Positions 1-51,466 of a stretch of DNA of 51,466 nt are shown here, piece after piece. Numbering within the stretch: the first letter of the stretch is position 1; each line of letters opens with the position of its first letter. The position numbers and the translations under genes are program-made. Location: positions 1 to 51,466 of IMG/VR virus record IMGVR_UViG_3300033998_000199; one strand, given 5' to 3'. The notes under the pieces are model-generated. The model was not told the DNA's origin and made no database searches. It saw only the letters and a list, made by a program, of their open reading frames with translations. This DNA is from a virus.

Positions 1-2
1 AA

Positions 3-284
3 AAAAGAGGCACGGGCGAATTCAAAGATTTCGTATTTGACTTTTCCGATGGGACAACCAAAACAGAAGTGTTGAGAATAAAACCCACAGGTGAAGTGAA
101 AATCAGCAATAACACTGTCTGGCACGCCGGCAACGACGGCGCGGGGAGCGGGCTGGATGCGGATGCGGTGGATGGGTTACACGTTACAGGGTCCAGCACC
201 CCCGGCTTGCGTAAGATAACGATTTCTTCCGCCGATCCATCAGGTGGTTCTGATGGCGACGTGTGGTTTAAGTATCTACCATAA
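3..284 (+). CDS. Tail fibre protein, C-terminal fragment (cut by window start)
   Basis: The reading frame is open from the first bases, so the N-terminus lies outside the left edge. The 93 visible residues carry the VWHAGNDG signature and the LDADAVDGLH segment common near the C-termini of phage tail fibres. The likely N-terminal part is the gene that runs off the right end of the window (from 50709), consistent with a circular or permuted genome. The role is receptor binding at the virion tip. Joining the two window ends directly leaves the frame one base out, at a run of six A. A GTG at 69 is in frame but has no ribosome site and sits inside the conserved region, so it is not taken as a start. 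Confidence 0.75.
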   Translation, partial: KRGTGEFKDFVFDFSDGTTKTEVLRIKPTGEVKISNNTVWHAGNDGAGSGLDADAVDGLHVTGSSTPGLRKITISSADPSGGSDGDVWFKYLP

Positions 285-310
285 ACAGCAAGCAAAATGG
301 AGTGTTAAAT

Positions 311-877
311 ATGGCAGACCCGGTTGTTAGAGTCAATGTCGGTGGTGTCTGGAAATACGCCGAACCTTTTGTCAATATTTCAGGGCAATGGAAGCGACTC
401 AGTTCGGTCTTTGTGAATGTAGGTGGTATTTGGAAGGAGTGCGAGAAAAAAGAGTTCTCAACAACGTTGCAGTTGCTCGGCGATTTCGAGAGTGGTATGG
501 ATGGGTGGACTATTACTTCAGGTAGCGTGAGTGTTGCTAGAGTATCTAACTGGAGTACTTCGGGCGTCTACTCTGTCCAATGCGCAAGGCCAAGAGCTCC
601 AATGACGGGAACCAGTTCTTTTTACAAAGATGTCGATTTGACCACCTGGGATACGCTGTTGTTTGATTACAACGGGGGCGGAGACAGCGGAGGAATAATT
701 TTTGTTGACGTAGGTGGTACGAACATTTCGTTGCCTTATGGGACGTATCGAGACTGTATGGTTACGGTTAGCAATTACACCGGAATTGTTAGGATCACGC
801 TAGGGGTTTTCTCTCCCTATCAGGCAGTAATGGCATATTTCGATAACATCCGTCTGAGAACGAGGACTCTATTATAG
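311..877 (+). CDS. Fibre-associated protein with repeated VNVGG-W motif and carbohydrate-binding-like domain
   Basis: This 188-residue protein starts at the ATG with a GGAG site 8 nt upstream; a GTG at 302 is in frame but overlaps that site. Residues 1-50 hold two copies of a short motif (VRVNVGGVWK, VFVNVGGIWK), often seen in phage structural proteins. The rest (LLGDFESGMDGWTI... then YKDVDLTTWD) resembles the jelly-roll carbohydrate-binding modules that recognise cell-surface sugars. It directly follows the tail fibre C-terminus, so a role as a second receptor-binding or fibre-tip protein is inferred. No catalytic residues were recognised. Confidence 0.65.
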   Translation: MADPVVRVNVGGVWKYAEPFVNISGQWKRLSSVFVNVGGIWKECEKKEFSTTLQLLGDFESGMDGWTITSGSVSVARVSNWSTSGVYSVQCARPRAPMTGTSSFYKDVDLTTWDTLLFDYNGGGDSGGIIFVDVGGTNISLPYGTYRDCMVTVSNYTGIVRITLGVFSPYQAVMAYFDNIRLRTRTLL

Positions 878-1019
878 TACAAACAACCAAGACGCGGATG
901 TTTAGGGAACGGTTGTAATGCTATTCAACGCAGCCGCTCTGCCCTAGAAGCAAGGGTAGCGGCTCTAGAAAAAGCCATTAGCAAGTCGAAATCACAATAA
1001 GACTTTCGTCAGGCTTTTC
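878..1019 (+). pseudogene. Start-less coiled-coil tail in frame behind the preceding stop
   Basis: After the TAG at 875-877 the same frame stays open for about 40 codons to a TAA near 1002. It encodes a heptad-like segment ending SALEARVAALEKAISKSKS, typical of the short coiled coils that close phage fibre proteins. There is no start codon or ribosome site in this frame. Possible explanations are a nonsense mutation that removed the tail of the 311-877 protein, occasional TAG readthrough, or a decayed gene. The rest of this 197-bp gap holds only the terminator at 1022. Confidence 0.35.
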
Positions 1020-1021
1020 TT

Positions 1022-1047
1022 GCCGCCGCGAGGCGGCTTTGGTTTTT
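1022..1047 (+). terminator. Intrinsic terminator
   Basis: GCCGCC and GGCGGC pair across a GCGA loop (1022-1037) and are followed by TTTGGTTTTT. It separates the fibre cassette from the hub gene at 1075 and would partly uncouple their transcription. Confidence 0.75.
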
Positions 1048-1074
1048 GTGCCTTAATGAAGGGAGGTGGCCTAG

Positions 1075-3549
1075 GTGCGGTTCGGAGCATCGAAATACGA
1101 CGCTAGCGTTTACAACGCTACTTTGTACTCCGTTGCTTGTTTGGTAGAAGGAACAGTAACCGTTGGACAAGTAATACGTTTATGCGACACTACCGCACAG
1201 GCTGCCGTGTTGGTCAGTGCAACCGTAGATGCTACTGCTGTTTGCACGGCTTCGGCTACCACTACCGTTACGGTTGTTTCTGTCGATGTTTCTTATATTC
1301 GCGTGCGTAAAACTTTGGCCGAGGCAACTGTTCAGGCAACCGGAGTTGTTATCACAACGGCGACATGCTTGGTGTCTGCCAGTACAACGGTTTCTACGGT
1401 TGGGTCGGTTGAGGCTATTGCTGCCTTTGTTGCTAAAGCGTTCGGCAACGTTGTAGTTAGCGTACTGGCAGTTGTTGCAACTGTTGCTTGCTATGCCTCT
1501 GCTACTTTCCAGGTTGCTGTGAATACCCTTGTCGCAAGGACACGTGCTAAGTACACTCGCTTTGGGCAAGGAATATCCATCCGGGCAGCTTACAACGAGG
1601 GCATTAAATTAGCCTCGCAAGGGGTGTTCTATCACAAAGCAGGGGAACTGGTTGCTCTGGTTTATACCACTAACGCTACTAGCACAAATCCTCGCTACCT
1701 CTTCGATGGCGGTGGAGGCATAAGCAACAACTTGGTCGTCCTTATTACCACAGATGGTAAGGTTCAGGTAACTTACGGCACTGGGGTTTCCACAGTCACG
1801 TTGACAAGCCCTAGTGCGTTGCTCCGTGATGGCGCAACATGGGTAGGAGTTGGCTGGGATGATGGCGGCGTTTACTTGCATTTAGACGGGGTGCTAGTAG
1901 CGTCTTCAAGCACAAAACCGTCTTTAGTGTTTGGTGACTATGTATTTGTAGGTTGCTCCTCTTCCCAGACCAACTCGTTGGACGGTATATTAGATGAGTT
2001 TTGGGTCAGTTCACGCAGGCGATCTACCACAGAACTGCTAGCAATTTGCCTAGCTGATGTTCCTATTGAGTGGGATATAGATACGACCTACCTACTGCAT
2101 TTTGATGGCAATCTCAACTATCCTGCCAATCGCCAGGGTGTTTGGGTGTCTCCTGTCCAGAACGCAACCACGGCTACGGATTATAGCTCGCTGGTCGTTT
2201 ATTGGACGGCTAGTGTACCGGCCAACACCGCAATTACCTGTCAGGTTCGGACTTCACAAGATGGCGCCAACTGGTCTTTGTGGTACGACCAGATCAACGG
2301 CAATTACAGCCAGGCACCTCCTGGGCCGTATTCCCAAGTGCGCTTTATCTTACAGGAATTGTCTAACGCTGGCACTCCTGTCCTTTCTGGGGTTACTATA
2401 AGCTACGAGGGTATGCCGACTTCTTCTGTTTTGCTTTCTGGCTTATCACCAGCGCGTACCTACACTTTCTCGCAGATGCTGGACTACCTGATAATCTGCA
2501 ACGGCGTAGACTTGCCCAAGAAGTATGACGGTGTTACTATATCCGACATCACCACTGCGCCACGGGCAGCGTTGACTTGTGTTCACAAGGAACGTGTTTT
2601 CATGGCCAAAACTGCTACGGACAGGAACACTATCTGGTTTTCTGCCCCAAGGAACGTGGATGACTGGACTTCGGCAGACATTACCGGAGCTATCGTAGTC
2701 AACCCCAGCGACGGCGATGAAATCATGGCCTTGGTGCCTACTTCGATGACCATGCTCATAGTGAAGCAGCACTCAACGTACTATCTGCAGGGCTATTCTC
2801 CTGATACGTTCCAAGTTACTCCTGCGGGTGAAGGCGGTACTATATCACCTTGGGGTGTCGTTTGGACGCCTTACGGCGTTTTTCGGATCGACCGCGATGG
2901 TGTTTGGCAGACCGACTTCCGCAAGCAAATACTCATTACCAAGAAAATACAAAAGGTGTGGGACGGCCTGAACCAGCGCCAGCTAGGAAACGCAGCGCTA
3001 TTTTTCTATAAAGATAAGCTGTTTGTGGCCGTGCCTAGTGCAACGTCCAACTATAACGATACTGTGTTGGTGTATGACCTGGTGCAGCAGGCTTGGTCTG
3101 TTTGGACAGGGTGGACACCGGCGTGCTTTGCCATGTTCTGGGAGCGCGGCCAGTGGGTTCCCATTTTTGGTTCGTCTGTATCCGGCAATGTGTACGAAAT
3201 AGGCGCTTCAAGTGCAGATGCCAGTTCGGCTATTATTGCAACCGTTGAAACAAGGCACCTGCCTCTTGTGTCGGAGGAGTTCTTGAAGCGTGTTAAGTGG
3301 GTAGACATTTACTTCGGCGGAGGCAGCACGGATGCCTCCGTTGTGGCATCCTTTGTCGTGGACGGTATCGCTAGCAGCGCCAAGACATTGACCGTTCCGG
3401 CCAATGCAGACAGTGCACCCTTCCGCTTGTATCCCCCGCCGTATGGCCGTACCATTGGCGTCCGGTTGCAGATGTCCGGCCCTGCGGTATTGCAAGGATT
3501 ATCTCTAACCTACTTCCCGAGGGCTGTGCGCCCGCAGAGGGTGGTCTAA
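1075..3549 (+). CDS. Large tail hub/stabilisation protein with LamG-like domain
   Basis: This 824-residue protein starts at GTG behind a strong GGGAGGTGG. Residues 1-150 are rich in Ala, Val and Thr with short repeats. Residues about 175-325 look like a concanavalin/LamG sandwich (LVALVYTT, LHLDGVLVAS, DGILDEFWVSSRR). From about 465 onward the sequence (YLIICNGVDLPKKYDG, HKERVFMA, RNTIWFSAP, WGVVWTPYGVFRIDRDGVW, VYDLVQQAWSVWTGW) matches the beta-propeller phage stabilisation proteins of P22 gp10 type, which seal the short tail hub. A protein resembling the N-terminus of that family is encoded separately at 49845. I infer that hub functions have been split and carry fibre-like insertions. Confidence 0.7.
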   Translation: MRFGASKYDASVYNATLYSVACLVEGTVTVGQVIRLCDTTAQAAVLVSATVDATAVCTASATTTVTVVSVDVSYIRVRKTLAEATVQATGVVITTATCLVSASTTVSTVGSVEAIAAFVAKAFGNVVVSVLAVVATVACYASATFQVAVNTLVARTRAKYTRFGQGISIRAAYNEGIKLASQGVFYHKAGELVALVYTTNATSTNPRYLFDGGGGISNNLVVLITTDGKVQVTYGTGVSTVTLTSPSALLRDGATWVGVGWDDGGVYLHLDGVLVASSSTKPSLVFGDYVFVGCSSSQTNSLDGILDEFWVSSRRRSTTELLAICLADVPIEWDIDTTYLLHFDGNLNYPANRQGVWVSPVQNATTATDYSSLVVYWTASVPANTAITCQVRTSQDGANWSLWYDQINGNYSQAPPGPYSQVRFILQELSNAGTPVLSGVTISYEGMPTSSVLLSGLSPARTYTFSQMLDYLIICNGVDLPKKYDGVTISDITTAPRAALTCVHKERVFMAKTATDRNTIWFSAPRNVDDWTSADITGAIVVNPSDGDEIMALVPTSMTMLIVKQHSTYYLQGYSPDTFQVTPAGEGGTISPWGVVWTPYGVFRIDRDGVWQTDFRKQILITKKIQKVWDGLNQRQLGNAALFFYKDKLFVAVPSATSNYNDTVLVYDLVQQAWSVWTGWTPACFAMFWERGQWVPIFGSSVSGNVYEIGASSADASSAIIATVETRHLPLVSEEFLKRVKWVDIYFGGGSTDASVVASFVVDGIASSAKTLTVPANADSAPFRLYPPPYGRTIGVRLQMSGPAVLQGLSLTYFPRAVRPQRVV

Positions 3550-4100
3550 TGGCCTATTTGGATTTGCCGCTCTTCCTGGTAAAGTCTTCGGAAATACTGC
3601 AAATCCTCCAGCAGGTGCAGTTTGCAGTTAACACCATGACCGAGGAAAATTTCCCCAACAAACTCAAGGCGGACTCCGTACTGAAATCGGGCAGTGCTAC
3701 CGGTGGAAGCCTCCTAGCAGACTACTCCACCCCGCTCAAGAAGCTTACTTGGAAAGAGTGGCCAATACCACTGGTGATACCCGTGCAGCCCGCCACAACG
3801 ACTTCCAGCCTGGATTGTGGCGGGTTCTTTCTTTATGACCCTGCTAGGTTCCCAGGCGGTACTTGGTACTTGGAAGCTGCCCTGATGGTTACGTCTGGCG
3901 GTACGGCCACTGCGCAACTAAAAGACGGCAACCTAGCCGTTATTGGCTCTGTAAGCACAACCAACACCAACTGGACGGTTGCACGGAGTGCTGCTCTGAC
4001 GATGCCCACAGTCCAAACCGCTTTGACAGTTACCCTTGTTAGCAGCGGTTCGAGTTACACGGCTTCCTTATGGGCCGCACGGCTCATTTATGTCCCGTAG
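3549..4100 (+). CDS. Virion-associated hypothetical protein
   Basis: This 183-residue protein overlaps the preceding stop as TAATG, so it is translationally coupled to the hub gene. The N-terminal third is helical and the remainder is beta-rich, with Thr/Ser-rich strands (TTSSLDCGGFFLYD, TAQLKDGNLAVIGSVSTTNTNW) as in small jelly-roll virion proteins. I do not recognise the family. Position between hub and ejection-protein genes suggests a tail or needle component; this is inference. Confidence 0.55.
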   Translation: MAYLDLPLFLVKSSEILQILQQVQFAVNTMTEENFPNKLKADSVLKSGSATGGSLLADYSTPLKKLTWKEWPIPLVIPVQPATTTSSLDCGGFFLYDPARFPGGTWYLEAALMVTSGGTATAQLKDGNLAVIGSVSTTNTNWTVARSAALTMPTVQTALTVTLVSSGSSYTASLWAARLIYVP

Positions 4101-4112
4101 GAGGTGTTGTCT

Positions 4113-5798
4113 GTGGCGTATACTCAACCCTTAAGGCAAACCTTAGAAAAGCAGGGATACCAGGTATATTTCCAAGGTGCAGGCAAGCCTATTAAAGTCA
4201 GCAAGGGTGGACAGACTTACGAAATTAAAGACTACCAAATCAAAGGCGGTACGGCGTATGTAGACCCTAGCACCCTGTCGAAGTTGACCACCACTACTAC
4301 GACTTCATCCGCACCGAAAGTAGCCGCACCTTCGGCAGGGGATGTTCCCGTCCGCTCCTCTTTGGAGCAGGCCGGTCTGAAAGTCTCCTACAACCCTTCC
4401 AATAAAAGCGTGACGGTAACGCACCCGGTTACGGGTTATTCGTACACATGGACACCGACTAAAGGTGTCGAGGGGAAATATTACGCTTCTCCTGAAGAAA
4501 TCGAGCGCGTAAAAGGGTACGTTACTCCTTCCTATGAAAAGGTGCCGCAGCAGGTAATGGCAGACTTGGCTGCGTACCAGAAACAAATGACCGATATGTG
4601 GAACCAGTATTACAACAACCAGCAGCAGTTGATTTCCGGCTATATGAAGCAAATGACGGACTACATCAAGCAATGGCAAGAAGCCGGTCTGGACATGATG
4701 CGGCAGTACCAACAGCAATATAGTGTGGTACTCGAGCAGCTTCAGAAGTTGATGAACCCAGACCCAACGGTGCCGGAAAGCGTAAAGTTGGCCCTCGACT
4801 TGGTGAAGAAACAAACGGATGAAAATATCCGTGTTCTCAACGAGGAAATGATCCGCCGAGGCATTTACGGCTCGACCATCGCTGCTGACCGCATACGCAA
4901 GCTCCAGGAAACCATGACGGACGAGCAACGTGCCATCCTAGCCCAGTGGCTTGACAACCAGCATAAGCAGATGCTCCAAGCGACATTGCAATACGCCGCC
5001 GCTCAGGAGCGGTACGCTCAGGGGCTGGCGAATATGTACGGCCAGGTCTATCAGAGGCCCATCGAGATGAGCATGAACCTTTTGCAGGGCGTTACTTCCA
5101 TGCAACAAGGCTTGGCACAGCAAGGGCTGCAATTGCAGAAAGACCTTGCCACACAAGGGCTTAATGTTTCGACACAACTTCGCCAGTGGGCTGGTCAGCA
5201 GGAAGATGCAGCACGGCAAGCCCGCCTCCAGCAAGAGCTAGAGGCACAGAAGGCAGCGCAGGAGCAAGCACGGTGGGAAGCTGAACAAGCACTTAAGCAA
5301 GCTCAGTTCCAGTTGGATGTGGCTAAAGCGCAAGAGGAAGCTAGGCACAACCGGGCTATGGAGAGCCGCCCAACGGGCAGTTCTTACCCCTCAGTGAGTT
5401 TGCTTAAGTATTGGCAAGACTTGCAGGACAAGGCAGCACAAGAAAAGATGGCAAGCGAAATACGCTCCTTGGCTCAGAATCTGGGCGTCAACGAGCCTAC
5501 TGCCGCCGCAATTTTGGACTTGGATCGTGGTGGTTGGTTAAAGAATCCTAACGCCGCTCTTGCTCAAGTAGAGTACATGAAAAACAATCCAAACTATGCC
5601 GGAGCCGATTGGGGTTACGTTAGTTCCTACGTAAAGACGAAGACTGCTCCAAAGTCCAGCACAACGTCATCTTCTGGTTGGAAACCAGGAACACCAATCG
5701 ACATTGAGTCTGTGCTAAAGTCCCTATTCAAAGGTAAGCCTACTCAACCCGTACAAGCACCAGCCATTTTGAAGGGCGTAGGTGCTGGCATATTCTAA
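4113..5798 (+). CDS. Coiled-coil virion protein with N-terminal twin repeats; probable ejection protein
   Basis: The start is GTG at 4113, 8 nt after AGGAGG; GTG 4104 and TTG 4107 overlap that site. The 561-residue product begins with two roughly 65-residue repeats (LRQTLEKQGYQVYF... and VRSSLEQAGLKVSYN...), each with a GG-Y/V turn, resembling copper-amine-oxidase-N-like surface domains. A long Gln/Ala/Met-rich helical region follows (about 150-430; for example QQGLAQQGLQLQKDLATQGL), then a Ser/Thr-rich C-terminus. Long coiled coils directly upstream of a giant virion protein are typical of the internal proteins of short-tailed phages that are ejected with DNA. The role is inferred from composition and position. 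Confidence 0.6.
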   Translation: MAYTQPLRQTLEKQGYQVYFQGAGKPIKVSKGGQTYEIKDYQIKGGTAYVDPSTLSKLTTTTTTSSAPKVAAPSAGDVPVRSSLEQAGLKVSYNPSNKSVTVTHPVTGYSYTWTPTKGVEGKYYASPEEIERVKGYVTPSYEKVPQQVMADLAAYQKQMTDMWNQYYNNQQQLISGYMKQMTDYIKQWQEAGLDMMRQYQQQYSVVLEQLQKLMNPDPTVPESVKLALDLVKKQTDENIRVLNEEMIRRGIYGSTIAADRIRKLQETMTDEQRAILAQWLDNQHKQMLQATLQYAAAQERYAQGLANMYGQVYQRPIEMSMNLLQGVTSMQQGLAQQGLQLQKDLATQGLNVSTQLRQWAGQQEDAARQARLQQELEAQKAAQEQARWEAEQALKQAQFQLDVAKAQEEARHNRAMESRPTGSSYPSVSLLKYWQDLQDKAAQEKMASEIRSLAQNLGVNEPTAAAILDLDRGGWLKNPNAALAQVEYMKNNPNYAGADWGYVSSYVKTKTAPKSSTTSSSGWKPGTPIDIESVLKSLFKGKPTQPVQAPAILKGVGAGIF

Positions 5799-5815
5799 CT
5801 GGGGGTTGGCTTATT

Positions 5816-8800
5816 ATGGCTGTTTCCTATGGCGAAGTTCTATCTAAAATGAGGGCAAGTTCTCGCATTTCATACGGTGATGTCCTAGCTGGAGTTAGAG
5901 CAAGTTCTCGTGCTAGTGACCCTTACAAAGCCGCCCAAACTGAAATTCAGCACAACATCGCCCGCCTCCAAGCTGTCGGTGCAAAGCCGCCCTCGCTTGG
6001 CAGCAAGATACTGTCGCTTCCTGCGGCGGTGTTTGACATTCTAGACCGTCCGGCGGCAGCCGTCCGTGCTGCGGTGAAGGCGGCCTTCACCCCGGAGAAG
6101 GAGTCAATCCTTGGTGAGGCATGGAAAGCGTTCACCGGAAAGACCAAAGTAAGTGGTGAGGACGTGCTCAAAGCCGCCGGGATCGCCCCGCAGAACAAGG
6201 TGGCCCGGTGGCTTGCTTCTTTCGGCACGGAAGTACTCCTCGACCCCAGCGTTTACATCACTCTTGGCGCTAGTAGCCTAGCCAAGAAGGTCGGGCAGGA
6301 GTCTGCTGAAGCGTTGGCCAAGCGGATTGTCCCCGAGATAGCCAAGGAGACCGGAAAGAACATTTCCCTGGAAAGCGCCACTCGCTTGGCGTCCAATGCT
6401 CTTAGAGGAGAAATTCCTGTAGGGCGTTTGGGCGACGCTATCCGGCGGGCGATGGGCTATCAGGTAGAAAAAGTAGCCGTTCCTGCTGGCCCGCGTTCCT
6501 TGGAGAAAACCATCGCGGCACGAGAAGCCGAAAGCCTTTTAAGCAAATCATACAGGAATGTCAGGCAGATCATCAACGCTTTACAAAAAGGTATTGAAAG
6601 GGGCAAGTTGCCTGAGAGTGCTAAAGGTATGCTACAGCGGTTAACTGCCTCAGAGGTCACTAGAGAAGTGGGCAGGGTTATTGGTGAGAGACCACGCTAC
6701 GCCATTGAGTTTGGTTCTTTCATGGGTTTCACCAAACCGATAGCTTCGGTGGACATTACTAAGACCGTTACTGGCCTTCGTAACTTGGCTGAGAAAACCC
6801 TCGGACAGCGAGGAGCCAAGGTCTTCGACTGGTTTGGCAGGGCCTTCGTTCGTGATTACACACCGCTGGCTTTCAAGGGCGGCGAGAGAGCGTTTATCCA
6901 AGAAGCTAAGAAGACCATATCCGAGGCCGAAGTTATGGCTCCCAGCAAGGCTAAAGTCACCTTGCAGAACGTTTTGGAAAAGGTTTGGAAGCAGGCCGGA
7001 ATACCACAAGAGGCTAGAGAGAAAGCTGTTTATGCTCTTGAAGAAGGCCGGAGCAAAGAGGCCAGGCTTGTTAGAGTCGTGCAGAACAAGATCAATAAGA
7101 CGATGCAAAAGCTCGCTGACATGGCCCAGATGGATGTTATACCGGAGAAAGAGTTTAACGCTGCTTGGAAGAGTTTGGAGAAACTGCGCAACCAGTTAAC
7201 CGAAGCGCAAAATGCCCTTATTGCCAGGCGTATAAGGCTCTTTGGCTCTCCTGAAATTCCCAAGGACGTGCAAAAGGCCGCCGACATAACCCGGAAGCTT
7301 TTTGCCGACGACCTCGAACGACTTGTTCAGCGCGGCGTTCCTATTAAGGCGATTGACTTCTACGTTATGCACCTATACAAAGACCCGCCGGAGAAAGTAC
7401 GCGAGGTCTTGCAGAAATACGCCGCCTCCAGAGGTATAAAAGCAGCGCATCCGTCATTTATGTACGAACGGCTCATCCGCGACGTTGAAACCGCCGAACG
7501 GCTTGGCTTGCACCCGGTCAAGGACGTTGCTGTACTCACTGCTATTCATCAAGCCTTAACTGACCAGATGCTGACCATCGACAAGATGGGGCGCGACTTG
7601 CTTCGTATCGGAAAAGACATTATCCGCCCAGCACGAATGGCTCCTCCTGGCTGGCACGTCATCACGGACAAAACCATCCCTGTCCTGCAAAATATGGCCG
7701 TGCATCCTGAAGTGGCGGAGTCTTTGAAACGTCTCTACACCATTGTACAAAACCCGGATGAGGCGTCCAAAGTCTTTGAGAGTGTATATCAGAAAGCAAT
7801 GAGGCACCTGAAGGCGCTCATGACTTCTTGGAACATCCGCTTCCACGTTGTTAACGCTACTGGCGGTGCGTTCTTCAACTTTGTGGATGGCGTGCCACCA
7901 ACAGCGTACGCCAAAGCAGCAAAGGCCCTCCAAGATCCCGCGAAGGAAATTCTGATCAACGGCAAGCGTGTTCCTGCCAAGGAGATTTTAGACGTATTCG
8001 ACCGCTTCGGCCTCCCTGGGCAGGGTGCTTTCCGTCAAGCGCAAACTGCGCGGTCTTTGCTACAAGAAGCTACTTCCGCAGCCAATCGGCTTGGATTGTC
8101 CACGGAGGGCGCTCCTACTCTTTGGCAACGTCTTACGGCTATTCCGAGAGAAGCTGGTGAGGTCACTGACACGTTCATGCGGCTCGCCAACTTTATCGAC
8201 CAGTTGGACAAGGGAAAGACTCCTGCTGAAGCTGCTGCACACACCAAGGCAGTGCATTACGACTATGGAGCACTTACGCCGTTCGAGAGAAGTGGTTGGT
8301 TGTCGGGTGGCCTTGTGCCGTTCTACGCTTGGTTGCGGTTCAACACTCCCGCAATGCTCAAGCTCATGGCAACTCGACCCGGCATCTTTATGGCGACCCA
8401 GCACGCCGTTGAGTCCGGCAAGGCCGTACACGGCATGAAGGACGAAGAAATTCCCGATTGGCTGAAGGACGCTATGGCCCTGCCAATCGGGGTAGACGAA
8501 AACGGCAATTACATCTTCTTCAATCCGGCCCTACCAATTTCTGACTTGTCGCGGATACGCAGTCCCCTCGACCGTAGTTTCTGGCAAGATTTAGCAGGAA
8601 CGCTCAACCCTGTACTGGCGATTCCGTACGAATTGGCTACAGGCAAAGAAGCTTATACAGGTAGAGATGTTAGCAAATATCCTGATCTGCCTATGCAGTA
8701 CTTGAAGGACGCCTTGACATCAGCCCTAATGAAGCTCGGCCCGGTCAGGGAAGTTGCTGCTGCACGTCGCTATGCAACTACCGACACCAGCAAACTTTCG

Positions 8801-8977
8801 TACAAGCGCATCCCTGGTCTTGGTAGCCTCTTTGTTTCGGTCAACCCGCAGAAGATTGAGGAATACAACACATTCCGGCTACGTGACGTACTGCGGCAGG
8901 CCATTGCTTTGCAGGAGGCTCATGGTGTGCAAGTACCGACGTGGGAAGAGGTGAAGAAGAACTACGGTTTAAAGTGA
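5816..8977 (+). CDS. Giant virion ejection protein with LPD38-like C-terminal region
   Basis: This 1053-residue protein begins with a short tandem motif (SYGEVLSKMRASSR / SYGDVLAGVRASSR). It has extensive Lys/Ala/Glu-rich helices from 60 to 560 and a C-terminal third (about 690-900) containing DFxDQLDKGKTPAEAAAHTK, DYGALTPFERS and GLVPFYAWLRFNTP. That pattern matches the large polyvalent protein-associated domain (LPD38-type) of phage polyvalent proteins, which are packaged and injected to protect or prepare the incoming genome. Its size and position after the coiled-coil protein fit an internal ejected protein. No enzymatic motif was recognised. Its 3' end overlaps the convergent zincin gene by 16 bp. 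Confidence 0.65.
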   Translation: MAVSYGEVLSKMRASSRISYGDVLAGVRASSRASDPYKAAQTEIQHNIARLQAVGAKPPSLGSKILSLPAAVFDILDRPAAAVRAAVKAAFTPEKESILGEAWKAFTGKTKVSGEDVLKAAGIAPQNKVARWLASFGTEVLLDPSVYITLGASSLAKKVGQESAEALAKRIVPEIAKETGKNISLESATRLASNALRGEIPVGRLGDAIRRAMGYQVEKVAVPAGPRSLEKTIAAREAESLLSKSYRNVRQIINALQKGIERGKLPESAKGMLQRLTASEVTREVGRVIGERPRYAIEFGSFMGFTKPIASVDITKTVTGLRNLAEKTLGQRGAKVFDWFGRAFVRDYTPLAFKGGERAFIQEAKKTISEAEVMAPSKAKVTLQNVLEKVWKQAGIPQEAREKAVYALEEGRSKEARLVRVVQNKINKTMQKLADMAQMDVIPEKEFNAAWKSLEKLRNQLTEAQNALIARRIRLFGSPEIPKDVQKAADITRKLFADDLERLVQRGVPIKAIDFYVMHLYKDPPEKVREVLQKYAASRGIKAAHPSFMYERLIRDVETAERLGLHPVKDVAVLTAIHQALTDQMLTIDKMGRDLLRIGKDIIRPARMAPPGWHVITDKTIPVLQNMAVHPEVAESLKRLYTIVQNPDEASKVFESVYQKAMRHLKALMTSWNIRFHVVNATGGAFFNFVDGVPPTAYAKAAKALQDPAKEILINGKRVPAKEILDVFDRFGLPGQGAFRQAQTARSLLQEATSAANRLGLSTEGAPTLWQRLTAIPREAGEVTDTFMRLANFIDQLDKGKTPAEAAAHTKAVHYDYGALTPFERSGWLSGGLVPFYAWLRFNTPAMLKLMATRPGIFMATQHAVESGKAVHGMKDEEIPDWLKDAMALPIGVDENGNYIFFNPALPISDLSRIRSPLDRSFWQDLAGTLNPVLAIPYELATGKEAYTGRDVSKYPDLPMQYLKDALTSALMKLGPVREVAAARRYATTDTSKLSYKRIPGLGSLFVSVNPQKIEEYNTFRLRDVLRQAIALQEAHGVQVPTWEEVKKNYGLK

Positions 8978-9702
8978 TCCTTAGCCATTTGCTTGTATGA
9001 GTCTATAATAACGCTGGGCGCATTGAGCTTCTCTGCCAGTCGTACGGAGTAAAGGTAACACACAGCTTCTTCGTCATCCGGCGTGCGTGTTGGGTCAAAT
9101 AGCCCCACGGCACGTAGTTGAGCATGTACCGCCTCGTGATACAAGGTTACAGCGTAGAAAACTGCTGTGTCCTTACCAAGGAGTTTTGCAACATTTGGGT
9201 ATTCGTCGGTGTTAATACGGCAAATACCGTCACCACCGTAAGTGTTTGCTGCTATGCCTTTCCCAAGTCCAGGAGCAGCTTCAATACATGTAAAAAAGGC
9301 ACAAATGGCCCGATAGGCTTTATTATCTCTTTGCCAAAGCAAGTTCATGGCTTGTTCCAACGTCTGGTGCACTTCCTCCGGCGCTACAATGGTAGGTTTT
9401 GGGGCCATACCCCAATACATTTTTACCATGTCCTCTGGCCTTCTGTAGGAAGAACTCGTTTTAGGTTTAGATGTACTAATAAATACAGTGTTGGTATTCT
9501 GATCCCACGAAACTTCAGCACCTAGTGCCTCACCGACGGCGCGCAAAGGAACAAAAACGCGATTGCTTATCATTTGCGGCGGGACATCGCTTTGGAGTGG
9601 CCTGTCGTTGACCAATATGTGCAACACTCCTTGGCCTCGTACCAAATTCCCTGACAGAACTGTAACGAGCACTATGACAAGTGCTATGATCTTTTTGTGC
9701 AT
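8962..9702 (-). CDS. Secreted zincin-like metallopeptidase with copper-amine-oxidase-N-like domain
   Basis: The 246-residue product starts with a signal peptide (MHKKIIALVIVLVTVLSG). Residues about 30-75 form a copper-amine-oxidase-N-like domain (ILVNDRPLQS...VFVPLRAVGEALGAEVSWD), which attaches extracellular proteins to clostridial walls. The C-terminal half contains YHEAVHA, an HExxH zinc motif, with a following DDEEAV that could supply the third ligand. A GGGAGG site lies 9 nt upstream of the ATG. It lies on the opposite strand to the late genes, after a small membrane-protein gene, so it is probably expressed separately, possibly in lysogeny. Peptidase activity is inferred from the motif alone. 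Confidence 0.7.
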   Translation of the reverse strand: MHKKIIALVIVLVTVLSGNLVRGQGVLHILVNDRPLQSDVPPQMISNRVFVPLRAVGEALGAEVSWDQNTNTVFISTSKPKTSSSYRRPEDMVKMYWGMAPKPTIVAPEEVHQTLEQAMNLLWQRDNKAYRAICAFFTCIEAAPGLGKGIAANTYGGDGICRINTDEYPNVAKLLGKDTAVFYAVTLYHEAVHAQLRAVGLFDPTRTPDDEEAVCYLYSVRLAEKLNAPSVIIDSYKQMAKDHFKP

Positions 9703-9714
9703 ACGGAACCCTCC

Positions 9715-9849
9715 CTACTTGTTATGCCGTGCATCTCTTTTTCCTTCCTCGTATCCTTGGCGGTAAACATCGTAGGCCGTAGCTATTAGAAAGCCAATAA
9801 AGACAATGGCTGCTATGATTCTAATCAAACCTACTATCGAGGAACCCAT
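9715..9849 (-). CDS. Small single-pass membrane protein
   Basis: This 44-residue protein has a strong GGGAGG site 8 nt before the ATG. It carries one transmembrane helix (LIRIIAAIVFIGFLIATAY) followed by a charged tail (RQGYEEGKRDARHNK). It lies 12 nt upstream of the secreted zincin and forms a two-gene unit with it. Its size and topology would suit a peptidase partner or a small envelope protein; nothing more specific can be said. Confidence 0.6.
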   Translation of the reverse strand: MGSSIVGLIRIIAAIVFIGFLIATAYDVYRQGYEEGKRDARHNK

Positions 9850-9900
9850 TCAGAACCCTCCCTTTAATTTCATAATGTGAAAGGAGATGGATAATCTCAC

Positions 9901-11220
9901 ATGGCTAAGTTCCTGTTTGTCAGTTGCCTTGGCGAAAGCGTGGGCTTGGCTATTCGGCTCAAGGCAGAGGGCCACGAAGTGCTTTACTACATCCACAGCA
10001 ACGAAGAAAAAGACTGTGGCGATGGCTTCTTGGACAAAGTGGACGATTGGCGCAAGTATGTTGAAGAAGCCGATGTGGTCTTCTTCGATGATGTCGATCA
10101 GAAGCAAGAAGGTGATAGTGTCTACAAGTCAAGTGCTTGGTCGCTCGAGGTACGGGAAAAGTATCCTGAAAAGCTGGTGATCGGAGGCGGACACCCAGAC
10201 GTAGGTAAGCTGGAAAACGACCGCATGTTTGCCCAGTCCATCATGGAACAGTACGGTATTCCTACTGTTCCGATGGAAAGATTCACCTCCTTTGCAGATG
10301 CACGCAAATTTGTTGAAGAGAATGGGGGTGCTTGGGCACTCAAACACAACAGCCAAGTTGACCGTGACCTAGCGCACGTTGCCAAAGACCCTGAAGACAT
10401 GATTGAATTCCTTAACTGGTTGGAAACCAACTGGAATGACCTCGGTAACGGCCAGCCAGTTGACTTCGTGCTCCAACAGGCAGTCGATGGCATTGAGTTT
10501 GCCGTCACTGCCTTTTTTGACGGTAGTCGGTTTAGAGATGAAGCGTGCTACCTCAACCAGGAAGAGAAGAAACTTCTCAACCACGGCAACGGCCCTTCGA
10601 CCGGGCAAACTGGCGAAATTGGGCTTATCGTGCCGAACGCGAGGCTGTTCAGAGAAACGCTGGCCAAGATTGAACCGTTCCTCCTTGACAAGGAGTATAT
10701 CGGTTGGGCAGACATCAATTGTATTATAACCGGCCCGGATCAGGTAGTGCCACTAGAATTTACCATCGGCCGTCCTGGTTATCCGACGCTTTACTCCTGG
10801 TGTGAGTGTCTGGCAGAGCCGGTAGGTAACTGGCTCATCCGTATGGCCCAGCAGGACATAGCTCCCATCCAAACGCGGCAGGGGTTCAACTGCACCGTTG
10901 TGCTGGCAACCGGGACTTTCCCCGAGCAACACCCAAAACGTAACCGCCTGGCCGTAGTACGCGGACTGGAGAAAGTCGGGCTACGCCACGTCTGGCTGGG
11001 CGAAGTGCGTTGGGAAAACGGGCGTGTCTACGGTGCTGGTGACGTGGGCTACTTGGCAGTAGTAACTGGGATGGGCAGGACTATCCCCGAGGCTGCCGTG
11101 CGCGTCTACGACATTCTCGATGATATAGACGTTATTCCGTACAAGAAGATTCGTACGGATATTGGTGTCAGGGCCGTTCAGGAGTTTCCCGTACTCAAAG
11201 ACTGGGGGTGGCTTATGTGA
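9901..11220 (+). CDS. PurD-like ATP-grasp ligase
   Basis: This 439-residue protein has the layout of phosphoribosylamine-glycine ligase. The N-domain (1-115) is followed by an ATP-grasp domain with a Lys-containing strand (GGAWALKHNS), FVLQQAVDGIEFAVTAFFDG, NHGNGPSTGQTGEIG and VPLEFTIGRPGYPT, and a C-terminal PurD-type domain. The usual metal-binding E-x-N near the end of ATP-grasp reads EFT, so substrate or metal geometry may differ from true PurD. ATG 9901 is the only start possible; the GGAG is 14 nt away, an unusually long spacing. It heads the cargo/lysis block with a papain-like protease and SpeD. Known chemistry of the fold is ATP-dependent amide-bond formation; the substrate here is unknown. 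Confidence 0.7.
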   Translation: MAKFLFVSCLGESVGLAIRLKAEGHEVLYYIHSNEEKDCGDGFLDKVDDWRKYVEEADVVFFDDVDQKQEGDSVYKSSAWSLEVREKYPEKLVIGGGHPDVGKLENDRMFAQSIMEQYGIPTVPMERFTSFADARKFVEENGGAWALKHNSQVDRDLAHVAKDPEDMIEFLNWLETNWNDLGNGQPVDFVLQQAVDGIEFAVTAFFDGSRFRDEACYLNQEEKKLLNHGNGPSTGQTGEIGLIVPNARLFRETLAKIEPFLLDKEYIGWADINCIITGPDQVVPLEFTIGRPGYPTLYSWCECLAEPVGNWLIRMAQQDIAPIQTRQGFNCTVVLATGTFPEQHPKRNRLAVVRGLEKVGLRHVWLGEVRWENGRVYGAGDVGYLAVVTGMGRTIPEAAVRVYDILDDIDVIPYKKIRTDIGVRAVQEFPVLKDWGWLM

Positions 11221-12227
11221 CGTTCTTTGACTGGCGGGCAGAGCTAGATGCTATAGACGACGCCGCAAACAAGCATGGCAGGGCGTTTGGCTTTGTCCCA
11301 TCGCCTCCTGACCCAAGAGACTACCAGTACCGCTACTTCGCTGCCGTGACTCCTTTACCGAGCAGGGTTGTTTACGACATGCCTCCCGTGCGCGATCAAG
11401 GGCAGTTTGGTACGTGCGTCGGCTTCGCGTCTTGGGCGGTGAAAGAGTCTCAGGAGAAAGGCAAATGCCCACCGCTGTCCCCGCGTTTCATCTATGCCAT
11501 GTGCAAGCAATTGGACGGTCTTGGCGGCGCTGGCACCTACCCGCGCGTAGCGATGCAAGTTTTGCAGACCTACGGCACATGCCCGGAAGAAGACTTCCCG
11601 TATAGCGAACTCAAGGACGATATGGCTCCTGCACCGCCGCTTGATTATGAAAAGCGCCTCGCTGAACCGTGGAAAATAAAGGTCTACGCCCAAGTGAATG
11701 GAATCCAAGAACTCAAGAGGGCTTTGTACGAACAAGGCCCTCTTCTTGTTGGGCTGTATATCACCGAAAGCTTTCTAGACGCCAAAAAGACTATACCACT
11801 ACCAAGAGGCAATTTCCTTGGCGGACATGCAGTTTGTATTTGCGGCTACGACGATGCCTACTATGGTGACGGTTTGCGCGGTGCCTTCCTAATCATGAAC
11901 TCCTGGGGCACTTCTTGGGGAGACAATGGCTTCTCCTGGCTACCTTACAGCCGTGTAGATGCAAAAGTAGCTAACAGCCTTCCATTCTTGCGGGAAGCGT
12001 GGGCCAGCGTGGATGCCGAATTCGTGCCAAAGCAAGCCAAGCGAATCATCCTCAAGCCGAGTAACCCGACGGCTTGCGTGGATGGCGCATATGTCCAACT
12101 GGACGTGCCGCCGATTATCCAGTCTGGTCGCACGCTAGTTCCAATCCGCTTCGTAACAGAAAACATGGGCTATATCGTGACTTGGAACAAAGAGACACAA
12201 GCAATTGAACTCAGGAGGCCGTGGTAA
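11217..12227 (+). CDS. Papain-like cysteine peptidase with copper-amine-oxidase-N-like domain
   Basis: Start GTG 11217 overlaps the upstream TGA (GTGA) with GGGGGTGG 5 nt before; GTG 11208 is a longer option. The 336-residue protein has a C1A papain fold: oxyanion Gln61 and nucleophile Cys67 in DQGQFGTCVGFAS, the catalytic His in GGHAVCICGYDD, and Asn in MNSWGTSWGDNGF. The last 55 residues (VQLDVPPIIQSGRTLVPIRFV) form a copper-amine-oxidase-N-like wall-binding module. There is no clear signal peptide, so export would depend on lysis. Peptidoglycan-peptide cleavage or processing of the neighbouring ligase product are both possible; neither is shown. Confidence 0.75.
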   Translation: MTFFDWRAELDAIDDAANKHGRAFGFVPSPPDPRDYQYRYFAAVTPLPSRVVYDMPPVRDQGQFGTCVGFASWAVKESQEKGKCPPLSPRFIYAMCKQLDGLGGAGTYPRVAMQVLQTYGTCPEEDFPYSELKDDMAPAPPLDYEKRLAEPWKIKVYAQVNGIQELKRALYEQGPLLVGLYITESFLDAKKTIPLPRGNFLGGHAVCICGYDDAYYGDGLRGAFLIMNSWGTSWGDNGFSWLPYSRVDAKVANSLPFLREAWASVDAEFVPKQAKRIILKPSNPTACVDGAYVQLDVPPIIQSGRTLVPIRFVTENMGYIVTWNKETQAIELRRPW

Positions 12228-12229
12228 CA

Positions 12230-12988
12230 ATGCCGAGAGTGTGTCTAGACCCGGGACATGGTGGCTCCGATCCAGGAGCCACCGGGCCAACCGGCCTGAA
12301 AGAGAAAGATGTGGTTTTGGAAGTAGCGCAGTTGGTCACAAAGCACCTCAAGCGGCATAAGGTCGAAGTCGTGCTTACGCGCGATGCAGACGTAGACGTA
12401 AGTCTCACTCGCAGGGCGGCCATCAGCAACTCCTACGAGGCAGACGCTTTAGTGAGCATCCACTGCAACGCTTCCGACAACCGCCAGGCTTACGGCACAG
12501 AAGTCTGGACTACACGAGGACAAACCAGAGGAGACATCTTGGCAACTGAAATCGCTACGGCGTTTATGAAAGACATCCCGAAACTCACATTCAGGGCCGA
12601 CTGGTCTGACAAGGACATCGACAAGGAAGCCAACTTTGCAGTGCTGGTATACACTAAGGCTCCTGCGACTTTGGTAGAGTTAGCATTTATTACTAACCCA
12701 AACGAAGAAAAGCTCCTAGCTTCAGCGGCCTTTCGAGAACAATGTGCAATTGCTATTGCCAAAGGTACTCTTGCCTTTCTCGGTATCCCCTGGCAGGAAC
12801 CAAAGGAGGATGGTAAGGCGATGTTCAAAGACATCGAAGGGCACTGGGCTAAAGCGGAAATTGAAGCTGTAGCAGCCAAAGGACTGCTCACTGGCTATCC
12901 AGACGGCAACTTTCACCCAGACGAGCCTGTGACACGCGCACAACTAGCGGTGGTTGTGGCCCGGCTACTTCGCTACTTGGATAAGTAG
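12230..12988 (+). CDS. N-acetylmuramoyl-L-alanine amidase with SLH domain (endolysin)
   Basis: The start ATG 12230 lies 11 nt after AGGAGG; GTG 12221 is closer but only 2 nt away. Of 252 residues, 1-185 are an Amidase_3 domain: the zinc His in LDPGHGGSDPGA, a later SIHCNAS, and the catalytic Glu in LVELAFITNPNEE. Residues about 197-250 are one S-layer-homology domain (FKDIEGHWAKAEIEAVAAKGLLTGYPDG...), which binds pyruvylated secondary wall polymer. It cleaves the amide between muramic acid and L-Ala. With the holin at 13386 it forms the lysis pair. The SLH module points to an S-layered clostridial host. Confidence 0.85.
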   Translation: MPRVCLDPGHGGSDPGATGPTGLKEKDVVLEVAQLVTKHLKRHKVEVVLTRDADVDVSLTRRAAISNSYEADALVSIHCNASDNRQAYGTEVWTTRGQTRGDILATEIATAFMKDIPKLTFRADWSDKDIDKEANFAVLVYTKAPATLVELAFITNPNEEKLLASAAFREQCAIAIAKGTLAFLGIPWQEPKEDGKAMFKDIEGHWAKAEIEAVAAKGLLTGYPDGNFHPDEPVTRAQLAVVVARLLRYLDK

Positions 12989-13000
12989 GAGGTAATGACA

Positions 13001-13393
13001 ATGCTTGGAACGTTGCTCATCATGGACGCTTACAAATGCCGAAATCTCCCGGCTGATGTGCAGAGCCTTCTCCGGCAGTCTTTGGAGGCCATAAAGACCG
13101 CCGGGATGCGCCCCGTGAACACCGTTGCCCAGAACTTCCCCAAAGAAGTGTGGGGTCATAACCACGGAGACAGCGTCCTGACGCTTATCGTCCCTCTGGA
13201 GGAAAGCCACCTGGCTATTCACACATGGCCCGAAGAGAAATTCGTCGCCGTTGACCTGTTCACCTGCGGCAACTTTGAGAAAGCGCTTCGGGCTATTTAC
13301 AAGCTGAAAGAAGAGCTTCAACCGGAAACGGCAGACATCAACTGCTACTACCGAGGCGGCGGGATCAAGGAAAGGAGGGTCAGGAATGAGTGA
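13001..13393 (+). CDS. speD: S-adenosylmethionine decarboxylase proenzyme
   Basis: This 130-residue prokaryotic AdoMetDC proenzyme starts at ATG 13001, 8 nt after AGGAGG (ATG 12995 is too close). The maturation and active-site motif ESHLAIHTWPE is intact: self-cleavage before Ser69 yields the pyruvoyl group. His74 and Cys89 (DLFTCG) match the conserved processing and catalytic residues. It makes decarboxylated SAM, the aminopropyl donor for spermidine. No spermidine synthase is in the window, so it would have to use host SpeE. Its place between amidase and holin genes marks it as late-expressed auxiliary metabolism, possibly for polyamine supply during DNA packaging (inference). Confidence 0.88.
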   Translation: MLGTLLIMDAYKCRNLPADVQSLLRQSLEAIKTAGMRPVNTVAQNFPKEVWGHNHGDSVLTLIVPLEESHLAIHTWPEEKFVAVDLFTCGNFEKALRAIYKLKEELQPETADINCYYRGGGIKERRVRNE

Positions 13394-13799
13394 GTTCAAC
13401 GCAAAGGCGTTCATCGCGGCCCTCGGTGGTGTGATTATCTACTATTTAGGTGGATGGGATGTGGCCTTTCGTGCTCTCTTAGTATTCATGGTGCTTGACT
13501 ATGTAACAGGTGTTTCAAATGCGTGGTATCAAAGGAAGCTTAACAGCTACACGGGAGCGCGGGGTATTGCCAAGAAGGTCGGCTTGTTGATTCTCGTAGC
13601 AGTAGCAACCCAAATTGACATGGTCACAGGCGGCAGCAGTGCCGTAAGGAGCATCACCATCATGTTCTTGGCGGCAAATGAAGCTTTGTCCATCCTGGAA
13701 AACCTTGCTCAAATGGACGTGCCGATCCCAAACGCAATCCGCCAAGCGTTGGAGGCGTGGAAGGCTAAGGACGCACAAAACAAGGACGGGGGCCAATAA
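13386..13799 (+). CDS. Holin, phage_holin_4/TcdE type
   Basis: This 137-residue membrane protein has about three hydrophobic helices (FIAALGGVIIYYLGGW; FRALLVFMVLDYVTGVSNAW; KVGLLILVAVATQIDMV) and a charged C-terminal tail (EAWKAKDAQNKDGG). The VLDYVTGV segment followed by a basic loop is characteristic of the phage_holin_4 (TcdE/BhlA-like) family. It forms inner-membrane holes that time lysis and release the endolysin. Its start overlaps the end of speD by 8 bp behind GGAGGGT, so the two are coupled. Confidence 0.8.
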   Translation: MSEFNAKAFIAALGGVIIYYLGGWDVAFRALLVFMVLDYVTGVSNAWYQRKLNSYTGARGIAKKVGLLILVAVATQIDMVTGGSSAVRSITIMFLAANEALSILENLAQMDVPIPNAIRQALEAWKAKDAQNKDGGQ

Positions 13800-13830
13800 C
13801 CCTCGCCCTTTTCTTTTGTGGAGGTGAACT

Positions 13831-14595
13831 ATGCTATACCACGCTGTGGCTCTGCCCCAAGACATTGAAGCTGCGTACATTGTGCCTTTGGCCGATCTCC
13901 ATATAGGTGACCCTCTGTTTGACGAGCAACGGTGCCAGCGCCTAGTCAGATGGATCGCCGAGACGCCCAACGCCTGGGCCGTTCTTGTAGGCGATGTGAT
14001 GAATACTGCCACCAAAACGTCGAAGTCAGACATATACCAAGAAGTAATGAACCCGCACGAACAACTACGCTACGCTAAGAAGCTCCTCGCGCCAATTAAG
14101 GACAAGATCATCGCAGCGGTAGAGGGAAACCACGAACTGCGTATCGCACGTGAGGATGGCATTAACACGACCGAACTCTTAGCAGATACGTTGGGAGTGT
14201 TCTATTCTCCGCTTTCCACCCTGATGAAAATCACACTTGGAAGATGCCCGAAAAACGGCAAACGCCTGTGCTACACGATGTACGTCACGCACGGCTCGGG
14301 AAGCAGCCGCACTTCCGGTGGGAAGGTCAACGCGCTCAGGCGGCTCAGGGACATTGTTCTGGCCGATGTTTATGTCATGGGGCACATCCATTGGATGGCA
14401 ACCTTCCTTGAGACATACTACGTTCCCGATGTTCGGAACAACAAGATAGAAGAAGTCAGGCTGACATTCGTCTCCACAGGCAGCTTCCTCAAGTGGGGCG
14501 GATACGCGGAAGAGAAGTCCCTACCGCCCGCTAAGCTGGGTGCCCCGCGCATCCGCTTGGATGGAACCCGGAAGGACGTGCGTGTCAGCTTATGA
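13831..14595 (+). CDS. Calcineurin-like metallophosphoesterase
   Basis: All signatures of the two-metal phosphoesterase fold are present in this 254-residue protein: DLHIGD near residue 20, VGDVMN near 54, EGNHELR near 98, THG near 151 and GHIHW near 186. The family hydrolyses phosphomono- or diesters (nucleotides, DNA ends, lipids) with Mn/Fe. A GGAGGTG lies 6 nt before the ATG. It is the penultimate gene of the late transcript. A DNA-end, nucleotide or envelope substrate cannot be distinguished. Confidence 0.82.
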   Translation: MLYHAVALPQDIEAAYIVPLADLHIGDPLFDEQRCQRLVRWIAETPNAWAVLVGDVMNTATKTSKSDIYQEVMNPHEQLRYAKKLLAPIKDKIIAAVEGNHELRIAREDGINTTELLADTLGVFYSPLSTLMKITLGRCPKNGKRLCYTMYVTHGSGSSRTSGGKVNALRRLRDIVLADVYVMGHIHWMATFLETYYVPDVRNNKIEEVRLTFVSTGSFLKWGGYAEEKSLPPAKLGAPRIRLDGTRKDVRVSL

Positions 14596-14768
14596 GAGAA
14601 CGAGCCTTTACCTGCGGGCGCGTGTTTGCCAAGACGCCGACAGAAGCCAAGGCAAAAGTATACGAGCAGGTACGTGCAAATGGCTTCACACCGCTTGACT
14701 GCTTTGGAGTTTATGAAACAGGTGTATGTGGCTGGTATGAATACTACATCGAAATAGAGGATATGTAA
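14592..14768 (+). CDS. Small hypothetical protein, last gene of the late operon
   Basis: This 58-residue protein overlaps the preceding stop as ATGA, indicating translational coupling. The sequence has an N-terminal basic part, three Cys (TCGR, LDCFG, GVCGW) and an aromatic acidic C-terminus (GWYEYYIEIEDM). I do not recognise the family. The transcript ends directly after it at the 14770 terminator. Confidence 0.6.
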   Translation: MRERAFTCGRVFAKTPTEAKAKVYEQVRANGFTPLDCFGVYETGVCGWYEYYIEIEDM

Positions 14769-14769
14769 C

Positions 14770-14803
14770 GCCCTTGGGAATCGTCCCAAGGGCTTTTATT
14801 TTT
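14770..14803 (+). terminator. Strong intrinsic terminator ending the late operon
   Basis: GCCCTTGGGA (14770-14779) pairs perfectly with TCCCAAGGGC (14784-14793) over an ATCG loop, followed by TTTTATTTTT. It stops plus-strand late transcription just before the convergent polymerase gene. Confidence 0.92.
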
Positions 14804-17123
14804 AGGCCGCATTGGAAGCAATGATTTCCTCCAACGGCTTCAGTTCTCCCCAAGAAGGGCCGATTTTCACCTCTGCCGCAAACGGTACACTACCGTCCAG
14901 CACAGGTGCCGACATGATACCCTCCAACCAGCGAGCGACCTCTATAGGATCTTCCTTTGTTTCCAAGAGGATAGAGTCATGCACGGTAAGCAGGAGGCGC
15001 GTATTTGGGTTGTTTTCCAGGGCTTTTCCGGCGCGGATCAGTGCACTTAAAGTTACGTCGCTGGCCAAACTCTGGATCGGAGCATTAACAGCCTGGCGCA
15101 ACACTTCATTGCGGTTTTCGTCACTGATATAACCGAACCTGCGCGTGCGACCAAACGGTGTTGAGACTTTTCCCGTTCGGAGCACTTCGCGCTTGGTTTC
15201 TTCAATCCATTCCCTGGCCTGCGGGAAGGCGGCAAAATACGCTTCGATTAGTTCAGCCGCTTCAGCTTCCGTGATTTCCAGTTCTTGCGCCAAAGCGTTA
15301 GCAGACATCTGATATATAACCCCAAAGGTCAAACGCTTCGCCTTTTGTCGCATCTCCTTCGTTACTTCTTCCGGCTTTACCTTAAACATCAGGCAGGCCG
15401 TCCGCACGTGCATATCGCCACCAGCTAGAATTGCGTCGATTAGGTTTTTGTCCTTGGAATAGTACGCCAGACCGCGCACCTCAGCCTGGGACAAGTCGCC
15501 TTCTACCAAGGTGTAGCCTGGAGTAGCAATGAAGATGCGGCGGATGTCGCTTTCGCGAGGGATATTTTGCAAGTTGACCGGATCACTGCTGGAAAGACGG
15601 CCCGTAACAGTCCCATGTAGATTAAACGTCGTGTGTACCCGCCCATTTTCGTCAATCGCCTCTAGGAGGGCTTTGATGTAGGTAGAGTGTATCTTCTTCT
15701 TGGCCCGGTAGTCGAGCAGGAATCCCACCACGGGGTGGTACTCGCGGATGGCTTCCAAGGCGTCGCTGTCTGTGGAAAGCCTGCCCGGGACAGGCAGGTT
15801 CAGTTCGCGGTACAGCACGTCTAGAAGCTGCTTGTAGGAGTTTGGGTTAAACGGGTGCCCGACAGCCTCCTGTAGCTTCTTGAGCAAGTCGTCGATTGCA
15901 GCTGCGTATTCGGAATCCATGCGGGTGAGCAAAGCCTTGTCCACCAGCACTCCCAGAGACTCCATGCGGGCCAACACGTCACTCGCCGGGTAAAGGAGGT
16001 TGTTTAGCACGGCGTGGTTCTCTGGAGTGAGCATCCCTTGAAAGAGGCGGTGCAGCTGGTACGTGTAGCTTGCGTCTTTGGCATTGTATTTGTATAAGAT
16101 GTCCTTTGGGCAGTTTTCAAAGCCCTTCTTGTGGAAGGGTTTCAGTTCGGCGTCGTATTCCGGCATGTTGAGGTAGTCCTTGGCTAGCTGCTTTAGGCCG
16201 TGAGTGCCGGGGGTTTCGTCCATGACATAGTGTTCCAGCATGGTATCCGCACCCGTGCGGGCGGCGGTCAGGCCGTTGCGCCATAGCACCTGAAGGTCGT
16301 ACTTCAGGTTATGGCCGATGATCTTGATATTTCCCAAGACTTTGTTCAGGGCCTCGCGGGCGTCTGCCCTTTCGAGGGCTTCCTTAGTCACCACGACTGC
16401 CGTCCCCGGCTTCCAGGAAAAGCCAATGCAGAGGAGTTCTCCTGTGCTGGCTACTTCAACGTCCAGGGCTACTTCGGGCAACTGGCGCAGGCGTTCTACA
16501 AGTTCAAACACGCCGTCGGCGTCCTGAAGGACAACGGTCTGGACATCACCGCTTTCCTGTCGGACCGGCTCTAGCTTGCCTTGAAGTAATAAAGCAACTT
16601 TTTCTAGGTCGGTTTTCAGTTCTTGGTAAAGCCTCGGTGAGCGCAAAACTGCGGCCGGGTGGTAAGCCGGGACGACTACAGCGCCAAGCTCTTCCGACCA
16701 CACAGGAGCGCCGTGCCAGTCCTTGATCCCGCTCCGGCCAATCAGGGCTTTCATAGCCACATTACCAAGGGCAACGATCACCTTGGGCTTGCGCGAAAGA
16801 ATCTCCTGCTTGAGCCTCGGCAGGCAAGATGCTATTTCCTTTGGCTTTGGCGTCCTGATGGGTTCGGGAGCGCAGGAGCAAGTGTTGGTGAGGTAGCAGT
16901 TGTCCCGTTCAATGCCGACTTCTTTTAGCACTGTGTTCAGAAGTTGCCCGGCCCGGCCTACAAAAGGCATACCCTTCCTGGCCTCTGTAGGCCCTGGAGC
17001 TTCCCCAACCAGCACGATGTCGGCCTGCTCCGGCCCGAAACCTTCCACGTAAACAAAATCACGAAGGGAGCACTTGTTACAAAGTGCCCCCGGCGGATTT
17101 GCGTCCTTTCCCCTCAGCAGCAC
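14802..17123 (-). CDS. Uracil-DNA glycosylase / family A DNA polymerase fusion
   Basis: Residues about 1-185 are a family-4-type UDG: GEAPGPTEARKGMPFVGRAG, AYHPAAVLRSP, and four iron-sulfur Cys (CNKC; TCSC...EIASC). Then comes a 3'-5' exonuclease (DVEVAS, HNLKYDLQVL, YNAKDASYTY) with its acidic residues intact. The family A polymerase follows: motif A DLSQAEVR, motif B RQKAKRLTFGVIYQM, motif C VHDSILLE. Phe in motif B predicts discrimination against dideoxynucleotides. This is the replicative polymerase, with a uracil-sensing or -excising module attached. I prefer GTG 17123, with AAGAGG 8 nt upstream, over GTG 17132, which overlaps that site. It overlaps the RuvC-like gene by about 47 bp. Confidence 0.93.
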   Translation of the reverse strand: MLLRGKDANPPGALCNKCSLRDFVYVEGFGPEQADIVLVGEAPGPTEARKGMPFVGRAGQLLNTVLKEVGIERDNCYLTNTCSCAPEPIRTPKPKEIASCLPRLKQEILSRKPKVIVALGNVAMKALIGRSGIKDWHGAPVWSEELGAVVVPAYHPAAVLRSPRLYQELKTDLEKVALLLQGKLEPVRQESGDVQTVVLQDADGVFELVERLRQLPEVALDVEVASTGELLCIGFSWKPGTAVVVTKEALERADAREALNKVLGNIKIIGHNLKYDLQVLWRNGLTAARTGADTMLEHYVMDETPGTHGLKQLAKDYLNMPEYDAELKPFHKKGFENCPKDILYKYNAKDASYTYQLHRLFQGMLTPENHAVLNNLLYPASDVLARMESLGVLVDKALLTRMDSEYAAAIDDLLKKLQEAVGHPFNPNSYKQLLDVLYRELNLPVPGRLSTDSDALEAIREYHPVVGFLLDYRAKKKIHSTYIKALLEAIDENGRVHTTFNLHGTVTGRLSSSDPVNLQNIPRESDIRRIFIATPGYTLVEGDLSQAEVRGLAYYSKDKNLIDAILAGGDMHVRTACLMFKVKPEEVTKEMRQKAKRLTFGVIYQMSANALAQELEITEAEAAELIEAYFAAFPQAREWIEETKREVLRTGKVSTPFGRTRRFGYISDENRNEVLRQAVNAPIQSLASDVTLSALIRAGKALENNPNTRLLLTVHDSILLETKEDPIEVARWLEGIMSAPVLDGSVPFAAEVKIGPSWGELKPLEEIIASNAA

Positions 17124-17568
17124 CGAACACACCTCTTTCTCTCAGCGTCCTGGCATATTCGTGCGGGTGTTCTTTCATGTAGTACCAGATAGCGTGTCTG
17201 GCTGCATCCCGCGCGTGCGGACTGCCTACGGTACGGCACCACCCATCAAATGCCCTTAAGACGGAATTTCCCACCTGCTTCTTTATCGACGCTGGCTGCT
17301 CCACTATCGGGACGTTCTTATCGGCAGCCCACACCTTGAACATCCCGATGACCTGCGGTGCCGGAAGGCTATCCCAGGACAGGCTATTCGCCTTCCACGG
17401 ATATACGCGGAAGGATTCCATGATGATTACACTCGGAACAACGTCCAAAGCCTTTAGGTACCCAGGCACTTCGTCCATAGGCACCTGCAACGCATGACAG
17501 ACCTTCTTTTGCTTATCATCAAAAAGCACAATTCCGGTGACTTTGCCGGGGTCAACTGCCAGGAACAT
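17077..17568 (-). CDS. RuvC/RNase H-fold Holliday-junction-resolvase-like nuclease
   Basis: This 163-residue protein begins MFLAVDPGKVTGIVLF, the first catalytic-Asp strand of RuvC. It continues with IIMESFRVYP (Glu) and the C-terminal SPHARDAARHAIWYYMK (paired acidic residue), giving the D-E-D pattern. The start ATG 17568 fits the family N-terminus and overlaps the upstream small gene; longer in-frame starts up to 17595 lack ribosome sites. It should cut branched DNA, resolving recombination or packaging intermediates. It lies directly upstream of, and overlapping, the polymerase gene. Confidence 0.8.
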   Translation of the reverse strand: MFLAVDPGKVTGIVLFDDKQKKVCHALQVPMDEVPGYLKALDVVPSVIIMESFRVYPWKANSLSWDSLPAPQVIGMFKVWAADKNVPIVEQPASIKKQVGNSVLRAFDGWCRTVGSPHARDAARHAIWYYMKEHPHEYARTLRERGVFGAAEGKGRKSAGGTL

Positions 17569-17716
17569 CCTTGCCACCGTCCTCACGTTTTTCATAATAC
17601 ACACAAGCCAAGTAAGGCCCTTGCGAATACTGTGGCTGCAAGACCACACCTTCTCGACTGCATTTACTCCCATTGCACCAAGTACATGCACTATTCAGGC
17701 AGTACAATTCACGCAA
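17552..17716 (-). CDS. Small Cys-rich protein, probable zinc binder
   Basis: This 54-residue protein starts at TTG 17716, 8 nt after a good AAAAGGAG site. Cys at 6, 11, 14, 19 and 38 (LYCLNSACTWCNGSKC) form a compact zinc-ribbon-like cluster. The stop overlaps the start of the RuvC-like gene, suggesting coupling. Function unknown; small Cys-rich proteins recur across this genome's minus-strand operons. Confidence 0.55.
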   Translation of the reverse strand: MRELYCLNSACTWCNGSKCSREGVVLQPQYSQGPYLACVYYEKREDGGKDVPGS

Positions 17717-17743
17717 AGGACTCACTCCTTTTCAAAAAGAACG

Positions 17744-17831
17744 GGGGCCGCGGCGCTACTACATATTGGGATACGATGAGGTGGTTCACCTCCGCGTTTT
17801 TTTTTTTTTTGGTGTTTTGTTACGCGGCCCC
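17744..17831. other. Nested inverted repeats with a 14-T run
   Basis: A 9-bp inverted repeat (GGGGCCGCG at 17744, CGCGGCCCC at 17823) encloses a hairpin GAGGTG/CACCTC (17778-17792), which is followed on the plus strand by CGCG and fourteen T (17797-17810). On the plus strand this looks like a terminator, perhaps a backstop for late transcription. On the minus strand it is a structured leader before the small Cys-rich gene. The homopolymer is also a place where sequencing slippage could occur. Confidence 0.45.
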
Positions 17832-17848
17832 ACAACGTTGAAACGCTC

Positions 17849-18175
17849 TTACAGACTAACTTTCCAGAGCCGAGCTTCCAGAGTGAACCTTCGGCAGGGT
17901 AGAATCGGATCGTCGTAATAGTCCCGGTGGACAGTTACAAGCACCCCATCCCGTAGTGGGTCTGTTCCATTACGCCCACGCTGCATTAGGTAGCGAATCA
18001 ATTCACTGCCGACTTCTTCCATAAGCCGCTTCCAAATTATATCTTCAGCCGCTTCCGAGTACGTTGCCTCTTCTAGGCATGTTAACACCGACGTTGAGCG
18101 GAACCACGTCTCTAGTCTGCAACAGATTTCTGGAACCCCCGGTGGTACCGGAGTCGGGTAGCGCTGCTCTAGCAC
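17849..18175 (-). CDS. Hypothetical protein
   Basis: This 108-residue protein starts at GTG 18175 with GAGGAGGGG 7 nt upstream. The sequence is mixed helical with a central acidic helix (ATYSEAAEDIIWKRLMEEVGSELIRYLMQRG) and a C-terminal beta-like part ending VHRDYYDDPILPCRRFTLEARLWKVSL. I do not recognise the family. It overlaps the upstream gene by 131 bp in another frame, unusually long for this tightly packed operon. Confidence 0.55.
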   Translation of the reverse strand: MLEQRYPTPVPPGVPEICCRLETWFRSTSVLTCLEEATYSEAAEDIIWKRLMEEVGSELIRYLMQRGRNGTDPLRDGVLVTVHRDYYDDPILPCRRFTLEARLWKVSL

Positions 18176-18650
18176 TATAACACCCCTCCTCGTCCAACGT
18201 GGCCAAAGCCTTTTCTAGTCGCTCCATAGGGCAGTCATCCCTGTGGCATCTGGAAAAACGGTCATCTTTTGGAAAGCATTCAACAAGGTCACAGGTAGAA
18301 AGAAGTAACCGCGCCGCCTCTGCTACTGCCTCCAGCTTGGCTACCCGCTCGCGTAGTTCGTCGCGTTCCTTGAGAACACGGCAGCGCTCCTTTAGTTCCA
18401 CCGCATCTTCACTCATTAGTTCTTCCGATTCGCCATACTCCTGCAACAACCAAGCAATGTCCGCTTCTAGTTCCCGCACCCGCTGGAGCCAATAGGGAAG
18501 AGCTTCGCGAGCAAACGCAAAGAAGTCGCTTAGCTCGGCCCACGGCTTTCTGTCATCGTAAGGGTCTCTACGGAGACGATAAAACGCCCACACAGCTTCG
18601 ATCTTGTTTTCGCACAACTCCCAATCCCTCTGCCAGTCACGCTCAGGCAT
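18045..18650 (-). CDS. Coiled-coil hypothetical protein, possibly frameshifted at its 3' end
   Basis: The ATG at 18650 has AAGGAGAG upstream. Residues about 1-145 are helical and coiled-coil-like (VRELEADIAWLLQEYG, LKERDELRERVAKLEAVAEAARLL), followed by two Cys/His pairs (CFPKDDRFSRCHRDDC). The last 45 residues overlap the next gene and look out of frame in composition (SGTTGGSRNLLQTRD...). The natural end may therefore be near the downstream ribosome site around 18185, and the stop may have been lost by a frameshift. Family unknown. Confidence 0.5.
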   Translation of the reverse strand: MPERDWQRDWELCENKIEAVWAFYRLRRDPYDDRKPWAELSDFFAFAREALPYWLQRVRELEADIAWLLQEYGESEELMSEDAVELKERCRVLKERDELRERVAKLEAVAEAARLLLSTCDLVECFPKDDRFSRCHRDDCPMERLEKALATLDEEGCYSARAALPDSGTTGGSRNLLQTRDVVPLNVGVNMPRRGNVLGSG

Positions 18651-18855
18651 CTTTGCTCTCTCCTTCCAAATAGGCCCAAGCCTCTTTAGGAGCGGAAAAG
18701 TAAACAATCATGGGGATTTGATGCTCGGCTAGGTACATAAGTGTTTTCAACCGCTCAAGGGCGTGATTGTACCCGTCTATGAAGCCACGGCGGTACGCCT
18801 CCTCCCGCCCGAGAATGTCTATTCCTAAAACCGCTTGCCGGTTATGCTCAGGCAT
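18643..18855 (-). CDS. Small hypothetical protein
   Basis: This 70-residue protein has GAGGAGG 7 nt before its ATG and overlaps the next gene by 8 bp. It contains an amphipathic helix with GREEAYRRGFIDGYNHALERLK, a pattern common in short phage proteins, and a C-terminal FSAPKEAWAYLEGE. Function unknown. Confidence 0.6.
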   Translation of the reverse strand: MPEHNRQAVLGIDILGREEAYRRGFIDGYNHALERLKTLMYLAEHQIPMIVYFSAPKEAWAYLEGESKDA

Positions 18856-18857
18856 GG

Positions 18858-18971
18858 TTACGCCTCCTCTTTCTTTTTAGCACCCTCTACTTTCGTCTCA
18901 ATAGGGTGTCCTCCCAAATTCAGGACTTCGTAGTATTCGTAATAATCCGCGGGAATTGTATCAAACTTCAT
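18858..18971 (-). CDS. Very small acidic/aromatic protein
   Basis: This 37-residue protein has GAGGAGG 8 nt before its ATG. It has a Tyr/acidic N-terminal half (DYYEYYEVLNLGG) and a Lys/Glu C-terminus (KKKEEA). It is packed between two genes with matching ribosome sites, which supports translation. Function unknown. Confidence 0.5.
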   Translation of the reverse strand: MKFDTIPADYYEYYEVLNLGGHPIETKVEGAKKKEEA

Positions 18972-18974
18972 GTG

Positions 18975-19373
18975 CTACGCCTCCTCATCCTCCTTAAACA
19001 CAAACTCGTATTCCGGCCTTCTACGCCAACACAGGGAACTATCCAAACTACGTTCCCAATACTCGAGTATTTGCACAGGTATGGAGTTCATCACGTCTCC
19101 TGCCCCGCAGTTTTCATCTCCATGCCTAGGAGGATCACCATAAAAACACCAAGCAGGATCATGTGGTGTAGGCACACGAAAGGTACGTTCCACACTTACA
19201 GCCACCGTAAACTTTCGTCCACACTCTTGACACCGAACGATTAGCAAGGCCACTTTGTTAGCGTACACATCACACATGGAAGGGTGGAACGGTTCGTATC
19301 GTGGAACCCCATGCTCATCCCACCACAACGGTTCTCCCAAGCGAGAAGTAATGTCACTATAATCGGGCTTCAA
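18975..19373 (-). CDS. Zinc-ribbon hypothetical protein
   Basis: This 132-residue protein starts at TTG 19373 behind AAGGAGG. A central RCQECGRKF and later WCFYGDPPRHGDENCGAG supply Cys/His for zinc, followed by MNSIPVQILEYWER. This arrangement recurs in uncharacterised phage proteins. It lies in the replication operon; DNA or RNA contact through the ribbon is only a guess. Confidence 0.6.
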   Translation of the reverse strand: MKPDYSDITSRLGEPLWWDEHGVPRYEPFHPSMCDVYANKVALLIVRCQECGRKFTVAVSVERTFRVPTPHDPAWCFYGDPPRHGDENCGAGDVMNSIPVQILEYWERSLDSSLCWRRRPEYEFVFKEDEEA

Positions 19374-19376
19374 CGG

Positions 19377-19868
19377 TTATGCCTCCTTCCGCCAAGTTTC
19401 CACTAATTGCTTTGCCCGTTCCCATGCCTTTGGCTGACGTTCTAAGTACTCTGGAGTCTTGCCTTGGGTACCCTTTATTTGCTTAAGCTCGACTAACTCG
19501 GTCAAAGCGGACGCCAACTCCGCCGTAATACGCTCTTGATACTCCAGCTTTTTCAGCAGCTTATTAATTATCCGCCACGCTTTATTGAGATGTCTACGCC
19601 CAAGCGATGTAATAAACTTCCATGCTTCGATCAAATCAATACTGGCTTCTTGTATTTGCTCTTCAAGAGTCATTTCCAATTCCGCTTCAATTGCAAACCC
19701 TCGCAGCAAGCACTCGTCTTCATCGGTAATCACACACTTCGCCTCCTTTTTGTTTCCTTGGTATGTATTGGGTGGCCGAGGCGGAGGCCAAGGAGGAACC
19801 TGTTTTGCCACCAACCTTCCGCCTTTCCATACCGTCTGGCTGTAGTGGCCGTAGGCCAGCGGTACCAC
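19377..19868 (-). CDS. Helical hypothetical protein; start uncertain
   Basis: Two starts are possible. GTG 19868 gives 163 residues with a Pro-rich N-terminus (GHYSQTVWKGGRLVAKQVPP) but has a poorly placed GAGG. GTG 19733 gives 118 residues, has AAAGGAGG 8 nt upstream, and lies 29 nt behind the recurrent TACATA motif. The shorter form is therefore favoured. The body is helical (LEEQIQEASIDLIEAWKFITSLGRRHLNKAWRI) with a basic C-terminus. No family recognised. Confidence 0.55.
   Translation of the reverse strand: MVPLAYGHYSQTVWKGGRLVAKQVPPWPPPRPPNTYQGNKKEAKCVITDEDECLLRGFAIEAELEMTLEEQIQEASIDLIEAWKFITSLGRRHLNKAWRIINKLLKKLEYQERITAELASALTELVELKQIKGTQGKTPEYLERQPKAWERAKQLVETWRKEA
19762..19767 (-). 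promoter_or_regulatory. Recurrent AATACATACC motif (site A)
   Basis: TACATA in the minus direction, 29 nt before GTG 19733, in the same position as five similar sites between 30.2 and 33.5 kb. Function unknown; promoter-like or RNA-level element. Confidence 0.35.
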
Positions 19869-19879
19869 CTCGGAGAAGG

Positions 19880-20305
19880 TTAGAAGGTAATGCGCTTCTT
19901 GACCTGCTCGGGCTCAAGAGGCATTACGGCATCGACACGGTTACGCACAGTGTCCTGGTACGCCTCTTGGCGCACCTTGATCTTGCATGGCTTGTTGTGG
20001 ATTTCTGTGGTGTCGAAGGTGAATTTGAGCGCGTCGGTCGGCAGGACTCCAAGCGCCTTTAGCACCTTTCCAAGCTTCCACATCGCTTTTGGTGTAAGAG
20101 CGTAGTTTTCAAACACTTTCCGACCGGTGAACTCAGGATGGTTCTCGATAACGAAGCACAGTGTCAGGTAATCGTTTCCGTTCTGGCTCCTCTTGACTTC
20201 TGCTTGGCTGGCGTCCACCCGGGCCTGATAAACACCAGCCGGAATAGGCTCAAACTCCTTGTCTTCGAGGTCTACCCCTGTGAAATCAAGCAACAGACGC
20301 GGCAT
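19880..20305 (-). CDS. DUF669-family protein, ssDNA-binding-protein-like
   Basis: This 141-residue protein has the DUF669 pattern: PAGVYQARVDASQAEVKRSQNGNDYLTLCF, then GRKVFENYALTPKAMWKLGKVLKALG. The family is found beside Sak4-type ATPases and behaves as a phage single-strand-binding or annealing accessory protein. Its start overlaps the upstream ATPase gene by 20 bp. It probably coats single strands during recombination-dependent replication. Confidence 0.72.
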   Translation of the reverse strand: MPRLLLDFTGVDLEDKEFEPIPAGVYQARVDASQAEVKRSQNGNDYLTLCFVIENHPEFTGRKVFENYALTPKAMWKLGKVLKALGVLPTDALKFTFDTTEIHNKPCKIKVRQEAYQDTVRNRVDAVMPLEPEQVKKRITF

Positions 20306-21050
20306 TTGCTTTTACCTCCTCTTGATTTTGGTTTTCAATAGCCTTAAAGATTTGCAATAGGTTCGGTTTCTCGACAACTGGCGGAAGACTGCCACCGGGG
20401 TTCTTAGCAGCGTAAACGTCCGTTGGTTGCACCAGGAGCTTGCGGACGTAAGCGCCGTCAACTTCCTGTACGCCAAGGTAGCCTACCAAGTTGCAGTACG
20501 CCGGTAGCTCCTCAGCTAAGGACTTCGGCTGGACAAGCGGCACACGCCGCATCTCATTCCTAATGTCCATCACCAAGGCGGTAAACACCACATGCATCGG
20601 CAGGTCGCGGAACATCCGCACAATGTTGCGAAGTCGCTCCTGTACTCGATACCAGTCGCCCTGCTCTGGTACATCCGGGTCGTGAGACGGCCTACGCTCT
20701 ATCGCCGCACTGAGAGTCATACGCATGATGCGGCGATACAAGTCGGTCAGGCTGTCAAGCACTAGCGTTTGGTAGTCGTGCTGTCCAGAGGCGAGATACT
20801 CATAAGCGTTCTCCAGGTCAGCCCACTCTTCGATTTCCCACACGTCTGGGTCGATTCCCAAGTCGCGCTTGACCGCCAACATGGTCGCATCCGACACCGC
20901 TGGTTCGGTCAAGAGCACCAACGGCTTCGGCGCCGTGCAGGCCAAGTAAGTCTTCCCTGCTCCCGGCTCCCCGTAAATGAGGGCCTTCACGTAGACCTTT
21001 CTGGTGGATACCTTTTTAATTTTCGGCGGCTTCAACACAGTCTTGGTCAC
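20286..21050 (-). CDS. Sak4-like RecA-fold ATPase
   Basis: This 254-residue ATPase has Walker A GEPGAGKT near residue 27 and Walker B TLVLDSLTDLY near 95, with a later VVFTALVMDIRNE sensor strand. The layout matches the AAA_24/Sak4 group of phage RecA-like single-strand annealing proteins. Neighbours support this: a DUF669 protein downstream and a Cas4-like nuclease directly upstream. Role: strand annealing and recombination in phage replication. Confidence 0.78.
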   Translation of the reverse strand: MTKTVLKPPKIKKVSTRKVYVKALIYGEPGAGKTYLACTAPKPLVLLTEPAVSDATMLAVKRDLGIDPDVWEIEEWADLENAYEYLASGQHDYQTLVLDSLTDLYRRIMRMTLSAAIERRPSHDPDVPEQGDWYRVQERLRNIVRMFRDLPMHVVFTALVMDIRNEMRRVPLVQPKSLAEELPAYCNLVGYLGVQEVDGAYVRKLLVQPTDVYAAKNPGGSLPPVVEKPNLLQIFKAIENQNQEEVKANAASVA

Positions 21051-21929
21051 TTAAGCAACCTCCTTTTCCTCTTCCTTCTTGATGTAGAAGGTGTTGACTA
21101 AGTCTTTGACATCACTACCGTCCTCCTCAGCAATACAAAGCTGCCTATATGAGCACCGCCACCCGCAGTGATGGCCAGGGGTAGGTGGGAACTCCTTGTC
21201 TCCGGCAATGCGCTTATACATTACGTACAAGCGCTTCCGAAGCACTTGAAGCTCGTGTTCGTTACGCATTACCCAGTAGCGGTAGACCGTTTCTCCCCTG
21301 GCCCTGTCAGGATCAACTTTCTTGAGAATCGTGTAGATGATCCCAACTACACGATCATTTGGGAAAAGCTGCTCGGCAGCTACCAGGTAGAAACCTGCCT
21401 GCGCGTCCAAGCGAAGCTCAGATTCGCTCGGCACCTGCGAATACGTCTTAAACTCTTTGAGCCAGATGCTACCGTAGATGTCCCGTACGATGCCGTCAAA
21501 CCGCCCGACGTGTCTTACTCTTGGCACCTTCCGGCCAGAGGGTGTCCAAATAGGCACCTCGAACGGCTGCTCCATCGAAACGACCTCAAAACCGTCGTTT
21601 GCTCGCGCCCACTCGAAGTAGTGAGCCAACATCTTCTTCCCAAGCTCAAAGTCCTTTTGGAACTCTTCTACCTGCTCTGGGGTCATGTCCGGCGAAATCT
21701 TTGCCGTCTCTTCTTCCATCCACTTGGTGTAAGCGTCTAAACCAACTTCTGGACGCCGCGAAGGATCGGTATAGTACGCTTCCAAGCCTTTGTGGACGCC
21801 GGAGCCGAGAAACGGCTTGTGATCGGGAACATTTGGCACAAGCTTGTCGACATACTGGTAGCGGTACATGCGTGGGCAGACGTTGTAGGTGACTATTTCC
21901 GAAGCGTGTAGCTCACGCATTTTTGTCAT
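21051..21929 (-). CDS. PD-(D/E)XK exonuclease, Cas4/AddB-like with iron-sulfur cysteines
   Basis: This 292-residue nuclease has a Cys in YNVCPRMYRYQYV near the N-terminus and a C-terminal HHCGWRCSYRQLC. Together they give the four Cys of the Cas4/AddB iron-sulfur staple. The nuclease core is GRFDGIVRDIYGSIWLKEFKT (Asp, then Glu-x-Lys). It likely resects DNA ends for the Sak4-like ATPase encoded next to it. Starts and stops abut within the recombination operon. Confidence 0.82.
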   Translation of the reverse strand: MTKMRELHASEIVTYNVCPRMYRYQYVDKLVPNVPDHKPFLGSGVHKGLEAYYTDPSRRPEVGLDAYTKWMEEETAKISPDMTPEQVEEFQKDFELGKKMLAHYFEWARANDGFEVVSMEQPFEVPIWTPSGRKVPRVRHVGRFDGIVRDIYGSIWLKEFKTYSQVPSESELRLDAQAGFYLVAAEQLFPNDRVVGIIYTILKKVDPDRARGETVYRYWVMRNEHELQVLRKRLYVMYKRIAGDKEFPPTPGHHCGWRCSYRQLCIAEEDGSDVKDLVNTFYIKKEEEKEVA

Positions 21930-22155
21930 AGCGCTGCACCTCTTCCGCAGCAGGTTCTAGAGCAATAAAGGCGTTGCGAAGGAGCACCATTGCGGCGGTG
22001 CAAAGGAACTGAGGATCACCAGCGCAGTCTCCCACGACGTTGCCTTTCACGTCCTGAGCAATGAGGATAAACTGCGCTATGTCCCGGAACCTGTGGTCAT
22101 GGCCTTTGTCCACAAACAAGCTCAACTGGGACGGCTCAATTGTGATCTCGTACAT
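21913..22155 (-). CDS. Small hypothetical protein
   Basis: This 80-residue protein has AAAGGAGG before its ATG and overlaps both neighbours (the helicase stop and the nuclease start). The sequence has a central Cys pair (DCAGDPQFLCTAAMVLLRNAF) and an acidic C-terminus. Family not recognised; tight overlap implies co-translation with the helicase and nuclease. Confidence 0.6.
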   Translation of the reverse strand: MYEITIEPSQLSLFVDKGHDHRFRDIAQFILIAQDVKGNVVGDCAGDPQFLCTAAMVLLRNAFIALEPAAEEVQRYDKNA

Positions 22156-23713
22156 ACTCTTCCTCCTTTCTCAGTCTCCGCACAATCAACTCAAACGCCT
22201 CATTGGTTTGTAACTTCCTTTCAAGCACCACCTCCGTGTACTCGTCCACCGTATCCGGCACCACCAAGCTGATCACATGCACCGGCTTATCCTGGCCCCT
22301 GCGGTGAGCACGTCCAACTGCCTGCACCAAATTGTTTGACGGCACCCAGTCCTTATTCGCGAAAATAACAATGTCTGCCGCCTGGAGATTCAGGCCCTCA
22401 CCCATCGCGCCTATGGTGCCTACAAGCACCCGGCACTTTGGGTCTGTTTGGAACGTGTCTACGGCTTTCAAGCGCTCCGCCTGAGAAGCCTGCCCTGTGA
22501 TACAAACTCCACCAAACGCCCGCAGTCTCGGTTCCAGTAACCTCGCGTACTCAGCAAAGGTAGTGAAAACGAGCACCTTGTGCTGCGCCGTAAGGTCTTC
22601 GAGTAGCTCAAGCAACGTCTCGGTCTTTCCACTTTCGTCCCTCCCTCCGATTAAAGCTGGTGAGCAAAGTACCTGCCGTAAACGGGTCAATTGTGCCAAG
22701 ACTGTCGGGGCCACAACGTAACTGTCGCCAACCTCTGCTAGGAACGAAGATTTGAGTTGCTTGTAAATCCGTGCCTGCTCCTGAGTAAGCGAGACATAGA
22801 CAGTCTCATAGCTCACGGGTGGCAAGTTCAGGACTTCTTTTGTGCGTCTGAGCATTATGGGTGCTATTTCCTTTTGGAACAGGTGCTCGTTCTTTATTCC
22901 CGGCAGGAAACTCCGACCGCCGAAGAAGTTCGGTTCCGTGTAGCAATACTGCTCCACAAACCGCCAAAAGGACGTGTACTTCTCCGGCCTCACGATGTGA
23001 AGTAACGACCACAACTCCCACACACCATTAGGTGTCGGTGTAGCAGTAACAGGCCATACATAAGGGACTTTCTGTGCCAGCTTGAAAACTGCCTTGGTGC
23101 GCTCCGCCTGCCTGTTCTTGACATAGGCAGCCTCGTCCAGGATAAGAACGTCCCAAGGTTGTCGGAGCAGTTCTCCTAGGCGGCGCACCACCGTTTCGTA
23201 GTTAGTCACTACCCAATGCCGTTGCGGAAGCTCCTTGCTCTTGGTAGTCAACACAAAGGAGTTTGCTGCAGCCCACCGCAAAATTTCTCGTTGTGCATTG
23301 TAAACGAGAGTTTTGCGCGTTACCACCAAAACGCGCTCGGCGTTTACTTCCATAGCAGCGCGAATAACCTGTGCTGTTTTTCCCAACCCAACATCATCTG
23401 CGAGGATGGCACGTTTGGCATCTGCTAGAAAGCGCACGCCAACGCGCTGGTATGGTTCTAAGCAGTCAGGGTAAGCTATTACTGCGTCCTTGGCCCTGTG
23501 CAAGCTCACCAAACGCTTTCGCGCTTCGGCCTCCCTCTCAGCCCACCGTAGGGCCTCCATATCCCAGAACAAGGTCAGTGAGGACTCAAGCCGATCTAGA
23601 TCAGCGTCCAGCGGCAGGTGCCACGTCTTCGTGGCTGGGTGCCACCTAGCACCAACGGCGTGCAGAGCCGTGCGTTCGTCGTAAGATGCCTTGACAGCAT
23701 AGCCCACAGGCAT
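22136..23713 (-). CDS. SNF2/SWI2-type superfamily 2 helicase
   Basis: The start ATG 23713 has AAGGAG 6 nt upstream; the TTG at 23746 lacks a site. The N-terminal 40 residues (YDERTALHAVGARWHPATKTWHLP) are the small domain often fused to SNF2 helicases. Motif I is DDVGLGKT, motif II is DEAA rather than DEAH, motif III is PVTATP, and motif VI is QAVGRAHRRGQ. These proteins translocate on duplex DNA, remodelling forks or displacing bound proteins. It is the first large gene downstream of the Cro-like regulator. Confidence 0.88.
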   Translation of the reverse strand: MPVGYAVKASYDERTALHAVGARWHPATKTWHLPLDADLDRLESSLTLFWDMEALRWAEREAEARKRLVSLHRAKDAVIAYPDCLEPYQRVGVRFLADAKRAILADDVGLGKTAQVIRAAMEVNAERVLVVTRKTLVYNAQREILRWAAANSFVLTTKSKELPQRHWVVTNYETVVRRLGELLRQPWDVLILDEAAYVKNRQAERTKAVFKLAQKVPYVWPVTATPTPNGVWELWSLLHIVRPEKYTSFWRFVEQYCYTEPNFFGGRSFLPGIKNEHLFQKEIAPIMLRRTKEVLNLPPVSYETVYVSLTQEQARIYKQLKSSFLAEVGDSYVVAPTVLAQLTRLRQVLCSPALIGGRDESGKTETLLELLEDLTAQHKVLVFTTFAEYARLLEPRLRAFGGVCITGQASQAERLKAVDTFQTDPKCRVLVGTIGAMGEGLNLQAADIVIFANKDWVPSNNLVQAVGRAHRRGQDKPVHVISLVVPDTVDEYTEVVLERKLQTNEAFELIVRRLRKEEEYVRDHN

Positions 23714-23762
23714 ACCTTTCTCCTTACGCAGAGCTATCGTTGCCAATTTTTTCTACCACCCC

Positions 23763-23791
23763 TAGACAACAAAGCTACCGTGTGCTATAAT
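23763..23791 (+). promoter_or_regulatory. Rightward promoter, lambda pRE-like position
   Basis: TAGACA, a 17-bp spacer, then an extended minus-10 TGCTATAAT. It reads rightward, antisense through the Cro-like gene, toward the repressor gene at 24087. The 12-mer TGCTATAATACA at 23783-23794 recurs inverted at 24035-24046 in the leftward promoter. Confidence 0.55.
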
Positions 23792-23811
23792 ACACACAGT
23801 GCAAACACAAA

Positions 23812-23994
23812 TTACGCAAACAACTCGTCTATAGTCACGCCAAGCACAGCAGCAATTTTTCTAGCAGTTGCTATGGTTGGGGTGCGCTTGCCGTGTTCGA
23901 TGAGGTACCAAGCATTGAGCGTGATACCTGCCGCCCTGGCCGCCTCCTCTTGGGTCAGGCCCTTGGCCCGGCGGTATTGCGCTATTCTGTTCAT
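23812..23994 (-). CDS. Cro/CI-type helix-turn-helix regulator
   Basis: This 60-residue protein is almost entirely an XRE-family HTH (IAQYRRAKGLTQEEAARAAGITLNAWYLIEHG...TIATARKIAAVLGV). The start ATG 23994 has AGAGGTGG upstream; the longer upstream start is less likely. It is the first gene of the leftward replication operon and is divergent from the S24 repressor, the classical cro position. It probably binds the 24048-24063 palindrome. Confidence 0.8.
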   Translation of the reverse strand: MNRIAQYRRAKGLTQEEAARAAGITLNAWYLIEHGKRTPTIATARKIAAVLGVTIDELFA

Positions 23995-24037
23995 CAACCA
24001 CCACCTCTTTTCCACCAATCTGTTTTCGTCTGCCTGT

Positions 24038-24066
24038 ATTATAGCATACTGTTAGTAAACAGTCAA
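24038..24066 (-). promoter_or_regulatory. Leftward early promoter (pR-like)
   Basis: In the minus direction TTGACT, 17 bp, TATAAT preceded by TGC. It drives the Cro-like gene and the replication/recombination operon to its left. A 16-bp palindrome fills the space between the two boxes, so a bound repressor would block RNA polymerase. Confidence 0.8.
24048..24063. promoter_or_regulatory. Repressor operator
   Basis: ACTGTT-AGTA-AACAGT, a perfect 6-bp inverted repeat inside the leftward promoter. Size and position are typical of an operator for an HTH dimer, either the S24 repressor or the Cro-like protein. Confidence 0.6.
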
Positions 24067-24086
24067 TACACTAGGAGGGATTTTGT

Positions 24087-24911
24087 ATGGTAGGAGCTTC
24101 GCGTGAAGCTAGAGAAACGTTGGCTAGGACATTACGGAACTTGCGGACGGGACACAACGTAACCAGAAGGGAACTAGCACGAGCAATCGGAGTGGCGGAA
24201 AACACAATCTACCTCTACGAGACCATGAAGCGATACCCTGAACCGCACATCTTGGAGAAACTTGCTGCATACTTTGGAGTACCTATCTCAGAACTAACCA
24301 GACCAGAAGTTCCGACAGGGGAACTGCGTTCCGATCTCGAGGAAGTTAAAAAACAACTGACTGACTTACAAAAGCGGGTAGTCGAGAGTACTATACCGCG
24401 TGAAGAAGATTTGAAAGAAATGCAACGTTTGGCAAGGCGTGCCGCCTATTTAGAAAGCACCCTCAAGGAAATCACGAACTCCTTTTTGCCTACAAAGTTA
24501 GTTCCAATCCTAAGCAAAGTCCCTGCTGGGCTGCCCATCTACGTCGGCGATCCAGACGTAGAAGACTGGCAACCAGTCCTAAAAGACAGTGATGTCGACT
24601 ATGGGTTAGTCGTAATCGGAGACAGCCTCACCGATGTGGACATCCACGCTGGAGACATCATCCTTGTCCACAAAACCCCCACAGCTAGCGTAGGGGACTT
24701 GGTGGTCTTCCGCGTGGGTGATGGGTACACGGTTAAGTACCTCGCCCAGAAGGACGGCAAATATGTTCTCCGCGCAGCCAATCCGAATTACCAGGACATA
24801 GTAGTCGACAACGAAGAGTTCGCAATAGAAGGCGTTGTTCGCAATATCCTCAAAGCAGTGCCACGTATGCCGCGCGGTGATAGCAATGGCACGAACGAAG
24901 AAACGTGCTAA
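24087..24911 (+). CDS. cI/LexA-like repressor (HTH + S24 peptidase)
   Basis: This 274-residue protein has an XRE HTH (10-70: LARTLRNLRTGHNVTRRELARAIGVAENTI), a Lys/Glu-rich helical linker (75-125), and an S24 self-cleavage domain. SKVPAGLPIYVGD contains the Ala-Gly cleavage site; Ser lies in IGDSLTDVDIHAGD and Lys in GYTVKYL. AGGAGG precedes the ATG. It should hold the lysogenic state by repressing the leftward early promoter and be inactivated by RecA-stimulated autocleavage on DNA damage, so the phage is predicted to be SOS-inducible. Confidence 0.88.
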   Translation: MVGASREARETLARTLRNLRTGHNVTRRELARAIGVAENTIYLYETMKRYPEPHILEKLAAYFGVPISELTRPEVPTGELRSDLEEVKKQLTDLQKRVVESTIPREEDLKEMQRLARRAAYLESTLKEITNSFLPTKLVPILSKVPAGLPIYVGDPDVEDWQPVLKDSDVDYGLVVIGDSLTDVDIHAGDIILVHKTPTASVGDLVVFRVGDGYTVKYLAQKDGKYVLRAANPNYQDIVVDNEEFAIEGVVRNILKAVPRMPRGDSNGTNEETC

Positions 24912-26067
24912 CGGCGAAGGCACAGTCTACCAGCGTGCCGACGGCCTGTGGGTCGCCCAAATGGTAGTCCGATCCACAGGCAAACGTCGGAGCTTCTACG
25001 GCAGGACGCAAAAGGATGTCCTACAAAAGCTCAAAGCTGCCCAAGCAGAAGAAACCAGCGGGACGTACATTGAGCCAAGTAAAATAACAGTCGCGGAGTG
25101 GTTAGACACTTGGCTAAAGACCTACAAGAAGCATGACCTCCGCCAGACAACTTGGGATTGTTACGAAATGCTCGTGCGGCGGTACATCGTCCCGGCTATT
25201 GGTAGCGTGCGCTTGCAACAATTGCAACCGCAAATGCTGCAACAGCTATACAACGACGTTTTGGCTAAAGGTAAGTCGAGACGCACGGCAGCTTTAATCC
25301 ACACGGTCATACACGCTGCTTTGGATCAAGCAGTACAAAACCAGGTAGTACAACGCAATGCTGCCGAAGCTGCCCACCCACCCCGCCAGGAAAAGCAGGA
25401 GAGGCGCTGCCTATCATCGGAAGAAACGATGCGGCTTATCGAAGCCGCCAAAGGCGAACGCCTCTACGCTGCTATAGTCCTAGCCCTAAGTACGGGCCTG
25501 CGGCGTGGTGAACTTCTCGCGCTGAAATGGGAAGACGTTGATTTTGAGAACAAGCTTCTATATGTCCGGCGCAACCTGGTGACTATACGCAACCAGGAAG
25601 GTCGGACAAAAACAAGGAACGTGGAGCAATCGCCTAAGACGAAAACAAGCAACCGCATTTTGCCGTTGTCCGATGAGCTCATAGACCTGCTTAAAGAACA
25701 CCAACGAAAACAGGAAGAGGACAAAACCACTTTTGGCGAGGGCTACCAGGACAACGGCTTCGTGTTTTGTACTACCAAGGGAACGCCGATAAGCCCACGT
25801 AATTTCTCCCGGTTCGTTGCGCGGATAGCAGAAAAGGCGGGCCTCAAAGGTGTCAGCCCGCACACGCTGAGACACACCTTCGCGACCCGCCTAGCTGAAT
25901 TAGGCGTGTACCCAACAGTTGTCCAGAAGTTGTTGGGCCACGCTACAGTGGATGTCTCGATGGAAGTCTACTCCCACGTCTTCCCGGACGTGGAACGTGA
26001 TGCAATCGAAAACCTGTCGTTGCATTACGGTTGCATTACTGGGCATAAGGAAAGCCCTCCAGAATGA
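24886..26067 (+). CDS. int: Tyrosine recombinase integrase
   Basis: This 393-residue enzyme overlaps the repressor gene by 26 bp. The N-terminal 55 residues (ANGEGTVYQRADGLWVAQ) form the arm-binding AP2-like domain and about 65-150 the core-binding SAM-like domain. The catalytic set is Arg in STGLRRGEL, His-x-x-Arg in HTLRHTFATRLAE, His in LLGHATVDVS and Tyr in EVYSHV. It recombines attP (26088-26133) with a host tRNA-Thr gene. The stop codon lies in the loop of a hairpin (26052-26079). Confidence 0.93.
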   Translation: MARTKKRANGEGTVYQRADGLWVAQMVVRSTGKRRSFYGRTQKDVLQKLKAAQAEETSGTYIEPSKITVAEWLDTWLKTYKKHDLRQTTWDCYEMLVRRYIVPAIGSVRLQQLQPQMLQQLYNDVLAKGKSRRTAALIHTVIHAALDQAVQNQVVQRNAAEAAHPPRQEKQERRCLSSEETMRLIEAAKGERLYAAIVLALSTGLRRGELLALKWEDVDFENKLLYVRRNLVTIRNQEGRTKTRNVEQSPKTKTSNRILPLSDELIDLLKEHQRKQEEDKTTFGEGYQDNGFVFCTTKGTPISPRNFSRFVARIAEKAGLKGVSPHTLRHTFATRLAELGVYPTVVQKLLGHATVDVSMEVYSHVFPDVERDAIENLSLHYGCITGHKESPPE

Positions 26068-26079
26068 TCTGGAGGGCTT
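26052..26079 (+). terminator. Hairpin around the integrase stop codon
   Basis: AAGCCCTCCAG (26052-26062) pairs perfectly with CTGGAGGGCTT (26069-26079). The loop AATGAT contains the integrase TGA. The downstream T content is poor (GATATT), so termination may be weak. The same stop-in-loop design recurs at 30.2 and 32.2-32.5 kb. Confidence 0.6.
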
Positions 26080-26087
26080 GATATTCC

Positions 26088-26133
26088 TGGAGCCGACGAT
26101 GGGACTCGAACCCGCAACCTGCTGATTACAAAT
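26088..26133 (-). other. attP core: 3' half of tRNA-Thr(UGU)
   Basis: In the minus direction this 46-bp stretch reads as a tRNA 3' half: the anticodon loop with TGT, GCAGGTTGCGGGTTCGAGTCC for the variable/T-arm, the acceptor strand, and encoded CCA. Identity stops just before the 5' anticodon stem (TATGAGG instead of CAGC). Tyrosine integrases commonly use such tRNA 3' ends, and the phage copy would restore the host tRNA-Thr on integration. No 5' half is present, so it is not a functional tRNA gene here. Confidence 0.85.
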
Positions 26134-26241
26134 TATGAGGCGTTATATAGCGCCACGTTCACAAACACCTGCAAAAGCCTCGGTACTTCTACGCTTTCTC
26201 GGGTGTTAGGAACTGTTTTATAGCACCTGTTACACGGTCCT

Positions 26242-26421
26242 TTACGGCCTTGTTGCATTACTGGTTGCATCATCTTCCATACCGGGAATTTTATTTTCGG
26301 GAATCCTGATAAACCTTCCCAAACGAACAGCCGAAAGCTGTCCATTATTCACCAGCTTGTAAACGTGAGAAGGAGTAAGTTTTAGCATCTCAGCTACCTC
26401 TGCCACGGTGTAGTATTTCAT
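26242..26421 (-). CDS. xis: Excisionase-like MerR/HTH_17 DNA-binding protein
   Basis: This 59-residue protein reads MKYYTVAEVAEMLKLTPSHV then YKLVNNGQLSAVRLGRFIRI, the standard excisionase-family winged helix. AAGGGG lies 8 nt before the ATG. It sits 110 bp beyond attP, on the opposite strand to the integrase, as expected for the protein that bends attachment sites and directs excision. The 108 bp between attP and this gene hold two CACCTG repeats and GGCG/CGCC inverted repeats, possible arm-binding sites. Confidence 0.75.
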   Translation of the reverse strand: MKYYTVAEVAEMLKLTPSHVYKLVNNGQLSAVRLGRFIRIPENKIPGMEDDATSNATRP

Positions 26422-26726
26422 CTGGCATCCCCTTTCAGGATACCCAGCCCAAGCAGGGCGTACAGTATAATATCCCGCAGGCGGCTTTCAGCTTCAGGAT
26501 CATAGATGTTGTTCCTCTCAAGGGCTATTATATGCTTATCAGCAAGAACAAGCAAGACTTGAAATAGGTCGGCTTTTTCTGTACCATTAAATATTCGCCT
26601 TGCACTCTCTCTAAAATTGTAGAATACATCTTCATCTGCCCCGTAGGAGTTGTTCTTACTCTCAAACAACCTAACCAATCTCTCAAACTCTTCGCGCATG
26701 AACGAAGCAAACTCGGCGCGAGTCAT
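26418..26726 (-). CDS. DUF1599-like nucleotide-modification-associated domain protein
   Basis: The start ATG 26726 has GGAGGGG 10 nt upstream; upstream in-frame sequence belongs to another gene's shadow. The 102 residues include LFESKNNSYGADEDVFYNFRE, then ADLFQVLLVLADKHI and a helical C-terminus. This matches the K-x3-Y-G...D...NF pattern of the DUF1599/Nmad1 family found in many phages with modified nucleotides. It overlaps xis by 4 bp. No other DNA-modification gene is clear in the window, so its substrate is open. Confidence 0.65.
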   Translation of the reverse strand: MTRAEFASFMREEFERLVRLFESKNNSYGADEDVFYNFRESARRIFNGTEKADLFQVLLVLADKHIIALERNNIYDPEAESRLRDIILYALLGLGILKGDAR

Positions 26727-26733
26727 ACTACAA

Positions 26734-26874
26734 TCACCCCTCCAGCTTTTTGCGCTCGAAGAACGGCAGACAACTCTCCTCCCATGCATCCCGCACAACG
26801 CCCACGGCAGTACAAAGCCGCAGGCGATCATTGTACCACTTGCAATCAGCGCATTTTCCCCAATCTTTGGGCAT
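26734..26874 (-). CDS. Small Cys-rich phage protein
   Basis: This 46-residue protein has four Cys in the pattern KCADCKWYNDRLRLC...ESCLPFFERKK, frequent in small phage proteins and consistent with a zinc knuckle. AGGGAGG is 11 nt upstream. It fits exactly between its two neighbours. Confidence 0.55.
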   Translation of the reverse strand: MPKDWGKCADCKWYNDRLRLCTAVGVVRDAWEESCLPFFERKKLEG

Positions 26875-26877
26875 CGG

Positions 26878-27084
26878 TCAGCAAGCCTCCCTTCTAAAAA
26901 CATAGCCGATGACATCCTCTGCCACGGCAACACGCGCAAACGTATACTTCTCTAAACACTCTCTGCTACTGTGAATCACCTCGCCGTTGGGGAAGAAATA
27001 TACTTCCTCCCCCTGGTAAATTTCCAATCCGCAAGCCGGACAATAAGCCAATGGCTCGTCATGATAACGCCGTATTCTGATCAC
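26878..27084 (-). CDS. Small zinc-ribbon protein
   Basis: This 68-residue protein starts at GTG 27084 with GGAGG 10 nt upstream. It has CPACG near the N-terminus and HSSRECLEKYTF, giving Cys4 or Cys3His ligands. Overlap of 4 bp with the upstream gene indicates coupling. Function unknown. Confidence 0.6.
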   Translation of the reverse strand: MIRIRRYHDEPLAYCPACGLEIYQGEEVYFFPNGEVIHSSRECLEKYTFARVAVAEDVIGYVFRREAC

Positions 27085-27383
27085 GCGCTTTTGGCCTCCT
27101 CCAAGTAAGGCGCAGCCTCTGCCTCAGTAGCTAAAGCATCAAAAATAACGCCGTCAACGACCTTCCGGAATCGGTAAGGGAAATAATACGGACAATCTCT
27201 AATAGGCTCCGTAAGAATTTCCCAAGAGCCAGGCAGGTGTTTTAACCTGCTCGGGCTACTCACAAGCACTTTAATACGTGGAGGCGAAAACAGACTATAA
27301 TCTACACTCACCAAAAGCACGCCGATTTCAGAAAACTTGTCGAGCACTCCTTTTAAGTTTTGGACAAGCTCCTTCACTTCCAT
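27081..27383 (-). CDS. Hypothetical protein
   Basis: This 100-residue protein has a helical N-terminus (VKELVQNLKGVLDKF), beta-like centre and helical acidic C-terminus (ATEAEAAPYLEEAK). AGGAGG before the ATG supports translation. No recognisable family. Confidence 0.55.
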   Translation of the reverse strand: MEVKELVQNLKGVLDKFSEIGVLLVSVDYSLFSPPRIKVLVSSPSRLKHLPGSWEILTEPIRDCPYYFPYRFRKVVDGVIFDALATEAEAAPYLEEAKSA

Positions 27384-27384
27384 G

Positions 27385-27540
27385 CTACTTCCTCCTTCTT
27401 AGCTCCTTTGCTAAAGTCAAAACCGCACACTCTCCGGACAGAGAATCCCACCACGCACACTCTTCCTCCCAGCACCGCCCACAACCCTTACTGGAAATCC
27501 AGTTAACCAAAGTGAATGGACACACTTTTCGTTGTTCCAT
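27385..27540 (-). CDS. Small Cys/Trp-rich protein
   Basis: This 51-residue protein has five Cys (KVCPF, GCGRCWEEEC, GEC) with a Trp-rich middle and basic C-terminus. AGGGGG precedes the ATG. It is probably a zinc-binding miniprotein; function unknown. Confidence 0.5.
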   Translation of the reverse strand: MEQRKVCPFTLVNWISSKGCGRCWEEECAWWDSLSGECAVLTLAKELRRRK

Positions 27541-27543
27541 TTC

Positions 27544-27687
27544 TCACATTCCCCCTATCGCTTTCACTTGGTGAAATACCCAAACCGCCATAACCAAAAA
27601 CAGCCCGGCGCTTAACACACCGAGCCACAAGCCTACCCAACGGTCGTACTTGTCAGAAATGATTATCTCTACTAGGCGATCAAGCAA
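27544..27687 (-). CDS. Small single-pass membrane protein
   Basis: This 47-residue protein starts at TTG 27687, 7 nt after GGAGGG. One transmembrane helix (WVGLWLGVLSAGLFLVMAVWVF) follows a charged N-terminus. It could be a superinfection-exclusion or envelope protein, but this is a guess. Confidence 0.5.
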   Translation of the reverse strand: MLDRLVEIIISDKYDRWVGLWLGVLSAGLFLVMAVWVFHQVKAIGGM

Positions 27688-27711
27688 ACAGCCACCCTCC
27701 TTAAACTAAAC

Positions 27712-27731
27712 GGCCCGGATCGCTCCGGGCC
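27712..27731 (-). terminator. Intrinsic terminator, leftward
   Basis: GGCCCGGA and TCCGGGCC pair over GCGA; in the minus direction GTTTAGTTT follows. It lies just after the stop of the gene at 27737. Confidence 0.6.
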
Positions 27732-27736
27732 TCGCT

Positions 27737-28051
27737 CTACTTCCCACACCTTGGACAACGTGGAATTTCCCCACTATCAAGCACCTTTTCTGCTTCAATC
27801 GCCTCCTCCTCTGTCAAGTGGTATCCACACACAAGACACCACATTTCGCCTTCCCTACCATACAAGGAAGGAAGGCTATCCGTAAACCAGACATCATAAC
27901 CTTCCTCATACGGCCCTCTGGGAGTAATGTAGTCATCGCTGTCCAAATGCCCACAGGAAGTAGCTGCAACATCCTCCAAGTCAATCTCTTGTTTACAGAA
28001 TGGACAAACAACAACCGTTTGATCTTTGCCAATACGCACACGAACCTTCAT
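27737..28051 (-). CDS. Zinc-ribbon protein with two or three Cys pairs
   Basis: The start ATG 28051 has GGAGGAGGG upstream; sequence before it in frame is not coding. The 104 residues have CPFCKQE near 16, WCLVCGYH near 77 and a terminal RCPRCGK. It resembles rubredoxin-like or zinc-ribbon proteins, likely binding two zinc ions. Partner unknown. Confidence 0.6.
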   Translation of the reverse strand: MKVRVRIGKDQTVVVCPFCKQEIDLEDVAATSCGHLDSDDYITPRGPYEEGYDVWFTDSLPSLYGREGEMWCLVCGYHLTEEEAIEAEKVLDSGEIPRCPRCGK

Positions 28052-28079
28052 TTTCCCTCCTCCTTCGTGTATGGTGTTG

Positions 28080-28370
28080 CTATGGCCGAAACAACGGCCA
28101 CAACGTACCACCGTTTTTCTTGTACTCGCGAGTAATATCCGCCCAGTACTTGCGAACCACTTCCAAAAGATCAATTTCCTCTGCTAGCGTGTAGGCGCCT
28201 CCGGCGGGGCCTTTCACCTTCGTTTCGGCCCACCACTTCCCGCCCGAGCGAAATACCCGCCACGCCACGGGTGGGCCTGCTCTGAATGTGACAAATGAAA
28301 ACTCAGGCTCACCTTGCAGCGGGTACATCTCGGGCAATCTCTCAACGAACTCTTCAGGGGTCATCTTCAT
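28080..28370 (-). CDS. Hypothetical protein
   Basis: This 96-residue protein has AAAGGAG before the ATG. Basic beta-rich centre (AWRVFRSGGKWWAETKVKGPAGGAY) and a helical region (AEEIDLLEVVRKYWADITREYKK). No family recognised. A TACATA motif lies 43 bp upstream (28413). Confidence 0.55.
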   Translation of the reverse strand: MKMTPEEFVERLPEMYPLQGEPEFSFVTFRAGPPVAWRVFRSGGKWWAETKVKGPAGGAYTLAEEIDLLEVVRKYWADITREYKKNGGTLWPLFRP

Positions 28371-28456
28371 CTTCTTCTCCTTTCATGCCCGGCGGCTTAT
28401 CCCGCCCGCGGCTATGTACGCGCCCTCCGGCTAGTAGCCATCATTGGGCAACCAAC

Positions 28457-28666
28457 TCAAACCCCACGCCGTAGGGCAGCGACGGCAGCCTGCCTCGCTA
28501 AGGGGTGAGCAGGCTTCTCCCCCTTGGCAACGGCTTCCAACCAGGAGATAATTTCCTGGCAGGAAAAACCGCTCACAGGGTCAACGCCGTCATTGTCGAC
28601 GGCCCTTTCATACTGTACGAGGGCCGCCCTCACGTTCGCAGGGTAAACAACCGAAAACATTTTCAT
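28457..28666 (-). CDS. Small hypothetical protein
   Basis: This 69-residue protein has AGGAGG 5 nt before its ATG. Helical (VRAALVQYERAVDNDG, WLEAVAKGEKPAHPLARQAAVAALRR). It overlaps or abuts its upstream neighbour. Function unknown. Confidence 0.5.
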   Translation of the reverse strand: MKMFSVVYPANVRAALVQYERAVDNDGVDPVSGFSCQEIISWLEAVAKGEKPAHPLARQAAVAALRRGV

Positions 28667-28927
28667 TCATTCCTCCTCTTCTTCAGGATAAAGAGCATCT
28701 ACAACGTCCCGCACGTCTTGCGCATCCTGCAAGACGTTGCAGAGTTTACCGATCAGTTCCACTTCCTTCCAACCGACGGAAAGAGGAGCTACCCTATCGT
28801 CCAACCGTTCCCCTCCGGGTAGCGAGACAAGTATCTTCATAACTAGACGCTGGAAGTCCTCGGTTTCGCTAGGTAGCCAAGCCTGCAACTCTTCCACCAC
28901 GGCCTTCACTTCTTCGCGCATAGCCAC
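28667..28927 (-). CDS. Small acidic hypothetical protein
   Basis: This 86-residue protein is helical with an acidic poly-Glu C-terminus (DALYPEEEEE). GAGGAG precedes the ATG. It is directly followed by the next start, so the pair is probably co-translated. Confidence 0.5.
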   Translation of the reverse strand: MAMREEVKAVVEELQAWLPSETEDFQRLVMKILVSLPGGERLDDRVAPLSVGWKEVELIGKLCNVLQDAQDVRDVVDALYPEEEEE

Positions 28928-28933
28928 TCCTCC

Positions 28934-29197
28934 TCACTCAACGTAGTAATCATATATTTTGAGTTGTACATCTACAGGCACTTCTTCAAAGTCGTCTTCT
29001 TCCGGCAAATATCTAGTACAAGTTTCATCGAAACAAACAATCCACGAATGATAAGTTTTCCTCATGTATTGAAACAGCTCTTCTGCATTACGAAACTCCT
29101 TCACCTCAAGAAAATCCCAATCAGACGCTTTTGTGATACCTGCTCTTATCAAGTAATTTCCCTCCTTCGCGTCAAATCTTATTTGCAAGCTCTTCAT
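28934..29197 (-). CDS. Hypothetical protein
   Basis: This 87-residue protein has a beta-rich N-terminus (SLQIRFDAKEGNYLIRAG), helix (FRNAEELFQYMRKTYHSW), Cys pair (VCFDETC) and acidic end. It overlaps the upstream small gene by 26 bp. Confidence 0.5.
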   Translation of the reverse strand: MKSLQIRFDAKEGNYLIRAGITKASDWDFLEVKEFRNAEELFQYMRKTYHSWIVCFDETCTRYLPEEDDFEEVPVDVQLKIYDYYVE

Positions 29198-29348
29198 AAC
29201 CCAACTCTAACAACACTCCCCGCAAGAATGGACGGTCAACGGCTTTTTGCTTGCCGAAAATCTTCAACACGCACACTAGCTTTTCCTGGCTGGATAGCTT
29301 AGGATTGTCCATTATGGCAAATATTTTGTTTATAGTTTCCTTACGCAT
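29172..29348 (-). CDS. Small basic helical protein
   Basis: This 58-residue protein has AGGAGG 9 nt before its ATG. It is helical and basic (ETINKIFAIMDNPKLSSQEK, LKIFGKQKAVDRPFLRG), with a pattern suggestive of a small DNA-binding or helix-bundle protein. No family recognised. Confidence 0.5.
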   Translation of the reverse strand: MRKETINKIFAIMDNPKLSSQEKLVCVLKIFGKQKAVDRPFLRGVLLELGYEELANKI

Positions 29349-29361
29349 AAAGCATTACCTC

Positions 29362-30063
29362 CTAGTAGGCCGCCAAAAGACTGCGACACGCCTTATAAGC
29401 TTCCAACGCCTCAGCAAACTGCGGATCGTCTTCCAAGTAGTCGCGAAGCTCTCTTACATCCGAAAATACTTTGCTGCTACCGTCACCATTTAACAAGAAT
29501 ACCTGGCCTGCATAAATGCTCCCTTCTTGCTCAAGGAGCAGGGCGAATTCTTCTGGCACGTAGTAAGTCAAACCGTTCTCTTTTGGGTCTTCACCAAAGA
29601 AGCCATAGCAGGAGTCTTCCACCTCAAAATTGTGACCTGTCCAAGAATACGCCACGAACCCATAGACGCGCCCTTCCAAGTAAAGACTGTATTCTTCCAC
29701 TTCACCCTTGAGAAGCTCTTCCACCTTTTGTCGCACTTCGGCAGTTACCTTTTTGACTCCAAAGTTTTCCTTAATCTTGGCATAACTAGCGTAAATGTAA
29801 CCAACTTGGCCACTGTCCCAAGGGTCATTAAACGGCCTGGTAGACATTGCCAGACCGCTATGGTCGTACAAGTAAAGCGGCAGAACTACGAACTGCTTCT
29901 CGCCCCCGTTCTTGCGAACAAAGCGCCAGAAATCCTCCGGCGTACCAAAGGCGTGCTTGTCTCCCAAGTCGTAGCGTTTATGCCAGCAAACCATTGTTCC
30001 TAGGTTGTCCCATTCTCTGGGATTCTCTGGACTCTCGTCTAGCACGATTTTCAGAAAACGCAT
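29362..30063 (-). CDS. Phage protein of the NPREWDNLG family, function unknown
   Basis: The start ATG 30063 has AAAGGAGGG upstream. The 233-residue protein contains ENPREWDNLGTMVCWHKRYDLGD, then VVLPLYLYDHSG, DSGQVGYIYASYAKI and SCYGFFGEDP. These recur together in uncharacterised proteins of many Gram-positive phages. Several conserved His, Asp and Cys are present but no named domain is recognised. The 167 bp upstream (30064-30230) hold a start-less 38-codon stretch, a TACATA site and the hairpin at 30218. Confidence 0.65.
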   Translation of the reverse strand: MRFLKIVLDESPENPREWDNLGTMVCWHKRYDLGDKHAFGTPEDFWRFVRKNGGEKQFVVLPLYLYDHSGLAMSTRPFNDPWDSGQVGYIYASYAKIKENFGVKKVTAEVRQKVEELLKGEVEEYSLYLEGRVYGFVAYSWTGHNFEVEDSCYGFFGEDPKENGLTYYVPEEFALLLEQEGSIYAGQVFLLNGDGSSKVFSDVRELRDYLEDDPQFAEALEAYKACRSLLAAY

Positions 30064-30208
30064 CAGAATTCCCTCCTTTTGATCATTAAGCAACCGTTCC
30101 AACGATCCTCTAAAACACTCCAACCACACAAACACCAGGGAACCAAGGCAATGGTGCCAATCGGTGCGGTGAGCTTATTAACCGCCTAAAACACCTCCAG
30201 CCTGGAAA

Positions 30209-30214
30209 TATGTA
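30209..30214 (-). promoter_or_regulatory. Recurrent AATACATATT motif (site B)
   Basis: TACATA in the minus direction, immediately after the stop-codon hairpin at 30218-30245 and about 145 bp before the next clear gene start. Confidence 0.3.
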
Positions 30215-30217
30215 TTA

Positions 30218-30245
30218 GAGGAAGAGGAGATTACTCCTCTTCCTC
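30218..30245 (-). terminator. Stop-codon hairpin (12-bp stem)
   Basis: GAGGAAGAGGAG and CTCCTCTTCCTC form a perfect 12-bp stem; the 4-nt loop is TAAT and contains the TAA of the gene ending at 30231. In the minus direction AATACATATT follows rather than a T run. Confidence 0.55.
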
Positions 30246-30542
30246 AACAACGGGTAGATCACTCAAGAAGTCAGTTGCCTTGAGGACGGCCTGCACGGCG
30301 TCAGCTATAGCATGAGCTGCCTTCTCGTCAGTAGGCACGACAACTGACAAGTGGTCTCCATCTTTGATTTCTCCCCAACTTACAAATAACCTCTCCGAAA
30401 CGGCCTCCAGGATTTCAGGGGAGCCCTGAATCCTCACCCGGAAGCCGTCTTCTCCTAGGTCTCTTACACATACCAACACACTAGGCACCTCAAATACAAC
30501 CGCGTAAACGCTGCTTGTCTGTGGAGACTTAAATGTCTTCAT
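30231..30542 (-). CDS. Hypothetical protein
   Basis: This 103-residue protein has alternating beta strands (SVYAVVFEVPSVLVCVRDLG, FRVRIQGSPEILEAVSERL) and a helical C-terminal half ending in EEEE. GGAGG precedes the ATG. Its last codons and stop form the hairpin at 30218. Function unknown. Confidence 0.55.
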   Translation of the reverse strand: MKTFKSPQTSSVYAVVFEVPSVLVCVRDLGEDGFRVRIQGSPEILEAVSERLFVSWGEIKDGDHLSVVVPTDEKAAHAIADAVQAVLKATDFLSDLPVVEEEE

Positions 30543-30563
30543 TTCCCAAAACCTCCTTAGTTT

Positions 30564-31322
30564 TTAGTTTTTCTTAAGGAACGAATTACATCCAACATCG
30601 TCTTCAAATATTTCCCAATCATACACCAGACACGTTCCTTCCATACTCGCTTTTGAGTATGGAAGGAAATGAGCGCACTCTCCGCAACACCTCCCTTCGG
30701 CGTTTTTGTCCCGTCGGTGTGAAGAAGCAGCGCCACCTCCCTTAACAACAATGCCGTAATCGTCCCAGTAGTCGTAATAACTGAATCCCGAAATGATAGT
30801 CTTGGCAGGCTCGTACTTCTCCAACTCCGGCCTGCCAAGAACTTCTGCAACCTCCTTTATTTGCTCCTTGGTCTCAAGGACCTTGGAGCAATATTTCTCT
30901 CGCAATAGCTTAATGGGATCTTGTACACCTAAGCGGCCAAGTAGGACAGATGCAAAGTAACCCGTCCTGCCGTGGCCGCCTATGCAGAAAACTCCGATTG
31001 ACTTCCCTTCTGCATATTTTTGCAGAAGGTAGTCAATTTCGCGTAAAAGCACGTCGCGAGGGAGTATAGACATATCGCGAACCGGCACGTAATGAATTTC
31101 CCCACGCCAACCCTTGTCCCACACGTCCCCGTGGAGGGAATCAAGCGGGACAAGGATGTCTACCTTATGCTCGTTTGCCATTTTTATAGATTCAGACAAA
31201 CTCCCAACCAATATCCGGGGGTAAACCTCTACCGGCCCAGTATGGCAGGGAGTATACTTAGTTCCTGCTGTCGTTGTTGGCAGGTTCGTAGTTGCCAAGT
31301 TGTTCTTCAAAATCTTCTCCAT
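30564..31322 (-). CDS. Protein-tyrosine/dual-specificity-phosphatase-like enzyme with Cys cluster
   Basis: The start ATG 31322 has AGGAGG 5 nt upstream; it overlaps the preceding gene's end by 65 bp. The 252-residue protein has the Cys-x5-Arg signature FCIGGHGRTGYFASVLLG near residue 115, with a plausible general-acid Asp loop (VRDMSILPRDVL). The C-terminal 45 residues hold RCCGECAHF, GTCLVYDWEIF and GCNSF, a probable zinc-binding tail. Phosphatases of this fold act on phosphoproteins, phosphoinositides or RNA 5' ends (as in baculovirus PTP). Which applies here is unknown. It is the clearest enzyme in the accessory region. Confidence 0.72.
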   Translation of the reverse strand: MEKILKNNLATTNLPTTTAGTKYTPCHTGPVEVYPRILVGSLSESIKMANEHKVDILVPLDSLHGDVWDKGWRGEIHYVPVRDMSILPRDVLLREIDYLLQKYAEGKSIGVFCIGGHGRTGYFASVLLGRLGVQDPIKLLREKYCSKVLETKEQIKEVAEVLGRPELEKYEPAKTIISGFSYYDYWDDYGIVVKGGGAASSHRRDKNAEGRCCGECAHFLPYSKASMEGTCLVYDWEIFEDDVGCNSFLKKN

Positions 31323-32148
31323 ACGCTTCCTCCTGTTCCTCTTCTTCTTGCTCATACTCATATTCTTCCTCCTCTTCTTCCTCTTCCTGGTCTTCGACAA
31401 TTTCGTCGGGGAGAATTGCTTCTCCCCAACTCACTGGGGAGTATTCGAGAACAAGCTTCACGCAATAGTCAATGTCTGCTTGCGTGCTCTTAGAACGCTC
31501 TCTAAAAGCACGCATAAATTCGGGGAGTATGCCAAGGTTGCAGGCACGTTCAATCAATGCCTGCAACTTGGTAGAGAGGAACAATTCATAAATTAGGTCT
31601 TCAGGAGCGTAACTCCGCTTCATGTCAAGCAGTTCTTCGTATCTAGAAGAACTGCACATTTCGAATATTCCAGCCTGGTACTTGTCAAAGTACGGTGAAG
31701 AATTGTGTGACAAATCAACGCAATGGTCTATGAACGTTACATCATCCCACTTTCCATACTGAAGACCGGCGTGGGCAATTCTAGCCCACGCTTCTCCACC
31801 GTAGTTACTTCCCCAGTCCAATTCGTTGAAAAGCCTATAACAAGCACGCAATACGCTGTAAGGCTCGTATCTTTTTGCATACTCCATCGCAGAACCGCGT
31901 CCGCCGCCTTGCGGGATGTACGGGTTATAATAACCCGTACAAGCACGGGCATGGCGTGCTTCACCGGCACAAGCAAGGACCGTGTAGTCAAACACGGCCC
32001 TTGCAAGGTTTTTAACATAAGCTTCCTTGTAAGAACGGAAATCACGCTCCCACTTCTCGTGAGACTTAAGGAAAGGATCAACAGCCTTTAGCGCATCCAC
32101 CAAGGAGATCCCATAAAATTCACTGACGACGAAACTAACTTCAATCAC
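31258..32148 (-). CDS. Hypothetical protein with long acidic tail
   Basis: This 296-residue protein starts at GTG 32148 with AAGGAGGG upstream. Residues 1-225 are helical with scattered Cys/His and a GGGRGSAMEYAKRYEPYS segment. Residues about 240-285 are almost all Glu, Asp and Tyr (EDQEEEEEEEEYEYEQEEEE), a DNA-mimic-like surface. No known family recognised. Confidence 0.55.
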   Translation of the reverse strand: MIEVSFVVSEFYGISLVDALKAVDPFLKSHEKWERDFRSYKEAYVKNLARAVFDYTVLACAGEARHARACTGYYNPYIPQGGGRGSAMEYAKRYEPYSVLRACYRLFNELDWGSNYGGEAWARIAHAGLQYGKWDDVTFIDHCVDLSHNSSPYFDKYQAGIFEMCSSSRYEELLDMKRSYAPEDLIYELFLSTKLQALIERACNLGILPEFMRAFRERSKSTQADIDYCVKLVLEYSPVSWGEAILPDEIVEDQEEEEEEEEYEYEQEEEEQEEAYGEDFEEQLGNYEPANNDSRN

Positions 32149-32175
32149 AGTAAACCCTCCTTGACCTGGTGTAGG

Positions 32176-32181
32176 TATGTA
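32176..32181 (-). promoter_or_regulatory. Recurrent AATACATACC motif (site C)
   Basis: TACATA in the minus direction, 28 nt before GTG 32148 and directly after the stop-codon hairpin at 32184. Confidence 0.35.
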
Positions 32182-32183
32182 TT

Positions 32184-32203
32184 AGCAGGGTTTTAACCCT
32201 GCT
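32184..32203 (-). terminator. Stop-codon hairpin
   Basis: AGCAGGGTT and AACCCTGCT form a 9-bp stem; the stop TAA of the gene ending at 32193 lies at the apex. Followed by AATACATACC in the minus direction, not by a T run. Confidence 0.5.
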
Positions 32204-32384
32204 TATTAACGCGCTCCCTTTCCAGAATTAGGAAAGGAAGCTCGACCTCCGGCAACAAGTTGCCGGAAGCTAAGTAATCCAAAACCTGGTTCGCAAAGGC
32301 TTCCACTCTCGCCAACTCCTCCCGGGAAGGCTGCTTCCCGACAAGGGAGAAACAGAACCTAATGCCATCGTCATACCACCGCAT
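32193..32384 (-). CDS. Small hypothetical protein
   Basis: This 63-residue protein has a GAGGATC region upstream and ATG 32384. Sequence MRWYDDGIRFCFSLVGKQPS is followed by a helical acidic segment (REELARVEAFANQVLDYLAS). Its leader contains the hairpin at 32410-32430 and its stop lies in the hairpin at 32184. Function unknown. Confidence 0.5.
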   Translation of the reverse strand: MRWYDDGIRFCFSLVGKQPSREELARVEAFANQVLDYLASGNLLPEVELPFLILERERVNKQG

Positions 32385-32409
32385 GATGATCCTCCTTCAC
32401 AAAAATTCA

Positions 32410-32430
32410 CCCCGGCCGTTTTGACCGGGG
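32410..32430 (-). terminator. Leader terminator/attenuator candidate
   Basis: CCCCGG and CCGGGG pair across 9 nt and in the minus direction are followed by TGAATTTTT. It lies between the TACATA site at 32436 and the start of the gene at 32384, so it could attenuate or regulate that gene. Confidence 0.5.
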
Positions 32431-32435
32431 CGTGG

Positions 32436-32441
32436 TATGTA
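32436..32441 (-). promoter_or_regulatory. Recurrent GTACATACC motif (site D)
   Basis: TACATA in the minus direction, 52 nt before ATG 32384, between the stop-codon hairpin at 32447 and the leader hairpin at 32410. Confidence 0.35.
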
Positions 32442-32446
32442 CAGAA

Positions 32447-32470
32447 AGAGAAGGTTAAAGCACCTTCTCT
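32447..32470 (-). terminator. Stop-codon hairpin
   Basis: AGAGAAGG and CCTTCTCT form an 8-bp stem with the TAA of the gene ending at 32455 in the loop; TTCTGTACATACC follows in the minus direction. Confidence 0.5.
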
Positions 32471-32766
32471 GTAAAGAGTTCAGGAAGTCTATAACCGCGT
32501 AGGAGCTCTTCATCGCCGCCGTAGTAGCCAATGTAGGAAATGGCAGCAGCTAGAACTTTCTCCTTCTGGGAACGAAACGGTGGACAATCGCCGCCGTAGC
32601 AGCCACGATGCTTGCCTTTTAATACTTCCTTCAATGAAGGGTAGGCTCGAACCACGATCGTGGTATTCGTTTCATCATCATAATGGGCTTCTGTTATGTC
32701 GACAAAACCGGCACTAACTTCCACAAAAAGCCCGTAATCAGGGGAGTAAGAATCAGTTAATACCAT
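32455..32766 (-). CDS. Hypothetical protein
   Basis: This 103-residue protein starts at ATG 32766 with AGGAGAGG upstream. N-terminal beta segment (YGLFVEVSAGFVDITEAHY), Cys pair (RGCYGGDCPPF), helical C-terminus. Family not recognised; position in the accessory operon suggests an early host-takeover or defence role (inference). Confidence 0.5.
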   Translation of the reverse strand: MVLTDSYSPDYGLFVEVSAGFVDITEAHYDDETNTTIVVRAYPSLKEVLKGKHRGCYGGDCPPFRSQKEKVLAAAISYIGYYGGDEELLRGYRLPELFTEKVL

Positions 32767-32784
32767 TGTTAGCACCTCTCCTTT

Positions 32785-32985
32785 CTAACAATGATAGTTA
32801 AGGTAACATTGCAAATTGCAGAAAGCTCCTTCAGCAAAACGCGTCCCAAACTTTTCGTATTCGCTTTCTGGAATATACTGGAACAACGTCCTCTTTTCCC
32901 TTCCGCACCAAGCACAAGTTCCTCCAGGAACAGAAACCCTAACTAAACCTTCTCTCGCAAAGGGATCATAGCCAACAACCACCAC
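32785..32985 (-). CDS. Small zinc-ribbon protein
   Basis: This 66-residue protein starts at GTG 32985 with GGGGAGG upstream. GTCAWCGRE and FCNLQCYLNYHC give four or five metal-binding Cys, similar to TRASH-like fingers. The TACATA site at 33012 lies 27 nt upstream. Confidence 0.55.
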   Translation of the reverse strand: MVVVGYDPFAREGLVRVSVPGGTCAWCGREKRTLFQYIPESEYEKFGTRFAEGAFCNLQCYLNYHC

Positions 32986-33011
32986 AAGAAACCTCCCCTC
33001 TCATGGAGGAA

Positions 33012-33017
33012 TATGTA
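33012..33017 (-). promoter_or_regulatory. Recurrent GGTACATATT motif (site E)
   Basis: TACATA in the minus direction, 27 nt before GTG 32985, right after the hairpin at 33024. Confidence 0.35.
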
Positions 33018-33023
33018 CCAAAA

Positions 33024-33049
33024 GGACTAGGCAATTAAGCGCCTAGTCC
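33024..33049 (-). terminator. Terminator overlapping a stop codon
   Basis: GGACTAGGC and GCCTAGTCC form a perfect 9-bp stem whose 5' arm contains the TAG of the gene ending at 33043. TTTT follows in the minus direction, then GGTACATATT. Confidence 0.65.
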
Positions 33050-33438
33050 AAGGCAATCTCTTCAACCAAACATTGATAAAGAACGTTGCCGATATACTCT
33101 TTCACGTCTTGGTATTTCCCAAATGGACCTTTGACAACAACGTCAATTTCAGCGAGCGTTAACAAAGGTTTTACCGTAGCGACAAAATCAATCCAACCAA
33201 CGTAATAACCTTCTTCCATCACGTGATAAGACCCTACCAACACAAGCTTGTCTTTGCTGGTCCTTTCAATATCAACCTTCACGCCGGCGTCGAAACCAGA
33301 CCCATGCGGCAGGTAGTTTTCCTCCACCTGCCGGATAGTCTCCAAATGCCTTTCTTCCCATTCAGCATTTCCTGTTTTACGGCAATTTTTCACGGCGTCA
33401 ACTTTCCCAGCGAGAATTTGGTAAACTTTGCCTTTCAT
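33043..33438 (-). CDS. Conserved phage protein of unknown function
   Basis: The start ATG 33438 has GGAGAGG upstream; longer in-frame sequence is the non-coding structured region. The 131 residues follow a pattern seen in many phage accessory regions: LPHGSGFDAGVKVDIERTSKDKLV, then YHVMEEGYYVGWIDFVATVKPLL and DVKEYIGNVLYQCL. Its function is unknown. TACATA site F lies 22 nt upstream. Confidence 0.6.
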   Translation of the reverse strand: MKGKVYQILAGKVDAVKNCRKTGNAEWEERHLETIRQVEENYLPHGSGFDAGVKVDIERTSKDKLVLVGSYHVMEEGYYVGWIDFVATVKPLLTLAEIDVVVKGPFGKYQDVKEYIGNVLYQCLVEEIALD

Positions 33439-33459
33439 GGAAACCTCTCCTTTCCAGGG

Positions 33460-33465
33460 TATGTA
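33460..33465 (-). promoter_or_regulatory. Recurrent ATACATACCC motif (site F)
   Basis: TACATA in the minus direction, 22 nt before ATG 33438, at the edge of the structured non-coding region. Confidence 0.35.
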
Positions 33466-33473
33466 TGCTAGCC

Positions 33474-34190
33474 AACGGCGTTGGTTGGCGTGTTTGCAAC
33501 CAGCTTGCGTCCAAGCGCAAGCGTAAAGCGAATGAGCGACGTACTGGCGCGCGTACGCAAGGCTAGCTTTACGTACGTTCGCGCGTAGCAGCTTGCATGT
33601 TGCCATCAAGCTGCAAGCCTGCCGGACACTTGCCGCACGTCGCCCAGGCCGCCTTAGCTACTGCCAAAAGCTGGCAGTGGGTTGGCGTCCCAGACTAGAG
33701 CGGTAGGCCGGAATCCCAATCCTACTCTGGTATTCGGCACCCGTCATTGTAGGGCAGGGAATACTTCCCACTAGGTTGTCGCGGGTGTCAAGCTTGCTTG
33801 ACTAACAGTTGTTAGACAAGCGCGCTTGACACGGCGGCAACAGCTGGTCTTTATTCGGATTGTCAATGTACGGTTGGTCGCTAGCCGGTCACTGTGCCGA
33901 CGTTACCAGTTGCCATGGGAGAAGGACTGTTGCTGGTTGCTATCACTTCCTCCTTTCCGTTTGCTAGCGCTTGTTCTCTAGCGCCTTGTTCTGGCTCCAT
34001 TGTACTATCTACCGTCTTGTATTACAACTGACGTTATAGCGCATTTTGGGTGATCTACGGCCGTTAGATGCGCCAAGCTCTGCCGCGCTCACTCACCCTA
34101 ATATTTTCACGGTTTTTCACAATACCTGCCGGCCGGCCCCGGCCAGGGGGCGCAACCGATGATGCGCAGCCGGCCCAGGTATGATAACAG
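33474..34190. other. Gene-free region dense in inverted repeats (possible structured RNA or origin DNA)
   Basis: About 700 bp without a credible gene. Perfect pairings include GCTTGCG/CGCAAGC near 33504, CGTAAAGC/GCTTTACG, GCAGCTTG/CAAGCTGC near 33590-33614, and ACTGCCA/TGGCAGT near 33660. A near-perfect 48-nt hairpin opens and closes with GTGTCAAGC/GCTTGACAC (33785-33832) inside GTTGTCGC/GCGGCAAC. GCGCA/TGCGC lies within a larger ACCTG/CAGGT stem near 34126-34185. Three imperfect pairs would be G-U on a plus-strand RNA, slightly favouring that strand. A weak promoter points the other way (33999-34027), so the strand is unresolved. Confidence 0.5.
33999..34027 (-). promoter_or_regulatory. Possible leftward promoter
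   Basis: In the minus direction TTGTAA, 17 bp, TACAAT. It could transcribe the structured region and the accessory operon to its left. Weak minus-35 match. Confidence 0.35.
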
Positions 34191-34406
34191 TTTTCATTCG
34201 CCACTCTCTCACAATTCCGTCGACTACACTTTTGCCAATTTTGCAAATTGTATGGGTACCCCGGTCCGAGCCGGAACGCGCGAAGAACCGCCACGGACTA
34301 GACTTACCGCTCTATACATACCCCGCCCTGGTATTTTCGGGCCGGTACGGAAAAAGTGCCTATTCACACAGTTGTTGGTACAACACACTAACAATTCCTC
34401 ACCAAG

Positions 34407-34738
34407 TGTCCCCTGCTGTCCCCTGACTGTCCCCTGGGCCGGGGGACACGATTTCGCGAGCTTGGAGGAGAGAGAGAGAGAAAGAGAAAGATTTACTATA
34501 CTGTCCCCTTTGTCCCCTTAACGCGGTACATAAGACCCTTCCTAGAGTCGGTTTTCCATACCCCCTCATGAGTGTAGAGGAGGAAAAACACAAAAAAGTT
34601 AGAGGTCTCTCTCCTGGAAAAATGGGGGACATAGGGGACACGACCACCAAACCCGCGTCGCTACTGGCTGGAGCTGTCCCCTGGGCCGGGGGACAAGTCC
34701 CCTTTTTCAGGGGACAGACCACCCCCAAATAGGGGACA
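34407..34738. repeat. Iteron cluster (13 TGTCCCC-type repeats), candidate replication origin
   Basis: Thirteen copies of TGTCCCC (one AGTCCCC) in 332 bp. Forward copies start at 34407, 34417, 34428, 34502, 34511, 34675 and 34696. Inverted copies start near 34442, 34625, 34634, 34689, 34710 and 34732. The pairs at 34428-34448 and 34675-34695 are the same 21-bp element, TGTCCCC and GGGGACA separated by TGGGCCG. The first three forward copies are spaced 10-11 bp, one helical turn. It lies between the structured region and the replication gene ending at 34902, as expected for an iteron-type origin. No gene lies between 34191 and 34804. Confidence 0.65.
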
Positions 34739-34743
34739 AAAAA

Positions 34744-34772
34744 GCGCCCCAGCCATTTTTTGCAGCTGGGGC
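34744..34772 (-). terminator. Strong intrinsic terminator, leftward
   Basis: GCCCCAGC and GCTGGGGC pair across an 11-nt loop; in the minus direction GCTTTTTT follows. It ends the transcript of the replication gene just before the iterons. Confidence 0.8.
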
Positions 34773-34804
34773 TAAGAGATTTCATGGCATACTCGTATGG
34801 GGTA

Positions 34805-34894
34805 TTATTTCCGGTATTTTTTCTTGCTGCAAATGCAGGGTTCTTTTAGGGGGCACTCGCTGCATAGGCCATCGAAAAGGAGTGTAGGGTACAT
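34805..34894 (-). CDS. Possible Cys-rich miniprotein
   Basis: A 29-residue frame from ATG 34894 with GLCSECPLKEPCICSKKK, four closely spaced Cys plus a basic tail. It starts just beyond the stop of the replication gene; the ribosome site is poor (GAGTGA). The Cys pattern resembles the other miniproteins, but it may be chance. Confidence 0.3.
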   Translation of the reverse strand: MYPTLLFDGLCSECPLKEPCICSKKKYRK

Positions 34895-34901
34895 ACACGT
34901 G

Positions 34902-37454
34902 TCACTCAGCTTGATCTTCGTCTTCTTCACTTTCGACGACCTCCCAGACGTTCGGCGGCAACTGCCAAACGTAAGCCCTGCCGCCACACACTCTTATGCG
35001 CTTGACTTTCTTGCCCTTGTCCGTGGTCAGCAGTCCCTCCTGGAACAGCATGTCGGCCAGCGTGTTCTGCGTTACGGCTATCCGGTCGGTGGAGCGCAGG
35101 TATTCGTTGACTTCGCGCCACGCGGCGTCTGGGATCAAGTACACACCCCCGGAATCCTGCCAACCGATCATCCTACTGCTGACGGAGAAATCGTTTGTAA
35201 CCAGGGGATTCCCCGTGGCACGGTCTGCCAGGTAGACAACGCCTTGGGTGAGCATTGCACTCAAAGTCCGCAGGAACTTGCGCGTTGGCCTTTCCTCGGT
35301 AAGGAGGGCATCGTGCTTGGTAGCTATGGAGGTTAGGGCGTTCCAGCCTTGATTCCACAGGCGATCGCGCTCTTCACGCGTTATTGCGTTGGTTTCCAGG
35401 GCATAGGTGAGGAAGAGCTCCCACCCTATGGCTAGATGGGCGACGCTGCTCGCCAGGCGGGCGTAGTTGCCGGTGAGGGCTTGAGCACGTAGCTCAACAA
35501 AGCGTTCGCCCAGCGAATTCGCCAGGGAGGACATCCGCCCGGCCAACCATTCAATGTAACCGCGCATCGCTTTGGCCAACTCCGACTGTCTCGCCTGCGC
35601 CTCGGTGAGGGCATTAATGTTGATCTTGTCTTTTTCGCATTTGACAGGAAGAATACGCGCGGCGATGCTGTTTACGCCGAGAGGTAATTGCTCGCCGGTG
35701 GAAACAACCATAGCGTTGGGAATGAATTCCGGCCTGCCGGATAGGTCGCTCCGCAAACGGCTACGGGAAGTCCGGTTTCCTACTTGGCGAAGGATACGGT
35801 CTACGCGGTGTTCTAACTCCTTGGCAGCACGGGCACTCCTTTCCGGCGCGTAGTCGTCAATTACGTAGAGGACATCGTGCGCCAGGAAGAGGGCGCGTTC
35901 TAGGGAGTTTTCGGTGCTTATCCAACTGCCGGGAAGGCTCTCTCCGGTAAACGGGCCGCCAAAATGACAGGACATAAGCGCCGCCAGTGTGGACTTGAAG
36001 CTACCGGTGTCCCCGTACAGCCAGAGAGTCACCGTTGGGTACAGCAGGCAGCAGGTCGGGGCGCGGTATACCGCCGCCAGGAGGGGGATTATTACTTCCG
36101 GTGGGCCGATGCTGAGTAAGTCTAGGCTAAGTCTCGCACTTTCCTTTTCGTTTGGTAAGGAAAACCGCCGGAGGGATTCCTGATCCGGCTCGACGGTCGC
36201 ATTGGGTAGCCCTACTGCCCCACCCGTGTAAAGGTAAACCCAGTTGCCGTTCAGTTTACGCCATCCCAAATGTGTGAACACAGTTTTGCGCGGGATGCCT
36301 TGGTTGCCAACACTACTGGCGCTTAGATACTGAATTGCCGCACGGAGCTTGTCCTTCACTCCGTTACCGGCTTCGATGTTGGCTTCTGCTCCCCACCCTG
36401 CCACTACCCAGTTCATGGCGGTGAACTTGTCTGCCGGGACGGTTAGCGGTTGCAGGGGTTTACCGCTGGCCAACCTGCCGGTTATTTGGAAGTAAAGCGT
36501 TTGTTCCACGCCGTCATCTTTTAACGTTTCCTCTGTAATTCTGGCTTGAAAGTTGCAGAGCGGTGTGTAAATGATTCCGTCTTCGGTGTATTTGACGCTG
36601 CAAATCTGGCCGTTCCGGACCGCGTATTTGACATCGTCCGAATGGCTTGCCTGCACCAGGGCTATACCAAGCACTGATCCCAGCGTGCGGAGCGACCCGC
36701 TGCGTTCACAGGCGAAGCATTTGAAGCCTTTTGGGCCGAAGTCCAGGCTGGGGGTTTTCTCACTGTGGAATATGCAGAGGGCTTTGCGGTCGCCGTCGTC
36801 GTCCTCTACGGCAGATACGCCTTCCAGCGAGTCAGTAACGGCTTCAAGAAGCTCACTTTCGTCGTAGACTACCTTCAGCGGCCTAGCGCGGTTGATTAGA
36901 GAAATGATGTTTTCTCTCGTCTTGTTGAAGTCACCGCTGTTGGCCTGGTGCAGATCGTTTAAGTCATGTATTCCCTCTTGGGCTAGTGCTGGTGCCGTGA
37001 CCAAAAGCTGCAAATTTTCCGGCTTGGCGGCAGCCAGCCTGCTGAGGAGGTGCGCTGCGGCTTCGTCGGCGTCCAGGAAGATTACGACCTGGCTGAAGTC
37101 CTCCGCTAGGAGCCACCACGCGTCTTTCCAGTTTGTCGCCCCTGGTACTCCCAAGACCGAAAAGCCTGCTCCGGCTGCGGTGGCTGCATCCGTTTCTCCT
37201 TCTACAATAACGAGGGTGTCGTAGTCTCCCTCTTGGTGAAGGAAGTAGGGCATCGGTTTTTGTCCTTTGGTAAATTTGGGCTTTTCGTTTGGTGACGGTC
37301 GGTAGCGTTTTCCTGCTGGCAGGTTGAGTTTGTGTACGGCTGGGTAGGGGATTATTAACTTCCCGTCGAGTACCCTCCAGCCGAGTTCATTGGCAATGTC
37401 TGTTAAACCTCGTTGTTCTAGGAACTCCTGCCAGACCGTTGCTGCGTTGGGCAT
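34902..37454 (-). CDS. Toprim/zinc-finger/DUF927-like primase-helicase replication protein
   Basis: This 850-residue protein starts at ATG 37454 behind CAGGTGA. Residues about 80-160 are a Toprim domain: VIVEGETDAATAAG supplies the Glu and VIFLDADEAAA the Asp pair. Residues about 225-255 hold a CHC2-like zinc finger (CIFHSEKTPSLDF...FKCFACERSG). From about 400 comes a DUF927/SF3-like helicase with Walker A WLYGDTGSFKST and acidic YVIDDYAP. DnaG-type primases have the zinc finger before Toprim, so the order is permuted. It probably initiates replication at the adjacent iterons, unwinding and priming. Transcribed leftward from the promoter at 37688. Confidence 0.85.
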   Translation of the reverse strand: MPNAATVWQEFLEQRGLTDIANELGWRVLDGKLIIPYPAVHKLNLPAGKRYRPSPNEKPKFTKGQKPMPYFLHQEGDYDTLVIVEGETDAATAAGAGFSVLGVPGATNWKDAWWLLAEDFSQVVIFLDADEAAAHLLSRLAAAKPENLQLLVTAPALAQEGIHDLNDLHQANSGDFNKTRENIISLINRARPLKVVYDESELLEAVTDSLEGVSAVEDDDGDRKALCIFHSEKTPSLDFGPKGFKCFACERSGSLRTLGSVLGIALVQASHSDDVKYAVRNGQICSVKYTEDGIIYTPLCNFQARITEETLKDDGVEQTLYFQITGRLASGKPLQPLTVPADKFTAMNWVVAGWGAEANIEAGNGVKDKLRAAIQYLSASSVGNQGIPRKTVFTHLGWRKLNGNWVYLYTGGAVGLPNATVEPDQESLRRFSLPNEKESARLSLDLLSIGPPEVIIPLLAAVYRAPTCCLLYPTVTLWLYGDTGSFKSTLAALMSCHFGGPFTGESLPGSWISTENSLERALFLAHDVLYVIDDYAPERSARAAKELEHRVDRILRQVGNRTSRSRLRSDLSGRPEFIPNAMVVSTGEQLPLGVNSIAARILPVKCEKDKININALTEAQARQSELAKAMRGYIEWLAGRMSSLANSLGERFVELRAQALTGNYARLASSVAHLAIGWELFLTYALETNAITREERDRLWNQGWNALTSIATKHDALLTEERPTRKFLRTLSAMLTQGVVYLADRATGNPLVTNDFSVSSRMIGWQDSGGVYLIPDAAWREVNEYLRSTDRIAVTQNTLADMLFQEGLLTTDKGKKVKRIRVCGGRAYVWQLPPNVWEVVESEEDEDQAE

Positions 37455-37469
37455 TGTTTGTCACCTGCC

Positions 37470-37652
37470 CTACTTGGCGGAGCCGAGCAGTTCTTCTAGG
37501 TAGCTCCTGGGGATCGTTATCTTATCGCCGACTTTGACGTGCGGGATTTTGCCCTCCTTGATCAGTTTGTAGGTGTACCAGCGAGATACACCCGTGATTT
37601 CTGCGAACTCTTTGACTGATATTAGTTTTCTTTTCTCGTTTAGTTCTGGCAT
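37470..37652 (-). CDS. HTH_17/excisionase-family DNA-binding protein
   Basis: This 60-residue protein starts at ATG 37652 with AGAGGGG upstream. LISVKEFAEITGVSRWYTYK and LIKEGKIPHVKVGDKITIPR form the MerR-like winged helix used by excisionases and small repressors. It is the first gene after a perfect-consensus promoter and precedes the replication gene, so a regulator of replication or of its own divergent promoter region is likely. Confidence 0.72.
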   Translation of the reverse strand: MPELNEKRKLISVKEFAEITGVSRWYTYKLIKEGKIPHVKVGDKITIPRSYLEELLGSAK

Positions 37653-37687
37653 CTCTAACACCCCTCTTTGTTGGTCTCGCACTGCTT

Positions 37688-37717
37688 ATTATACTGCGGC
37701 GTTGTCCGGTGTGTCAA
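37688..37717 (-). promoter_or_regulatory. Perfect-consensus leftward promoter
   Basis: In the minus direction TTGACA, 18 bp, TATAAT. It drives the HTH protein and the primase-helicase down to the 34744 terminator. Confidence 0.85.
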
Positions 37718-37739
37718 TGCTGTTTTATGACGTTGTGTG

Positions 37740-37768
37740 TTGACTTTAGGTGTTAGATCAGTTATAAT
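37740..37768 (+). promoter_or_regulatory. Strong rightward promoter for the structured RNA
   Basis: TTGACT, 17 bp, TATAAT, the same boxes as the early promoter at 24038. Predicted start is near 37775. No open gene follows for over 800 bp, so the main product should be non-coding RNA, with possible read-through into the late genes from 38597. The 22 bp between this and the leftward promoter leave room for a shared regulator. Confidence 0.82.
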
Positions 37769-37902
37769 TGTCTCGGTGATACTCCCCACCGTCGCCCGGA
37801 CGGGCCGGTCAACGACGGTGGTGTGGAATGCTTGGGCTATGGGGGCTGTGGCGGCACACGTGCCGTAAGCCATGCGTGGCGACGACAGCATCCCATAGCA
37901 GC

Positions 37903-38022
37903 TATGGGGTGGCGGAATAGGTAGACGCGGTATGCTTGCGGCAGGATACGGTTTAAGACCGCAATAAAAGCGGGGCAACGTGAAAAAGCCTGCCATGCGA
38001 GGTGCAAATCCTCGCCCCCATA
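37903..38022 (+). tRNA. tRNA-Leu(UAA)-like domain with enlarged middle
   Basis: Acceptor TATGGGG pairs with CCCCATA. TGGCGGAATAGGTAGACGC is a standard tRNA-Leu D-arm region. CGG-TTTAAGA-CCG gives an anticodon loop with TAA, and GCGAGG-TGCAAAT-CCTCGC a T-arm. About 35 nt more than a normal tRNA-Leu lie between D- and T-arms; the extra parts pair with each other (ATGC, GGCAGG with CCTGCC, ATGC). No CCA is encoded. Two bases on each side extend the acceptor helix into the flanking RNA. It looks like a tRNA-derived domain inside the larger RNA rather than an ordinary tRNA. Confidence 0.4.
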
Positions 38023-38484
38023 GCGAACGGCCACGACCCCGGCGGTGGTGCGTCGATCCGAGCCAGCCTCGCCTGGCGAGACGAATAGCTGGCGAAAGAC
38101 GCCTGAGCGTGGCCCGGTACATACTTGCCCCGCTCGCAAGAGGAGACTGAAACGCCGAATGGCGCGTAGGTCGAAAGATGCACGGCGGGGTGGGTGTTGT
38201 CCTCCGCCCGCGAAAGCTGGCTCCATGCCATGATTGCCTAACGGCGACTAGCGGCGGACGGGCAGATACCTTACAGCAGCGGTTGGATGCCCATAGCGTC
38301 CGTTGGCCGCAAGGCCCCGCTGCTCCTCTCTGTACTGCTGAGGCTGTGGTGTGGTGAGGGCAGGTACACCCGTTGCGGTGATGGCCTGCGTGTAGGCAGT
38401 ACAAATGGGCGGTTAATCCGCAACGCTGACCGTTTTGGTTGGATAGGCCCTAGTGGGCTGAGGGTTCACCGCCCGTACATACTC

Positions 38485-38560
38485 GGTGGGCGTGATGTAA
38501 CGGTAGCACACTAGGGGGCATACCCCTGGTAGATGCGGGTTCAATTCCCGCCGCCTGCCA
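38485..38560 (+). tRNA. tRNA-like element, CAT in anticodon loop
   Basis: GGTGGGCG pairs with CGCCTGCC (8 bp, two G-U). TGATGTAACGGTAGCAC is a D-arm, GCGGG-TTCAATT-CCCGC a canonical T-arm, and TAGAT the variable region. The anticodon arm is 19 nt instead of 17: CTAGGGG/CCCCTGG leaves a 5-nt loop GCATA, or a 5-bp stem leaves nine. U33 is missing before CAT. CA follows the acceptor, not full CCA. It closes the structured RNA and ends 36 bp before the first late gene. It may be a processing signal or a degenerate tRNA-Met/Ile. Confidence 0.5.
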
Positions 38561-38596
38561 CAATACAAAAGGATTAGTTACTGGAGGTTTTGCACC

Positions 38597-38935
38597 TTGA
38601 CACCTAACGAATATCAGCAGCTAGCAGCACGAACTGCTCCAAAGGATTGCATGGCGGAGCGTCTTAAGAACTACGCCTTGGGGCTTGTTGGTGAAACCGG
38701 CGAGCTCGTTGACTTGCTTAAGAAGACACTTTACCACGACCACCCTGCTGATAAGGCCAAGATACGCGAGGAAGCAGGGGATGTGTTGTGGTACTTAGCG
38801 GGGATTCTACGTGAGTTTGACATTGATTTAGAAGGTACAATGGTGTTCAACATTGAGAAGCTGAAGAAGCGCTACCCGGACGGCTTCGATGCGGAGCGTA
38901 GCCGTAACCGCGAAGCCCTGGACGATGGGTGGTGA
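38597..38935 (+). CDS. MazG-like NTP pyrophosphohydrolase
   Basis: This 112-residue protein starts at TTG 38597, 9 nt after GGAGG. GLVGETGELVDLLKK and EEAGDVLWYLAGIL give the four acidic metal ligands (ExxE and ExxD) of the all-alpha MazG fold. Members hydrolyse non-canonical or regulatory nucleoside triphosphates such as dUTP or ppGpp-pool precursors. As the first gene of the late transcript it may adjust host nucleotide pools. The stop overlaps the next start as TGATG. Confidence 0.8.
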   Translation: MTPNEYQQLAARTAPKDCMAERLKNYALGLVGETGELVDLLKKTLYHDHPADKAKIREEAGDVLWYLAGILREFDIDLEGTMVFNIEKLKKRYPDGFDAERSRNREALDDGW

Positions 38936-39474
38936 TGCTTGTGGAGGCCGTTCTTGTTGAAACTCAACAGGAGGATACCATAGACAAGCAGGTTAAACGC
39001 GAGAACAAGGAAGTGGCGGGTTGGCTTCTGTTCTATGAGGAGCGGAAGCAGGCTTACCATAGGATGCGCCAGGACATACTTGCTTCTGGTTTGACCGGCT
39101 TCATCGTGGTAACTGGTGGTGAGCAAGGTGCTTCTGACCCTACAGGCAGGAAGGTGGCTCTCTTGGGCCGCTTGGAACGGATGGAAAAGTGGCTTGTGCT
39201 TGTTGAGGAGATCGAGCGTCGTTTGCCTTGGAAGATGCAGATTTTTCTTCGCTTGCGGCGCGAGTACCGTTACCGGCGCGGTAGGTTAGGGTGGGTTGCA
39301 CCCGTCCAGCACAAGTACGCCGAAGCAGTTGCCAAGAACGAAGGAAAGCCTGTGGAGGACGTGTGGGTGGAGGACAGGACTACGTTCTACCGTTGGTGGG
39401 AGCGGATCGTTGAGTACACGGCCCGCGAAGCGGCCAAGAGGGGGCTTTTGAGTGAGCAAAGTGGTGAATCTTGA
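38935..39474 (+). CDS. Late transcription regulator-like protein (ArpU/RinA-like)
   Basis: This 179-residue protein overlaps the mazG-like stop. The helical N-terminal part is followed by a C-terminal HTH-like region (FLRLRREYRYRRGRLGWV, then DRTTFYRWWERIVEYTAREAAKRG) as in sigma-70-region-4-like phage regulators ArpU, RinA and LmaC. These sit just upstream of terminase genes and switch on late transcription. Assignment by position and pattern only. Confidence 0.55.
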   Translation: MLVEAVLVETQQEDTIDKQVKRENKEVAGWLLFYEERKQAYHRMRQDILASGLTGFIVVTGGEQGASDPTGRKVALLGRLERMEKWLVLVEEIERRLPWKMQIFLRLRREYRYRRGRLGWVAPVQHKYAEAVAKNEGKPVEDVWVEDRTTFYRWWERIVEYTAREAAKRGLLSEQSGES

Positions 39475-39661
39475 TGAGTTTATTGATATACTAAACAGAA
39501 TTTACCAGCTTCATATTGAAGGAAAATTGGAAGGCGCACTTATCGCGGTTAAGCGTAGGGACGGCGGGATTGAATACGGTTGGTCTACGAAGGTTTCTAA
39601 TTTAGAATGGATCGGTATTTTGGAATCGCTGAAACTTGAGCTTCTTGCCAAGTTGGATTAG
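39452..39661 (+). CDS. Small hypothetical protein
   Basis: This 69-residue protein starts at GTG 39452 and overlaps the regulator by 23 bp; AGAGGGG lies upstream. The pattern HIEGKLEGALIAVKRRDGGIEYGW then WIGILESLKLELLAKL is seen in short phage proteins of unknown role. Confidence 0.6.
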   Translation: MSKVVNLDEFIDILNRIYQLHIEGKLEGALIAVKRRDGGIEYGWSTKVSNLEWIGILESLKLELLAKLD

Positions 39662-39735
39662 TTGTTGGCAACCACAAACGATAAAAGTTACTTTATACTG
39701 TAAAATGTAAGCGCCGGTGTGAGGGCGTGAGCGGG

Positions 39736-39864
39736 ATGAACAAGCGAAATTGCAAAGTGCCGTACCAACCGACTAGAGAAGAAATACTGGAGTGTATGCG
39801 GCACGACGCTTACCGCCGGATTAGACGCAGGGTGAGGCAGGTAAGATGGGAAGGAAGAGAGTAA
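39736..39864 (+). CDS. Small basic protein
   Basis: A 42-residue frame from ATG 39736 (GTG 39727 also possible), highly basic (AYRRIRRRVRQVRWEGR). It overlaps the next gene by 19 bp. GGGCGTG upstream is a modest ribosome site. Possibly nucleic-acid binding; uncertain. Confidence 0.4.
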   Translation: MNKRNCKVPYQPTREEILECMRHDAYRRIRRRVRQVRWEGRE

Positions 39865-40502
39865 ATATTACCAGCCTTCCGCTGGATAGGCTTTTTTACC
39901 GCGTGGATGAGTCTATGTGCAAGCTACTGCACATACAGTTGCGTGGCGGTGAAGATGTCCGTTATTACGTGGAGTGGGGCGGTTGGTACGTGTGGTATAG
40001 ACGCATACTCAATTGGGCCGACGAAAGGGGAATCTTGCCGGAGCTTTTGGTTGATGAAGAGTATTACTACAGCAAAAGCGGGATGGCCCCTTACAGGGCG
40101 GCCTTTGCTATTGGTAGGAAATGGGCTACTATAGACGAGTTTTACGAACACCTCATAAAAGACCACGCCTTTGCTCCAGGTAAAGTAACCATGTATGACC
40201 TTCTTCGTGGGCGTCTCTATCACATTAGGGACGCCCGTCTTTGGGTGGTACTGAAGCTGTGTCGTATGGCAGAAATACCTATGGCCTATTTGTTCACTCC
40301 CTACAGGCGTTTGGGGGCCAATACGCCTTTTGGGATGCTGACTTATCTAGTTTCGGCTCTCAGCGATGTGGATGTAGCAACGCTGGTCGGTTTCGCTAAG
40401 CTCCTCCTTGGAGGGGAGGTCAAGGAGCAGGATGTCCAGCGGCTCTTAGCTTGGAGGAATGAACAGAATGACCGAAAAGCCAGCCAAAGTAATGCCGGAT
40501 AG
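39846..40502 (+). CDS. Hypothetical protein upstream of terminase
   Basis: This 218-residue protein starts with MGRKRVNITSLPLDRLF and contains aromatic-rich stretches (YYVEWGGWYVWYRRILNWAD, VDEEYYYSKSG) and a helical repressor-like segment (ARLWVVLKLCRMAEIPMAYLFTPYRR). GGAAGGAAG precedes it. The last helix resembles XRE-type HTH partners, but no complete domain is recognised. It overlaps the putative small terminase gene. Confidence 0.55.
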   Translation: MGRKRVNITSLPLDRLFYRVDESMCKLLHIQLRGGEDVRYYVEWGGWYVWYRRILNWADERGILPELLVDEEYYYSKSGMAPYRAAFAIGRKWATIDEFYEHLIKDHAFAPGKVTMYDLLRGRLYHIRDARLWVVLKLCRMAEIPMAYLFTPYRRLGANTPFGMLTYLVSALSDVDVATLVGFAKLLLGGEVKEQDVQRLLAWRNEQNDRKASQSNAG

Positions 40503-40857
40503 CCCGGATGTTGTTGAGTTTGTAAATAAGTTGTTCCAAGACAGTGTCGTGAACGGTGTCAGCGTTCGCGACTGTTTTATTTCTGCGGTGACTGCGGAGG
40601 AATTCTTGCGGTTGTACCACGACCGCTTGGCCGTTCAGGCGTCTCTTCATCTTCCGGCCGTGATTGATACTATGGGCAAACTGGCTGCTCAAGGGGACAC
40701 CGATGCGGCAAAGATTCTTCTTGACATTGCTGGGATTTCCGGCAAAGGAGCTAAAAGTGTTCAGAATAACGCTATTCAAGTTAACATAACTCCACAGGAG
40801 CAGGCTGTGCTAGAGAGGGATTTCCGCGATGTCATTGACATTACCGACCAAGACTGA
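40468..40857 (+). CDS. Putative small terminase subunit
   Basis: The start ATG 40468 lies 9 nt after GGAGG (ATG 40459 is only 2 nt away). The 129-residue helical protein has AVQASLHLPAVIDTMGKLAAQGDTDAAKILLDIAGI, a pattern found in the C-terminal oligomerisation part of phBC6A51-type small terminases. It ends with an acidic tail. It overlaps the large terminase start by 29 bp, the normal TerS position. DNA recognition for packaging is inferred. Confidence 0.6.
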   Translation: MTEKPAKVMPDSPDVVEFVNKLFQDSVVNGVSVRDCFISAVTAEEFLRLYHDRLAVQASLHLPAVIDTMGKLAAQGDTDAAKILLDIAGISGKGAKSVQNNAIQVNITPQEQAVLERDFRDVIDITDQD

Positions 40858-42580
40858 TATATATGTTGCGGCGACCAAGCGTGCGCTTAGTGACTTTGAG
40901 TATTTCGCACGCCGGTGTATGTATATCCGCAACAAAATGGGCGAGGTGGTGCCTCTTGAGCTAAACAATGTGCAAAAGGCCCTGCTAAAAGAGATTCAGG
41001 CTCAAGAACAGGCGGGAAAACCTGTTCGCATCATTGTTCTTAAGGCCCGCCAGATGGGAATTTCCACGGTTATTCAGGCTTACATCCTCTGGCGGATGCT
41101 TAGAGACGACAACGTCAACGCTGTGGAGTTGGCCCATGAGAAAGAAGCGGCCAGAAGTATCCTGGACATTAACCGGTTTGCCATTAAGCACCTTCCCGGT
41201 TGGTTTAGGGTGGTAAAACAGGTCAAGGAAGAGTATTTTACTAAGTACGAAATCAGCTTTGCAACCAACGGTTCATCGCTGACAGTGACTTCGTCCGAAG
41301 GTAAGGAGCCTGGGCGTTCTAGGACAATTCACCTGGCGCATTTGTCAGAGGCCGCTTTCTACGAAAATGCTGAAGGCGTGACTAGGGCGCTTTTCGCAGC
41401 CATACCGAAAACGCCGAACACGGCCATTTTTATTGAGTCCACGGGGAATGGCCCTGAGGGTTTCTTCTACAACTTGTTTACCAAGACGTGGAACGCACAG
41501 CAACGCGGCAAGCCGACAGCTTACCGTGCTATTTTTTACCCTTGGTACATGCATGAAGAGTACCGGATGCCCGTTCCCGATGGCGAAGAGGTCTATTGTC
41601 CGCCTGAACTGGAGCACTTGAACTTGTCGAAGGAACAACTCTACTGGCGGCAGTGGGTGATCGAGAACGAGTTTGATGGTGATGAGGACGCCTTCCGGCT
41701 TGAATACCCCACCACCATAGAAGAAGCCTTTTTACGCAAAGACGCTAACCTCTTCAGGCCGGAAGCTATTATGCGGCGACTTAAGGAAATTGAGAATGTC
41801 ACTTACACCGACGGGTACTTGGTGCGGGTTACTGCCGATGCGCCTGTGCAGTTTGTTGAACAGCCTGGCGAACGTCTCAAGGTGTTTAAGCCGCCAGAAC
41901 CCGGCAAGGTTTATGTGATAGGTGCCGATACCGGCTCCGGTGTGGTTATAAACCGGGTTGGCGATTTTTCTAGTGCCGACGTTCTCGATGTTGTTACTGG
42001 AGAGCAAGTGGCTCATTTGCACATGCTGGCGGAGCCTACTTCGTATGCACAGGACTTGTTCCTGCTTGGTAAGTGGTACAACGACGCTCTTATTGCCGTC
42101 GAAGCTGACGGGCATGGTTTATCGGCGCTCAACTGGCTTCGTGACAATGGCTATTACGCTTTGTACCAGCGCAAGGTGTTTGACAAAATCAGCAACCAGT
42201 GGGTAGGAAAGCTCGGTTGGGCTACTACACCCAAGACCAAGAAGTTTATCATAGACAACCTGCGGGCCGATTTTTACAACGGCTCTGTGGTCATTAATAA
42301 CAAAGAGACTCTACAGGAAATGAGCACTTTTGTGCGCCTGTCGGATAAGAACGATAAGATCGGCGCGGTGAGCGGAGCCAAGGACGACCGGGTGATGAGC
42401 TTGGCAATAGCTGCCCAGGTGCGCCGGGAGTATTCCGGTTATGTGGCGAACAATGTTGAGCAGCAACAAGCGGCTCCTGTTCCGGTGCAGGAAGATGCTC
42501 AGCAAGTACCTCTTGCGGCTATGATAAGAAAGATGCGCGAAAGGCGTCTTGAACATCCTGATCTTGGGAGGTATGCGTAG
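40829..42580 (+). CDS. terL: Terminase large subunit
   Basis: This 583-residue motor-nuclease has the adenine-binding/Walker A region VLKARQMGISTVIQAYIL near residue 70, Walker B-like HLSEAAFYE near 180, and coupling motif IFIESTGNGPEG. The C-terminal RNase H-fold nuclease has Asp residues in YVIGADTGSG, AVEADGHG and SGAKDDRVMSLAIA. It powers DNA packaging through the portal and cuts concatemers. The stop overlaps the next start by one base. Confidence 0.93.
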   Translation: MSLTLPTKTDIYVAATKRALSDFEYFARRCMYIRNKMGEVVPLELNNVQKALLKEIQAQEQAGKPVRIIVLKARQMGISTVIQAYILWRMLRDDNVNAVELAHEKEAARSILDINRFAIKHLPGWFRVVKQVKEEYFTKYEISFATNGSSLTVTSSEGKEPGRSRTIHLAHLSEAAFYENAEGVTRALFAAIPKTPNTAIFIESTGNGPEGFFYNLFTKTWNAQQRGKPTAYRAIFYPWYMHEEYRMPVPDGEEVYCPPELEHLNLSKEQLYWRQWVIENEFDGDEDAFRLEYPTTIEEAFLRKDANLFRPEAIMRRLKEIENVTYTDGYLVRVTADAPVQFVEQPGERLKVFKPPEPGKVYVIGADTGSGVVINRVGDFSSADVLDVVTGEQVAHLHMLAEPTSYAQDLFLLGKWYNDALIAVEADGHGLSALNWLRDNGYYALYQRKVFDKISNQWVGKLGWATTPKTKKFIIDNLRADFYNGSVVINNKETLQEMSTFVRLSDKNDKIGAVSGAKDDRVMSLAIAAQVRREYSGYVANNVEQQQAAPVPVQEDAQQVPLAAMIRKMRERRLEHPDLGRYA

Positions 42581-43158
42581 TGTCTGCGGTTACGTTGCTG
42601 AATAGTGTTGCGGCTAACGGTCCCGGTGCTTCATTGGACTGCCGTAATGGTAAAACGGCGGTCTTTTTGGTTTCCGGTACTTTTGACGCAGCGGTTAAGT
42701 TCGAGGCTAGTTTGGATGGAACTAATTGGTTCCCCTTCATTGGGTGTCTGAACGGCGATTTATCATCTTCGGTAACGTACAGTCCTTCCTACGTGGTGTT
42801 TGACGTGGAGGGCGTGGCGTATATCAGGCCGAATGTGCAGAACTACCAAAGTGGTTCTGTGACTGCCGTTGGCTACGTTGAGGCCCGGAGACCGGGAAGC
42901 TACTCCTACAGGCACTTCGGTGCAACTACTACCGGGACGCTTGTGAAGAGCGGTGCTGGTATACTCCATGCTGTAAGCATTGGTGACGCCGGAAGTGGCA
43001 TGGTGGTTACTCTGTATGATGGAGTTGACGCTACCGGAACGGTTATTGGAGTGTATAAGGCTGCTGGTGGCTACCTGTTGGATGTGGAGTTCACCACTGG
43101 CCTTTATGCGGTTATTTCCGCGACTACGATGGGCGATGTGACTATTGCTTATATGTAA
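42580..43158 (+). CDS. Virion-associated beta-sandwich protein
   Basis: This 192-residue protein (GTG start) has two beta domains: KTAVFLVSGTFDAAVKFEASLDGTNW, then GTLVKSGAGILHAVSIGDAG and VVTLYDGVDATGTVIG. Both patterns are frequent in phage structural proteins that decorate heads or fibres. It is unusual to find one between terminase and portal genes. Role unknown. Confidence 0.55.
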   Translation: MSAVTLLNSVAANGPGASLDCRNGKTAVFLVSGTFDAAVKFEASLDGTNWFPFIGCLNGDLSSSVTYSPSYVVFDVEGVAYIRPNVQNYQSGSVTAVGYVEARRPGSYSYRHFGATTTGTLVKSGAGILHAVSIGDAGSGMVVTLYDGVDATGTVIGVYKAAGGYLLDVEFTTGLYAVISATTMGDVTIAYM

Positions 43159-43169
43159 GGTGGTGGGCT

Positions 43170-43400
43170 ATGCCGTTAAAAACTGGTTATTCGCAGTCTT
43201 CGATTAGCAAAAATATCGAAGAGATGTTGCGTAAGTACAAAGAGACCGGAAAGATTGGCAACACACGACCAGCAAACATGGAAGAGGCACGCCGAATCGC
43301 GGCTGCGGCAGCCTATGCCAAGGCTCGCGAGGCGGCTAAGAAAGTGAAAGACCCGAAACGGCGTGCTGCCTTGTTGAGGAAATTGGGGAGGAAAGAGTAA
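43170..43400 (+). CDS. Small basic phage protein (DUF6496-like)
   Basis: This 76-residue protein has GYSQSSISKNIEEMLRKYKETGKI followed by an Ala/Lys-rich helix (EEARRIAAAAAYAKAREAAKKVK). This layout resembles the DUF6496-type small basic proteins common next to phage portals and possibly DNA-associated. GGTGG precedes the ATG. Confidence 0.6.
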   Translation: MPLKTGYSQSSISKNIEEMLRKYKETGKIGNTRPANMEEARRIAAAAAYAKAREAAKKVKDPKRRAALLRKLGRKE

Positions 43401-43655
43401 ATGGCTAGGTTGGTAGAAGGTGTTTACGCATCCTGCGTGGTTTGTCGTGCTTGGACTACTACAGGTGTCGAGATGGGGCCTTTCGATGTGGTGTGCCTTA
43501 GATGCGCTGAAGAAATAGCTAATGCCTTGCCAAAGCCGGTTCAGGAGCCTGAAACAACCGTGTACACGTGCCATGAGTGCGGAGAGACGTTTACGAACAA
43601 AGGCAAGTTTATGGCGCATTGCAGGGCGCACAAGCGGGAGGCGGAAGGCGAATGA
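43401..43655 (+). CDS. C2H2-type zinc-finger protein
   Basis: This 84-residue protein has a Cys4 module (SCVVCRA...VCLRCAEE) and a classical TFIIIA-like finger YTCHECGETFTNKGKFMAHCRAH: two Cys, the conserved Phe, two His. C2H2 fingers are rare in bacteria and phages outside the Ros group. It starts directly after the previous stop behind GGGAGG and overlaps the next gene as ATGA. A DNA-binding role in packaging or late regulation is possible. Confidence 0.65.
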   Translation: MARLVEGVYASCVVCRAWTTTGVEMGPFDVVCLRCAEEIANALPKPVQEPETTVYTCHECGETFTNKGKFMAHCRAHKREAEGE

Positions 43656-43891
43656 ATCTTGAGATTGCGCTTGTAGCTCTCGTTGCGTTTTTATGCTATC
43701 GCGAGTGGTATCACTCCAGGGAGTTGGCTAAGCTCGAAGACCGTTACTTCGGGGAGCGCCAGCGTTTGTTGGATCGGCTCATGGCACGGGACTTTACGCA
43801 GTACAAACAGGCGGAAGTCTTGGAAAAGTTTCCTCTCAAGGCTCCTGAACCTGAAGAGGAGGATTACGACTACAACGCAGTTGGTTACTGA
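43652..43891 (+). CDS. Small membrane-anchored acidic protein
   Basis: ATG 43652 overlaps the upstream TGA. The 79 residues begin with a hydrophobic helix (LEIALVALVAFLCYREWY), then a coiled-coil-like charged stretch and an acidic tail (EPEEEDYDYNAVGY). A role at the membrane in head assembly or as a spanin-like element is only speculative. Confidence 0.55.
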   Translation: MNLEIALVALVAFLCYREWYHSRELAKLEDRYFGERQRLLDRLMARDFTQYKQAEVLEKFPLKAPEPEEEDYDYNAVGY

Positions 43892-43907
43892 AGCGAGGTG
43901 ATTCACG

Positions 43908-45137
43908 ATGGCCTACTGGGACGATCCTGGCTACCAGCAGTTTATGCGGGAGACTTACGGGGGAAATTGGTACACGTCTAGTTCATCCAAGTCTACTTCA
44001 ACGCCTTCGTCTTCAAGTACAAGCAAAAAATCCTCGTCTTCGAGTACAAGCAAAAAATCCTCGTCTTCTTCTACAGCGACTAAGACTCCTTCTGAACGTG
44101 AGCTTAAGAACCTTACAGAAGCCTTGGCTCAGGCCAAGCGCACATACGAGGCGGCCAAAGCTCGTGGCGATACAGCTACTATGGAAACGGCTAGGCGTGT
44201 AGCGGACGTACTGCGGAGCCAAGGAGCAAGCGAGACCGAAGCTAACAAGATGGTTTACGGTCGTGAAAGCGGTTGGTATCCTGGTTGGGATTCCGGCTCA
44301 ATGGCTACAGCGCCCAAGAGTTCAGCAACGGCAACCGCAACGCCTAAACCGACGGCAGCTGCACGGACTCCGACAGGTAGGACGTATGACAAATACGTTC
44401 GGGCTTATGGTGTAGAAGGTTATGCTGCTCAAATTAGGGATAAACTCACTAAAGGCCAGCCTCTCGACGATCCGGCAGCGGCTGCTGAATTTATGCGAGA
44501 TCATCCGGAGTTTGATTTTGGTCTGTATGGGGGAGTTAGTCCTTCCGTAAGTTCAAGTGTTCCGATTGCTGCTAACGCCCCTTCAAGCCAATTGCAGCAA
44601 CAGGGGCAAGATGTTTTGAACAGTATAGTCGAGCAAGCTCAGCGAACGATAGACGCGGTGACACAGCAAAACCAAGCACTTCAGCAGACGGTTAGTGACT
44701 TGCTGAACCAGCTGGCTCAGGTGCGGCAGGGGGTGCAGACTCCTTCTATGCCTGTTAGCATTACGCAACCACCACAGGTGGAAGTTCCTGCAGGTACGGA
44801 GCCACAAGCACCTGGTGGGCAGGAAGGGCTGCAACAAGACTTACTACAGAAAGGGCCTAGTGGCTTTACGGTTAGGGCAGAGCAGCCTACAACGCTTACG
44901 GCCCCCAGCGTGGACGAGCTTTATAACATCTACAAGCAGGTTGTTGGCGGGGAGGAAAATCCTGCTATCAGGGAGTACCTAGCCTCACCGCAGTTCCAGA
45001 GCGTCCTCGGTGGGAATATCCCCATGTGGATGAGTGCTGACCCGATCTGGCGGCTTTATTTGATGCGGCTTGGTTTGCTTGGTAGTAATACGAACGAGGC
45101 GAGGATAAATGCCCTTCGCGCTAAGGCAGGTAGTTGA
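43908..45137 (+). CDS. Ser-rich virion-associated hypothetical protein
   Basis: This 409-residue protein starts with MAYWDDPGYQQFMRETYGGN, then a low-complexity Ser/Lys repeat (residues 25-60, STSKKSSSS units) encoded by a 27-bp DNA repeat. A helical part (EALAQAKRTYEAAKARG), Pro/Thr linkers and a Gln-rich coiled coil (QQQGQDVLNSIVEQAQRTIDAVTQQ) follow. The C-terminal globular segment is VDELYNIYKQVVGGEENPAIREYL. Its place directly before the portal suggests a head or ejection protein. Confidence 0.55.
   Translation: MAYWDDPGYQQFMRETYGGNWYTSSSSKSTSTPSSSSTSKKSSSSSTSKKSSSSSTATKTPSERELKNLTEALAQAKRTYEAAKARGDTATMETARRVADVLRSQGASETEANKMVYGRESGWYPGWDSGSMATAPKSSATATATPKPTAAARTPTGRTYDKYVRAYGVEGYAAQIRDKLTKGQPLDDPAAAAEFMRDHPEFDFGLYGGVSPSVSSSVPIAANAPSSQLQQQGQDVLNSIVEQAQRTIDAVTQQNQALQQTVSDLLNQLAQVRQGVQTPSMPVSITQPPQVEVPAGTEPQAPGGQEGLQQDLLQKGPSGFTVRAEQPTTLTAPSVDELYNIYKQVVGGEENPAIREYLASPQFQSVLGGNIPMWMSADPIWRLYLMRLGLLGSNTNEARINALRAKAGS
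44008..44061 (+). repeat. Tandem 27-bp repeat, two copies
   Basis: Two adjacent units differing at one base (44008-44034 and 44035-44061) inside the Ser-rich coding region. Unit contains GTACAAGC and AAAAAATCCT. Copy number could vary by slippage, changing linker length. Confidence 0.8.
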
Positions 45138-45139
45138 TT

Positions 45140-46942
45140 ATGGCTAACCCTGCAACTTTGGAAAAGGTCAATAAAAGGTATAACGCGGCAAAGGCCGCCA
45201 GGCGCGTTATCGACAGGGATATTAAGCTGAACATCGCTTTTTACACCGGCAGGCAGTGGGTGACTTACGATCCCAATTTTTGCAAAGTCATTGATTGGAC
45301 GCCGCCAAAGGGGAAACCTAAGTCCACTACCAACCTTATAAGGCCGGTAGTCCGTATTGAGTATGCAAAGCTGACACGCAACGACCCGGCTTTTAAGGTG
45401 GTCGCGACTACTGCCGACCAGGACGACATTGCCAAGGCTAAGATTTGCAGCCAGTTCCTGGAATACAAATGGGCCGTGGACAATTACGATGTGACGTGTA
45501 AAAACGCGCTCCTGTGGGCACTAGTTGGCGGTACGGCTTTCGTAAAGGTCTATTTCGATCCTAACGCCGGGCCGACTTTCAACGGTACTCCTCTCGGCGA
45601 TGTCGTGCTGGACTACTGTTCTCCCTTGGAAATGTTCGTAGACCCCTTTGCTAGAACGTTGGACGAGGCTTCGTGGGTTATCCATGCACGGGTGCGTCCG
45701 GTCGAATACGTCGAAATGAAGTACGGGGTTAAGGTTCCGGCAGAGCAAGTGGAGGGCCTGGCTACTGCTGGGTTTGGCGTTGATGGGCGCAGCACGACAG
45801 TTAATGAGGGGATGATCCCTGCCACTATCGTTAAGGAGTATTGGGAACGCCCGAACGCTGTCAACCCCAGAGGTTATTACGCAGTTGTGGCCGGGAACAA
45901 AGTTCTCTACGAATCAGAAAATCCATATGCGGACATTTGCCCGATACCGTTTGCGATGATGGTGCATATCCCCGTTCCTGGCCGGTTGTTTGGGGACTCT
46001 GTAGTTACAGATTTGCGGCAAATCAATGTTGTTTACAACAAACTAAAAGGTGACATTATTGAAAACACGTCCAAGATGACCAACCCACCGATAGTAGCTC
46101 CGGTGGGTTCGTTGTTGAAGGCACCGGAGTTTACTCCCGGTGAGATCATTTACTACAATCCTACGCTGCCGGGGAAGTTGGAGCAGTTTAAGCCGGAGCC
46201 TTACCCGCCGCAGGTGATGAACACACTGATCCGCTTGTTACAGGAGCGAGATGATGTCTCCGGCGTGAACGATGTGTCCCGTGGTATAGTCCCGCGTGGT
46301 GTGCGTTCTGGAGATGCTTTAGCTCACCTGTTGGAGCAGGACGAGACTCGCTTGGCCGTTACTGCTAGAGCTTACGAAAACATGATTGCTGCTGCTATGG
46401 AAATGGTGCTTAAACTGGCGCGGGCATTTTACGATGTGCCGCGCGTTATTCGTATTGTTGGCAGTAATAGCCAGCGAGAGGTGGCCTTGTTTAAGGCAGA
46501 AGACATTCCGGCGGATGCGGATGTCCACGTTGAGGCCGGTTCGACCCTACCGAAGTCCTTAGCACAACAACAGCAGTTCTTGCTCGATCTGTGGGACAGG
46601 CAGATTATTACCGATCCACGCTTGGTTGTCCGTCTTACTCATTACGGTACGCTTCAGGAGGTGTTCAGTGATGTAGAGCTTGATGCTTCCCAGGCGCAGC
46701 GCGAAAACGAGAGGTTGCGTGCTGGTGTTGAGGTTCCTGTGGAAGATTTCCATAATCACGTCATTCATATTGCGGAACACAACAGGTTCCGCAAGACGGT
46801 TGAATTCGAGCAATTGCCTCCAGAAAGGAGGGAACTCTTCAGACAGCATGTAGAGGCACACAAGCAATATTTGCAACAGGCATCAGGAGGTGAAGTAAAT
46901 GCCCCGCAAGAAAACGGAGGATCAGCAAATGTCTCCAGATGA
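45140..46942 (+). CDS. Portal protein, P22-like
   Basis: This 600-residue protein starts at ATG 45140. DIKLNIAFYTGRQWVTYD near the N-terminus, NLIRPVVRIEYAKLTRNDP, the wing segment EMFVDPFARTLDEASWV and the stem helix region GDSVVTDLRQINVVYNKLKGDIIEN are typical of P22/podovirus portals. A helical barrel-like C-terminus follows. It forms the dodecameric DNA channel and docks terminase and the head-tail adaptor. Its 3' end overlaps the scaffold gene by 44 bp. Confidence 0.88.
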   Translation: MANPATLEKVNKRYNAAKAARRVIDRDIKLNIAFYTGRQWVTYDPNFCKVIDWTPPKGKPKSTTNLIRPVVRIEYAKLTRNDPAFKVVATTADQDDIAKAKICSQFLEYKWAVDNYDVTCKNALLWALVGGTAFVKVYFDPNAGPTFNGTPLGDVVLDYCSPLEMFVDPFARTLDEASWVIHARVRPVEYVEMKYGVKVPAEQVEGLATAGFGVDGRSTTVNEGMIPATIVKEYWERPNAVNPRGYYAVVAGNKVLYESENPYADICPIPFAMMVHIPVPGRLFGDSVVTDLRQINVVYNKLKGDIIENTSKMTNPPIVAPVGSLLKAPEFTPGEIIYYNPTLPGKLEQFKPEPYPPQVMNTLIRLLQERDDVSGVNDVSRGIVPRGVRSGDALAHLLEQDETRLAVTARAYENMIAAAMEMVLKLARAFYDVPRVIRIVGSNSQREVALFKAEDIPADADVHVEAGSTLPKSLAQQQQFLLDLWDRQIITDPRLVVRLTHYGTLQEVFSDVELDASQAQRENERLRAGVEVPVEDFHNHVIHIAEHNRFRKTVEFEQLPPERRELFRQHVEAHKQYLQQASGGEVNAPQENGGSANVSR

Positions 46943-47660
46943 TTTGATTGGAACTGCTGCTACGGATCAAGAACCTGCTCCGGTGGCAGAAGCTCAGACA
47001 GAGCCAGCAGCGACCCAACCGGAAGATGACCCGGTGGCGATGCTGGCTACTTTGTTGGAAAGAGACCCCGAGCTTACTCGGAAGATAGCTGATTTGATTG
47101 AGCAACACTATGGAGGTGGAAACGTGAACGAACTTGGTGGTGTACCGCAAGCTGCTCCGACTGCTGCTCCGATGGGGGCTGTCAATGCTCAGCCTGCTAT
47201 GCCTACTCCTACTCCTCCAGTGCCTTCTGCTCCGACAGTAGTCCCGCCGGAACTTATGGAGCGCCTGAATCGGGTTGAGCAGGCCCAGGCGAACCTGGCT
47301 GTTGAGAAAGAGCTGGAGGAGGCCCGTAAAGAGTATGAAGCCCTTAAGGAGCAAATGCCAATCCTTCCCGAGCTTAACGATCAGGAGCTTATTCAGATTG
47401 CTATTGATCGCAACGGGCTACCCTTAAAAGACGCTCTAGCTCTTTGGGCTTGGCAGAAGATGCGCGAAGGTGAGGGGACGATCGCCGACCGCCTGATGGC
47501 AGCCATGATGAGCAAGTCCAAGGCGAAAGGGTTGCCTGCCGTGGAAGGTAAAGGCGGGATGGTTCCAAGCGGCGAGACTCCGCAAATCAATAGCATGAAA
47601 GACGCACGCAACATCGCTAAGGATAGGTTGCGTGCTTTGTTTTCTGCACCTGCTCAATAA
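46899..47660 (+). CDS. Capsid scaffolding protein
   Basis: This 253-residue protein has an acidic Pro/Ala-rich N-terminus (EPAPVAEAQTEPAATQPED), a charged coiled coil (LNRVEQAQANLAVEKELEEARKEYEALKEQ) and a Lys-rich helical C-terminus (KSKAKGLPAVEGKGG). Composition and position between portal and capsid are those of a phage scaffold. AGGAGG lies upstream. No protease motif is present. Confidence 0.75.
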   Translation: MPRKKTEDQQMSPDDLIGTAATDQEPAPVAEAQTEPAATQPEDDPVAMLATLLERDPELTRKIADLIEQHYGGGNVNELGGVPQAAPTAAPMGAVNAQPAMPTPTPPVPSAPTVVPPELMERLNRVEQAQANLAVEKELEEARKEYEALKEQMPILPELNDQELIQIAIDRNGLPLKDALALWAWQKMREGEGTIADRLMAAMMSKSKAKGLPAVEGKGGMVPSGETPQINSMKDARNIAKDRLRALFSAPAQ

Positions 47661-47690
47661 CTAAAAAGTTAATTTTGGAGGTGTTGACTT

Positions 47691-48875
47691 ATGGCTTCCA
47701 ACATTGCCTACTACGAAAATGTGTTAAAGGAAGTTTATGCCCCTGCAATTGCTAAGGAGTTTATTCGTAATAAACCACTACTCGAAAAACTGGAGAAGTC
47801 TGCTGAGTACGCTGATTTGAGTGGTCGTTACTTCGCCCTGCCAGTAGCTCTCCTGGCTAACCAGGGCGTCGGTACGGCTGGTGAGCTTGATACCATTACT
47901 GCTCCTGTCCAGACCGTGTCCGCTATGGCGAAGTATTACAGCTTCATTCAGTGGGGCGTCTGCCGCCTGTCCGAGCGTGCTCTCAAGGCTTCAACCAGCT
48001 TTGAGGCGGCCTGGGAAAACCTCAAGAACTTCGAGTTCGCCAGTATCATCGAGATGCTGCGTCAGAACGTAAACCGTCAGCTTTACGGCGACGGTACCGG
48101 CAAGCTGGCTGCTTGCAGTGCGGCTACCAGCACAAATACTATCCCCGTAAGCAGCACCAAGTACCTCTTTGAGAATATGTACGTTGACATCATCAACGCG
48201 ACCACTGGTGCTGCCCTGGCTACCAACCGCCAGGTGACGGCTGTTAACCGTACCGCTGGTACTGTGACCATCGACGGCGCTGCTGTGACTACGACTACGG
48301 ATCATATTATCGTTCGTTCCGGTGCTTACAACAAGGAGTGGGATGGCTTGGCGAAGATCATCAAGTCTACCGGTGCCGTCGGCGGCATTGACCCGGCTAC
48401 ACCCGGCTACCAGAACTGGGCTGCTTACCTCGATACTACCGGCGGCGCTATCGGTATGCCGCTTGTGCAGAAGGCATTTGACGCTATCGAGTTAAACGGC
48501 GGTAAGGTAGACTTGATCGTAGCCTCGTACGGTGTCTACCGCGCAATGGCTAATTACATGGAGTCCATGAAGCGCATCCCGGTGGATGGTACTGTCAAGC
48601 TGGCTGGCGGCATGTCCGGTATGACCTGGAACGGTGTGGAGTGCTACAAAGACCAGGACTGCCCGAACGGTACAATGTACCTGATTGACTTCGACGCCAT
48701 CCAGATCGGTCAGATCGGTGAACCCGGCTGGCTAGACACCGGCGGTGTCGAAGGCGGTATTCTCCACTACATCCCGCGCAGCTTCACTTACGAGGCTACC
48801 TACTACCTCGACGGTAACCTCCTAACCATTCACCGAAACCGCTTGGCTGGTATCACCAACATCACCGAGGCGTAA
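47691..48875 (+). CDS. Major capsid protein
   Basis: This 394-residue protein has an HK97-like layout of the N4/P22-gp5-like branch. The N-arm is YYENVLKEVYAPAIAKEFI; the E-loop region contains AKYYSFIQWGVCRLSERAL. IEMLRQNVNRQLYGDGTG forms the spine-helix region, and VDLIVASYGVYRAMANYMESM lies in the P/A domain. It is preceded by a strong GGAGG and its codon choice is enriched in frequent codons, fitting high expression. About 415 copies per T=7 head would be expected if the lattice is P22-like. Confidence 0.88.
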   Translation: MASNIAYYENVLKEVYAPAIAKEFIRNKPLLEKLEKSAEYADLSGRYFALPVALLANQGVGTAGELDTITAPVQTVSAMAKYYSFIQWGVCRLSERALKASTSFEAAWENLKNFEFASIIEMLRQNVNRQLYGDGTGKLAACSAATSTNTIPVSSTKYLFENMYVDIINATTGAALATNRQVTAVNRTAGTVTIDGAAVTTTTDHIIVRSGAYNKEWDGLAKIIKSTGAVGGIDPATPGYQNWAAYLDTTGGAIGMPLVQKAFDAIELNGGKVDLIVASYGVYRAMANYMESMKRIPVDGTVKLAGGMSGMTWNGVECYKDQDCPNGTMYLIDFDAIQIGQIGEPGWLDTGGVEGGILHYIPRSFTYEATYYLDGNLLTIHRNRLAGITNITEA

Positions 48876-48891
48876 GGTGGTGGTACAGTAA

Positions 48892-49257
48892 ATGCGTTTA
48901 CCTGTTGAAACGCACGTGTTCGACATCCCGCAGCGTCTTAGGGAAATTGACCCGGCGCTGCGGGTTCTTTTCAACACAGATAAACAAACTTATGAGGTCT
49001 GGGGCCGTGATCTTCACGGCCCTTACCTTATGGCTTCCTTCCATGAGCTTGACCAGCGTGTTCTGACTGCTGTCCGACGCGGTTACTACATGGCACGAAG
49101 TACGGGTATGCCGTACCACGAACTGCTGCGGGAGCAGGAGCAAATTGATTACCGTGCTGAACAGGCTCGTTTTCAACGGTTAAGAGACATCGAGTACGGC
49201 ATCCGAGACGACCTGAAGTTCATGGGAAGGCCGGTGGTGCCGGGTGCAACTTTCTGA
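48892..49257 (+). CDS. Head-associated hypothetical protein
   Basis: This 121-residue protein follows the capsid gene by 16 bp. QTYEVWGRDLHGPYLMASFHELDQRVLTAVRRGYYM and a basic helical C-terminus are typical of small proteins in this position in phages with P22-like portals. Exact role unknown; probable connector or decoration component. Confidence 0.6.
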   Translation: MRLPVETHVFDIPQRLREIDPALRVLFNTDKQTYEVWGRDLHGPYLMASFHELDQRVLTAVRRGYYMARSTGMPYHELLREQEQIDYRAEQARFQRLRDIEYGIRDDLKFMGRPVVPGATF

Positions 49258-49843
49258 GCTTATTTCGGCAGTGCGTGACGAGGTTCAAGACCCGAACGCC
49301 GTGCGGTGGTCTGATGCAACCATTACCCGTTACCTGAATGACGCTCAGATGGATTTAGCACAAGTTTCTAAGAAGCTCAATTTGTGGACGCTTACGGTTG
49401 TTGCTGGGCAACAATCAATAGCCAAGCCCAGCGACTTGCTGGTTCCCAAATCCCTGTGGATGGAAATATCTACCTGGCGCTATCCGCTGGACATAAAGTA
49501 CGGTGTTCCACCGGAAAGCACCGTTGTTACGGGCGATCCGGTAGAGGCGTATTTCATGGGCAACAGCCTCTACTTCTACCCTATTCCCCAGCAAACTGGT
49601 ACGCTCTACATTTCTGGAACACAGCGCCCGACGGCGATGGTTAACCCTACAGATACGCCGACTATAGAGGATGCAGATAGCCTCTTAATTGCCTATGCTG
49701 CTTGGATGTGCTTCTTGTCTGATGGAGACCCGGCGGCGGCGATTAAAGAGGCTTGGTACAACCAGAAGAAGCTCGAATGGAGCATTTTAGACGCTCAGAA
49801 GAACCCAATGCCGGACAGGATCGACCGGACTTGGTGGTGGTAA
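49244..49843 (+). CDS. Head-tail adaptor, P22 gp4-like
   Basis: This 199-residue protein (GTG start) overlaps the previous gene. LSELISAVRDEVQDPNAVRWSDATITRYLNDAQMDLAQVS is the helical N-terminus, followed by a beta domain (FMGNSLYFYPIPQQTGTLYISG) and a C-terminal helix. This pattern fits the gp6/gp4-like adaptor proteins that bind the portal. Ends in TWWW. Confidence 0.7.
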   Translation: MQLSELISAVRDEVQDPNAVRWSDATITRYLNDAQMDLAQVSKKLNLWTLTVVAGQQSIAKPSDLLVPKSLWMEISTWRYPLDIKYGVPPESTVVTGDPVEAYFMGNSLYFYPIPQQTGTLYISGTQRPTAMVNPTDTPTIEDADSLLIAYAAWMCFLSDGDPAAAIKEAWYNQKKLEWSILDAQKNPMPDRIDRTWWW

Positions 49844-49844
49844 C

Positions 49845-50294
49845 ATGCCGAGGAAGAAAAATGTCACTGTTGGTGGTTACTTGTACCAAAAACTGGGCAA
49901 CTTCTCAGGTGGCCTCAACACGGACGACCCTGTCACTATTGGTGATGAAGACCTAGCAGTTGCTACCAACGTGGAATACACCAACGAGGGACGCGTCACG
50001 GTTCGTAAAGGTGCCAGAAAGCGTTTTGCAAGTGACTTTTCGGCTTCACCCGTACTTGGGTTGTCTCCTTACTACAAGTCTGATGGTACTACGAAGCTAA
50101 TTGTAGCATCTGGGACGGCACTTTATGCAGATAATCCTCATTTAGCTTTTGAGTACGACGCCCAAACCGATTGGCAACGGGACGGCGTTTACACTAACTT
50201 GGATGTCTTGTCTTCTCCTGGTGATGTTAAAATGTTTACTCCTCCCCAAGCTTCGTTTATTGGGACTCCTACCTATAGTACGGTTTGGATTTAG
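49845..50294 (+). CDS. Tail hub N-terminal domain protein (P22 gp10-like)
   Basis: This 149-residue protein has NFSGGLNTDDPVTIGDEDLA, NVEYTNEGRVTVRKG and VLGLSPYYKSDGTTKLIVASG, the standard N-terminus of phage stabilisation proteins. Known members continue into a large propeller; here the gene stops at about 150 residues. The matching propeller part is at 1075-3549, beyond the fibre genes. Either the hub is made from two polypeptides or a fibre cassette split an ancestral gene. Confidence 0.65.
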   Translation: MPRKKNVTVGGYLYQKLGNFSGGLNTDDPVTIGDEDLAVATNVEYTNEGRVTVRKGARKRFASDFSASPVLGLSPYYKSDGTTKLIVASGTALYADNPHLAFEYDAQTDWQRDGVYTNLDVLSSPGDVKMFTPPQASFIGTPTYSTVWI

Positions 50295-50305
50295 GAGGGA
50301 TTTGG

Positions 50306-50692
50306 ATGGCCGGAATTAGCACTTACCTAGCAAATAAGTTACTTGATCATACTCTGAGGAACGTGGCCTATACTCCGCCTTCTACCGTTTATGTGGCGTT
50401 GTATACTACTAATCCGACGGCTAACGATACTGGTACAGAGGTGTCGGGCAGTGGTTATGCTCGGCAGCAGGCTACGTTCAACGTAGCTTCTGGCGGCACG
50501 ATTACCAATAATGTGGACATTGTTTTCCCGACCGCTACCGCGTCTTGGGGTACTGTTTCCTACGTGGGAATAAGAGACGCTTCTACTGGAGGTAACCTGC
50601 TTTACTATGCTCCGTTGAGCGTATCTAAGACTATTGACCAAGGAGACCAGTTGAAAATACCTGCTGGACAATTGAGTATTACGGTGGCTTAG
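50306..50692 (+). CDS. Phage fibre-base protein
   Basis: This 128-residue protein has AGGAGGG 6 nt before its ATG. LANKLLDHTLRNVAYTPPSTVYVALYTTNPTANDTGTEVSGSGYARQ is the hallmark of a widespread phage fibre/structural family. Jelly-roll strands follow. It likely anchors or forms the base of the tail fibre encoded next. Confidence 0.72.
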   Translation: MAGISTYLANKLLDHTLRNVAYTPPSTVYVALYTTNPTANDTGTEVSGSGYARQQATFNVASGGTITNNVDIVFPTATASWGTVSYVGIRDASTGGNLLYYAPLSVSKTIDQGDQLKIPAGQLSITVA

Positions 50693-50708
50693 GTGGTGGT
50701 GGTAAGCA

Positions 50709-51466
50709 ATGCCACGTCTTAACGCTGCTAATAATGCCAGTACGGTGCTAGTACAGGCGTGTTCTTCTAGTGATACGACCATCTATGTGCAGGACGTGTC
50801 GAGATTTCCTGTTCCACCGTTTCGTATTACTGTAGATAATGAGATCATGGAAGTTGTTGCAGTAGACGCTAACCTCAAGACTTTTGCGGTTTCCCGTGCT
50901 CAGGAAGGTACTGTGGCTACTTCGCATGGCATCGGCGCTTCAGTAGAAAACCGCTGGACAGCAGGGACATTTGCGGAACTGGCAGACAAAGCGCAGGACG
51001 TAGACCCGAAGTTCGACGCCAGCACCGGCCACAAGCACTCCGGCGCGGCGGGAGACGCGCCTCCGGTGCCCTGGGCCAACGTGAGTGGCAAGCCAGCGCT
51101 TGTCGAGAACGCGGGTAACACACCTTCCATCCTCGCCGACACAGAAGCCAACCGTCCTGCCGCTGGAGTAGTTGGGCGCATCTTTATCGCCACGGATACC
51201 CAGCGAATATACCGGGACACCGGCACAGCATGGGTACTGGTAGGCGTAGTACAGTGGGCAGATGTAGCGAACAAGCCTTCGACGTTCCCACCCAGCGCCC
51301 ATAAATCCACCCATGCTTCTGGTGGCGCGGATGCTCTTACCCCGGCGGACATCGGGGCGGTGTCCAAGGCCGGGGATACGATGGTGGGAGATCTGGTTCT
51401 ACAACAGGCTGGACTAAAGTTCGACCCTGATTTAGTGCTGTATCGTGGCGGTACCGGTATTGGCAT
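50709..51466 (+). CDS. Tail fibre protein, N-terminal part (runs off the window end)
   Basis: At least 252 residues from ATG 50709 (GGTGG upstream). The N-terminal domain (DTTIYVQDVSRFPVPPFRITVDNEIMEVV) is a virion-attachment fold seen in many tail fibres. Short collagen-like or triple-helix repeats follow (PVPWANVSGKPAL, HKSTHASGGADALTPADIGAVSKAGDTMVGDL). It has no stop before 51466 and likely continues into the fragment at 3-284. No enzymatic depolymerase motif is seen. Confidence 0.78.
   Translation, partial: MPRLNAANNASTVLVQACSSSDTTIYVQDVSRFPVPPFRITVDNEIMEVVAVDANLKTFAVSRAQEGTVATSHGIGASVENRWTAGTFAELADKAQDVDPKFDASTGHKHSGAAGDAPPVPWANVSGKPALVENAGNTPSILADTEANRPAAGVVGRIFIATDTQRIYRDTGTAWVLVGVVQWADVANKPSTFPPSAHKSTHASGGADALTPADIGAVSKAGDTMVGDLVLQQAGLKFDPDLVLYRGGTGIG

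Follow-up and report, generated by a model that had tools for sequence, protein, structure and literature searches.

In the phage RNA family GOLLD, linkers sometimes contain tRNAs, and GOLLD env-38 is situated downstream of a Met-tRNA (PMC12286853). In phage ICP1, an ORF-less region next to the lysis cluster gives rise to an abundant non-coding transcript of ~800 nt (PMC7567579). With regard to RNA cleavage, EndoA of B. subtilis cuts U/ACAUA in vivo (PMC11780869), the MazF of Symbiobacterium prefers UACAUA (PMC10893535), and MazF acts in phage decisions (PMC10769878). None of the literature searched describes a phage that uses the MazF/EndoA hexamer to process its transcripts.

Here we describe a structured, gene-free leader of ~790 nt that follows the late promoter and precedes the MazG/terminase operon in a phage, probably of a Clostridia-like bacterium. 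The window is the whole stretch of DNA analyzed (51,466 nt; IMG/VR record IMGVR_UViG_3300033998_000199), and coordinates refer to it unless another contig is named. The phage looks temperate, based on an S24-type repressor (24087-24911) and an integrase (24835-26067). At 14802-17132 on the minus strand it also encodes a fusion of a uracil-DNA-glycosylase domain and a family A DNA polymerase that has a 3'-5' exonuclease.

Location, promoter and gene content

The early operon runs leftward and the late operon rightward from the leader RNA, which is bordered by the following features.

37740..37768, plus strand: late promoter, TTGACT-N17-TATAAT, predicted start ~37775
37688..37717, minus strand: divergent early promoter, TTGACA-N18-TATAAT, 12/12 positions, back to back with the late promoter
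38597..38935, plus strand: MazG-like gene, the first downstream of the leader; its protein is 87.5% identical in the G044 prophage (see below)

A reading of the sequence alone had proposed a strong promoter that drives about 790 nt without a gene, ahead of the late operon. Each of these points is borne out, since the late promoter matches 11/12 consensus positions, no Shine-Dalgarno-led gene was seen from 37776 up to mazG at 38597, and both terminase (40829) and portal (45134) lie downstream. Within 1.4 kb there are 2 promoter-like sites, compared with 0.4 in shuffles. A long antisense ORF (37655-38404) was rejected as a gene; the homologous stretch of G044 has no ORF >90 aa on the same strand.

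Search for known families and relatives

Rfam searches at the gathering threshold and at E<=10 returned tRNA-clan and chance matches only, and no large-RNA family. The RNA had been suggested to be GOLLD/ROOL-like or new. The covariance model of GOLLD (RF02032), also run singly, failed to match the window or G044 at E<=10, in a search without a positive control because no control genome passed the GOLLD cut-off; that of ROOL (RF03087), also run singly, likewise failed at E<=10, again with no positive control genome. Thus, a new class is the better of the two alternatives.

BLAST of phages and plasmids gave no match. Portal and terminase relatives were found in L045 and L048 (54-58% identity), and neither these (by blastn or nhmmer) nor L128 had a nucleotide match to the leader. 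In L045, an ORF resembling ThyX thymidylate synthase, read by eye, is located upstream of the terminase genes (4304-5005). In L128, at ~5888-7000, the terminase match is split (residues 17-173 and 173-582) by ~1.1 kb that looks like an intein. Of three IMG/VR pattern scans, two were without result and one produced two matches in coding-looking stretches.

A closely related terminase (76%) pointed to a Clostridia MAG, and when 299 relatives were searched, one clear homologue was obtained, the prophage of genome G044. As proposed earlier, a new model was built from homologues (R1, from the M7 sequences of the window and G044; modules are defined below), and it scores M7, its own training member, with 194 bits. 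Its reach is narrow: among 73 loci it found only its own two members, and among 398 phylum members only G044. Matches in L150 and L151 were judged to be chance, although L150 has an exact 26-nt hairpin in common with the leader. This hairpin, ACTGAAACGCCGAATGGCGCGTAGGT, is identical in M5 (38146-38171) and in a terminator-like hairpin of G219 (L150 4799-4824, minus strand).

The gene order of G044 is that of the window, i.e., an HTH gene (59% amino acid identity), the RNA blocks, mazG (87.5%), a gene for a 181-aa protein (72%), and terminase (77%). At the DNA level, RNA blocks M2, M4 and M7 are 83-90% identical between the two phages, while the neighboring genes are 75% (mazG), 71% (terminase) and 66% (181-aa gene) identical. 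Host tRNA-Thr, -Met and -Tyr genes are present near the left part of the G044 prophage (L161 7092-7344), a possible integration area.

Fold and modules of the leader

The minimum free energy of the 789 nt is -363 kcal/mol (z -3.3), and none of 20 shuffles was equally good. At least seven perfect 6-9-bp stems had been described; local perfect hairpins of at least 6 bp with loops of 3-12 number 2, compared with 2.1 in dinucleotide shuffles. Similarly, five GNRA hairpins had been described, and the count is 1 with at least 4 bp (0.7 in shuffles) and 4 with at least 3 bp (1.8 in shuffles, 16 of 200 of which reached 4). Short perfect hairpins and GNRA loops are thus not above chance and do not count as evidence; the relevant stems are longer-range or imperfect. 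The leader is divided into eight modules, all on the plus strand.

37784..37826, plus strand: M1, 5' hairpin of the MFE fold, not kept in G044
37836..37899, plus strand: M2, GCTATGGG...CCCATAGC hairpin domain, 90% identical in G044
37901..38024, plus strand: M3, tRNA-Leu-like, with expanded anticodon region and T-loop TGCAAAT
38030..38123, plus strand: M4, multi-branched, closed by GGCCACG/CGTGGCC and followed by GGUACAUA
38121..38198, plus strand: M5, TTGCCCCG...ATGCACGGCGGGG element, fold z -3.0
38200..38262, plus strand: M6, hairpins
38263..38481, plus strand: M7, ~211 nt, the largest conserved domain, 3' end CCGCCC-g-UACAUA, 83-84.5% identical in G044
38485..38561, plus strand: M8, tRNA-like 3' end with CAT in the loop

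The tRNA-like 3' end is confirmed by ARAGORN, which calls a tRNA-Met(CAT), and by RF00005, which under lax filters scores 36.2 bits in a 106-nt segment against a gathering cut-off of 29; at default settings the whole-window scan does not list it. As read from the sequence, this element has no decoding features, i.e., no U33 and no encoded CCA: its loop is GGCATAC, with a G at position 33 in the ARAGORN placement, and its 3' end is CCACAA. The internal tRNA-Leu-like domain is also confirmed. Its D-arm stretch (~37906-37928) is identical at 23/23 positions to stretches in several other genomes, which are probably tRNA-Leu genes, but the element at 37901-38024 has no RF00005 match at E<=1.

The 5' arm of M2 is predicted to pair alternatively with the 3' arm of M3. 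Furthermore, both phages retain CATCCCATAGC-N-GCTATGGGGTG (37889-37911 in the window, L149 ~8336-8363 in G044), a nearly self-complementary stretch that could link two molecules by pairing or exchange partners with M3. The M3 T-arm is complementary over 14 nt to the ribosome-binding site of mazG, a pairing that was discarded because by eye it is not kept in G044.

In G044 the M3 homologue (L149 ~8353-8452) has the T-loop TTCGAGT, an expanded tRNA-like element (L149 9328-9506) occupies the place of M6, and no M8-like element was seen after M7. M5-related elements are found at L149 8886-8942 and 9168-9325, and at L160 3246-3308 and 2951-3016 (minus strand).

Conservation of pairing and the organization of the RNA

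Compensatory changes had been named as a test of structure, and three were found in the consensus folds (one in M7, two in M4) between two sequences. These folds keep 68 pairs in M7 and 23 in M4 in both phages, consensus folding being biased toward kept pairs. A fairer test is to fold one sequence and permute the substitutions. The window fold has fewer broken pairs in G044 than in permuted sequences for M2+M3 (P=0.0105), M4 (P=0.0015) and M7 (P=0.0005). In the reverse direction, in which the G044 fold is imposed on the window, the result is not significant (P 0.16, 0.23 and 0.41), nor are both-sided changes alone, except marginally for M4 (0.04-0.05). These tests from two homologous loci are supportive; they favour structure but do not settle the matter. 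In sum, the sequence of the modules, which include two tRNA-like and several junction and hairpin domains, and largely their pairing, are conserved in one syntenic prophage.

A free-standing giant ornate RNA of GOLLD/ROOL type would be abundant, possibly oligomeric and expressed late. The leader's length of ~790 nt, phage origin and tRNA-like domains would fit such an RNA, as would its stronger conservation compared with coding DNA, and CATCCCATAGC-N-GCTATGGGGTG could favour dimers. On the other hand, in addition to the unmatched GOLLD and ROOL models, the conserved blocks of G044 are split by small ORFs and one extra block is inserted. As read from the sequence, a small ORF follows M4 and another M7, and small ORFs also stand on either side of the M5-like elements. 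Moreover, M5-related and tRNA-like elements are present singly in the early operon of the G044 prophage. This arrangement points to a string of modules rather than a single compact giant RNA, and we consider a giant RNA, with the small ORFs as later insertions, doubtful. Of the giant structured phage RNA first proposed, the structured non-coding RNA before the late genes therefore stands, but as a modular leader.

The leader is unlikely to regulate late-operon transcription in cis, whether by put-like antitermination or in another way. Its position directly between late promoter and late operon would suit this role, and a promoter with the matching motif is present in G044 (TTGACT-N17-TATAAT, ~L149 7130). 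Nevertheless, small ORFs follow that promoter and separate it from the modules, the early operon too contains related elements, and no terminator-like site was found from the late promoter to the mazG start.

Still less probable is a decayed phage tRNA array, in which former tRNA genes would have lost decoding and would have no independent role as RNA. The two tRNA-like domains, of which one has the 23-nt D-arm identity, and the G044 tRNA-like elements with T-loops TTCAAAT are in keeping with such an origin. However, M2, M4, M5 and M7, the last being the largest conserved block, are not recognisably tRNA-like, and conservation of RNA blocks above coding DNA is not expected from decay.

The UACAUA hexamer

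The last six nucleotides of two modules, M4 (38118-38123) and M7 (38476-38481), are UACAUA, placed at the base of the closing stem, and the same hexamer follows many other intergenic hairpins on the transcribed strand of both phages. Examples from the window are listed here, the further elements by their low coordinate.

32436..32441, minus strand: intergenic hairpin-UACAUA
33460, 33012, 32176, 30209, 28413, 19762 and 14762, minus strand: further hairpin-UACAUA elements

On the sense strand of each phage, no hexamer is more over-represented than UACAUA in the 0-6 nt that follow perfect hairpins (5 observed, 0.15 expected), a test that is not independent of discovery, as the pattern was first noticed in the same two phages. 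It is found 0 times after such hairpins on the antisense strands of either phage; the G044 chromosome, examined over 360 kb, has 0 such sites on the plus and 2 on the minus strand (0.36 expected each). In a third phage, L128, 4 further hairpin-GTACATA sites were seen by eye, 2 of which fall under the hairpin rule.

The transcribed strands of both phages carry 22 TACATA sites, or 24 when one G044 gene of uncertain orientation is included, not all of them independent given the relatedness of the two phages. In the 12 nt preceding each of the 22 sense sites, pairing is 0.77, compared with 0.59 at random positions (P 1e-6), and it also exceeds that before antisense sites (P 3e-5). A Shine-Dalgarno sequence and an ORF follow within 100 nt at 13 of the 22 sites (12.9% of random positions). 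Nearly all 22 appear to be intergenic. Automatic gene calls place 4 of them inside coding sequences, and two of these in the window, 33465 and 19767, precede a Shine-Dalgarno sequence and start codon, so that those starts were probably called too early. Inside genes the hexamer is found once in the window (4.8 expected; 31/1000 shuffles) and 3 times in G044 (5.2 expected; 206/1000 shuffles), counts that are approximate because gene starts were set by simple rules. This avoidance is weak, being nominal in the window and absent in G044, and the pentamer UACAU is not avoided in genes (27 observed, 30.5 expected).

That TACATA is a DNA or promoter element (e.g., a -10 box) and not an RNA cut site is as improbable as tRNA decay, because, in spite of its mostly intergenic position before start sites, no -35-like hexamer is present upstream (the best match averages 2.95/6, compared with 2.97 at random) and the sense-strand sequence before it is unusually paired.

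Proposed role in transcript processing

We tentatively favour, at somewhat below an even chance, a new lineage-specific modular leader and intercistronic RNA that would guide transcript processing, possibly by the host MazF. The modules would serve as processing and stability elements of a polycistronic transcript. The cut, within U^ACAUA directly behind a stable stem, would be made by an endoribonuclease, most likely MazF/EndoA of the host, and would leave a stem-protected 3' end and a new 5' end before the next cistron. In the leader this scheme would free RNAs of ~340 and ~360 nt. The tRNA-like domains may in turn be recognized by tRNA-processing enzymes (RNase P, RNase Z).

G044 encodes one MazF, an EndoA orthologue whose best PDB match is EndoA (4mdx; E value 1.5e-49). 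MazF is thought to require single-stranded RNA, and an antitoxin normally holds it. The UACAUA at 38118 is mostly paired in prediction (unpaired 0.25; +-100 nt), and that at 38476 is mostly unpaired (0.69). Processing at UACAUA, and by MazF in particular, is put forward as a hypothesis on circumstantial grounds.

The G044 modules are located between small genes, and each seems to carry a possible site at which a host RNA-cleaving toxin would cut. A bolder and rather unlikely extension of processing by MazF is that this phage lineage has placed the toxin's cut site behind protective structures between its genes, so that MazF would process the phage transcripts, the late leader being a chain of such elements that includes tRNA mimics.

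With the leader, the structured RNAs of phages gain one that belongs to no Rfam family, and its one homologue shows that a "giant RNA" can consist of separable modules in a chain. From the hairpin-UACAUA pattern arises the testable question whether phages exploit the sequence specificity of a host toxin on their own transcripts.

Comparison with known systems

The leader resembles GOLLD (RF02032) as a large structured phage RNA of ~800 nt associated with tRNAs, but it gives no match to the GOLLD model at E<=10 and is modular and interrupted by ORFs in G044. With ROOL (RF03087) it shares the character of a large structured phage RNA, but again no covariance-model match at E<=10. The ICP1 transcript is likewise a phage RNA of ~800 nt from ORF-less space, likened here by description and not by sequence, whereas ICP1 has no tRNAs. 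Finally, EndoA/MazF cleavage involves the same hexamer, and G044 has an EndoA orthologue; the known MazF is a toxin that acts on cellular mRNA, whereas here its hexamer would be a putative processing site of the phage.
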